DNA from: Chloroflexota bacterium
Lineage (GTDB): Bacteria > Chloroflexota > Dehalococcoidia > Lucifugimonadales > Lucifugimonadaceae
Direction of reading: 5' to 3'
Assembly (NCBI GenBank): GCA_009838175.1
Contig: VXSB01000026.1
Span: 1 to 37,997, forward strand
Length of the DNA: 37,997 nucleotides
The first letter of the stretch is position 1. Every line of letters starts with the position of its first letter. The notes under the pieces were generated by a model that worked only from the letters and a program-made list of their open reading frames with translations, had not been told where the DNA came from and made no database searches. This document shows, in pieces, positions 1-37,997 of the stretch. The translations under genes were made by a program, and so were the position numbers.

Positions 1-94
1 CATCGGAAAAGGTTTGCGCACACCCGTCTCGACGCGGCGATTCTTCGTTTTCGTGGCGCTGGTCCGACGAAAGTCGGCTCGGCGCTTAGTTGTT

Positions 95-122
95 ATATTA
101 CTACAGATGTATCGTTTGTCAA
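95..122 (-). promoter_or_regulatory. Sigma-70-like promoter facing out of the left end
   Basis: On the minus strand a perfect -35 TTGACA (122-117) is followed after 16 nt by TAATAT (100-95). An alternative -10, TATAAC, lies slightly further on. Transcription would run leftward out of the window. The arrangement mirrors the promoter at 37757-37785, and both sit next to copies of the same repeat. Confidence 0.5.
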
Positions 123-132
123 GTGCGTTGTT

Positions 133-231
133 GTCTGAACCGGGGATTGCGGGGATTTGCGGATTGGTGGGATTGCCCCGCCCTTTTGTCCCCGTCTCAC
201 CCTCTCCCTGGCCCTCTCCCATCGAGGGAGA
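133..231 (+). repeat. 99-nt dispersed repeat, left copy
   Basis: This stretch matches the reverse complement of 37649-37747 over its whole length, with only about half a dozen differences including two compensating 1-nt indels. Its last third (the CCCTCTCCC-ATCGAGGGAGA part) also occurs at 26778-26813, so it is a dispersed family rather than a single inverted pair. Confidence 0.85.
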
Positions 232-339
232 AGGGATTGCGGGGGGCTTGTCCTCTCCGGTAAAGGAGGGGGGATTTTGCGGCAGGCGGCCCTCTGCTAT
301 CGGGCTACAGGGGATATGCACCACTTCAGACTCCTTTGG

Positions 340-359
340 ATACCCGCGTGCGCGGGTGT
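340..359. repeat. Short hairpin repeat, dRS3-like, degenerate copy
   Basis: This is an imperfect copy of the hairpin ATTCCCGC-N4-GCGGGAAT that recurs at 15707, 17098 and 26843. It lies 24 nt beyond the dgt stop codon and could end transcription of the cmk-plsC-glmS-dgt operon, although no T-run follows. Confidence 0.5.
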
Positions 360-382
360 GATGGGGTTACGCGGAGGTATGG

Positions 383-1501
383 TTAGGTGCGTGGGATGTG
401 GACTCGGCCTTGGTATAGGCCTTGGGTGCTGCCGGGGGAGATTCGTTCTAGGGCGATTATGGCGAACGAGTCGGTCATGCCGGATACGAAGTCGGCGGCG
501 GCGTATTCGGGTTCGATGGAGATGACTCGCATCCATTCGGGTATGTCGTCGAGGTGTTTGCTGTAGTGTTCGTGCATGAGGTGGACGGCGTCGCGGGCGC
601 GGAGTCCTTCGGGGGATTGAGATGTGGGATGGTATACGCGTTCGAACATGAAGTTTCGGAGTTGGGTGGTTACGTCGCGCATGGGTTCGGACATGCGGAT
701 CCAAGGCTTGGCGTTGATTCCAGGGCTCTCTCCGGCGTAGTCCCATGATGCGTCGATGACGTCGACGACCATTGCGTTTAGGCGTGAGGAGTGTGCGTCG
801 CCTAATGCATCTCGGATTTGGATGGGGACATCGGTGGTATGGAGGATGCCGTCGCGTTCGGCATCGGCGAGGTCGTGCGCGAGGTAAGCGATGGCGTCGG
901 AGATGCGGACGATCTGTGCTTCTAAGGACATTCCATCGACGGCTTCGGAGGTGATGAACTTGCCCTCGGGTTTGGAGTGGCGTTTAACGGCCTCGATGAC
1001 GTCGTGTGTCAGATTTAGACCATCGCCGTGTTTTTCGAGGATGGTGAGGGTTCGGACGCCTTGAGCGGCGTGTGTGAAGCCATCTGGGAGACGCTCGTTA
1101 AGGACGTGTTCGCCGATGTGTCCGAATGGTGTGTGCCCGACGTCGTGGGCGAGAGCCGCAGCTTCGACGAGGTCTTCGTTGAGGTTGAGTGCGCGGGCGA
1201 TGGTGCGTCCGACTTGTGAGACTTGCAAGACATGGGTCAGGCGCGTGGTGTAGTGGTCGCCCTGCGGGTTTACGAGGACTTGGCTCTTGTGCTTGAGTCG
1301 TCGGAAGCAGTTGGAGTGGATAATTCGGTCGCGGTCGCGTTGAAAAGCGGCGCGTACGGAGGAGGGATCTTCTTCGCGGTCGCGGGTAGCGTCGGCGGAT
1401 TTTGATGCGAAGGGTGAGAGCGCGGCTTCTCGCTGTTCGATGCGGTGCCTGACGCGCAAGTGACTTGTCTGTAAGTGACCAGCTACCGAGGCATCGCTCA
1501 T
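383..1501 (-). CDS. dgt: dGTP triphosphohydrolase-like HD protein
   Basis: The 372-residue protein is a deoxynucleotide triphosphohydrolase of the HD superfamily, which converts dNTP to deoxynucleoside plus triphosphate. The HD metal site is visible as His90 in TRLTH, His119-Asp120 in LAHDVGHTPFGH, and a later Asp in ISDAIAYLAHD. The RDRDRI and FRRLKHKSQV stretches near residues 55-75 are typical of the bacterial Dgt group. The start codon overlaps the glmS stop codon as ATGA, so translation is probably coupled. It is the last gene of the cmk-plsC-glmS-dgt operon. Length is normal for the shorter class; the exact nucleotide preference cannot be read from the sequence. Confidence 0.93.
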   Translation of the reverse strand: MSDASVAGHLQTSHLRVRHRIEQREAALSPFASKSADATRDREEDPSSVRAAFQRDRDRIIHSNCFRRLKHKSQVLVNPQGDHYTTRLTHVLQVSQVGRTIARALNLNEDLVEAAALAHDVGHTPFGHIGEHVLNERLPDGFTHAAQGVRTLTILEKHGDGLNLTHDVIEAVKRHSKPEGKFITSEAVDGMSLEAQIVRISDAIAYLAHDLADAERDGILHTTDVPIQIRDALGDAHSSRLNAMVVDVIDASWDYAGESPGINAKPWIRMSEPMRDVTTQLRNFMFERVYHPTSQSPEGLRARDAVHLMHEHYSKHLDDIPEWMRVISIEPEYAAADFVSGMTDSFAIIALERISPGSTQGLYQGRVHIPRT

Positions 1502-3336
1502 GCGACGGTCACCGTCTTTGCGAGGTTGCGTGGGCGGTCGGGGTTGTAGCCGCGCGCTATGGCGGTGTGGTAGGCGAGTTGCTGGAGGGGTATGGTCATG
1601 AGGAATGGTGTATGTTCGTCATCGTCGGTGGGGATTGGAATCCATGCGTCGGCTAGGGCTTGAACTTCGATATCGCCATGCTGGGCGAGGGCGATGACTT
1701 CGCCACTGCGGCTCTGTACCTCGTAGATGCTGGTAAGCATCTTGGACCTGAGTTCGCCGTTTTCGGGTACTAGGACGATGACGGGTGTGTTGGGTTGGAT
1801 GAGTGCGTTGATGCCATGTTTCATTTCGGAAGCGGAGCACCCCTCGGCATGGACGTATGCGGTCTCCTTCATCTTGAGGGCGCCTTCCATCGCGATTGGG
1901 AAGAGGTCGCCGCGTCCTAGGATGAGCATGTTTTCGACGTTGATGAACAGATCATGGGCGAGAGCTTCGATTTCGTTTTCCTGCCCCAGAGTGCGGTTTA
2001 TCGCGCCTGGCAGAGAGGCTATTGATTGGACGTGTCGATCAAAATCGAGCTGGCTCAATCGGCCGGCATCGCGCCCCAGTTGCAGTCCCATCATGTATAG
2101 AACCAGCATGGTGTTAATAAACGTCTTGGTAGCGGGAACGGCAACTTCCAGACCTGATCCGATATCGATGGCGACATCGGCCATCCGTGCCGCCTCGCTG
2201 TGAACGTTGGCGGTGACGACGGCGACGGTGCTTCCTACACTCCTCGCCTTCTCAATGGCGGTCAACGTGTCATAAGTTTCGCCAGACTGAGTAACTGCCA
2301 GCAACAGGTCGCGTTCGCCCATCACTGGATCGCGATCGGCCAACTCACCGGCGTATTCGACCGATGTGGGGATCCGAGCCAAACGCTCGATGCGCCGGGC
2401 TCCGGTCATCGCCGCGAAATGCGAAGTGCCCATACCTGCTAATACGATTCGATTCAAGTCAGGTGGCAACAAATCAAGTTCAGGAATGTCGATCCGCTTG
2501 TTGCTGAAGTCGACTCTTCCGCGCAGAGCACCTTGGACAGTCGCAGCCTGCTCGGAAATCTCCTTGTGCATGAAGTGAGCGTGTTCGTTGATCTCAGAAA
2601 TGCGGTTTCCGGCGACCAACTTCACAGATTTTTTTTCGACCAGTTTGCCCGCCACATCGACAATCGTGGCTCCATCGGGACTGATGCGAACCGCTTCACA
2701 GTGATCAATATGTGTCACCGCATTCACGTCGGAAGGCATCGCTGCGGCGTTGCTGGCAAGAATCCAAGCGTCGCTAGACTCGCCCATTATCAAACTGCCG
2801 GCATACCCGATTCTGACGCCCACTACCGCGTCTGGTTCATCTGCAGAGATAGCGAGGATCACCGAAAGTCCCTTTAGACGCCTGCTCGTTTTCTTGGTTG
2901 CGGTGAGCAATGAATCACCCGATTCCATGTGACGAGCGATCAGATGCGAGATCACTTCGGAGTCGGTCTCGGATGCGAATTCGATTCCATCAGCCTCAAG
3001 TCTGCGGCGCAATTTAGCGTGGTTTTCGATGATTCCGTTGTGTGCGATCGATACCTTGCCGTCGTAACTGAGATGTGGATGTGCGTTCGCATCTGTCGGT
3101 GCTCCATGAGTCGCCCAACGAGTATGCCCAATCCCCGTCGTGGCCTGTCCGAACTGACCATTGATCGTCTCTTCCAGAGCGGAAACTCGACCTGCGCGTT
3201 TGATCGTAGTTATCCCGTCGCCGTTTATAGCGGCGATCCCTGCGCTGTCATAGCCTCGGTATTCGAGGTCTCTGAGCGCACGGAGCAGGAAGGTCTTTGC
3301 ATCGCCGTTACCAGCGTAACCCACGATTCCACACAT
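1498..3336 (-). CDS. glmS: Glutamine--fructose-6-phosphate aminotransferase
   Basis: GlmS makes glucosamine-6-phosphate from fructose-6-phosphate and glutamine, the entry step to UDP-GlcNAc and cell-surface sugars. The 612-residue length is standard. The nucleophile Cys2 of the N-terminal glutaminase domain is present (MCGIVGYAG), with GHTRWATHG further on. Two SIS sugar-isomerase domains follow (about 285-610), and the C-terminus carries the conserved RNLAKTVTV with the catalytic Lys. It lies 4 nt after plsC and overlaps dgt by 4 nt. I see no glmS-ribozyme-like leader, and there is no room for one in this operon position. Confidence 0.97.
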   Translation of the reverse strand: MCGIVGYAGNGDAKTFLLRALRDLEYRGYDSAGIAAINGDGITTIKRAGRVSALEETINGQFGQATTGIGHTRWATHGAPTDANAHPHLSYDGKVSIAHNGIIENHAKLRRRLEADGIEFASETDSEVISHLIARHMESGDSLLTATKKTSRRLKGLSVILAISADEPDAVVGVRIGYAGSLIMGESSDAWILASNAAAMPSDVNAVTHIDHCEAVRISPDGATIVDVAGKLVEKKSVKLVAGNRISEINEHAHFMHKEISEQAATVQGALRGRVDFSNKRIDIPELDLLPPDLNRIVLAGMGTSHFAAMTGARRIERLARIPTSVEYAGELADRDPVMGERDLLLAVTQSGETYDTLTAIEKARSVGSTVAVVTANVHSEAARMADVAIDIGSGLEVAVPATKTFINTMLVLYMMGLQLGRDAGRLSQLDFDRHVQSIASLPGAINRTLGQENEIEALAHDLFINVENMLILGRGDLFPIAMEGALKMKETAYVHAEGCSASEMKHGINALIQPNTPVIVLVPENGELRSKMLTSIYEVQSRSGEVIALAQHGDIEVQALADAWIPIPTDDDEHTPFLMTIPLQQLAYHTAIARGYNPDRPRNLAKTVTVA

Positions 3337-3340
3337 GTTT

Positions 3341-4099
3341 TTAGACTGATCTTCTGCTTGTTGGCGATGAGATGGTGGCGGTGCGTGCTTGTGGTCCAGA
3401 TGCTGTAGGGTGACGGTCTTCGATCGAAGTTGTCAATTCGAAACTGTTGGACACTTTGTCGGCGAAGATGCCACGACGTTCGGGCGGCAGGTTAATCGCC
3501 ACTCTTGTCATGATCTCCTGGGTGGCATGTTCGAGCGTGGCGCGATCGGATATGTCGGTGGAAACCTTGAATGGTTCTCCGACCGAGACTCGGATTTTGG
3601 CGATAGGCATTAACACTTTCAGGATATTTTGCAGGTTGTCGGTTCCGTACATTCCGATCGGCACCAGCGTTGCTCCAGATTGAGTGGCTAGAAGTGCGGT
3701 TCCGATGTGTGACTTTTTCAATCCTTCGAGATTGCGGCTACGAGTACCTTCCGGGAACATCACGACGGCGCGTCGATGAGCGAGCATGGCTCTTGCCCAA
3801 CGTAGAGCGTGAAGGTCGGCGGAGTATCGGCTGACTGGATATGCGCCCCATCCTTTGAGTAGGAATGTGAAGAGGGGATTGTTGAAGAGTTCTCGCTTGG
3901 CTAGGAACAGTGCTCGGCGTGGGAGCAGGGACGCGACGATTGGTGGGTCCAGATTTGCCAGATGATTGCTGACGTAGATGACGGGACCATCGACCTTCAA
4001 GCGTTCTCGGTGCTGGACCTCGATATCGGCGAACATGGCCAAGGTGCCGCGGAAGGCGGTGTTGCAGAAGGGAAAGAACCATTGTCGGTTGGGTTTCAA
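3341..4099 (-). CDS. plsC: 1-acyl-sn-glycerol-3-phosphate acyltransferase
   Basis: A 252-residue PlsC-family acyltransferase that would add the second acyl chain to lysophosphatidic acid at the membrane. The catalytic NHxxxxD motif is at residues 45-51 (NHLANLD) and the glycerol-phosphate-binding FPEGTR at 115-120. The N-terminal hydrophobic segment is short. The last 30 or so residues are polar and low in complexity. Its start overlaps the cmk stop by 4 nt; the cmk-plsC neighbourhood is common in many bacteria and supports the call. Confidence 0.93.
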   Translation of the reverse strand: MKPNRQWFFPFCNTAFRGTLAMFADIEVQHRERLKVDGPVIYVSNHLANLDPPIVASLLPRRALFLAKRELFNNPLFTFLLKGWGAYPVSRYSADLHALRWARAMLAHRRAVVMFPEGTRSRNLEGLKKSHIGTALLATQSGATLVPIGMYGTDNLQNILKVLMPIAKIRVSVGEPFKVSTDISDRATLEHATQEIMTRVAINLPPERRGIFADKVSNSFELTTSIEDRHPTASGPQARTATISSPTSRRSV

Positions 4100-4827
4100 G
4101 CGGTCTGCCCTCCTGCGATCATTGGAGCGGCGGCTTGGTCGGCGTTGGACTGGATTAGAGCGAGGATTTCTTCGACGACTTCTTCGGCGGTCAGATTGTC
4201 GGTGGGGATAATGATCGCGTCTTCTGCTGGGCGCAAGGGTGAGTCTTCGCGGTTGGAGTCGATTTGGTCGCGGCGTTGGATGGATTGGAGGACCTGTTGA
4301 TATGACTGACGATCGGCATTGCCATCTGAATCATTGGTTCTACGATCCGCGCGAGTTGCTGCCGACGCTGTGAGATAGACCTTTATGGATGCATCGGCGA
4401 GAACGACAGTGCCGATGTCTCGTCCGGCCATGACGATTGGTCCGGCGCTTGCGATACTGCGCTGCTGCCGTACGAGCGCGCGTCGTAAGGCCGGGATTGC
4501 GGATATTGGCGAGACCTTGAAGTTGACTTCGTCGGAGTAGAGAAGGTCGGTGATGTCTTTTCCGTCAGCGAACAGTCGCCAATCGCCGCTTTCGTCTTGA
4601 TTCACCGAGAAGCTGGTGCTGGCGGCGATGTTTTGAACTGCGTCGAGGTCTTTGGCGGAGACTCGGTTTTTGATAGTGAGGTGGGTAACAGCACGATACA
4701 TCATTCCGGTGTCGAGGAAACTGGAGCCCAACCGCTCGGCTAGCATGGCGCCCACCGTCGATTTTCCGGAAGCCGATGGGCCATCCAATGCGATCTGCAT
4801 GGGCGCGGCGTTCTGGTTGGGGTTCAT
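4096..4827 (-). CDS. cmk: Cytidylate kinase
   Basis: The 243-residue protein phosphorylates CMP and dCMP to the diphosphates. The P-loop GPSASGKS is at residues 16-23, followed by LDTGMMYRAVT and, near residue 130, AGRDIGTVV, both family signatures. It is slightly longer than usual because of an N-terminal extension of about ten residues and a polar tail. It is the first gene of the operon with plsC, glmS and dgt. A TATAAT on the minus strand at 4940-4945 may be its -10 element, but no convincing -35 accompanies it. Confidence 0.95.
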   Translation of the reverse strand: MNPNQNAAPMQIALDGPSASGKSTVGAMLAERLGSSFLDTGMMYRAVTHLTIKNRVSAKDLDAVQNIAASTSFSVNQDESGDWRLFADGKDITDLLYSDEVNFKVSPISAIPALRRALVRQQRSIASAGPIVMAGRDIGTVVLADASIKVYLTASAATRADRRTNDSDGNADRQSYQQVLQSIQRRDQIDSNREDSPLRPAEDAIIIPTDNLTAEEVVEEILALIQSNADQAAAPMIAGGQTA

Positions 4828-5073
4828 GATCGGTTGATGATCGCCTAGGGAGCGCCTGCTGGCACCTCGGGGACCGGATATTGCGCTTCAACACGCGTTG
4901 ATGGGAAGGGTTTTCGATCCTCCGCGAAACTAGTATTCGATTATAGACAGCAAGTGTGAACGCTTGCTTTGCGGTCGATTTCCACAGGTCAAGAGAATGG
5001 GGATTCGAGCGCGAATTGTTACAGGTCAAAAGAGTATGGACGGATTCGCGTTGCTACGTGACGCGCTAACCAA

Positions 5074-5670
5074 GTGATGAACGGTCTTGACGGAATATTC
5101 ATCCTCACGATCCTGCTACTAGCTTTTTGGGGTTTTCAGGTAGGGGTATTGGGGACTGCGATCTGGTTAGTGGCGGCGTATGGGGCGATTGTTCTGGGCG
5201 CTCAACTGGCGGGGCGGGTTGTTCCACTACTTGGTTTCCCGGCCAACTACACGTCGATCGCGACGACTGTCGGCTATATCATCGTTTCGGCGTTGGTCGG
5301 AATTCTGGCGCGATCGGTGTCTTCGAGTGTGCGAGCGATGATCAACGTTACTCCGTTGAGGTGGGTGAATGATATCGGTGGTGGGTTACTAGGCGGAGTT
5401 GTGGGAATTGTCTTGGTCACGGCTGTGATCGTAGCAGCGGCGGCCTTCACCTACGTGGTGCCTGAAGGTGCTTTGGAGTACGGCGGAGTATCGTACTCGG
5501 TATCGTATTCGCAGATCTATCTTTACGATGCACCGAGGTCGTGGTTGGACGAACAGTTGACGGGCTCGTTGGTGGTTGAGATTATTTCGGGACTGCGGGG
5601 AATCATTGTTCCGTTTGCGCCGAACGAGGTCGGTGTGGCAGTGGATGTTCTTTTCTCGCGAGTGAATTGA
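5074..5670 (+). CDS. CvpA family membrane protein
   Basis: The 198-residue protein has hydrophobic segments at about 8-30, 35-50, 60-80 and 100-125, then a polar C-terminal domain. The N-terminus (LDGIFILTILLLAFWGFQVG) and the Gly-rich fourth segment (GGGLLGGVVGIVLV) fit the CvpA family, whose E. coli member is linked to colicin V production and purF expression. The molecular function is not known. Two consecutive ATG codons (5074, 5077) make the start uncertain by one residue. Confidence 0.75.
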   Translation: MMNGLDGIFILTILLLAFWGFQVGVLGTAIWLVAAYGAIVLGAQLAGRVVPLLGFPANYTSIATTVGYIIVSALVGILARSVSSSVRAMINVTPLRWVNDIGGGLLGGVVGIVLVTAVIVAAAAFTYVVPEGALEYGGVSYSVSYSQIYLYDAPRSWLDEQLTGSLVVEIISGLRGIIVPFAPNEVGVAVDVLFSRVN

Positions 5671-5707
5671 TCAAATGGTCGGACGGGCTGTTGAGCGTAA
5701 TGGTTTG

Positions 5708-5737
5708 TTGGCTCAAGTAGACTTTTGCGGCTATAGA
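5708..5737 (+). promoter_or_regulatory. Sigma-70-like promoter ahead of the HNH gene
   Basis: TTGGCT (5708-5713) and TATAGA (5732-5737) are separated by 18 nt. The -10 box ends three nucleotides before the ATG at 5741, so a start at that ATG would need a nearly leaderless mRNA. If the mRNA starts a few nucleotides later, the ATG at 5768 would be used instead. Confidence 0.45.
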
Positions 5738-5740
5738 ATT

Positions 5741-6304
5741 ATGAGTACTGTGAGTGATCAAGCGTTAATGCTGATACGTTCTCGGGTGTTGGTGCTGAAC
5801 CAGAACTATCAGCCACTTAACATCTGCGACGTGCGCCGCGCCGTTTCGCTACTTGGCAAAGGCAAAGCCGAAACGGTTCAACACGGTGTCGAATACATCC
5901 ACACCGTCTCGCGCATGTTCGAGCGTCCCGAGGTGATTCGTCTCGTGTATATGGTTCGGAAGCCTCTGCATCGTCGGAAGCTCTCTCGGCGGGAGGTTTT
6001 TCAGCGGGATGGATATTCGTGCCAGTACTGTGGGAAGCGAAGCACGCAGTTGACGCTGGACCATGTGATACCGCGTTGCAAGGGCGGTCAGCACACGTGG
6101 GAGAACGTTGTTACGGCGTGCCAGCGGTGCAATCATCGGAAGGCGGGTTCGACTCCGCGCGAGGCGGGCATGTCGTTGAGGGTTCAGCCGCGTGAGCCGC
6201 GTCCGAATCCGTATGCGGGTTTCAGCGCTGACCGAGTGGATCCGGCGTGGCTTCCATTCATGCCTTGGCTGGCGAAGCAGCCGTTGCCAACGGCGGCGGG
6301 TTAG
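5741..6304 (+). CDS. HNH endonuclease family protein
   Basis: A 187-residue protein with one C-terminal HNH module. Zinc-knuckle pairs lie at Cys94/Cys97 and Cys127/Cys130, with Asp107-His108 (LDHVIPR), Asn122 (WENVV) and NHRK at 131-134. The N-terminal part (VLVLNQNYQPLNI) is typical of a widespread HNH group found in Chloroflexota, Actinobacteria and Cyanobacteria, whose cellular role is unclear. I chose the ATG at 5741 because a -10-like TATAGA sits immediately upstream and the further-upstream frame looks unrelated; 5768 is an alternative. The stop overlaps the end of the convergent neighbour by 4 nt. Confidence 0.85.
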   Translation: MSTVSDQALMLIRSRVLVLNQNYQPLNICDVRRAVSLLGKGKAETVQHGVEYIHTVSRMFERPEVIRLVYMVRKPLHRRKLSRREVFQRDGYSCQYCGKRSTQLTLDHVIPRCKGGQHTWENVVTACQRCNHRKAGSTPREAGMSLRVQPREPRPNPYAGFSADRVDPAWLPFMPWLAKQPLPTAAG

Positions 6305-6675
6305 TTTTCGGCACCGTTTCGGCGGTCGATCAATTCGACCATACGATTGACGAACACGTTGACACTGTCGCGATGCTCTTTAACGTCCTCATTCTCTAAA
6401 AACCCGTGATAGAAGTTGGCGTGCAATATTTCAGCACTTGAGAATAGCGGACGCAACACAGGGTCATTGAAATCTTCACCGAAGTGTCCGACTGATCTAA
6501 CCATCGCCCGGTGACCGCTCTGTTTGATTTCGCGGCGATGCATCTCTGCGATGACGACGTGCGATGCCGCGCCCCAAAGCTTTTCTGAAGCTTGGAACAC
6601 ATCGCCATCCTCGAGTTCCCTGTCGGCGTCGACGAGGAATTGCTTTGCAAGTTGGATGTGATCGGTGGCCAGCAT
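6301..6675 (-). CDS. PaREP1/HEPN-like helical protein
   Basis: A 124-residue, largely helical protein. The ASEKLWGAASHVV segment (residues 29-41), preceded by AKQFLVDADRELEDGD, resembles the PaREP1 family, known mainly from thermophilic archaea and scattered bacteria and related to HEPN-fold proteins. No HEPN catalytic RxxxxH is evident, although an RAMVRSVGH stretch is present. I see no partner nucleotidyltransferase next to it. It is convergent with and overlaps the HNH gene by 4 nt. Function unknown. Confidence 0.7.
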   Translation of the reverse strand: MLATDHIQLAKQFLVDADRELEDGDVFQASEKLWGAASHVVIAEMHRREIKQSGHRAMVRSVGHFGEDFNDPVLRPLFSSAEILHANFYHGFLENEDVKEHRDSVNVFVNRMVELIDRRNGAEN

Positions 6676-6743
6676 TCTTAGAGGTATGTATCGTTTTGTG
6701 AAAATCCCGTTGCTGTCATTCTATCTCTGTCTGAATATAGATC

Positions 6744-7841
6744 TCACGCAACTGTCGGCGTCTCAAGCATCATAGCGTCGAAGGCGAGTTGAGGGTAGCC
6801 GTTGGACATCAGGGCGTCGCGAGTGTTTTGGGCGGATGATGTGGCCCGGGCGATGTCTTCGGTGGTGAGTTTATTGGCGAGGTCCGACAACTCTTCGATA
6901 CGGTCGCCGAAGACGATGTGTTGATTCAGTTCGTTCTGGAGCATGGCGATGTCGCGGAGTATCTCGAGCCAGCGTGCGATCTCATCGAGCGCTGACATGC
7001 GATCACGGCGAAATTCTCGGGTCATCTCGAAGGCGTAGTCGAAGCGGTCGGGGAGATCGGCTCTGATGACACCGATGATGCGGGATGCGGACTGCTTTCG
7101 GGCGTCGATGAGCGAAGGGTCGTTTAACGCGGCGAGCGCCCATCCGGGAGCGCCCATCGACATTTTCGCGAGGGTTTGAGCCTCGGCCTGCGGTACACTG
7201 TGGTGTTCGATAAGTGCCTCGGCAATGGCTTCGGGTGGCACGGATCGCAGTCTCACCAAGTGGCACCGTGAAGCGATGGTCTCCGGCACCAATTCTGCTG
7301 AAGGTGCCGTAAGGATGATGTGGACGCTGCTGGGCGGTTCTTCGAGCGTCTTCAGGAGCGCGTTGGCGGCATCTGGGGACATGCGGTTTGCTTCGTCAAT
7401 GATGAAGACCTTGACGCGTCCTTCGTAGGGTTCGAGTATGGCGTCAGACTGGAGGTCCTTGATCAAGTCGATGCCTAACATGGTTCGGCGTTGGGCTGCT
7501 TGCGGGTCGGCGTCTTTCGATGTCTGAGTTGCGGATGTGATGATCTGAACGTCGGCGAAGTTGGAGCGTGCGATGCGGTCGCAGGCGGAGCATTGACCGC
7601 ATGGCGGGTCGGGTTGCAGATCACTCCAACCCGGTGCAGCTATGTCTTGGGCGTTGCAGTTGAGGGCTCTGGCGAAGTCGATGGCCAGAGTGCGTTTGCC
7701 GACGCGGTTCGGGCCAGTGAATAGGTATGCGTGGGATACTCGCTGCTGCTTGATGGCACCGTTGAGCAGTGTTATCGCCGCCCGATTTCCGATCGTCTGC
7801 CACTGGCCGCTCGATCCAACATCTGTCGATGCGGTGAGCAT
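6744..7841 (-). CDS. holB: DNA polymerase III delta-prime subunit
   Basis: A 365-residue clamp-loader protein. It has a P-loop-like GPNRVGKRT (43-51), a zinc-binding cluster with Cys81, Cys84 and Cys87 (CGQCSAC) plus an upstream Cys near 62, and the DEANRMSPDAANALLKTLEEPP segment typical of delta-prime and gamma/tau near residues 150-170. Absence of a long C-terminal tau extension favours delta-prime over DnaX. Its ATG shares one nucleotide with the lysA stop (TAATG), so it should be co-translated with lysA. Confidence 0.93.
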   Translation of the reverse strand: MLTASTDVGSSGQWQTIGNRAAITLLNGAIKQQRVSHAYLFTGPNRVGKRTLAIDFARALNCNAQDIAAPGWSDLQPDPPCGQCSACDRIARSNFADVQIITSATQTSKDADPQAAQRRTMLGIDLIKDLQSDAILEPYEGRVKVFIIDEANRMSPDAANALLKTLEEPPSSVHIILTAPSAELVPETIASRCHLVRLRSVPPEAIAEALIEHHSVPQAEAQTLAKMSMGAPGWALAALNDPSLIDARKQSASRIIGVIRADLPDRFDYAFEMTREFRRDRMSALDEIARWLEILRDIAMLQNELNQHIVFGDRIEELSDLANKLTTEDIARATSSAQNTRDALMSNGYPQLAFDAMMLETPTVA

Positions 7842-9166
7842 TATTCGAATATCGCGGTGGCGAGGAGGTCGGCGTATGTCTCGCGCCTGCGGATGAGTCT
7901 CGCTTCGGACTGTTCGGTGACTAGTACGATGGCCGGGCGCGTCTGCAAATTGTAGTTACTGGCCATCGGAACGCAGTAGGCACCAGATGCGGGCAGTGCG
8001 AGAAGGTCATCGGTTTTGACATCGGGAAGTTCGACATCCTTCGCGAGTAGGTCTCCAGACTCACAGAACTTTCCGGCGATGGTCACTTTTTGCGTTGGTT
8101 CTCCGAGGGGATCGTCGACCGACATCACCTCGTATTCTGCTTCGTATAGAGCGGGACGGATGTTGTCACCCATTCCACCATCTACGCTGACGTAGGTGCG
8201 AACGCCGGGGATTCGTTTGATGCCCCCGACGGTGTAGACTGCGACGCCTGCCCTACCGACGATCGACCTGCCTGGTTCGATAATCATCCTAGGTTGGTCG
8301 AGGCCGTACTTGGTACACGCGGCTTCCAGCGAGTCGACAATGGCTTTTGCATATTCGGCGATGGTCGGCGGCAGTTTCGAGGTCAGGTAACCGATTGCCA
8401 TGCCTCCGCCCGGACTGAACTCACGCATATTAAGTCCGTGGACGTACGTCATCCGGGCCGCAAATGCGATCACGTATTCAACCGCTTCTTCGTAAGGTTC
8501 CAACTCGAAGAGTGGAGAACCGAGATGGAAGTGAAGCCCTTCTACATCTAGGTTTGGTTGTGCGATTGCGGCGGCGACGGCCTTTTCGGCATCGCCGGTC
8601 TCGATTGAGAAGCCGAATTTTGAATCTAGGACTCCGGTGCTGGTGAGGCGATGCGTGTGCGGGTCGATGCTGGGAGAGAGGCGGAGATTGACTACTTGAG
8701 TTTTTCCTGCGGAACGTGCTACATCGTTCAACAGTTCGATTTCGTGGGACGAATCGATGGTGATTCGGCCGATGCCGGCTTCTACGGCTTCTCGGAGTTC
8801 GTCGCGAGTTTTGTTGTTGCCGTGGAAGTTGATCTTCTCGACAGGGAATCCGGCGGCGGTGGCAAAAGCGAGTTCGCCACCAGTGACTATGTCGATATGT
8901 AGCCCCTCTTGTTCGATGATTTTTAGTACCGCGGGATTGGAGAAGGCTTTGCCGGAGTATGCGATCTCCGTGTCGGCATGGAAGCGTCTGAAGTTGCCGA
9001 CGAATTCTCGACACATTTCGCGGATCGTAGTCTCGTCGTAGATGTAAAGCGGGCTGCCGAACTCTTCGACTATGTCGCGAACGTCCAGGCCGTTGATTGC
9101 GAGACGACCCGCGTCGTTAACGGAGGCTGAGATTGGCAGGACGTCAGCGAGTGGGAGTTGGGTCAT
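7841..9166 (-). CDS. lysA: Diaminopimelate decarboxylase
   Basis: This PLP enzyme of alanine-racemase fold converts meso-diaminopimelate to lysine. With the start at 9166 it has 441 residues. The PLP lysine is Lys73 in AYSGKAFSNP; HLGSPL and the EPGRSIVGRAG phosphate-binding loop follow, and CESGD lies in the C-terminal barrel. The open frame runs on to 9265, but the extra 33 residues look unlike the family, and the usual N-terminus begins near LADVLPIS. No clear ribosome-binding site precedes either start. It is transcribed divergently from selD. Confidence 0.94.
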   Translation of the reverse strand: MTQLPLADVLPISASVNDAGRLAINGLDVRDIVEEFGSPLYIYDETTIREMCREFVGNFRRFHADTEIAYSGKAFSNPAVLKIIEQEGLHIDIVTGGELAFATAAGFPVEKINFHGNNKTRDELREAVEAGIGRITIDSSHEIELLNDVARSAGKTQVVNLRLSPSIDPHTHRLTSTGVLDSKFGFSIETGDAEKAVAAAIAQPNLDVEGLHFHLGSPLFELEPYEEAVEYVIAFAARMTYVHGLNMREFSPGGGMAIGYLTSKLPPTIAEYAKAIVDSLEAACTKYGLDQPRMIIEPGRSIVGRAGVAVYTVGGIKRIPGVRTYVSVDGGMGDNIRPALYEAEYEVMSVDDPLGEPTQKVTIAGKFCESGDLLAKDVELPDVKTDDLLALPASGAYCVPMASNYNLQTRPAIVLVTEQSEARLIRRRETYADLLATAIFE

Positions 9167-9327
9167 AACGGAGATATCCGAAGGCTTCGTGAGTGTGATG
9201 GTGGTGTGTCTCAATTTTAAGTCGATTGGGTATATGACGGACACTGAGTATTGCGGGGATACCATTGTGGGGGAAGCGAGACGGTGTTGCTTGTGTCGTC
9301 TTGTTTGATTGTTGAGAGCATCGAGTA

Positions 9328-10377
9328 ATGAGTGAAAAGGTCCCGCGGCTAACGGAGCTCGCCAGCTGCGCCGGTTGAGCAGGCAAGCTTAGCCAAGGCG
9401 AACTCGCCCAGGTTTTGGGCGGGCTGATGAATGGAGCCGTTCCACACCCTGATTTGTTGGTCGGCTTCGAACACGGTGACGATGCTGCCGTCTACCGTTT
9501 GGACGAGCGCGTCGCGTTAGTGCTGACAGTCGATTTCTTCGCGCCGATCGTCGACGACCCTTTCACGTATGGTGCGATTGCGGCGGCGAACTCGATGTCG
9601 GATGTATACGCGATCGGTGGTCTACCGATCACGGCTTTGAATGTGGCGGCGTTTCCACGATCTTTGCCGTTCGAAGTGTCTGCCGAGATACTGCGTGGTG
9701 GTGCCGCGAAGGTTGCAGAGGCGGGAGCGATGATCGTTGGCGGGCACACGGTGGATGATGTGGAGCCAAAGTATGGGTTGTCGGTGGTCGGTGTTGTTGA
9801 GCCGGGGCGACAGGTCCAGAATTCGACTGCTGAGTCCGGCGATGTTTTGGTTTTGACTAAGCCGTTAGGCACTGGTGTTGTTACCACGGCGCTCAAGAAC
9901 GGTAAAGCGTTGGGCGAGGTTTTGAATGCCGCGGTCGAAACGATGCTGAGGTTGAACCGCGACGCGGCAGAGGCGATGGTGTCGGCTGGGGCTCATGCGG
10001 CGACGGATGTTACCGGGTTCGGGATTGTTGGTCACTTGATGACAATGATGCGGGCGAGCGGTACGACGGGGCGGTTGAGGCGGTCTGCGCTGCCGGTTTT
10101 GCCGGGCGTTGTGGAGCTATTGGAGGATGGGATTGCACCGGGCGGCACGTATCGGAACTTGGAGAGTTGCGCCGAGAGCGTGACTTGGTCGGAGGATATC
10201 GGCGAAATAGACCGGTTGCTGATGTGCGATCCTCAGACTTCCGGTGGTTTGCTGATCTCGGTGGCAGAAGGGGCAGTTGACGGATTGCTGGCGGATCTCA
10301 GTGGGCGCGGGGTAGTCGGCACGGTTGTTGGTGAGGTGACGGCGTTTACTGGCAGCGCGGTGGAAGTTACGGGTTAG
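9328..10377 (+). CDS. selD: Selenide water dikinase, selenocysteine-containing (in-frame TGA at 9376)
   Basis: SelD makes selenophosphate, the selenium donor, from selenide and ATP. Without TGA readthrough the frame opens only at a TTG at 9415 and lacks the catalytic N-terminus. Reading from ATG 9328 through TGA 9376-9378 gives 349 residues beginning MSEKVPRLTELASCAG, then U17-A-G-K20. Position 17 matches catalytic Cys17 and Lys20 matches Lys20 of E. coli SelD, in register. Downstream are GDDAAVY, TVDFFAPIVDDPF and AAANSMSDVYAIGG, all family signatures. A SECIS-like stem-loop lies at 9403-9423. Cys/Sec variation at this site is established for SelD. The 3' end overlaps convergent mazG. Confidence 0.95.
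9403..9423 (+). promoter_or_regulatory. Bacterial SECIS-like stem-loop in selD
   Basis: CTCGCCCA (9403-9410) pairs with TGGGCGGG (9416-9423) over 8 bp, with one T-G wobble, closing a five-nucleotide loop GGTTT. The stem begins 24 nt and the loop 32 nt after the TGA at 9376-9378. Bacterial SECIS elements recognised by SelB lie just 3' of the UGA inside the coding region and usually have G-G-U in the apical loop, as here. It is coding sequence as well. Confidence 0.75.
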
Positions 10378-11141
10378 CTTGCGAGTTCCCAGATACGGTC
10401 GCGGGCTTGGTCATCCAGTTCGGCTAAAGCGGTACCTTTGACAAGTTCTTCGGCTCGCAGTACGCGGTTTCGAAGCGCGGAGTTGACCTTTTGCAACGCA
10501 GTTTCGGCATCGACGCCTAGGTCCTGAACGGCGCGGACGGCTGCAGCGAGGAATTGGCCCGCGCGGAGTTCGAGTTGATCGTCGGATTCTTCTGGTTTTC
10601 TTTCCAGAAAGATTGGGGTTGTGTCCGCGTTATTTCCCACTGGCAATCCCGCGCGTATCGTCCGACGTTGGAGCACGGCTGACTGCGCGAGTGCGGGAAG
10701 CGCTTTGGGGACTGATGCGACGATGGAGCGGATGCCGCCGGCTTCTTGGCGCTTGATGCGCTCCCATCTGTCGACTACGTCTTCGCCAGAATCGAGCTTG
10801 TCGTCGTCGCCGAATACGTGGGGATGGCGTCGGATCAGTTTTTCGGCCACTTTGCGGCAGACGGAGTCGGCATCGAAATCGCCGTTGCGACGTGCGATGT
10901 CGGCGTGAAAGACAATCTGTATCATCACGTCGCCGAGTTCTTCTTCGAGAGCGTGAGGATCTGCATTCTCGATCGCTTCTAGCATTTCGTACGCTTCTTC
11001 GAGCAGGTTTGGGCGTAACGACTGATGAGTCTGCTCGGCATCCCAAGGGCAGCCACCCGGATCCCGGAGTGTGCGAACGGTGTCGACCAAGAATTGGAAG
11101 CCGATTTGGTCGTTTTTGGCAGATGGAATCGGTTGATTCAT
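10374..11141 (-). CDS. mazG: Nucleoside triphosphate pyrophosphohydrolase MazG
   Basis: MazG hydrolyses (d)NTPs to monophosphates and pyrophosphate and is thought to cleanse nucleotide pools. The 255-residue length is normal. The metal-binding pattern EExxE...ExxD is seen as Glu48-Glu49-x-x-Glu52 and Glu68-x-x-Asp71 (EELGD). GGCPWDAEQTH (29-39) and RRHPHVFGD are also diagnostic. It converges on selD with a 4-nt overlap. Confidence 0.95.
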   Translation of the reverse strand: MNQPIPSAKNDQIGFQFLVDTVRTLRDPGGCPWDAEQTHQSLRPNLLEEAYEMLEAIENADPHALEEELGDVMIQIVFHADIARRNGDFDADSVCRKVAEKLIRRHPHVFGDDDKLDSGEDVVDRWERIKRQEAGGIRSIVASVPKALPALAQSAVLQRRTIRAGLPVGNNADTTPIFLERKPEESDDQLELRAGQFLAAAVRAVQDLGVDAETALQKVNSALRNRVLRAEELVKGTALAELDDQARDRIWELAS

Positions 11142-11192
11142 TGTTGGAGATCGCCTTGTTGCTGCTAGGTGTTGGCGTTGTAACCTCTACGT

Positions 11193-11510
11193 ATGGATTC
11201 GGGTATGAAGACGATGCGCGGGCTTCTTCGGTATGTTGATCGAGAGGCTGCGATCTGGGTGGCGGCGCTGGTTGTGCTCGCGCTTGGCAACCCGAACTCC
11301 GATTTCCACTTCACGATATTCTGGCCCTACTACGTGTGGGGGATCAAAAGTCCCGGATACGGGCTGGGCCACTCGATATCGTATCTCTTCCGTGGCGACG
11401 TGATCTCGGCGATCGAGACGCACATTCTGGGTATACCGGCTGTTGCGATCATCTTGTGGCGGGTCATAACGCTTGAAATGAGGCTGTTCAAATCGATAAG
11501 GAGTAGTTGA
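11193..11510 (+). CDS. Small membrane protein, DUF2752-like without cysteines
   Basis: A 105-residue protein with two or three hydrophobic segments (about 18-30, 55-70 and 82-98). The stretch GYGLGHSISYLFRGDVISAIETH resembles DUF2752, in which a CPxCGLTRA motif precedes a similar Leu-rich stretch and a downstream hydrophobic segment. Here the cysteines are absent (GIKSPGYGLG). It is followed 4 nt later by a TM2-domain gene, a pairing commonly seen for DUF2752. A second in-frame ATG, at 11208, is an equally possible start. The function is unknown. Confidence 0.55.
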   Translation: MDSGMKTMRGLLRYVDREAAIWVAALVVLALGNPNSDFHFTIFWPYYVWGIKSPGYGLGHSISYLFRGDVISAIETHILGIPAVAIILWRVITLEMRLFKSIRSS

Positions 11511-11514
11511 CACT

Positions 11515-11880
11515 ATGGCGAATGTGATGCAATTGCTGCCGGAGATACCTCCGGGAGAGCAGGCGGCGATATCTGGAATTGTGCAGAACATCTCGGAAGA
11601 ATCAGAGCAGATGTTCGCGATGGCGTACCGCAATCAACGTAAAGATGAGACAACGATCTTGCTTTTCGCCTTGATCGGGTTGGTATTGATCGCTGGAGTT
11701 CAACGATTTGTTCTCGGTCACATCGGTTTAGGGGTGTTGTATCTGCTTACGGCCGGACTATGTTTCATCGGCACGATCGTCGACGCGGTGAACCACAAGA
11801 AGTTGGCTAGCGAGTACAACGTCAAGATCGCTCACCAAATCGCGATGAATCTGAGTTCTGGCTCGTCCATACGGTCCTGA
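11515..11880 (+). CDS. TM2 domain-containing membrane protein
   Basis: A 121-residue protein with a soluble N-terminal part and two membrane helices at about 46-62 and 68-90. The pattern GVQRFVLGHIGLGVLYLLTAG, then GTIVDAV, fits the TM2 domain consensus (Gly-x-His-Arg-Phe-Tyr-Leu-Gly, then Leu-Leu-Thr-x-Gly and an Asp-containing end), although His is Gln here. It lies immediately after the DUF2752-like gene. Family function is not established. Confidence 0.75.
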   Translation: MANVMQLLPEIPPGEQAAISGIVQNISEESEQMFAMAYRNQRKDETTILLFALIGLVLIAGVQRFVLGHIGLGVLYLLTAGLCFIGTIVDAVNHKKLASEYNVKIAHQIAMNLSSGSSIRS

Positions 11881-11923
11881 TAGTTGCTGAGTGTTTGGTC
11901 ACGGGTGATTTACGCTGAATCTC

Positions 11924-12643
11924 GTGACCAAATTTCAAAATCTCGGCGCGTCTGGATGGAGTATGCTCGCGCTCGGCGTTGTGTTCGCTGTGCTGTTGCC
12001 GATATTCCTAATCGCTGTCAACGTCGTTTACATAACCGATTCGGACTGGCTTTACACGTATAACTGGTGGCGCAACGGGGTCTCGGAGCGGATAGGGTTG
12101 CCGGTGTCAGAACTGGATTCTGCGGCTGATCAGATCAAGGAGTACTTCGCGAACGATGCCGAGCGTCTAGATGTTCGGGTCAACACATCGCGAGGGATAG
12201 TCAGCCTGTTTGATGAACGCGAGACCCTCCACATGATCGATGTGAAGGATTTGATGCGTTACGTTGCTGCGGTGTCGGTTTGGAGCGGCGTCGGTTTGGT
12301 GCTTTGCACGGCGTTAGGGCTGGCGATTCGTCGCCGTGAATTCTTCGCATCGATGTCGCGGTGGTTGAGATGGTGCGCGTTGGTGTGGGGACTCATCATT
12401 GCCGCTGTGGTGGTGATTGCGATCATCGACTTCACGTGGATATTCACACAGTTCCACTTGCTTAGTTTCGCCAATGATCTTTGGCAACTAGATCCGTTCC
12501 GACACTACCTGTTACTGCTGTTCCCTGAACGGTTCTTCTTAGAGGCGACCTTGTTTATCGCCTTGTTGACGGTGATTGAGTTTGCTGGACTCTACGTAGG
12601 GGCGCGATTGGTGGAGATTCGGTTTTCGCGTGATCAGTCGTAG
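11924..12643 (+). CDS. DUF1461/TIGR01906 family integral membrane protein
   Basis: The 239-residue protein has hydrophobic segments at about 15-38, 108-130, 145-170 and 200-225. Between the first two is an extracytoplasmic domain with SELDSAADQIKEYFANDAE and LFDERETLHMIDVKDLM, matching the DUF1461 pattern (…YF…LF…RE…HM.DVK). The start is a GTG preceded by a short gap from the TM2 gene. The 3' end overlaps convergent apt by 10 nt. Function unknown. Confidence 0.82.
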   Translation: MTKFQNLGASGWSMLALGVVFAVLLPIFLIAVNVVYITDSDWLYTYNWWRNGVSERIGLPVSELDSAADQIKEYFANDAERLDVRVNTSRGIVSLFDERETLHMIDVKDLMRYVAAVSVWSGVGLVLCTALGLAIRRREFFASMSRWLRWCALVWGLIIAAVVVIAIIDFTWIFTQFHLLSFANDLWQLDPFRHYLLLLFPERFFLEATLFIALLTVIEFAGLYVGARLVEIRFSRDQS

Positions 12644-13170
12644 ACGATGTGGGCGACGACTTCGCAATCGGGGTCGCGGTTTGTGATACGTTCGCGACCG
12701 TCCAAATACGCGAGTTCGACCAAGAAAATCTGCGCTACGACATAGGTGCCAAGCTCTTCGGCGAGTTCTGCCGCCGCGACCGCGGTTCCACCAGTCGCGA
12801 GCAGGTCGTCAATGATGACGATGCGCTGACCTTTGCTAAGAGCGTCTGACCTCATCTCGATAGCCGAAAGGTCTTCGTATTCCAAAGAGTATTGGTTTCT
12901 GATGACTGGCGGTGGCAACTTGCCGCTCTTCCTTACTAGTGCGAGCGGAATGCCCAGCCGGTCGGCTACTGGCGATGCGAACACGAAACCTCTGGCATCG
13001 ATCGCTGCAATGACATCGGGATCGCGTTTTAGCACCTGATCGTCAAACCAGTTGATGGCGGCACGAAAAGCCGCGGGTTCGGCGAAGATGGGGGTCAAGT
13101 CTTTGAATTGGATCCCTGGTTTAGGGTGATCTGGAACATCGCGAATCCAGCCCCTTAGATCGACGCTCAT
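12634..13170 (-). CDS. apt: Adenine phosphoribosyltransferase
   Basis: The 178-residue enzyme salvages adenine to AMP using PRPP. The PRPP-binding loop IDDLLATGGTA spans about 120-130, with DARGFVFA (58-65) and the flexible-loop region KSGKLPPPV (81-89) as further Apt signatures. Its ATG overlaps the TGA stop of the upstream DUF3179 gene (ATGA, 13167-13170), indicating an operon; the link between the two functions is not obvious. Confidence 0.95.
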   Translation of the reverse strand: MSVDLRGWIRDVPDHPKPGIQFKDLTPIFAEPAAFRAAINWFDDQVLKRDPDVIAAIDARGFVFASPVADRLGIPLALVRKSGKLPPPVIRNQYSLEYEDLSAIEMRSDALSKGQRIVIIDDLLATGGTAVAAAELAEELGTYVVAQIFLVELAYLDGRERITNRDPDCEVVAHIVYD

Positions 13171-14372
13171 TGCCCGTATATCTCCGTTTCAGGATAGAAA
13201 TCGCTCCATGCGAACCAGAATACGTTAACGGCATGAACCGGATCGAGCCGAGTGCCTTGGAAATCGCCACTCCATGCTTGGCCGTTTAGGGGCAACCATC
13301 TGGATCCGGAGGCATCGACCAGCCATCGCCTTGACACTCCTTCGCCTTCTTCCTCGATTTCAAGCGAAAACTCCAATGTCTCTTCGCCAACCGATCTGGA
13401 GTAGGCAATTGCAGTGCTGGTTTGCGATTCGTAGTAGACGACAACCGGCTCACCGTTGATCTCGGTGTTTATCACCTGCTCTTCTTGCAGAGCGGTATGC
13501 GGAAACGCTATTGCTCCGTCATCGAAACCAGCTCCGAGCACGATCTCTTTGCCGTATAGGCGTTCGTCGCGATTTGATTCGCCGATAACTCCGGCATCGT
13601 CGCGTATGTAATAGCTGGTGTAGGGATCAAAGCTGGACTCGCCTTTGAGCAGTGCTTTGGTCTCCGGGAAGGATGTTCGCCACTCTTCCCAAGTTGTGAG
13701 CACCAGCGGTACGTTGGTCAGCTTGACACCCTTGTATTCACCCTCGATGCCTTCGGAGAGGAAGTGGCTCCAAAGCGAACGCGTCTGACGGTCGTACATG
13801 ATGAGAGCGTTCATGGTGAGTTTGCCCGAGACGCCGAATGTCAGCGTCTCCCCGGTTACCTCTCTGGAATACCCGATTCCAGTGAAGCAGAGCGGTCACC
13901 AAGTGACCGCGATGGGCTTGCCTCCGACAACATCATTGACGATCTCGTGACTGCTTAGCAGAGGGACTGAATAGGCACGAGCATCGCCGTCGATCTCGAC
14001 ACCAAGGACCAACTCGCCATCGTTGTAGAACATGTTGGCGGTTTCGAGGTCTGGGAAGAAGTGCGGGTTGTCTATAGCTGGTATTCCATCGAATGGCAGC
14101 AGTGTCACGATGTCTAAGTCACGTTCAGGAGCAGTCGCGGCCACGGGTTCTTCGGTGGGTGTCGGAGGTTCAGTGGCTGCTGGCGTCGGAGTCGGTTCCG
14201 GCGGCTGGGTTGGCTTCGGCTGAGTAGCCTCGACTTCCGGCGGGCTTGTGGCTGTAGGAACAAGCGGCTCCGATTCGGGAGTAACGGTCGGCGGTTCGAC
14301 GGTTTCCGATCCACAGGCGGTGAGAATCAAGACCAACACGAGTGCGCTGATGACTATCTGAACTTTGCACAT
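13167..14372 (-). CDS. DUF3179 lipoprotein, predicted selenoprotein with UPLC motif (in-frame TGA at 13896)
   Basis: Two abutting open frames (14372-13896 and 13814-13167) are one 401-residue gene in a single frame, interrupted only by TGA at 13898-13896. Readthrough gives AVTW-U159-PLC162-FTGIGYSREV, then GETLTFGVSGKLTMNALIMYDR. DUF3179 proteins normally have a CPLC motif here, so TGA replaces a conserved Cys. A SECIS-like hairpin follows at 13882-13864. The N-terminus is a lipoprotein signal with lipobox LTAC (Cys20), followed by a Pro/Thr-rich linker to about residue 80. I infer an exported, membrane-anchored protein with a U-x-x-C redox motif; I see no other Cys in the mature domain apart from the lipidated one. 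Family function is unknown. The 3' end is coupled to apt. Confidence 0.88.
13864..13882 (-). promoter_or_regulatory. Bacterial SECIS-like stem-loop in the DUF3179 gene
   Basis: On the minus strand CTGGAAT and ATTCCAG form a perfect 7-bp stem around the loop CGGGT. The stem starts 13 nt after the TGA, close to the 11-nt spacing in E. coli fdhF, and the loop contains G-G-U. Beyond one A-A mismatch the stem can be extended by about five more pairs, including wobbles. This position and shape match bacterial SECIS elements. Confidence 0.8.
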
Positions 14373-14530
14373 GTCGTATGGGGCCGGTGAATGTTCTAGG
14401 ACGTTGAGCGTGCGTTTGTCGTTCGATGCTGAGGACGTAACGATTTGATCACCGCTGTGATTATGATACGGATATCAGAGGCGGCCAGGATTTCAACGCC
14501 GCCAGGTATACAGCTTTTGAGGTTCAAGTC

Positions 14531-15718
14531 ATCCACCTAACGCGCCTGAAATTAAGCGGGTTCAGGAACCATGTCGACACCGACATCAACCTTTCACCGG
14601 GGTTGGTAGTCTTCACCGGCGCGAATGGTCACGGCAAGAGCGGATTGCTTGAAGCCGTCCACATGCTGTCGGTCGGTAAGTCGCTGCGCGCGAGCAACGA
14701 TCGTGAAATCGTCAACCATTCGATCGCGCGCGACGGTGGGCATGTGCAAGCACTAGGGGTATTCAACAACGGTCCGGAGTCGGTCCGCGCACAGTTTGAT
14801 TTGGAGGTCGCCCCAAGTTCTGCCGAGACTTTCAGCCGATTGAATTCAAAGACCAAAGAGTGGCGGATCAACGGCGTCAAAGTTCAACCAGTCGAGTTTG
14901 TGGGCCGCGCCAACGTGGTCATATTCGAAGCGGGTGATCTCGACTTGTCGCTCGGGGCCGCGGCGGTGCGACGGCGGTACTTGGATATTCTCATCGGGCA
15001 GTTCGATACCGAGTACGTGCAGACTTTGGTTCGCCTAAACCGTGTGAGGGCAAGTCGAAATGCGTTGCTTCGAGGATCGATGGACGTGCAGGACTTCGAG
15101 GAAGAGATCGCGTTCTGGGATGGGAGATTCTGCGAAGAGAGCGTCAAAATCATCCAGACGCGACGCGAAGTCATGGAACTTTTACAAACTAGGTCAGCAC
15201 CGATCCATGCCGAGTTGAGCGAGGGCGAGTCACTTGGTCTGCGCTATCTACCGAATCTCGGATCAGCAGCACGAGCTACGGCGTCAACCGAACTTGAGGG
15301 CAGTGAGCTACGCAACCACGTCTACGAAGCGTTGATGGCGTCGAAACGCAAAGAGCAATCGTCCGGGCACATGGTGATCGGACCGCATCTGGACGACTTC
15401 CGCATCGATATCGCGGGCGCGCCATCTCGACGGTTCGCCTCACGAGGTCAGGCACGCACCGCGGCGTTGTCGCTCCGTCTTGCAGAAGCGTCTTTGGTAT
15501 CGGAGTTCGCGCGCCGCGATCCCATCATCGCGTTTGACGATGTGCTTTCTGAGATGGACAGCACGAGACGAGGCACGGTTCTAGAACGCGCATCGCAGTA
15601 CGAGCAGACGTTGCTCACCGCGACGGACGATGCGCTAGTGGACCGTGATCGGTTAGCTGGTGCACAGAATTTCAGGGTTGTGCGTGGGAATGTTACTCCT
15701 GCCGTCATTCCGGCGTAG
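14531..15718 (+). CDS. recF: DNA replication and repair protein RecF, probable ATC start
   Basis: RecF is an SMC-like ATPase that helps load RecA at gaps. The P-loop GANGHGKS is at residues 30-37 and the Walker B/signature region IIAFDDVLSEMD is near 330. The first ATG/GTG/TTG in frame is the TTG at 14603, which would remove the first beta strand just before the P-loop. Reading from ATC 14531 gives IHLTRLKLSGFRNH, aligning residue for residue with E. coli RecF (MSLTRLLIRDFRN). A GAGG (14519-14522) lies 8 nt before it. An in-frame TAA at 14438 bars a distant start. The C-terminal VIPA and stop come from a hairpin repeat (15707-15726). dnaA and dnaN are not adjacent. Confidence 0.92.
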   Translation: MHLTRLKLSGFRNHVDTDINLSPGLVVFTGANGHGKSGLLEAVHMLSVGKSLRASNDREIVNHSIARDGGHVQALGVFNNGPESVRAQFDLEVAPSSAETFSRLNSKTKEWRINGVKVQPVEFVGRANVVIFEAGDLDLSLGAAAVRRRYLDILIGQFDTEYVQTLVRLNRVRASRNALLRGSMDVQDFEEEIAFWDGRFCEESVKIIQTRREVMELLQTRSAPIHAELSEGESLGLRYLPNLGSAARATASTELEGSELRNHVYEALMASKRKEQSSGHMVIGPHLDDFRIDIAGAPSRRFASRGQARTAALSLRLAEASLVSEFARRDPIIAFDDVLSEMDSTRRGTVLERASQYEQTLLTATDDALVDRDRLAGAQNFRVVRGNVTPAVIPA

Positions 15719-15726
15719 GCCGGAAT
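15707..15726. repeat. Short hairpin repeat, dRS3-like, overlapping the recF stop
   Basis: A perfect 8-bp stem ATTCCGGC/GCCGGAAT around GTAG. The recF TAG stop lies in the loop, so the repeat supplies the last residues and the stop codon. The flanks GTC and CCAG match the copy at 17098. Confidence 0.85.
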
Positions 15727-15816
15727 CCAGTCACCGCGCTGCGCAAATCTCATGACAACCATTTAAACTGCTTTCAGCGAATCTCGCCACCAACAGTATC
15801 GTAGACAGGTAACGCA

Positions 15817-17088
15817 GTGCCCGGCTCAGTCAAATACGTAATCGCAGACCGTGTCTCGAATGCCGACATGACAGGTTGGCTGTCTGACAGCGCGGTAAAG
15901 ATCGTTGACGGCAAGATCCGCGATGTTCTTCCTGCATCGAGTTTGCCTTCCGATGTCGAAGAGACATCCGAGGTGTTGCGGCTTGGCGATGTCTCGTTGA
16001 TGCCGGGGTTGGTGGATGCTCACTGCCACATGCACTGCAGCGCGACCAAGGACGCGCAGGCTTTGGCGCTGGCGGAAATGGACGACATCCAGCGGCTGAC
16101 GATGCGGGCGGTTTCGGCGATGCGCAAAGCGGTACTGGCCGGCACGACCACCGTGCGCGATATCGGTTCTCGCAACGAGGTGGCGTTCGCGATTAAACAG
16201 GCAATCAAGGATCGTGCCATACCGGGTCCGAGGTTGCTGGTCGCGGGTACTCCAATCACCATCACCGCCGGACACTGCTGGTTCTTCGGGACACAAGCGG
16301 ATACCGCTGACGACGTTGCGAAGGCGGTCCGGAATCAAGTCCGACAAGGCGCAGACGCGATCAAGATCATGTCTACCGGAGGCATGTTCACGCCTACCGC
16401 AAACCCGCGATTGCCCCAGTATCCGGCTGAAACGCTGGGCGTGGCGGTGCGTGAAGCTGCCCGATCGGGCATCACTGTCGCCGCGCACTGCCTGTCTGCC
16501 GATGGTGTCAAGAACTGCGTCGAGGCGAACGTGCATAACCTGATCCACGCCCGGTGGTACTCCCAAGACCCGTCCAAAGGTCTGGAGTTCGACTTAGATA
16601 CTGCGAAGCGCATGGCGGACCAAGGGCAGTGGGTAGATCCCACGATCGGGCATGGCATGTTAGGAACCGAGGCCACCGACAGAGGCGAGGCACCGCCACG
16701 CGCCATCCACTGGTCCGTAGCAGCATCCGACGTCGACAATGAAGCCCACTACGAAACACTGAACCAGAAGCACGACCTCGGCGTCCGATTCACCAACGGA
16801 CTAGACATGGGCATGCCCCACGGCACCCATGACCGCTCCGCCGCAAACGCGTGGTCAGTAGTCGAAAACCTCGGCTGGGACACGTGGAGCGCGTTGCGGA
16901 TGGCGACCATCGACACTGCCGAAGCTTTGCGGATCGACGATGAGGTCGGTTCGATCAAGTCGGGCAAGGTTGCCGATCTTGCCGCGTTCGACGGCGATCC
17001 AGCAACGAATATTCGGGACATGGATCGTGCTTCTACGGTCATACAGAGCGGCGAAGTGATCAAGCTGCGCAATGTGGCCCTGGTGTGA
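15817..17088 (+). CDS. Amidohydrolase family protein (imidazolonepropionase/prolidase-like)
   Basis: A 423-residue TIM-barrel metal-dependent hydrolase. The HxH metal site lies in LVDAHCHMH near residue 70. A candidate bridging Lys lies in IKIMSTGG (about 186), later metal His residues in AAHC (about 225) and NLIHARW, and the final Asp in FTNGLDMG. Closest in style to the Xaa-Pro dipeptidase/imidazolonepropionase-like amidohydrolases; the substrate cannot be told. The start is a GTG with no strong ribosome-binding site. It heads a same-strand group with another amidohydrolase and an ornithine-cyclodeaminase-like gene, which suggests catabolism of amide or amino-acid-like substrates. Confidence 0.88.
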   Translation: MPGSVKYVIADRVSNADMTGWLSDSAVKIVDGKIRDVLPASSLPSDVEETSEVLRLGDVSLMPGLVDAHCHMHCSATKDAQALALAEMDDIQRLTMRAVSAMRKAVLAGTTTVRDIGSRNEVAFAIKQAIKDRAIPGPRLLVAGTPITITAGHCWFFGTQADTADDVAKAVRNQVRQGADAIKIMSTGGMFTPTANPRLPQYPAETLGVAVREAARSGITVAAHCLSADGVKNCVEANVHNLIHARWYSQDPSKGLEFDLDTAKRMADQGQWVDPTIGHGMLGTEATDRGEAPPRAIHWSVAASDVDNEAHYETLNQKHDLGVRFTNGLDMGMPHGTHDRSAANAWSVVENLGWDTWSALRMATIDTAEALRIDDEVGSIKSGKVADLAAFDGDPATNIRDMDRASTVIQSGEVIKLRNVALV

Positions 17089-17097
17089 TACCTCGTC

Positions 17098-17117
17098 ATT
17101 CCCGCGAAGGCGGGAAT
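17098..17117. repeat. Short hairpin repeat, dRS3-like
   Basis: A perfect 8-bp stem ATTCCCGC/GCGGGAAT around GAAG, 10 nt after the amidohydrolase stop. It matches the ATTCCC-N8-GGGAAT shape of Neisseria dRS3 repeats. No T-run follows, so termination is possible but not shown. Confidence 0.85.
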
Positions 17118-17197
17118 CCAGGGAAAAGCAACACTTGGCGCTACAACAAACCCGAAACAATCCAAAAACAAAGCGCCCCGATTTAAGATGATCAGGA

Positions 17198-18079
17198 ATG
17201 ATCATCGATGCTTTAACCCACATACTTCCCCCTTATTTCAACGAACACCGCGACGAAGCACTCGCCCGCGACCGAACCTTCGCCGAACTCTTCGCTGACC
17301 CTAAAGCCCGCATCGCCCAAGCCGAGCACCTCCTTGAAGAGATGGATCGCTCGGAGGTCGAACGCTCGGTGATAGCCGGATTTGGTTGGACCGACCAAGA
17401 CCTCGCAAAACGCTCCAACGACTACCTTCTGGAATCCGCAACCAGACACCCAGACATCCTGATACCACTCTGCAGCGTGAACCCCCTCTGGCCCGGCGAC
17501 GACGCGCCCAAAGAAGCGGAACGCTGCTTAAACTTCGGCGCCCGCGGCATCGGTGAACTACACGCCGATACCCAAGGATGGGGCGATCCTCCATACGACC
17601 GCCTTGACGACGTAATGTCCGTCGCCCGCGAATACGTCGACAGTCGCAACAAAATCGCCTTTGTCGTTATACATGGTTCCGAACCCCTTGGGCACACCTA
17701 CCCCGGCAAAGGCGCGATGACCCCTGACCGCCTGCTGCAACTGGCGACCAGATTCCCAGACAACTCCTTCATCTTCTCTCACTTCGGCGGCGGACTGCCT
17801 TTCTACGAGCGCATGCCCGAAGTCAGTAAAGCACTGTCAAACGTCGCCTACGACTCTGCCGCCGCACCTTTCCTCTACGACACCAACATCTACGACACAA
17901 TCGAAAGCCTTGTCGGTAGCACTCGCATCTTCTTCGCCAGCGACTTCCCGCTAATGACCCAACGCCGGGCCTTAGACCACCTGCGAAGCGCTGAACTGCC
18001 CCTCTACACACAGAAGATGATCCTAGAAGTCGCCGGTCAGGTGTATGATTTCTCACGTTCACCAAAAAACCAGACCTAA
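17198..18079 (+). CDS. Amidohydrolase-2 family protein with altered HxH motif
   Basis: A 293-residue protein of the ACMSD/amidohydrolase-2 type. The N-terminus MIIDALTHILPPYF fits the family DxHxH strand, but the first His is Leu, leaving LxH. Downstream are VIHGSEP (central metal His), FIFSHFGGGLPFYERMP (His of the barrel) and FFASDFPL with the catalytic Asp. One metal ligand is therefore missing, so the protein may bind metal differently or have changed activity. It follows the other amidohydrolase by 109 nt and precedes the cyclodeaminase-like gene by 35 nt. Confidence 0.82.
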   Translation: MIIDALTHILPPYFNEHRDEALARDRTFAELFADPKARIAQAEHLLEEMDRSEVERSVIAGFGWTDQDLAKRSNDYLLESATRHPDILIPLCSVNPLWPGDDAPKEAERCLNFGARGIGELHADTQGWGDPPYDRLDDVMSVAREYVDSRNKIAFVVIHGSEPLGHTYPGKGAMTPDRLLQLATRFPDNSFIFSHFGGGLPFYERMPEVSKALSNVAYDSAAAPFLYDTNIYDTIESLVGSTRIFFASDFPLMTQRRALDHLRSAELPLYTQKMILEVAGQVYDFSRSPKNQT

Positions 18080-18114
18080 ACCCAAGCCGACCTCAACCGA
18101 AAGATACCCACGCT

Positions 18115-19107
18115 ATGGCACTTCTCCTAAACCGATCCGATGTCCAGCAAGTCCTAACCATGTCAAAGGCGATCGATGTGGTAGAAGCCGCGTTTGGCGA
18201 ACTTGCGGACGCCACCGCCGAGATGCCGCCGCGGACGGTGATGATCGATCCTGCGGTTGGTGGATGGATCGCGTACATGCCGGCGTATCTGAAGTCGGGC
18301 GGCGCGCTCGGAGCGAAGGCAGTAACGGTCTACAAGGACAACCCATCGAAGTTCGATCTGCCGACCACCATCGGCACGATTCTGGTTCAAAACAACGAGA
18401 CCGGCGAGGTCGTGGCGGCGATGGATGGCGGATATCTCACTGCGGTACGGACGGGCGCCGTTTCTGGAGTGGCGACGCGGCACATGGCACGTGGCGACTC
18501 GAAAGTGGGCGGCGTTCTAGGTGCGGGGGTGCAGGCGCGGCAACAGGCAATCGCCATCGCAGAAGCCAGCAACGTGGAGACGATCTTGACGTTCTCGCTC
18601 GACGATGACGCGTCACGCCGAGAGTTCGCAGGTTGGGTAGCGGATCAGACCGGGCTCGACGTGCGGCTCGCATCGAGCGGCGAAGAGTTGTGCCGCGAGT
18701 CGGACATCGTGGCTCTTGCCACTACCGCGGCGAATCCGATAGTCAGCGCGGAGTGGTGGAAGGCGGGGGCGCACATCAACGCCATCGGCTCCCACGCCCC
18801 CGGCGTCCGTGAACTCGACACCGCAACCATCCAACGCACCCGCATCATCTGCGACCAGTTGGAGGCGTGCATGGTGGAAGCTGGCGATCTTCAGATACCG
18901 GTCGAAGATGGCGACTACGCTTGGTCGGACGTCTCTGGAAATCTGGGCGATGTTGTGAACGGGGATACCCCCGGACGGACTTCAGATGACGAGGTGACGC
19001 TGTTCAAGAGCGTCGGGTTGGCGATACAGGACATCTCGTGCGCGGCCCTCGTGTACCGCGAGGCAGTGGCGAATGGGATTGGGCAGGAGTTCAACTTCTC
19101 CGCCTAA
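18115..19107 (+). CDS. Ornithine cyclodeaminase/mu-crystallin family protein
   Basis: The 330-residue protein is an NAD(P)-dependent enzyme of the ornithine cyclodeaminase/alanine dehydrogenase/ketimine reductase family. The Rossmann glycine motif is in VGGVLGAGVQARQQ (about 138-151). Conserved GGALGAKAVTVY, MDGGYLTAVRTGAVSGVAT and GSHAPGVRELD segments are present. The family acts on ornithine, cyclic ketimines or amino acids; which applies here is not readable. It is the last gene of a three-gene plus-strand group. Confidence 0.9.
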   Translation: MALLLNRSDVQQVLTMSKAIDVVEAAFGELADATAEMPPRTVMIDPAVGGWIAYMPAYLKSGGALGAKAVTVYKDNPSKFDLPTTIGTILVQNNETGEVVAAMDGGYLTAVRTGAVSGVATRHMARGDSKVGGVLGAGVQARQQAIAIAEASNVETILTFSLDDDASRREFAGWVADQTGLDVRLASSGEELCRESDIVALATTAANPIVSAEWWKAGAHINAIGSHAPGVRELDTATIQRTRIICDQLEACMVEAGDLQIPVEDGDYAWSDVSGNLGDVVNGDTPGRTSDDEVTLFKSVGLAIQDISCAALVYREAVANGIGQEFNFSA

Positions 19108-19109
19108 AA

Positions 19110-19145
19110 ACCCCGTCATCCCCGCGCAGGAGGGAATCCAGAGCG
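19110..19145. repeat. Degenerate copy of the short hairpin repeat
   Basis: The sequence CCGTCATCCCCGCGCAGGAGGGAATCCAG is a decayed member of the hairpin family seen at 15707 and 17098. The stem is imperfect. It sits between the convergent cyclodeaminase and hsdMS genes. Confidence 0.5.
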
Positions 19146-19206
19146 GAAGACCGACGATAGGGACGCGGAGCCCAGCGAACGCAGGGGATGCCCGGGGTGA
19201 CCTGGA

Positions 19207-21669
19207 CTACGACTCTCCCCAAACTCGCCCCATAACATCCCGTATCTTCCCCTCCATGCGCTCAATCAAAGACACGTTTGCGTCTACTAGCGATTGTTCT
19301 GCTGTCAAGTCACGTGTTATGGCTTGTTGCGTCTCTAGATCAGGTAATGGCATTCTAATACGTTTCAAAACTCTGCCCGAGACAAAGTTGAACGACGTCT
19401 TGCCCGAAAGCCGAATCAACTCGTCCTTAAACTGAGCGGACATTCGAAAAAGGAATTCTGGATCAAGCACGGGGCGGGCTTCCTGCTTGACCACCAACCC
19501 GTTAAATTGCTGGTTCGTAGTCAGCGGGATTTCGGAGATCGCGTACTCACCGACAGACGCCGTACAACACAAAAGCACTGTCTTCGGTGGCAACAGCCTC
19601 AGACTGGATTCATGTAATGCGGCTTTACTTATGGATTGCTGTGTCCTATCGATACGTCGGCCGATCTGGCGAATATCGTTGACCGTAAACCATGGAACAT
19701 CATTGGCATCCCAATACCGCGGTTCTTTGCGCGACGGCGTTGAACCGTTGATCACATCACACACCTCCCCCAACTCCACCACCGGCCACTCCGGATCAAC
19801 CGCAATCCCCGGACGCCAATTCTCAACAACTGCACGCGCCCCATCAATAACCCTCTGATAACCCTCAATCTCCGAAACAATCTCACGCTGAACTTCCAAC
19901 GATGGTAGGGGGATGTCAATGTTTTCGAAACGTCCCTTGGTGATGTGCCGCATCGTGTTGCCGTGTACATTTTCGGTAATCGCGGCTGAAATCTGATCCT
20001 TGCAGTAATACAGATACTTCTTGAGAATGGCTTCATTTGGTGCCACTCTGAAGATGTGCTGATTTAACACGGCATCATCATCATCCCAAATGAAAAACCC
20101 GATGGTTGCCGACCAAGAAATCAATAGATCACCGCGTTTTACCACGTATTTTTCGAGTATGTCCTGGCGAGTCGTGAAATTGTATTTGCTTGAAGTGCCG
20201 GTCAAGTTTTGGATACGGATTATTTTGCGTCCTTCTTGCTCCCAATCCGATGGTTTGAACGCCATTCCATTGATGTACTCAGCGACATCACCCAACTTTG
20301 CCATTGGAAAACGACCCGCAGTAACAACACTGACTCGATACCGTTCCCCGCTCAGGTTGTAGTCACCGTCTTCACCGACCCTAGATTTCTCAACCACCAT
20401 GCCAGTTGAAGGCATGAACTCCCCAATGCCATCTCCCTCCCGGACACGACGCAGATACTCCACCACCTCAGTCTTCACACGCGGCAGATCATTCTGATCA
20501 ATCTCCCGTCGCTGCGCACCAAGATCAAACCCATCATTCTCAACCTTGAAAAAACCGATGGTTTCCGACCGCCGAGCCAACGACTTGTCAAGTATCAAGA
20601 TCGAAGTCTTAACCCCGGAATACGGATTGAAAACCCCCGGAGGCAACGAAACCACCGCAACGAGATAGTCCTCGACCAGCATCTTACGCAGCTGCTTGTG
20701 CGCGTTCTGACTCTGGAAAATGATCCCCTCCGGAACAATCACTCCGGCCCGACCTTCAGGCGTCAGATGCTCAGCGATGTAATCCACGAACAGAACCTCG
20801 CTACGCCGCGAAGTAACGCTGAATCGGTTATGCGGACGTATCCCACCCTTCGGCGACATAAACGGCGGATTGGCCAAAATCACGTTCGCATATTCGTTCC
20901 ATCGCTCCTCGCTAGTGAGGGTGTCATACTCGAATACGTCCGGGTCTGGGAAGCGGTGCAAGTAGAGATTGACCAACGAAAGTCGGACCATGTCAGGGGA
21001 GATGTCATACCCGCTGACGTTGCCTGCGAGCCTAGTGCGTTCGTCCGAAGTTAACGGCGAATCGGCATCCAGGTTCGACTTCATGATGTGCTTGTAAGCC
21101 GAAATCAGGAAGCCCGCGGTACCGCACGCCGGATCTAGGATGATGTCGTCCTTCTTAGGATCGACGATCTCCACGATGAAATCGATGATGTGCCGCGGCG
21201 TCCGGAACTGCCCCGCATCTCCCTGCGAACCCATGATCGACAGCAGATACTCAAACGCATCCCCTAAACGCTCCGAGTTGTCATATTCAAACTCGTCAAT
21301 CACCCCTAGAAACGCCCGCAAAGTCTCAGGGTCCCGAAACGGCAGGTAGGCATTGTTGAAGATCGACCGGAACAGCACCGGCAACCCCGGATTCTCGCCC
21401 ATCCGCGTGATGCCCTCCGAATAGAGGTTCAGCGCATCAAACGCCCCAATCCCACGCCCCACAATCTTCCGCCAAGAGTACCGACCAAAATCCCCTACAA
21501 AAAACGAAGCACTACCACCAAACTCCTCCGCCAGCGCGTCCATGTCATCCATGAACTTGTACATAAGAGCCAAAGTGATCTGCTCAACCTGACTCTTAGG
21601 GTCCGGAACCTTCCCAACAAGTATGTCTCGAGCTGTATCAATCCGCTGCCGCGTCTGAACGTCTAACAC
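19207..21669 (-). CDS. Type I restriction-modification: fused HsdM-HsdS
   Basis: An 820-residue fusion of modification and specificity subunits. Residues about 1-420 are an N6-adenine methylase with SAM motif DPACGTAGF (179-187) and catalytic NPPF (267-270). From about 455 there are two target-recognition domains: KLGDVAEYINGMAFKPSDW to about 590, then ELGEVCDVINGSTPSRKEPRYW from about 632. Helical spacers follow each (QREIVSEIEGYQRVIDGA and QQAITRDLTAEQSLVD). HsdM and HsdS are usually separate, so this resembles single-chain type I or type IIG-like designs, but a separate HsdR is encoded upstream. It is the last gene of hsdR-antitoxin-toxin-hsdMS. Confidence 0.93.
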   Translation of the reverse strand: MLDVQTRQRIDTARDILVGKVPDPKSQVEQITLALMYKFMDDMDALAEEFGGSASFFVGDFGRYSWRKIVGRGIGAFDALNLYSEGITRMGENPGLPVLFRSIFNNAYLPFRDPETLRAFLGVIDEFEYDNSERLGDAFEYLLSIMGSQGDAGQFRTPRHIIDFIVEIVDPKKDDIILDPACGTAGFLISAYKHIMKSNLDADSPLTSDERTRLAGNVSGYDISPDMVRLSLVNLYLHRFPDPDVFEYDTLTSEERWNEYANVILANPPFMSPKGGIRPHNRFSVTSRRSEVLFVDYIAEHLTPEGRAGVIVPEGIIFQSQNAHKQLRKMLVEDYLVAVVSLPPGVFNPYSGVKTSILILDKSLARRSETIGFFKVENDGFDLGAQRREIDQNDLPRVKTEVVEYLRRVREGDGIGEFMPSTGMVVEKSRVGEDGDYNLSGERYRVSVVTAGRFPMAKLGDVAEYINGMAFKPSDWEQEGRKIIRIQNLTGTSSKYNFTTRQDILEKYVVKRGDLLISWSATIGFFIWDDDDAVLNQHIFRVAPNEAILKKYLYYCKDQISAAITENVHGNTMRHITKGRFENIDIPLPSLEVQREIVSEIEGYQRVIDGARAVVENWRPGIAVDPEWPVVELGEVCDVINGSTPSRKEPRYWDANDVPWFTVNDIRQIGRRIDRTQQSISKAALHESSLRLLPPKTVLLCCTASVGEYAISEIPLTTNQQFNGLVVKQEARPVLDPEFLFRMSAQFKDELIRLSGKTSFNFVSGRVLKRIRMPLPDLETQQAITRDLTAEQSLVDANVSLIERMEGKIRDVMGRVWGES

Positions 21670-21690
21670 GATCTATCTCCCTTTATCCCT

Positions 21691-22083
21691 TCAAGCCGTT
21701 TCAAGTTCAATATCAGCGATCCGTTCGAAATGCCGACGATTGTTTGTGAGCACCGTCAAATCGTGAATCACCGCGGTACAACCGATCAACAGATCAAAAT
21801 CACCGATCAACGTCCCTGCGGACCGCAATCTTGCACGTTCGAAACCGAACAATTTGCAGATGTCGTCTCTCAAACCCAAGACCTCGAAGCCGCCTAGCAA
21901 ACGAAGAAACGCCAACTCTTCCGCGGTCTGATCCGGCGATTGCGATATCCCTTCGTACACCTCGGCAAGCGTCACGATACTCACCGCCACACCGTCGTCT
22001 CTGACCCGGTCTAATCGCTCGCAGATGTTGTCGTCGCCGTTCAGGTAATGGATCACCCAGTCTGTGTCGACCAGATATCTCAT
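21691..22083 (-). CDS. PIN-domain toxin (VapC-like)
   Basis: A 130-residue PIN-domain ribonuclease. Acidic residues expected for metal binding are Asp6 (LVDTDWV), Glu41 in LAEVYEG, and Asp96/Asp99 in GDFDLLIG. It begins within the antitoxin stop codon (ATGA overlap at 22080-22083), the usual layout of a type II toxin-antitoxin pair. It lies inside a restriction operon between hsdR and hsdMS, where it could act as an addiction element for the locus. Confidence 0.9.
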   Translation of the reverse strand: MRYLVDTDWVIHYLNGDDNICERLDRVRDDGVAVSIVTLAEVYEGISQSPDQTAEELAFLRLLGGFEVLGLRDDICKLFGFERARLRSAGTLIGDFDLLIGCTAVIHDLTVLTNNRRHFERIADIELETA

Positions 22084-22328
22084 TCCGCGTCGTCGGCAAA
22101 CATGTGCGCAGAACCTTGAATACGGGCTCTATACAGGTCAGCAATCCGCTTATCCGCATCAACCTTGCCCCTCCACGCACCTGCCGAAGACCTGCTCACC
22201 TCAACATCCTTAGCAGTGATACGACGCCCCGAGATCGTGACAACAACCACGTCTCCCTCGTCCAAATCAAGCGCCTTCGTAGGTTTGAGAAAACCATCCT
22301 CGTACTTGGCTGTCACTGTTTGTGCCAT
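22080..22328 (-). CDS. Antitoxin, AF2212-like (DUF104) family
   Basis: An 82-residue protein starting MAQTVTAKYEDGFLKPTKAL. The Tyr-Glu-x-Gly-x-Leu-Lys-Pro pattern followed by LDEGDVVVVTI is the AF2212-like/DUF104 antitoxin strand module. The acidic, polar C-terminus would wrap the toxin. The frame extends four residues upstream to 22340, and neither start has a clear ribosome-binding site. Its stop overlaps the PIN toxin start by 4 nt. Confidence 0.82.
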   Translation of the reverse strand: MAQTVTAKYEDGFLKPTKALDLDEGDVVVVTISGRRITAKDVEVSRSSAGAWRGKVDADKRIADLYRARIQGSAHMFADDAE

Positions 22329-22408
22329 CTCGTCGACCATCGTTGCTGGTAATGCCAGTACATCCGAGTATATGACCTCTAATTCCCATCTTTACACGTA
22401 CACCAGCG

Positions 22409-24952
22409 TCAAACAAACTGGTTCAAAACGACCCAATCCTTCACATACTCCCTGACCAACTCCCGATACTCCTCAGGAACACGCCCGTAATCCGCCAGCG
22501 AAAAACCCGCGTTAGTAGCCAAATCCGCAAAACTACCCCCATCCACGATAATCCGTACGCTCTCATCCCCCGCATACGCTACGAAGAACGCCTTGATCGC
22601 AGGTATCGATCCGACGTCTTCAGGGGCATGTTGCGCGATGAACTTCCCAAACTCCTCATCCAGCAACTCGGCCCTGCTCTTGATCTTCGGGATCAGTCCG
22701 AAGACGTGCTCCAGAATCTCTCGCAATGACACCCGGCGGTCCAGATTCAGCGCCTCCCTCAACTTATCGAGTGTGTAGTACTCTTCTGGCTTGTCGAAGA
22801 TCTGCTGCCGGACATAGTCCTGAGCCTTTTCCCAAGCCTCGTTTTCCACCGCCTCGCGCAACGTCTCATCCTTCTTCGCATCGTCCGCGAACCTGTTGAA
22901 CATCATTCGATCGACCTTCATTCCCACAGTCCCAATCTGCTCCTCCCGCAACGAATGAAGCTCGTCCTCTCCTAAGTAAGTGAACATGTTCAGCCGCTTT
23001 GTTACCGCGCCGTTTTCCGGACCGTCGTCCCCATTCTGCCCCTTGCTGATCGGCGGCAGCTTCAAAACCTCGTCATAGTCGTATTCGGTTTCGAAATACT
23101 CGTAATTCCCGAAAAAGTCGATCAGATTGAAAGACGTTTTCTCGGCGTTCGGCGATCCTTCCTTCAGGTACTTCTCGATCGCCTGATCCCGGAAATCGTG
23201 CTTGCGCGTACCCCGTCCCTTAATCTGTATGAAATCCGTCGGCGAAAAGATCGGACGCATCAAACCCAAGTTCAAGATATCCGGGCAATCGTAACCAGTT
23301 GTCATCATCCCCACTGTCACGCAGACCCTCGTCTTACTCGTCAAGTATCCCTCGATGAATTGGCTACGATCATTCAAGTTGTTGTTGGCGAAGTTCATCG
23401 CAAACCGTTGAGCCGTCGGAATCACCGACGTCACCTGCACCGCGAAATCAGACTGGTACCGCCCCGGAAACATCTGCATCGCAAACTCGTTCAGAATATT
23501 CGTCAGCTTCGCCGCATGACTCTGGCTCACGCAGAAAATAATCGACTTCCCGATCTCTTTGCTGATCGGATCCCTAAGAGCATGTTCGAGGAAAACGGCG
23601 CAGAACTCCTGATTCGTCGAGTCGGAAAAGAAAGTGCGCTCAAAATGACGGCGCTGCATCGTCGCCGTCGTCTCCTCGCCCTCCTCATCGGTAAACGTTA
23701 CGAGGAATCCCTGTTCCGACAACATCTCCGTCGAGACATCCGTTCTAGCATCCACCACCTTCGGATTGATCAAATGCCCGTCTTTCACTCCATCTAGCAA
23801 CGAATAACTGAAAGTCGGCCGTCCACTTTCGCAACCAAACGTGCGATACGTGTCCAGTAGCAGTCGCCGTTCCATCTCTCGAGGATCAAGGACCGACGCA
23901 TCACCCGCTTTCACGTTTCGCAGGTAATTGCGCGGCGTGGCGGTCAGCCCCAGCTTGTAACCCATAAAGTAGTTGAAAACATCCCGCGCATTCCCGTTGA
24001 TCGAACGGTGCGCCTCATCCGAAATCACGAGGTCGAAATCGGTAGGGGAGAACAGCTCGACGTATTTGTTGTTCACCAGCAACGACTGCACCGTTGTCAC
24101 CACAATTTCATGGCGACGCCAACCGCTCCGGTCGTCTTTGTAGATCACAGTCGAATAATCGGGTTTGAGATAATCTTCGAACGCCCGCTTGGCCTGATTC
24201 TCAAGTTCCAACCTGTCGACTAGGAACAGTACCCTCGACGCATTCCCCGTCCGCAAAAACAGCTTGATGATCGCAGCCGCCACCAACGTCTTGCCCGTTC
24301 CCGTAGCCATCTCAAACAGGAAACGATCATTGCCACGCTTCACTGCACGCTGGATCGACTTCACCGCATTCACCTGATACTCCCGCATCAAACGCAACCC
24401 ATTCACCCGCATGAACTCGTCGCGTTCATCTTCGTTGATCCAACCCGCTCGAAGCTTGTAATCCGGCATCTTCGTCTTCATGATGTAATCCGCATTCACC
24501 GCCTCATCCACCAAACGCCCTCGATCCGGCGGTTGACGCTTCACTATCTCACCGACACTCTCTGGCCGAGGAAACTCCGTGATTGTCGAAGGATTACCCT
24601 GCTCAACGTCCCAGAAGTAATGCAAATGACCGTTTGACAAAATTACGTATCGGCAATTCTTCCGCCGCGCGTATGACCTAGCCTGCTCTTTGCCCACCAA
24701 TGGCTGCTTGCTGGCCGACTTCGCTTCCAACACCACCAACGGACGTCCACGTTCATCTACTAGCAAATAATCGACAAATCCCCTCCCCACATTCTCGAAA
24801 TCATCACCCATCGCGTCCAACTCCGCCTGCCCACTGACCTTCGACTCCAAATGAATATTCCCCAGTCTCCCATCTTCATCAAAGAAACGCCAACCAGACC
24901 TCTCCAACATCTGATTGATCCTGATCCGCGCCGTCGCTTCGTTATCCGGCAC
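22409..24952 (-). CDS. hsdR: Type I restriction enzyme R subunit
   Basis: The 847-residue motor and nuclease subunit. An N-terminal PD-(D/E)xK nuclease is seen as Asp61 (FVDYLLV) and Glu76-Ala-Lys78 (VLEAKSA). The superfamily 2 translocase follows with Walker A ATGTGKT (216-222), DEAH (312-315), LGLTATP and, in the second RecA-like domain, KGRGTRKHD. The C-terminal helical region would bind the methylase. The start is GTG with only weak GGA upstream. Downstream come a toxin-antitoxin pair and hsdMS on the same strand. Length is shorter than EcoKI HsdR but in the range of the smaller subfamily. Confidence 0.94.
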   Translation of the reverse strand: MPDNEATARIRINQMLERSGWRFFDEDGRLGNIHLESKVSGQAELDAMGDDFENVGRGFVDYLLVDERGRPLVVLEAKSASKQPLVGKEQARSYARRKNCRYVILSNGHLHYFWDVEQGNPSTITEFPRPESVGEIVKRQPPDRGRLVDEAVNADYIMKTKMPDYKLRAGWINEDERDEFMRVNGLRLMREYQVNAVKSIQRAVKRGNDRFLFEMATGTGKTLVAAAIIKLFLRTGNASRVLFLVDRLELENQAKRAFEDYLKPDYSTVIYKDDRSGWRRHEIVVTTVQSLLVNNKYVELFSPTDFDLVISDEAHRSINGNARDVFNYFMGYKLGLTATPRNYLRNVKAGDASVLDPREMERRLLLDTYRTFGCESGRPTFSYSLLDGVKDGHLINPKVVDARTDVSTEMLSEQGFLVTFTDEEGEETTATMQRRHFERTFFSDSTNQEFCAVFLEHALRDPISKEIGKSIIFCVSQSHAAKLTNILNEFAMQMFPGRYQSDFAVQVTSVIPTAQRFAMNFANNNLNDRSQFIEGYLTSKTRVCVTVGMMTTGYDCPDILNLGLMRPIFSPTDFIQIKGRGTRKHDFRDQAIEKYLKEGSPNAEKTSFNLIDFFGNYEYFETEYDYDEVLKLPPISKGQNGDDGPENGAVTKRLNMFTYLGEDELHSLREEQIGTVGMKVDRMMFNRFADDAKKDETLREAVENEAWEKAQDYVRQQIFDKPEEYYTLDKLREALNLDRRVSLREILEHVFGLIPKIKSRAELLDEEFGKFIAQHAPEDVGSIPAIKAFFVAYAGDESVRIIVDGGSFADLATNAGFSLADYGRVPEEYRELVREYVKDWVVLNQFV

Positions 24953-25202
24953 GTCTAATTTCCGTACTTGCTAAGACTCACGACCAAAAAGTCTATAACC
25001 ACTAAATCCGACCACATCCGGTCACCCGACTAACACCCATCACAGCCCATCCCTCAATCCCCGGTTCACCCAACTTTTTGAGCTTGTTCAGAAATTAATC
25101 ATGCCGGAGTTTTGCCGCCGACAGCGGCATGATTCCCCTTCAACATGCAACCTCTACCCCCATCAAATCACTCCCTAAAACAACCCGGTCAAAAACTCCC
25201 AC
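24953..25202. other. Gene-free stretch upstream of hsdR, ending in direct repeat A
   Basis: I see no gene. On the minus strand it should hold the hsdR promoter, though I find no convincing -35/-10 pair. From 25064 it is direct repeat copy A. Confidence 0.6.
25064..25202. repeat. Long direct repeat, copy A (139 nt)
   Basis: It matches 26016-26217 except that 63 nt (26101-26163) are absent, plus scattered substitutions. It includes an in-frame remnant of the 3' end of the membrane-protein gene (EFLTGLF-stop on the minus strand). It ends at 25202, exactly one base before the stop codon of the toxin gene. Confidence 0.85.
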
Positions 25203-25610
25203 TCATCCCTCAGACGGATCAAACGTCTCCACTCCCGTCAGCTCAAAGTCCTTGACGTTGCGAGTAACCACCGTGAAGCCGCGCTCCAGCGCCGTCGCCG
25301 CGATCATCAGGTCTGGGGTGTCATGTCCAAGTTCCGCCGACAGACGGCCCCAACGCTGCGCCTCAGGTAAATCGAAGGAAAGCACACGGTCACCAAACTG
25401 TGTCAGAAGTTGGGTCAACCATACTGTTAGTTCGTGTGCGAACGGAGGGTCGCGACGTTCCTGCCGTGTGATCCCGCGTCGAATCTCGCCAATCGTGACC
25501 ACGCTCAGGAACAGCGCTTCAGATTGCTCCGCTGCCAACCACCGAGCGACTTCAGGATGCCTGTCAGGCCTACGAACGGCGGATACTATATTCGTGTCCA
25601 GCAGCAACAT
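25203..25610 (-). CDS. vapC: PIN-domain toxin (VapC/FitB-like)
   Basis: A 135-residue PIN-domain ribonuclease. The metal-binding acids are Asp5 (LLLDTNIVSA), Glu42 (IGEIRRG) and Asp98 region (HDTPDLMIAATA), with a final TRNVKDF. The pattern is close to FitB/VapC toxins. Its ATG shares a base with the antitoxin TAA stop. The stop codon abuts direct repeat A. Confidence 0.93.
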   Translation of the reverse strand: MLLLDTNIVSAVRRPDRHPEVARWLAAEQSEALFLSVVTIGEIRRGITRQERRDPPFAHELTVWLTQLLTQFGDRVLSFDLPEAQRWGRLSAELGHDTPDLMIAATALERGFTVVTRNVKDFELTGVETFDPSEG

Positions 25611-25867
25611 TAAAAGTCAATATCACGGGGCTTCAGAGGGAGACGCTCAAAGTCGAAGTCGCCACCTTGGGGTATCGCCAACAGGTGCTCCACAAATGTG
25701 GGAGCGTCCTCGGGCTTCCCCTTCCGGAGCCGCTCATATTCGTCAACGGATACCACGACCACCACCGGCTCACCCCGCCGAGTCACCTGCTGAGGCTCCC
25801 CGGCCAGAGCCGCATTCACCACCGCGCTGAATCGGTTCTTCGCATCCTGCAATTGCCAACTAGCCAT
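25610..25867 (-). CDS. Antitoxin, Phd/YefM family
   Basis: An 85-residue antitoxin beginning MASWQLQDAKNRFSAVVNAA, with QQVTRRGEPVVVVVSVDEYERL as the rest of the Phd/YefM DNA-binding fold and an acidic, disordered tail (DFDFERLPLKPRDIDF) that would neutralise the toxin. The frame opens further upstream to 26011, but that part is repeat-derived and unlike the family. Upstream, two copies of CTAGACAG (minus strand, about 25883-25905) may be operator sites. It forms a two-gene unit with the PIN toxin. Confidence 0.9.
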   Translation of the reverse strand: MASWQLQDAKNRFSAVVNAALAGEPQQVTRRGEPVVVVVSVDEYERLRKGKPEDAPTFVEHLLAIPQGGDFDFERLPLKPRDIDF

Positions 25868-25961
25868 CAAAGCATCATAATCCTGTCTAGCCTGTCTGTC
25901 TAGATTTAATTTTACAGCAACATCACCCGCCTCCGCACTCCGTCGCCCACATACCCCCTGA

Positions 25962-25987
25962 CCCCCTTTCGTCCACACGAAAGGGGG
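25962..25987. repeat. Perfect 10-bp hairpin CCCCCTTTCG/CGAAAGGGGG
   Basis: The two arms surround the loop TCCACA. Related G/C-rich 'CCCTTTCG' sequences occur at 26907-26932, 33716-33730 and 37510-37535, so it is part of another dispersed family. It may also act as a terminator for the membrane-protein gene transcribed toward it, but no T-run follows. Confidence 0.6.
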
Positions 25988-26015
25988 AAATGCACGCCCA
26001 ATCCTTCGCATCCTA

Positions 26016-26217
26016 GTTCACCCAATTTTTTGAACTTGTTCAAAAACTAATCATGCCGGAGTTTTGCCGCCAACAGCGGCATGATTCCCCTTCAACATGC
26101 CGCTCATGCCGCGAAAATGCCGAAATAGCGGCAAAACTCCGGCATGGGCGGCATATCACCGGCAACCTCCACCCCCACCGAATCACTCCCTAAAACAACC
26201 CGGTCAAAAACTCCCAC
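26016..26217. repeat. Long direct repeat, copy B (202 nt)
   Basis: It carries the full version of the repeat, including 63 nt not in copy A. The last 28 nt overlap the 3' end of the membrane-protein gene. Together with copy A it brackets the Phd/PIN toxin-antitoxin pair. Confidence 0.85.
26052..26146. repeat. Inverted repeat with 19-bp arms in direct repeat B
   Basis: The arm at 26052-26070 (CATGCCGGAGTTTTGCCGC) is the exact reverse complement of 26128-26146. Between them GCGGCATG/CATGCCGC words recur several times. In copy A only the left arm survives. Confidence 0.85.
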
Positions 26218-26735
26218 CAAGCCTCTACCACCCCGACCGCCGTGTAGTTGTCCAACACTTGCCAGATGTGGAGTATGTATTCCTGCATCAGCTTCAACGC
26301 GGTGCAGACAATCAGCCAGAAAAATATACGTTTCGCAGTGAATTCGTAGTCGGGCCACCAGTGCCGTTGCGCGGCGATGGCTACGAACCAGAACTCGAAG
26401 ACGTTCGGGAACAGGAACAGAACCCACCTCGATTCGGTGAATTCGAAGGCGACGAAGCCGATAGCGCGAAACGCGAACAACCAGATCGCAATCGTCCGTC
26501 CAGGCCCGTCCCACTGCCGCACCGCGACCCAGAGGAAGGTCAGCATGTAGACCTGATCGATCCACTTGTCGAACGTTTGGTAGTTCGTAACCCCGCCCAG
26601 CTGGATCAGGTTCATCATGAACAGGTCGGAAAAGTCGACCAGTATCGCAAGAATCGCTCCGAAGAACGCCCAGCGAAGCACGGGCAATGAACCCGCCACG
26701 CGAGCAACCGCGATTATGACCATCTCCAACGTCAT
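26190..26735 (-). CDS. Multi-pass membrane protein of unknown function
   Basis: A 181-residue protein with about five hydrophobic segments (roughly 18-40, 58-75, 80-98, 103-120 and 133-152), rich in Trp and Phe. I do not recognise the family. Charged residues that could sit in or near the membrane include the DFSDLFMMN and QEYILHIW stretches. The 3' end lies in direct repeat B, and a duplicate of its last codons persists in copy A. It is transcribed away from groES. Confidence 0.7.
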   Translation of the reverse strand: MTLEMVIIAVARVAGSLPVLRWAFFGAILAILVDFSDLFMMNLIQLGGVTNYQTFDKWIDQVYMLTFLWVAVRQWDGPGRTIAIWLFAFRAIGFVAFEFTESRWVLFLFPNVFEFWFVAIAAQRHWWPDYEFTAKRIFFWLIVCTALKLMQEYILHIWQVLDNYTAVGVVEAWWEFLTGLF

Positions 26736-26777
26736 CTCTGGTGTTAGATGCTATCGCCTTCGGGTTCTGTGTGGCGG

Positions 26778-26813
26778 ATCACCCTCACCCTAGCCCTCTC
26801 CCATCGAGGGAGA
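26778..26813 (+). repeat. Partial copy of the 99-nt repeat family
   Basis: It matches the last third of the copy at 133-231, including CCCTCTCCCATCGAGGGAGA, with a diverged left part. It shows the family is modular. Confidence 0.75.
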
Positions 26814-26842
26814 GGGGACAGCGCCTCTCCGCGCCCCTCTGG

Positions 26843-26862
26843 ATTCCCGCCTGCGCGGGAAT
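26843..26862. repeat. Short hairpin repeat, dRS3-like
   Basis: A perfect stem ATTCCCGC/GCGGGAAT around CTGC, flanked by CTGG and GACGGG, which is the inverse orientation of the copy at 17098. Confidence 0.85.
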
Positions 26863-26942
26863 GACGGGCGGCGGGCATCCCCCGCACACTCGCTTCGCTT
26901 GTGCGCGCCCCCTTCGCTTCGCGAAAGGGGCAAGGATTGTGT

Positions 26943-26970
26943 TTGCGAATCGAAGTTGTCGAAATATAAT
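26943..26970 (+). promoter_or_regulatory. groES-groEL promoter
   Basis: TTGCGA (26943-26948) and a consensus TATAAT (26965-26970) are 16 nt apart. The expected transcription start, about 26977, falls on the first base of the CIRCE operator, ideal for repressor control. Confidence 0.8.
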
Positions 26971-26976
26971 TTTGTG

Positions 26977-27003
26977 TTAGCAGTCGCGATAGTCGACTGC
27001 TAA
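26977..27003. promoter_or_regulatory. CIRCE operator (HrcA-binding site)
   Basis: TTAGCAGTC-N9-GACTGCTAA is a perfect inverted repeat, differing from the consensus TTAGCACTC-N9-GAGTGCTAA only by a compensated C-to-G change in each arm. It lies directly after the promoter and about 107 nt before groES, as in HrcA-controlled groE operons. hrcA is not in this window. Confidence 0.92.
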
Positions 27004-27109
27004 CGAAATTCGACGCAAGCGGTTCGGGTTCGATTGAGACAATTCTCGTCTCATTTGATCCCTGCCTGCAAGACGAAACGAAATATCAATATCAAGGAGG
27101 AAAGACCGA

Positions 27110-27406
27110 GTGACGGTTAACTTGAAACCACTAAGCGACCGCGTGGTAGTCTCGCCGGCCGAAGAGGAATCGGCGACCAGCCCGGGTGGGATCATCATCC
27201 CAGACACCGCCAAAGAGAAGCCGCAGCAAGGCTCGATCGTCGCGGTTGGTCCAGGCCGGACCACCGACGAAGGCGCTTTGATCGAGATGGGTGTGAGCGT
27301 TGGCGACACCGTTATCTATTCGAAGTACGCCGGTACCGAGTACAGCCAGAATGGCAGCGACTACCTGATCCTGCGAGAATCCGACATCTTGGCGATCGTC
27401 AGTTAA
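27110..27406 (+). CDS. groES: Co-chaperonin GroES
   Basis: The 98-residue GroES caps the GroEL ring. It begins [14 protein letters not shown] with a GTG start, preceded by a strong AAGGAGG (27094-27100) 9 nt upstream. The mobile loop is [20 protein letters not shown] (about 22-41), and [13 protein letters not shown] follows. It is transcribed with groEL 69 nt downstream from a sigma-70-like promoter under a CIRCE operator, so it should be induced by heat or misfolded protein through HrcA. Confidence 0.98.
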
Positions 27407-27475
27407 TTCTGATCGATACCGTATCGATTACGGATTTCGTCGCACGAAACGACACTATAAGGAGAAACCAAGCAA

Positions 27476-29104
27476 ATGCCAGCAAAAGATTTGCTATTCG
27501 AAGAGGAGGCTCGAGCCAAGCTCAAGGAAGGCATCGACGTCCTCGCAAACACCGTCAAGAAGACACTCGGCCCGCGCGGTCAGAACGTCATCGTTGACAA
27601 GAAGTTCGGCCCCCCGCAGGTCAACTCCGACGGCGTGACCATCGCCAAGGAAGTCGATCTCGAGGATCCGTTCGAGAACATGGGCGCCCAGCTTTTGAAA
27701 GAAGCGTCCAAGAAGACCAACGACGACGCCGGTGACGGTACGACCACGTCAACCGTCTTGGCGCAGGCGATCGTGGCCGAAGGCTTCAAGAACGTCGCCG
27801 CCGGTGCCGACCCCATGGCCATCAAGCGTGGTATGGAAAAGGCCATGGCCACCATCCGCGAATCGATCAAGAGCCAGTCCACGCCGGTTGACAGCTCCTC
27901 GCAGATCGCCAATGTCGCGGTCCTCTCTTCTCACGACGACGAGATGGGCACCCTCATCGCCGAAGTCATGGAGAAAGTCGGAAAAGACGGCGTCATCACC
28001 GTCGACGAGTCCAAGTCCCTCTCCTACGAGACCGATTTCGTGGAAGGTATGCAGATCGACCGAGGTTTCTTGTCACCCTACTTCGTCACCAATCCTGACC
28101 GGCAGGAAGCGATTCTTGACGACCCGTACATCCTGATCACCTCGCAGAAGATCTCGGCAGTGTCCGACCTGCTTCCGCTTCTCGAGAAAGTCTTGCAGAC
28201 CAGCAAGAACATCATCGTGATCGCCGAGGATGTGGAAGGCGAAGCCCTCGCCACGCTCGTGGTCAACAAGCTGCGCGGGACCCTCAACTGCGTCGCAGTT
28301 AAGGCACCTGGCTTCGGCGACCGCCGCAAGGCAATGCTCCAGGACATCGCGATCCTCACCGGCGGTACCGTCATCTCCGACGAGATCGGGCGCAAGCTCG
28401 ACTCCGCTACCCTCGAAGACCTCGGTCGCTGTCGACAGGTCGTTGTCAAGAAAGACGACACGACCTTCGTGGACGGTGCAGGTGATCAATCCGGCATCCG
28501 TGGTCGCATGGCCGAAATTCAAGCCCAAGTCGAGGACACGACCTCCGATTACGACCGCGAGAAGCTCCAAGAGCGGCTCGCCAAGTTATCCGGGGGCGTT
28601 GCCATCCTTCGTGTCGGCGCAGCCACCGAGATCGAGATGAAGGAGAAAAAGCAACGTGTCGAAGACGCTTTGGAAGCGACTCGTGCGGCTGTTGAAGAAG
28701 GTATCGTACCCGGTGGCGGTTCAGTCCTGATCCGCGCCGCCGACAAACTCGATGCCATCGAGTTTGAAGACGAAGATGAGCAGACCGGTGTGCAGATACT
28801 CTCGAAGTCCCTGCGCGAGCCGATCCGCATCATCGCCGGCAACTGCGGTTTTGAAGGCGCAGTCATCCTCGACCGCGTAGCTGGCAGCGATGACGTCAAC
28901 TTCGGCTTCAACGCCATGACCGACGAGTACGGTGACATGATGGAGATGGGCATCGTTGACCCGGCCAAGGTCACTCGCTCAGCCGTTGAGAACGCAGTAT
29001 CCGTTGCAGGCATGATCCTGACGACTGCGGCGCTCATCTCTGAGCAGCCCGAGCCACCCATGCCTGGCGGCGGAATGCCACCTGGCGGCGGAATGGACTT
29101 CTAG
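27476..29104 (+). CDS. groEL: Chaperonin GroEL
   Basis: The 542-residue chaperonin, full length. ATP-site GDGTT is at 86-90, [17 protein letters not shown] is intact, and the Gly/Met-rich tail ends [12 protein letters not shown]. An AAGGAG (27459-27464) precedes the ATG by 11 nt. It is the second gene of the CIRCE-controlled groE operon, and a strong hairpin follows the stop. Confidence 0.98.
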
Positions 29105-29143
29105 TCTAGTTTCAGCTAGAACCCGGTTCTCAAGAGCCAAGTC

Positions 29144-29177
29144 AACGCGTCGCATCGGTTCACCGGTGCGGCGCGTT
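29144..29177 (+). terminator. Strong hairpin after groEL
   Basis: A 15-bp stem (two G-T wobbles) starting AACGCG and ending CGCGTT closes the tetraloop TTCA. Only a short T stretch follows, so it is not a textbook intrinsic terminator, but its position 40 nt past groEL fits an operon end. The longer open frame starting at 29166 begins inside it, favouring the later yihY start. Confidence 0.7.
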
Positions 29178-29216
29178 TGCGTCTCTCGACACAAGAAACT
29201 CGGTACGCAAAACCGC

Positions 29217-30083
29217 ATGACCGATTCCGCCAATACTCCTTCCAAATACGCCCTTCTTTGGCCCTTAATCGCTCCTGTTCAAGCTGTACGCAGACTCATC
29301 AAAGCTGACGGTGTCGATCTCGCCGCCGCCCTAGCATTCTTCACCGTACTCTCGCAACTCCCACTCGTCGCCCTCATGGCGATGCTCCTAATCGCTATTG
29401 GGCCCTCTGACGGCGTCGTTGAAGTCCTCACCGAAGCACTTCACTACCTGTTCCCGGCATCGCGGGATCTCATTGACGATGCCATCAACAGCCTCCTGGG
29501 CGGTTCGCTCACGATCGGAATTCTCGCCGTCATAAACCTCATGATCGGTGCCAACAGACTCTTCGCAGCCACCACCCGGGCTGTAAACCGCGTATTCGGT
29601 ATACGAAACACCAGAGTCGTCCAGGTCACCATCAAAAGCGTCAGTCTCGCAACCTTCGTCGTGGCTTTATTCATGATCTCCATCGGACTATCCGGCGTCA
29701 TCCAAGTCCTGATCCGCCTCAGCCAAGCTTCCGCCCCAGCAACCCTCGGATTGTCCACCTTAGCAACGATTATTCTCGGCATCGTCGCTACTATTCTGCC
29801 TGCCATCCTCACAGCCTTCATCTTCGCTATCATCTACTACCGCATACCTAACACCCGCGTACTCAAGCGCGACGCGATATTCGGAGCGATCGTCGCCATC
29901 ATTCTCTTTGAAATCGGCAAACACGTCTTTTTCTGGGCCAACAACCAAGACACCTACCAAGCCAACATTTACGGCCCCATCACCTCCGTCGTCGTCCTCA
30001 TGATCTGGGCATACATCGCCTCATTGATATTCCTCTACGGAGCAGCCATAACAAGAACCGCGAGCGAGTTGCGACCGAGATGA
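29217..30083 (+). CDS. YihY/BrkB family inner-membrane protein
   Basis: A 288-residue protein with six hydrophobic segments. ALAFFTVLSQLPLVALMAML near the N-terminus and LMIGANRLFAATTRAVNRVFGI, then YYRIPNTRV and FEIGKHVFFW, fit the YihY/BrkB family. Earlier claims that members are RNase BN were withdrawn, and transport is now assumed without proof. I chose ATG 29217 because the frame's upstream part lies in the groEL terminator hairpin. The stop overlaps the next gene as ATGA. Confidence 0.88.
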   Translation: MTDSANTPSKYALLWPLIAPVQAVRRLIKADGVDLAAALAFFTVLSQLPLVALMAMLLIAIGPSDGVVEVLTEALHYLFPASRDLIDDAINSLLGGSLTIGILAVINLMIGANRLFAATTRAVNRVFGIRNTRVVQVTIKSVSLATFVVALFMISIGLSGVIQVLIRLSQASAPATLGLSTLATIILGIVATILPAILTAFIFAIIYYRIPNTRVLKRDAIFGAIVAIILFEIGKHVFFWANNQDTYQANIYGPITSVVVLMIWAYIASLIFLYGAAITRTASELRPR

Positions 30084-30625
30084 AATTCCTCCCCGTCACT
30101 CCTGACCGCTGGCCGGACCTCGAGCGATTCTTCGAATCGCGTGGTGGTCCCAAGCACTGTTGGTGCATGGTTTTCAGGCCGATGCCGTCGGCCTTTCGAC
30201 GCGCCGGTTCTCCCGCCAAGAAGCAGGCTCTTTACCAAACCGTTGCCGCCGACACTCCAGTCGGCATCTTGGCTTATGACGACGACGAACCTATCGCTTG
30301 GTGCTCAATCGCACCATTGGAGTCCTACAACAATCTCCGCACACGCAGTTACGTTTCGGACGGTTCCGATATGGAAGACGTATGGTCAATCGCCTGCTTC
30401 TACGTCCGCAGCGCGTACCGTCGTCAGGGGATGACAACTCCACTAATCAACGCCGCAATCGAGTATGCACGCGACAACGGCGCGAAGAGTGTAGAAGCTT
30501 ATCCTGTGGACTACGATTCGCCCAGCTACAGCTACATGGGCCGCATCGGTACTTTCGAGCGTCTGGGCTTCAATGAAATCGCCATGGCTGGCACTCGCCG
30601 CCACATCATGAGATTGCGGCTGTAA
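30080..30625 (+). CDS. GNAT family N-acetyltransferase
   Basis: A 181-residue GNAT protein. The acetyl-CoA loop is YRRQGMTTPLINAAIEYAR (about 114-132; R/QxxGxG/A-like), preceded by IACFYVRSAYR. The N-terminal GGPKHCWCMVFR marks a subgroup whose substrate is not known. It starts within the yihY stop codon, so the two are probably co-translated. Confidence 0.85.
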   Translation: MKFLPVTPDRWPDLERFFESRGGPKHCWCMVFRPMPSAFRRAGSPAKKQALYQTVAADTPVGILAYDDDEPIAWCSIAPLESYNNLRTRSYVSDGSDMEDVWSIACFYVRSAYRRQGMTTPLINAAIEYARDNGAKSVEAYPVDYDSPSYSYMGRIGTFERLGFNEIAMAGTRRHIMRLRL

Positions 30626-30640
30626 CGGAACGGGTTGGCC

Positions 30641-31624
30641 TCACGCACAGAGCGGGTGGTCGCTATCCCAACGGTTAAATGGAGGCTCCTCCTCCTTAGC
30701 CAGCGCACGCCTCGCGTCCAGCCACGACTGATTCCAAGCAACAGGATCGTGCAATTCGGTATCAGGGTTGCTGCGGCTTCTGGCAACAAATCCCGGGAAA
30801 CTCGTCCTACCTGTCGACTGCCCGATCGGGTTGTATCTCAAATCCATGCTGAACCTGACCCGATCGCTGTTGTTCGGCAACGATGAATGGATCGTGTACT
30901 TCGTCATGAACAGAGCATCGCCCTTCTTCACCGGCACCGGCACTGCCGTCCCTACCTCGAACTCGCTGTCCGGTATGTGCAAACTGCCTAGCACCTTCTT
31001 GCCACCTGGGCAATGCAGATGCAACTCTTCGTCGCGGTGCGATCCCGGAATGACCTGCAAGCATCCGTTCTCCTCATCCGCATCCATCAGCGGATACCAC
31101 ACCGTCAGAATCAGCGAATCGTCCGCATCAGGCGTCACGACGCCGAGGTCCTGGTGCCACGGAGTAACCCCGAACTTCACCCGACCCAGATGATCACGAG
31201 GCGAACGACTCTCAGGCACCTTGATCCGAATGTGCTGCACCGGGTTCGAGTAAATTTCCGGCCCGATGAACGACTCCACTGCATCCAACAGATCCGGCGA
31301 TGTCATTGCATTGAACACCGCTGGCCCGGCCCAAAACGGCGTATCTTCCGTGACGCCTCTTTGCGGAAGCGTAAAGTCGAAATACCCTTGATGAATCTCA
31401 TCCGACTCCTCATATACCTGCGTCATCCGCTCCCCAAACTCCAGATCCTCATACGTTGAGCTGATTTTCCCATCCTCGTACAGCTCATTCGCCAGACTAT
31501 CCAACACCCCCGCATACTCTTCGATCACCGGGTCGATCACGCCTTCAGGATCGATCACGCCTTCCGCGGTTACAAACCCAAAGTATTCGAAGTGCTCAAG
31601 TTGCTCCTTCGTCATTGCAGGCAT
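30641..31624 (-). CDS. Phytanoyl-CoA dioxygenase (PhyH) family protein, copy 1
   Basis: A 327-residue Fe(II)/2-oxoglutarate-dependent oxygenase of the PhyH family. The iron-binding triad is His157-x-Asp159 (TPWHQD) and His246 (TIHSSLPNNSDR), with a 2-oxoglutarate-binding Arg soon after. The core GCLQVIPGSH is at 187-196. It is very similar to the next two genes and the same length. The GGAG-containing leader and an upstream TATCATTCT are shared with copy 3, so it may have its own promoter. Substrate unknown. Confidence 0.92.
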   Translation of the reverse strand: MPAMTKEQLEHFEYFGFVTAEGVIDPEGVIDPVIEEYAGVLDSLANELYEDGKISSTYEDLEFGERMTQVYEESDEIHQGYFDFTLPQRGVTEDTPFWAGPAVFNAMTSPDLLDAVESFIGPEIYSNPVQHIRIKVPESRSPRDHLGRVKFGVTPWHQDLGVVTPDADDSLILTVWYPLMDADEENGCLQVIPGSHRDEELHLHCPGGKKVLGSLHIPDSEFEVGTAVPVPVKKGDALFMTKYTIHSSLPNNSDRVRFSMDLRYNPIGQSTGRTSFPGFVARSRSNPDTELHDPVAWNQSWLDARRALAKEEEPPFNRWDSDHPLCA

Positions 31625-31680
31625 AGTTCAACGGCTCCTCGGATCGATGGTGGCTAACAGTTGAGAATGATAGCGAGTTC

Positions 31681-32664
31681 CTAAGCGCAGACGGGATCAG
31701 TTCCATCCCAGCGGTTGAACGAAGGCTCCTCACCCATGGCCAAAGCGTCCCTTGCCTCCGTCCACATCTCATTCCAAATCGCTGGATCATGCAACTCGCT
31801 ATCCGGGTTGCTCCGGCTTCGTGCCACGAAGCCCGGGAAACTTGTCCGGCCAGTCGAGTGGCCGATCGGGTTGTAACGAAGGTCGAAGCTCCAACGGATG
31901 CGATCGCTGTTGTTGGGCAGCGACGAATGGATTGTGAACTTCGTCATGAAAAGCACGTCGCCCTTCTTCAAGGGGATCGGCACCGCTTTGCCAACCTCAA
32001 ATTGCGACTCCGGGATCTGCAAACCCGACGGCGACGAGGCCTTCATCCCCGGGCAGTGAGTGAGTAAATCCTCTCGATGGGAACCGGGCACCACTTGAAG
32101 GCAACCGTTTTCCGCGTCCGCGTCCATTAACGGAAACCAAACCGTAAGGATCAGCGAATCATCAGCGTCCGGGTTGACTACCCCAGCATCCTGATGCCAA
32201 GGTGTCACGCCGAACTTCACCATTCCCTTTTCGTCGCGTGGCGCCCGACTCTCCGGCACTTTGATCCGAACGTGTTGCACCGGATTGGAGTAGATCTCTG
32301 GCCCGATGAACGTCTCCACGGCATCCAGCAAATCCGGTGCTGTGAGTGCGTCGAATACCGCCGGGCCTGCCCAGAACGGAGTGTCTTCCTTTATTGCGCC
32401 CTGGGGTAGTGAGAAGTCGAAGTACCCGTTATAAACTTCGCCCGAGTCGGCGTAAATCTGCGTTACGCGCTCCCCGAACTCCAATTCCTCATACTTGGAA
32501 CTGATCGTACCGTCTTCGTAGAGTTCGTCGGCGAGGTTGTCAAGTACACCAGCGTATTCGTTGATAACCGGATCAATCACGCTTTCAGGATCGACCAAGC
32601 CCTCCGCGGTAACGAAGCCGAAATGCTCGAAATGTTCAAGCTGCTCGCTGGTTATAGCGGACAT
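31681..32664 (-). CDS. Phytanoyl-CoA dioxygenase (PhyH) family protein, copy 2
   Basis: A 327-residue paralogue with the same PhyH signatures: TPWHQDAGVVNPDADDS, GCLQVVPGSH, FTIHSSLPNNSDR. It starts 2 nt after the stop codon of copy 3, so it is probably translated from the same mRNA. Sequence between the iron ligands and around residues 200-215 (HCPGMKASSPSGLQIP) differs most among the copies, which could reflect different substrates. Confidence 0.93.
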   Translation of the reverse strand: MSAITSEQLEHFEHFGFVTAEGLVDPESVIDPVINEYAGVLDNLADELYEDGTISSKYEELEFGERVTQIYADSGEVYNGYFDFSLPQGAIKEDTPFWAGPAVFDALTAPDLLDAVETFIGPEIYSNPVQHVRIKVPESRAPRDEKGMVKFGVTPWHQDAGVVNPDADDSLILTVWFPLMDADAENGCLQVVPGSHREDLLTHCPGMKASSPSGLQIPESQFEVGKAVPIPLKKGDVLFMTKFTIHSSLPNNSDRIRWSFDLRYNPIGHSTGRTSFPGFVARSRSNPDSELHDPAIWNEMWTEARDALAMGEEPSFNRWDGTDPVCA

Positions 32665-32666
32665 GG

Positions 32667-33650
32667 TTAGGCGCAGGCCGGTTCGCTGCCGTCCCAGCGA
32701 TTGAACGACGGTTGCTCACCTTTTGCCAAGGAATCTCGCGCATCTGTCCACAGCTCGTTCCAGATTGCAGCGTCGTGCAACTCGCTCTGCGGGTTGCTAC
32801 GACTGCGTGCGACGAAGCCGGGGAAACTCGTGCGACCTGTCGATTGCCCGATCGGGTTGTAGCGAAGGTCAAAACTCCAGCGGATACGGTCGCTGTTGTT
32901 CGGCAGAGACGAGTGCACCGTGAACTTCGTCATAAAGAGCGCGTCGCCCTTCTTCAGCGGGATCGGCACCGCCTTGCCGACCTCAAACTCCGTCTCCGGT
33001 ATCTGCAATCCCGACTGCAATCCGTTGTCGAAACCCGGACAGTGCGTCAAAAGATCGTTCCGATGGGAACCCGGCACGACAGACAGACATCCGTTCTCGA
33101 CATCAGCATCCATCAGCGGGAACCATACTGTCAACATCTCTGTCTCGTCCGCATCTGGATTCACTACGCCTTGGTCTTGGTGCCAAGGCGTGATCCCAAA
33201 CTTCACATGCCCCTTCTCGTCCCGAGGCGCTCTACTCTCCGGCACCTTGATCCTTACGTGCTGCACAGGATTCGAATAAATCTCTGGGCCGATGAAGGAC
33301 TCGACTGCATCTAGCATTCCCGGCGCTGTCAGCGCGTCAAATACCGCCGGCCCAGCCCAAAAAGGCGTGTCCTCCTTGACACCACCTTGCGGCAATGAGA
33401 AATCGAAGTACCCGTTGTAGATCTCGTCCGATTCGGCGTATATCTGAGTCACGCGCTCGCCGAAATCGAGTTCCTCGTACTTCGAACTGATCTTGCCCTC
33501 TTCATAAAGCTCGTCCGCGAGGCTGTCGAGCACTCCTGCGTACTCGTCAATCACGGGGTCAATGATCTGCTCAGGATCGAGCACCCCCTCGGCGGTTACA
33601 AACCCGAAATGCTCAAAATGTTCGAGTTGCTCTTTCGTCATCGCAGGCAT
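32667..33650 (-). CDS. Phytanoyl-CoA dioxygenase (PhyH) family protein, copy 3
   Basis: The 327-residue first gene of the array. The frame opens at 33812, but the first 54 residues derive from repeat DNA, and the other copies begin MPAMTKEQLEHFE or similar, so ATG 33650 is chosen, with GGAG 11 nt upstream. The iron site is TPWHQDQGVVNPDAD and TVHSSLPNNSDR. A TATCATTCT in the leader is shared with copy 1 and may be a -10 element. Confidence 0.92.
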   Translation of the reverse strand: MPAMTKEQLEHFEHFGFVTAEGVLDPEQIIDPVIDEYAGVLDSLADELYEEGKISSKYEELDFGERVTQIYAESDEIYNGYFDFSLPQGGVKEDTPFWAGPAVFDALTAPGMLDAVESFIGPEIYSNPVQHVRIKVPESRAPRDEKGHVKFGITPWHQDQGVVNPDADETEMLTVWFPLMDADVENGCLSVVPGSHRNDLLTHCPGFDNGLQSGLQIPETEFEVGKAVPIPLKKGDALFMTKFTVHSSLPNNSDRIRWSFDLRYNPIGQSTGRTSFPGFVARSRSNPQSELHDAAIWNELWTDARDSLAKGEQPSFNRWDGSEPACA

Positions 33651-33786
33651 GATGTGACGGCTCCATGAATCGTTCGCGACTGATAGGTAAGAATGATACC
33701 GCGTCATCACTGTCCCCTTTCGAGGCGAAAGAGGAAGAGAGCAAGCGAAGCGAGTTCGCAGGGGTATGTGAGGTGGAGGTGGAGAA
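33651..33786. other. Spacer with repeat DNA upstream of the PhyH array
   Basis: It contains the presumed promoter/leader of PhyH copy 3 and a stretch (about 33712-33786) related to the CCCTTTCG and GAGCAAGCGAAGC repeat family also seen near 37510-37545. That repeat separates copy 3 from the remnant of a fourth PhyH gene. Confidence 0.5.
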
Positions 33787-33831
33787 CTAAGCGCAGACCG
33801 CTTCGCTACCATCCCAACGGTTGACGGATTG
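33787..33831 (-). pseudogene. C-terminal remnant of a fourth PhyH gene
   Basis: Read on the minus strand this encodes QSVNRWDGSEAVCA-stop, matching the C-termini of the three intact genes (for example SFNRWDGSEPACA-stop). The homology stops abruptly upstream, so only about 14 codons of a former copy remain, with a repeat element between it and copy 3. Confidence 0.8.
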
Positions 33832-33840
33832 ACACGCGCC

Positions 33841-34140
33841 CTACATCCCCGACCGCCTTACCTGCTCATCAATCAACCGAGCCATCCTGCTATCGCGTTT
33901 CGTCAATCCACCGACATCATGCGAAATCAGCGCCACCTTCAATCGTCGGTACCGGATGTCGATGTCCGGATGATGATCGTGATCATCGGCATCCTGCGCA
34001 ACCCGATTCACGAACTGAATCGCGTCCGCAAAAGTCGGAAACTCCAAATGCCGCACGATCGCTCCTGACTCCGGATCTAGCTCCCAATCTGTCAACGCAG
34101 TCAACAGTTCCGCAACTTCGGATTCGCTCAATTTAGACAT
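33841..34140 (-). CDS. 4a-hydroxytetrahydrobiopterin dehydratase (PCD/DCoH-like)
   Basis: A 99-residue pterin-4a-carbinolamine dehydratase. The active-site cluster HDHHPDIDI (54-62, with His56-His57) and VALISHDVGGLT (His74) are typical. I chose ATG 34140 because GGAG lies 8 nt upstream; the frame extends to 34185. It would recycle tetrahydrobiopterin after aromatic-amino-acid hydroxylation, or act in molybdopterin-linked roles proposed for PCD-like proteins. No hydroxylase gene is nearby. Confidence 0.9.
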   Translation of the reverse strand: MSKLSESEVAELLTALTDWELDPESGAIVRHLEFPTFADAIQFVNRVAQDADDHDHHPDIDIRYRRLKVALISHDVGGLTKRDSRMARLIDEQVRRSGM

Positions 34141-34162
34141 CCCAGTATCTCCTTCATTCGCG

Positions 34163-35188
34163 TCAACTGCCATTCGCGGTGCCAATCGTGTGTATCAACA
34201 GTATCGTCGATGCGACCGCGAGCCACAAGAAACCATTGATCAGTGTTGGGCGATCCCTGAGCAAGACGATCTCCGGCGCTTCACCCTCGCCCTTCACATA
34301 CAGCAGATACAGATATCGGTATATCCCGTACGCGACGAACGGGATCGTCACCATCATCGTGTTGTCCGCAGGCACGTTTGCACCGGTATCTCCCAAGTCG
34401 ATGGCGTAAAGCGCGTACGTGAAGATCGTCAATGTCGCCGTGCTCATGATGAGAGCATCGATGAATTCCGCGGTGTATTGACCCAATATGCTTCGTTGAT
34501 TAGCCGCCGCATCTCCTGCCGTCTTCAGTTCCGCTCGCCGCTTGCCAAGCGCGATCAAAAGCGATCCCAACGCGGTCATTATGTAGAACCACGGCGAAAC
34601 GTCGATATCTACACCTGCAACTCCGTTCTCGAACCCCGGCACCGGGCCACCGATCGCAACGTAACCCGCGTACGCGCGCAACACGAATCCGGCTGCTACG
34701 GACATAACATCCAATATCGCGACATGCTTCAGCTTGAATGTGTAAGCCAGATTCAATATCAGATATACCACCGCCACAACCATCAACGGCACACTGATCA
34801 ACACCGATATCACCGTCGAAACCAAGATCGCCAATACCGCTGAAACCGTCGCGACCGAAACCGGAAGGTCCCCCGACGCTATCGCCCGCTTCCGCTTCAC
34901 CGGATGTGCTCGGTCTCGCTCCACATCTGCCAAGTCGTTGATCAGATAGACCGCTCCCGACAACAACGTAAATGCCACTGCTGCGCCTAACGCACGCAAA
35001 ACGATCTCGAACATCCCCGAGACATCATCGACCGCGAACCAAATGTTCACGGAAAAGATCAGCGGCACGAGCACCAAACCGTTCTTTGGTGCCTGCAAGG
35101 GCCGCATCGCACTCAGCAAAGCTCTGGCAAGGGACCTCGATTCTCTGGCACCGCTTGCGACGGTTTGATCAACAGGAGAAGTCATCAT
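34163..35188 (-). CDS. UbiA family prenyltransferase, decaprenyl-phosphate phosphoribosyltransferase-like
   Basis: A 341-residue membrane protein with about eight or nine helices. The Asp-rich NDLADVERDRAHPVKRKRAI motif, with the HPxKRxRxI ending, is characteristic of decaprenyl-phosphate phosphoribosyltransferase rather than ubiquinone or heme prenyltransferases. MRPLQAPKNGLVLVPLIF near the N-terminus agrees. It would transfer phosphoribose onto polyprenyl phosphate, toward a sugar donor for cell-surface glycans. Starts at 35185, 35188 or 35233 are possible; I prefer 35188. The pterin dehydratase gene follows 22 nt downstream. Confidence 0.87.
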   Translation of the reverse strand: MMTSPVDQTVASGARESRSLARALLSAMRPLQAPKNGLVLVPLIFSVNIWFAVDDVSGMFEIVLRALGAAVAFTLLSGAVYLINDLADVERDRAHPVKRKRAIASGDLPVSVATVSAVLAILVSTVISVLISVPLMVVAVVYLILNLAYTFKLKHVAILDVMSVAAGFVLRAYAGYVAIGGPVPGFENGVAGVDIDVSPWFYIMTALGSLLIALGKRRAELKTAGDAAANQRSILGQYTAEFIDALIMSTATLTIFTYALYAIDLGDTGANVPADNTMMVTIPFVAYGIYRYLYLLYVKGEGEAPEIVLLRDRPTLINGFLWLAVASTILLIHTIGTANGS

Positions 35189-35330
35189 CGCCAATGATAA
35201 AGTCCGCCCCCTCAAGTGCCTGAAAAACATCAACTCAACGCGTGACCGTTACGCTCGCGAACGTTTTACTTGGCTCGGAGTCCTAAGTTAAACTGCGCAC
35301 AGGCTGAGAAAGAACAGGAGCAACAAAGTC

Positions 35331-36428
35331 GTGTTGGAACAATTTCACGTCCCAGTAGAAGATCGGGTCTATGTAGATGTCGATCGCATGAGAGCCGCTA
35401 CCGAAGCCCTATTCATGCGATGCGGAGTAGACGAAGACGGCGCAAAAGCTTCGACCGACGTCCTACTCACCAACGACCTTCGCGCTGTCGAAACTCACGG
35501 CGTGTCGAACATGATGCGAAACTACGTCGCCCAATACATGGCCGGCACCCTCAACCCGACACCCGATCTCAAGATCGTTCGAGAAACCGCAACCACCGCA
35601 AACTTCGACGGTGACGGAGCCCTCGGCATCCAAATCGGTGGCGACATGATGCAGATCGCCATCGACAAGGCGAAGCAATACGGCACCGGCGCAGTGACCG
35701 TCTTCGACTCCGGGCACCTCGGCGGATGCGGGTACTACGCCGCTCAGGCCGCACAGCAGGGCATGATCGGACTCTGCATGACCGGCGGACACGGTACACG
35801 CGCCTCCGGCGGGATGCTCCCAACCTTCGCAGCCGAATCCCGACTCGGCACCAACCCCATATCGTGGGCAGCTCCAGCGCGCAACGAGCACCCATTCCTG
35901 TTCGATGTCGCATGTACCCAGATCGCCAACAACAAAGTCGGTCTGGCTCGACGCATCGGCGTACCGCTTGAACCCGGATGGATCACCGACACCGAAGGCA
36001 ATCCGTTCAATGAACCTGTAGATCCGCCCGATGAGTACTTCCTGCTTCCCTTCGGAGGCACGCGGGAAAACGGATCCCACAAAGGTTACGGATTCGCTGC
36101 TGTATGCGCCATCATGTGTCAAACTCTCGCTGGTGTAGGCCTATCCGGATCCGGTAACCAGTACCAAGGTGGTTACCATTTCTTCGCCGCATTCCAAATC
36201 GAGGCCTTCTGCGACCACGACGAGTTCCTAGACAACATGGACGACGCCTTAGCCCACCTCGCAGCCGCAAAACCAGCACCCGGCCACGAACGCGTCCTCT
36301 ATCCCGGCCTCATCGAAGGCGAAGAAACCGAGCAACGGCTTGATGAAGGCATCCCGTACCATCGGGAAGTCATCGAGTGGTACGAATCCATCGGGGCAGA
36401 ACTCGACGTCGAGATCAGCCTCCCATAA
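35331..36428 (+). CDS. Ldh2/malate-L-sulfolactate dehydrogenase family oxidoreductase
   Basis: The 365-residue protein belongs to the NAD(P)-dependent Ldh2/MDH2 family, which acts on 2-hydroxy acids such as malate, lactate, sulfolactate or ureidoglycolate. Signatures include LRAVETHGVSNM, the catalytic-His loop VFDSGHLGGCGYYA (about 124-137), LGTNPISWAAP and GSHKGYGFA. The start is GTG with GGAG about 10 nt upstream. It is followed 57 nt later by an aldo/keto reductase, which suggests shared redox metabolism of a hydroxy-acid or sugar-like substrate. Confidence 0.9.
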   Translation: MLEQFHVPVEDRVYVDVDRMRAATEALFMRCGVDEDGAKASTDVLLTNDLRAVETHGVSNMMRNYVAQYMAGTLNPTPDLKIVRETATTANFDGDGALGIQIGGDMMQIAIDKAKQYGTGAVTVFDSGHLGGCGYYAAQAAQQGMIGLCMTGGHGTRASGGMLPTFAAESRLGTNPISWAAPARNEHPFLFDVACTQIANNKVGLARRIGVPLEPGWITDTEGNPFNEPVDPPDEYFLLPFGGTRENGSHKGYGFAAVCAIMCQTLAGVGLSGSGNQYQGGYHFFAAFQIEAFCDHDEFLDNMDDALAHLAAAKPAPGHERVLYPGLIEGEETEQRLDEGIPYHREVIEWYESIGAELDVEISLP

Positions 36429-36485
36429 CACGATCTCTATCCGGCATCTTCCGAACAGCGAAAGAAACACAAGGACATCCAATTA

Positions 36486-37499
36486 ATGCAACGCGAGTAT
36501 GTGAACTTCGGCAAGGGCGGCGTGATGGTCACGCGTATGGCTCTGGGTCTCGGATTCCGCGGCCAGCACGACGCCGACGAAGCTAAAAACACCATTGCCG
36601 CCGCACTTGACGGCGGTCTAAATCTCATCGACTGCGCAAACATATACGGGCTTGGCGACAACCGGCGCAACGCCGGAACCTCCGAAATCATCTTCGGAGA
36701 ACTCATGAAAGACCGAGGAGATCGCGACGACATCGTCATCACGTCTAAGGTTTCAAGTCCAGTCGCCCAAAGAGTCAATGATCGCAACACATCGCGTTGG
36801 CACATCATCCGTGAAGTAGAGCGCTCCCTCAAACGCTTGCAGACCGACCGCATCGACGTCTACCTCATCCACCACTTCGATGAGACCGTTGGTTACGAAG
36901 AACGCACCCGAGCACTCGAAGATCTGGTTCGCGATGGCAAGATCCGATATACCGGGGTCTGCAACTACCAAGCATGGCAAGTCGTCCAGACGCTGCGCGT
37001 CCAAGATCGCATCAACGCCGGCAGTCTGATCACAGTTCAGAACCCCTACAGCATGCTCAACCGGGAACTCGAGGACGAGATGTTCCCTATGGTTCGCGCT
37101 ACCGGACTAGGCATCATGGCGTACAGCCCCCTCGCCGTCGGACTACTCTCAGGCGATTACGATCCAGATCGAATGCCCAGCAACATGTCGCTTTGGGGCA
37201 ACCGTCGATCGCACGCCTTCAACCGCGTCGTACGCGGAGCGGCGGCTGACGTGATCCGCGCCAACGCTGATGTCGCCAAACGCATCGGCGCGACACCCGC
37301 ACAGGTGGCACAGGCATGGGTACTTTCGCATCCTGAGATAACAGTCTCGATCTCCGGCGCGGATACCGCCGATCAGATGCAAGATAATCTTGGCGCGCTG
37401 GAAATCGATCTCCCAACAGATGAACTAGCAACGCTAAACAACGCCTCCGATCGTCTCCGCATCGTTCTCGACGGCCAAGGATTCGAAGACGATCGATGA
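36486..37499 (+). CDS. Aldo/keto reductase
   Basis: A 337-residue NADPH-type oxidoreductase of TIM-barrel fold. The catalytic tetrad is Asp49 and Tyr54 (LIDCANIYG), Lys88 (VITSKV) and His129 (YLIHHFD). The conserved LRGLG-like N-terminus is altered (MALGLGFRGQH). NPYSMLNRELEDEMFP and AYSPLAVGLLSGDYD fit the family's later strands. Its substrate is unknown, and it pairs with the Ldh2-type gene. Confidence 0.93.
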   Translation: MQREYVNFGKGGVMVTRMALGLGFRGQHDADEAKNTIAAALDGGLNLIDCANIYGLGDNRRNAGTSEIIFGELMKDRGDRDDIVITSKVSSPVAQRVNDRNTSRWHIIREVERSLKRLQTDRIDVYLIHHFDETVGYEERTRALEDLVRDGKIRYTGVCNYQAWQVVQTLRVQDRINAGSLITVQNPYSMLNRELEDEMFPMVRATGLGIMAYSPLAVGLLSGDYDPDRMPSNMSLWGNRRSHAFNRVVRGAAADVIRANADVAKRIGATPAQVAQAWVLSHPEITVSISGADTADQMQDNLGALEIDLPTDELATLNNASDRLRIVLDGQGFEDDR

Positions 37500-37748
37500 G
37501 TGCCCCCACGCTCCCTTCTCGAAGCGTAAAGGGGCGTGAGCAAGCGGAGCCCAAAGGATCCACACCAGAGCGGGGTATGCCCAAGGAGGTGGTGTGAACG
37601 CGCATCCCCTCCCCCACGTGGGAGAGGGTAGCCCCCCGCAAAATCCCCTCTCCCTCGATGGGAGAGGGTCAGGGAGAGGGTGAGACAGGACAAAAGGGCG
37701 GGGCGCATCCCGCCAATCCACAAATCCCCGCAATCCCCGGTTCAGACG
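37500..37748. repeat. Stacked dispersed repeats, including the 99-nt repeat right copy
   Basis: No gene is seen. 37505-37600 belongs to the CCCTTC/GAGCAAGCG family. 37649-37747 is the inverted copy of 133-231, with about half a dozen differences. Open frames across the region translate the repeats (peptides such as SHPLPDPLPSRERG). Confidence 0.8.
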
Positions 37749-37756
37749 AAATACAC

Positions 37757-37785
37757 TTGATATATTCTTACATACGTTGTATAAA
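37757..37785 (+). promoter_or_regulatory. Sigma-70-like promoter facing out of the right end
   Basis: TTGATA (37757-37762) and TATAAA (37780-37785) are 17 nt apart. The neighbouring sequence resembles the leftward promoter near 95-122 (shared CCGGTTCAGAC, CACTTGA, TATA..CAAC), so the two may be related copies. Confidence 0.6.
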
Positions 37786-37804
37786 CAACAAGTGAACAAG
37801 TTCC

Positions 37805-37822
37805 GCGGGTCTCGCGACCCGC
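37805..37822 (+). other. Leader hairpin downstream of the right-end promoter
   Basis: A perfect 7-bp stem GCGGGTC/GACCCGC around TCGC lies in the presumed 5' leader, about 15 nt after the expected transcription start. It could affect mRNA stability or attenuation; nothing more can be said. Confidence 0.4.
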
Positions 37823-37882
37823 ACCACAGTGCTGCGCAGACGTGTGCAGACCCCCGACCCAAGCGGCCACAGGGAGACATAC

Positions 37883-37997
37883 GTGAGGACAGAAGGCAAA
37901 ACCGACACGACGGCTCACAGCCGTGCCGCGTCGCGGCGTCTCCGCGTCCTCCGGCGGCGTCCCTCGGCGGATCGGAAGTCCGCCGCAAGGCCGGGAG
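37883..37997 (+). CDS. Possible start of a gene cut by the window end
   Basis: From GTG 37883 an open frame of 38 codons runs to the window edge. AGGGAG (37871-37876) lies 6 nt upstream, and a promoter is found about 100 nt upstream. The peptide (starting MRTEGKTDTTAHSRAAS) is very rich in Arg, and I do not recognise it. The region could instead be a structured RNA leader. Confidence 0.35.
   Translation, partial: MRTEGKTDTTAHSRAASRRLRVLRRRPSADRKSAARPG

What the first reader, a model, noticed from the sequence alone, without database searches (positions are those of the whole stretch)
13167..14372. DUF3179 lipoprotein as a selenoprotein: TGA replaces the first Cys of the CPLC motif
Two frames that look like a broken gene are in one phase, separated only by a TGA at the position of the conserved Cys of the family motif, giving U-P-L-C. 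Homology continues uninterrupted on both sides. A perfect 7-bp hairpin with loop CGGGU starts 13 nt after the TGA. The protein carries a lipobox (LTAC) and Pro/Thr-rich linker, so selenocysteine would sit outside the membrane in a U-x-x-C redox motif. I do not recall a described selenoprotein of this family, but I could not search for one. Because the family has no known function, replacement of this one Cys by Sec marks it as the likely catalytic residue.
Basis: partly seen in the sequence, partly recalled or inferred. Interest (0 to 1): 0.92.

Follow-up and report, generated by a model that had tools for sequence, protein, structure and literature searches.

The report
SAR202-type DUF3179 selenoprotein with SECIS hairpin
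This bacterial gene of unknown function carries an in-frame TGA stop codon that is predicted to be read as selenocysteine, at the very spot where many related proteins carry cysteine; the family is already listed in reviews as a selenoprotein family, so this is a new member rather than a new kind.

Summary
One frame (window 14372-13167, minus) encodes a DUF3179 protein (278.8 bits, cut-off 27) interrupted by one TGA at residue 159, in T-W-U-P-L-C. In 203 distinct DUF3179 frames that I fetched (enriched for TGA hits), 107 have TGA at that column, none TAA or TAG, and 84 have Cys. A hairpin meeting one criterion follows the codon in 103 of 107 TGA genes but 4 of 84 Cys genes, with compensatory changes. 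dN/dS is low on both sides where measurable. The genome has selA, selB, tRNA-Sec(UCA) and, in this window, selD, itself with a TGA. Sec insertion is very likely; no protein was measured. The novelty claim fails: two reviews list DUF3179 (UxxC/T) as a selenoprotein family, citing a 2007 study. Not seen in my paper searches: Chloroflexota/SAR202-type members, six TGA copies in one genome, at least seven Sec/Cys exchanges, hairpin covariation, and a predicted fold of two Rieske-like repeats without the Rieske cluster motif, the Sec-x-x-Cys pair on a turn of repeat 1. Most likely mechanism (inferred): an exported, membrane-anchored selenol/thiol redox protein with Sec159 and Cys162 as redox pair.

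The parts
13167..14372 (-). DUF3179 gene, predicted selenoprotein of 401 aa with Sec at 159, terminal stop TGA
   Evidence: translation; PF11376, 278.8 bits
13896..13898 (-). in-frame TGA, predicted Sec159 codon
   Evidence: TGA at the same column in 107 distinct frames
13864..13882 (-). predicted bacterial SECIS hairpin, 7 bp stem, loop CGGGU, starting 13 nt after the TGA
14313..14372 (-). N-terminal hydrophobic segment with lipobox LTAC (residues 1-20)
   Evidence: read from the translation; no signal-peptide program was run
13665..14090 (-). repeat 1 (residues 95-236), holds Sec159 and Cys162
   Evidence: hhalign repeat 1 against repeat 2, E 1.2e-33; model of residues 85-248
13179..13589 (-). 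repeat 2 (residues 262-398), no Cys pair (E-S-Q-T at the matching place)
9328..10377 (+). selD, selenophosphate synthetase, itself with TGA at codon 17 (CAGUAGK)
9376..9378 (+). in-frame TGA of selD, predicted Sec17
12634..13170 (-). apt, overlaps the end of the DUF3179 gene by 4 bases (ATGA)
   Evidence: its homologue recurs in 9 of the 35 related loci compared

Best explanation
This gene most likely encodes a selenoprotein: its in-frame UGA is predicted to be decoded as selenocysteine with the help of the hairpin that follows it, giving a Sec-x-x-Cys pair in a DUF3179 protein. Shown: the TGA, the column where TGA and Cys codons alternate, the conserved and covarying hairpin sequence, purifying selection past the TGA, and the Sec machinery genes in the genome. 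Inferred: SelB and tRNA-Sec bring Sec to the UGA; the protein is exported and lipid-anchored, so that the domain sits outside the cytoplasmic membrane; Sec159 is the redox-active nucleophile and Cys162 the resolving thiol, cycling through a selenenyl-sulfide bond on a beta-hairpin turn of the first of two Rieske-like repeats. The substrate and the electron donor are not known.
For: Column: 107 TGA, 84 Cys, 12 Ser/Ala/Trp, 0 TAA or TAG in 203 distinct frames. Exchange: at least 7 U/C changes on a FastTree tree with the motif columns removed; one tandem pair (L122) has TGA in one copy and TGT in the other. Hairpin: 103 of 107 TGA genes against 4 of 84 Cys genes meet one criterion; hairpin score against synonymous-codon shuffles, mean z 2.09 in TGA genes and -0.04 in Cys genes, Mann-Whitney p 1.3e-24. 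Covariation: 52 sequences, 97.8% of cells paired, 66 cells changed on both sides, 0 of 500 shuffles reach either; second register, 34 sequences, 93.7% and 28 cells, 0 of 500. Selection: dN/dS 0.023 to 0.058 downstream of the TGA in 4 of 6 comparisons; in the other 2 dS was saturated. Machinery: selA 518.8 bits, selB 331.9, selD 367.3, tRNA-Sec 68.2 bits with anticodon TCA. TGA is not reassigned in general: it ends 5 of 14 window genes examined. Pairing of 159 with 162: Fisher p 1.6e-12.
Against: No protein, peptide or selenium data. The hairpin criterion was my own, set after looking at the sequences. 4 of 107 TGA genes fail it (from the scores: one copy each of L109 and L111, and L164, L169). 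Plain folding energy separates the groups less (mean z -1.13 against -0.15). Sequences were sorted into the two registers by their own best hairpin, so the percentage paired is partly built in; two measures are weaker: pairs changed on both sides are reached by 18 and 1 of 500 shuffles, further pair types by 104 and 192. A redox role is inferred from the motif. My crude lipobox pattern matched 10 of 47 TGA frames with a complete upstream frame (34 more have a hydrophobic stretch alone, 3 neither) and 49 of 70 such Cys frames, so a lipid anchor is not a family rule. One TGA frame (L110) has Arg at 162. Z to Rieske domains is about 8, which the tool calls middling.
Confidence: 0.85

Rival explanations
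1. Sec159 and Cys162, with His142, bind a metal ion instead of cycling as a redox pair; CPLC then works like a rubredoxin or zinc knuckle.
For: The C-P-x-C turn between two strands looks like a metal knuckle (resemblance recalled, not tested). Adding up the table, His142 goes with the thiol pair: His in 174 of 193 rows with U or C at 159, Arg in 11 of the 12 rows without.
Against: 11 rows that keep U or C at 159 have Arg at 142, 10 of them with U, so His142 is not a fixed ligand. Only two Cys/Sec lie in the mature window protein besides the lipobox Cys, few for a metal site in a monomer.
Confidence: 0.2
2. The UGA is a true stop: the gene is a pseudogene or an assembly error, or only the C-terminal part is made from an internal start, as databases annotate it.
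For: 38 of the 120 listed database relatives (1584 in all) cover 57% of the query or less, among them the 20 closest; the 5 of these that I read are C-terminal pieces that start at M or V past the motif.
Against: 107 distinct frames share TGA at one codon; dN/dS is low past the TGA; the hairpin is nearly confined to TGA genes. The pieces that I read lack the first half of repeat 1, as expected if gene callers stop at TGA.
Confidence: 0.03
3. UGA is read as another amino acid (Trp or Cys) by a changed genetic code.
For: None found beyond the open frame.
Against: TGA ends 5 of 14 genes examined in the window, including this one; tRNA-Sec, selA, selB and selD are present.
Confidence: 0.02

Closest known systems
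DUF3179 domain-containing selenoprotein family (PF11376, UxxC/T), in the tables of PMC9312934 and PMC13188914; the first cites Zhang and Gladyshev 2007
   Same: Same Pfam family, same UxxC motif, predicted Sec
   Different: By its title the 2007 paper is on a deltaproteobacterial symbiont. 'Chloroflex', 'SAR202' and 'Dehalococc' do not occur in the 2026 review, nor 'Chloroflexi' and 'SAR202' in the 2022 one. Here: Chloroflexota, with several TGA copies in some genomes. The published sequences were not aligned to this one
Selenoprotein SelD
   Same: Predicted Sec in the same genome and window
   Different: Selenophosphate synthetase, another protein family
Rieske domains (ferredoxins of dioxygenases, NirD)
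   Different: No C-x-H...C-x-x-H cluster motif; no PF00355 row at E up to 10; profile comparison not significant; by interpolation the Sec/Cys pair lies on another turn than the cluster loops

Membership tests
Selenoprotein (UGA-decoded Sec) | in-frame UGA at a column where homologues have Cys | tested here: met
   107 TGA and 84 Cys at one column in 203 frames
Selenoprotein (UGA-decoded Sec) | bacterial SECIS-type hairpin just after the UGA | tested here: met
   predicted structure only, own criterion
Selenoprotein (UGA-decoded Sec) | selA, selB, selD and tRNA-Sec in the genome | tested here: met
Selenoprotein (UGA-decoded Sec) | Sec present in the protein | not testable with these tools
   needs mass spectrometry or 75-Se labelling
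DUF3179 (PF11376) | profile match over the curated cut-off | tested here: met
   278.8 bits against 27
Published Sec-DUF3179 family | motif UxxC/T | tested here: met
   UPLC; table entries seen
Published Sec-DUF3179 family | alignment to the published sequences | not tested
   accessions MBW1804167.1 and MDJ0986319.1 were not fetched
Rieske protein | Rieske fold | tested here: inconclusive
Rieske protein | C-x-H ... C-x-x-H [2Fe-2S] ligands | tested here: not met
   only two Cys/Sec in the mature window protein besides the lipobox Cys, as U-P-L-C; no PF00355 row
Thioredoxin-like redox protein | thioredoxin fold around CxxC | tested here: inconclusive
   no row named thioredoxin among those listed; absence from the list does not exclude it
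Bacterial lipoprotein | signal segment with lipobox Cys | tested here: met
   LTAC at residues 17-20, by eye; no dedicated predictor was run

The most novel reading that the evidence does not exclude
DUF3179 is a tandem Rieske-fold family that gave up the iron-sulfur cluster and carries a selenol/thiol redox pair on a different turn, and the SAR202-type Chloroflexota expanded it into several Sec-bearing exported paralogues, which would make it a leading surface selenoprotein family of these bacteria.
Probability: 0.4. Interest if true: 0.7.

Novelty: new member of a known kind. Interest (0 to 1): 0.5.

Why it matters
The residue that Sec replaces is the best pointer to the active site of a widespread family without known function. 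The repeated Sec/Cys exchange gives natural pairs for biochemistry, among them a tandem pair in one genome (L122). Many database entries near this gene are cut short (38 of 120 listed relatives), so selenoproteins of these lineages are easily overlooked.

Tried and rejected
1. Novelty of the family: rejected after finding it in two review tables. 2. First idea from the full-length fold search: that S140-x-H142-x16-U159-x-x-C162 mimics the Rieske motif spacing. Rejected: position 140 is not conserved, and both the residue ranges of the structural match (by my interpolation; no residue-level alignment is given) and the weak, non-significant profile alignment of repeat 2 put the pair on another turn than the cluster loops. 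3. Sequence search of solved structures: none for the protein; for the profile, 9 rows at E 0.015 or worse, which I take as chance. 4. Gene neighbours (apt, recF and others of the window) recur in 9 or fewer of the 35 related loci and say nothing on function. 5. One search covered 6S RNA (RF00013) by my mistake; tRNA-Sec was then searched. 6. RF01852 also hits ordinary tRNAs (the control rings in 14 of 14 genomes, over the cut-off in 5), so I rely on the 68.2-bit score and ARAGORN. 7. Rows dropped: 230 aligned rows became 203 after removing 15 without the motif column and copies with identical surroundings; two further stops lie in rows without the motif column (L194 TGA, L113 TAG). The tree used 201 rows, 189 of them U or C. 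A1 and A2 hold 52 and 34 distinct sequences out of 60 and 43 in their hairpin registers; 4 of the 107 TGA genes fell in neither. 8. Foldseek's top two rows by E-value for the full model are unrelated proteins at probability 0.08.

Full report
WHAT IS THERE. On the minus strand, window 14372-13167 is one frame of 402 codons, broken once by TGA at codon 159 and ended by TGA. The protein has an N-terminal hydrophobic segment with LTAC, a Pro/Thr-rich linker, and a DUF3179 domain (PF11376, 278.8 bits, positions 2-292 of 292). The TGA sits in T-W-U-P-L-C. Thirteen bases later a perfect 7-bp hairpin with loop CGGGU begins (the 49-nt stretch folds at -17.9 kcal/mol, z -1.84, 8 of 200 shuffles fold as well). 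The last codon overlaps the start of apt (ATGA).

SEC AND CYS IN ONE COLUMN. The same genome holds three DUF3179 matches: this gene, L002 (also one TGA at the same column, T-W-U-T-L-C) and L003 (Ser there, no stop). In 76 genomes of its family, 48 have DUF3179; I count at least 36 genomes with a TGA-bearing match in the listed rows (the list is cut). In 400 genomes drawn from the phylum, 81 have DUF3179; two of the listed matches have TAG instead. I fetched matches (those chosen almost all for their TGA, so the counts are not frequencies), aligned the six-frame translations to a profile, and kept 203 distinct frames. At the motif column: 107 TGA, 84 Cys, 10 Ser, 1 Ala, 1 Trp; no TAA or TAG. 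Interior stops elsewhere, leaving out 12 residues at each end of the aligned domain: 4 TGA and 3 TAG in 6 frames (L037, L113, L165, L167, L193, L194). On a FastTree tree without the motif columns, at least 7 changes between U and C are needed. In L122 two neighbouring copies differ: one TGA, one TGT. One genome (G034) has six TGA copies in the rows I fetched (L128, L139, L157, L169, L170, L181).

THE HAIRPIN. With one criterion (a G in the first three loop bases, loop starting 19-22 nt after the codon, stem of 5 or more, score of 13 or more) 103 of 107 TGA genes pass and 4 of 84 Cys genes do. I set the criterion after seeing the data. Against 100 synonymous-codon shuffles per gene, the hairpin score has mean z 2.09 in TGA genes and -0.04 in Cys genes; plain folding energy separates them less (mean z -1.13 and -0.15, p 1.4e-7). 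Two pairing registers exist; I sorted the sequences into them by their own best hairpin, so the share of paired cells is partly built in, while the compensatory changes are less so. Register 1 (52 distinct sequences, the window's included): 97.8% of cells paired, 66 cells changed on both sides, covariation score 0.457 against 0.098 shuffled, each reached by 0 of 500 shuffles; 5 of 7 pairs changed on both sides (18 of 500 reach it) and 9 further pair types (104 of 500 reach it). The best slid version has 55.8% paired and, at another slide, 18 such cells. Register 2 (34 sequences): 93.7%, 28 cells, 0.352 against 0.114, each 0 of 500; 5 of 7 pairs (1 of 500); further types 192 of 500. In L122 the TGA copy has a perfect stem (CTGGCAT/ATGCCAG); the best hairpin of the Cys copy lies elsewhere and scores 9. 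The Cys genes L196 and L197, nested among TGA genes in the tree, also have no hairpin at that place.

SELECTION AND MACHINERY. Between this gene and six genus relatives, dN/dS downstream of the TGA is 0.023 to 0.058 in the 4 comparisons where dS was not saturated; for the 85 codons upstream it was measurable in two (0.015 and 0). The genome has selA (518.8 bits, cut-off 267.9), selB (331.9, cut-off 242.25), selD (367.3, cut-off 125) and a tRNA-Sec (68.2 bits, cut-off 47; ARAGORN tRNA-SeC, anticodon TCA, L049 5745-5842). selD lies in this window (9328-10377) and itself has TGA at codon 17, in C-A-G-U-A-G-K. By my count, 34 of the 36 family genomes with a listed TGA match have selB over its cut-off; the two others (G001, G075) are 76% and 56% complete. 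TGA ends 5 of 14 window genes examined, so it is not reassigned in general.

WHO. Named relatives are MAGs called SAR202, Dehalococcoidia or Chloroflexi, the nearest 98% identical (L081), and more distantly Bacterium HR08 and HR10 (TGA copies) and a euryarchaeote MAG (Cys copies). One same-genus genome (G003) has a contig of the same length as that of SAR202 cluster bacterium bin127 (259923 bases).

WHAT IS KNOWN. Of the papers held, three contain DUF3179 and one PF11376. Two are reviews whose tables list 'DUF3179 domain-containing protein, UxxC/T' as a selenoprotein family (passages read); the 2022 one gives Zhang and Gladyshev 2007 as its reference, and the 2026 one its reference 60, which it uses elsewhere for the Olavius symbiont. 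The 2007 paper is not held. The third is a table entry in an Idiomarina paper. A search for SAR202 with selenoprotein found no paper; a broader one on Chloroflexi and selenocysteine gave 24, of which I saw the listing of 20. In PMC5029168, a 2016 survey of bacterial selenium use, a text search found neither Chloroflexi nor DUF3179. Most subscription journals are missing from this library, so absence there is weak evidence.

VERDICT. A selenoprotein gene by every computational check that I could run, a new member of a known kind, with a useful fold lead.

Noticed in passing
window 9328-10377 (+), TGA 9376-9378: selD is itself a predicted selenoprotein (Sec17), about 3 kb from the DUF3179 gene; a predicted hairpin with loop GGUUU follows (z -2.10, 7 of 200 shuffles fold as well).
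   Followed up: partly
window 13892-13910 (-): The TGA also lies in the stem of a second possible hairpin, GCGGTCAC-TTG-GTGACCGC; not checked in relatives.
   Followed up: no
L122 (G070:C25): Tandem DUF3179 copies, one with TGA and an intact hairpin, the other with TGT and none at that place: a natural Sec/Cys pair.
   Followed up: partly
L187 (G125:C31 102973-104793): Two TGA-bearing DUF3179 genes face each other, their domain matches 39 bases apart.
   Followed up: no
L003, L195, L205-L214: 12 DUF3179 frames with Ser, Ala or Trp at 159; 11 have Arg at 142 and 9 lack Cys at 162: perhaps non-redox branches.
   Followed up: partly
L109 and L111 (Bacterium HR10 and HR08): Two TGA-bearing DUF3179 genes in each of these loci of about 7 kb, among the most distant relatives found.
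   Followed up: no
G013:C6, G034:C4, G025:C56, G009:C22: Cys-type DUF3179 genes lie about 6 to 9 kb from selB in these four genomes.
   Followed up: no
window 19207-24952 (-): Type I restriction-modification-like genes (M/S-like and R-like, below the curated cut-offs).
   Followed up: no
window 11924-12643 (+): Lit, lipoprotein intramolecular transacylase, two genes away from this predicted lipoprotein.
   Followed up: no
L110: A TGA frame with U-P-L-R instead of U-P-L-C, the single exception at 162; may be a sequencing error.
   Followed up: no
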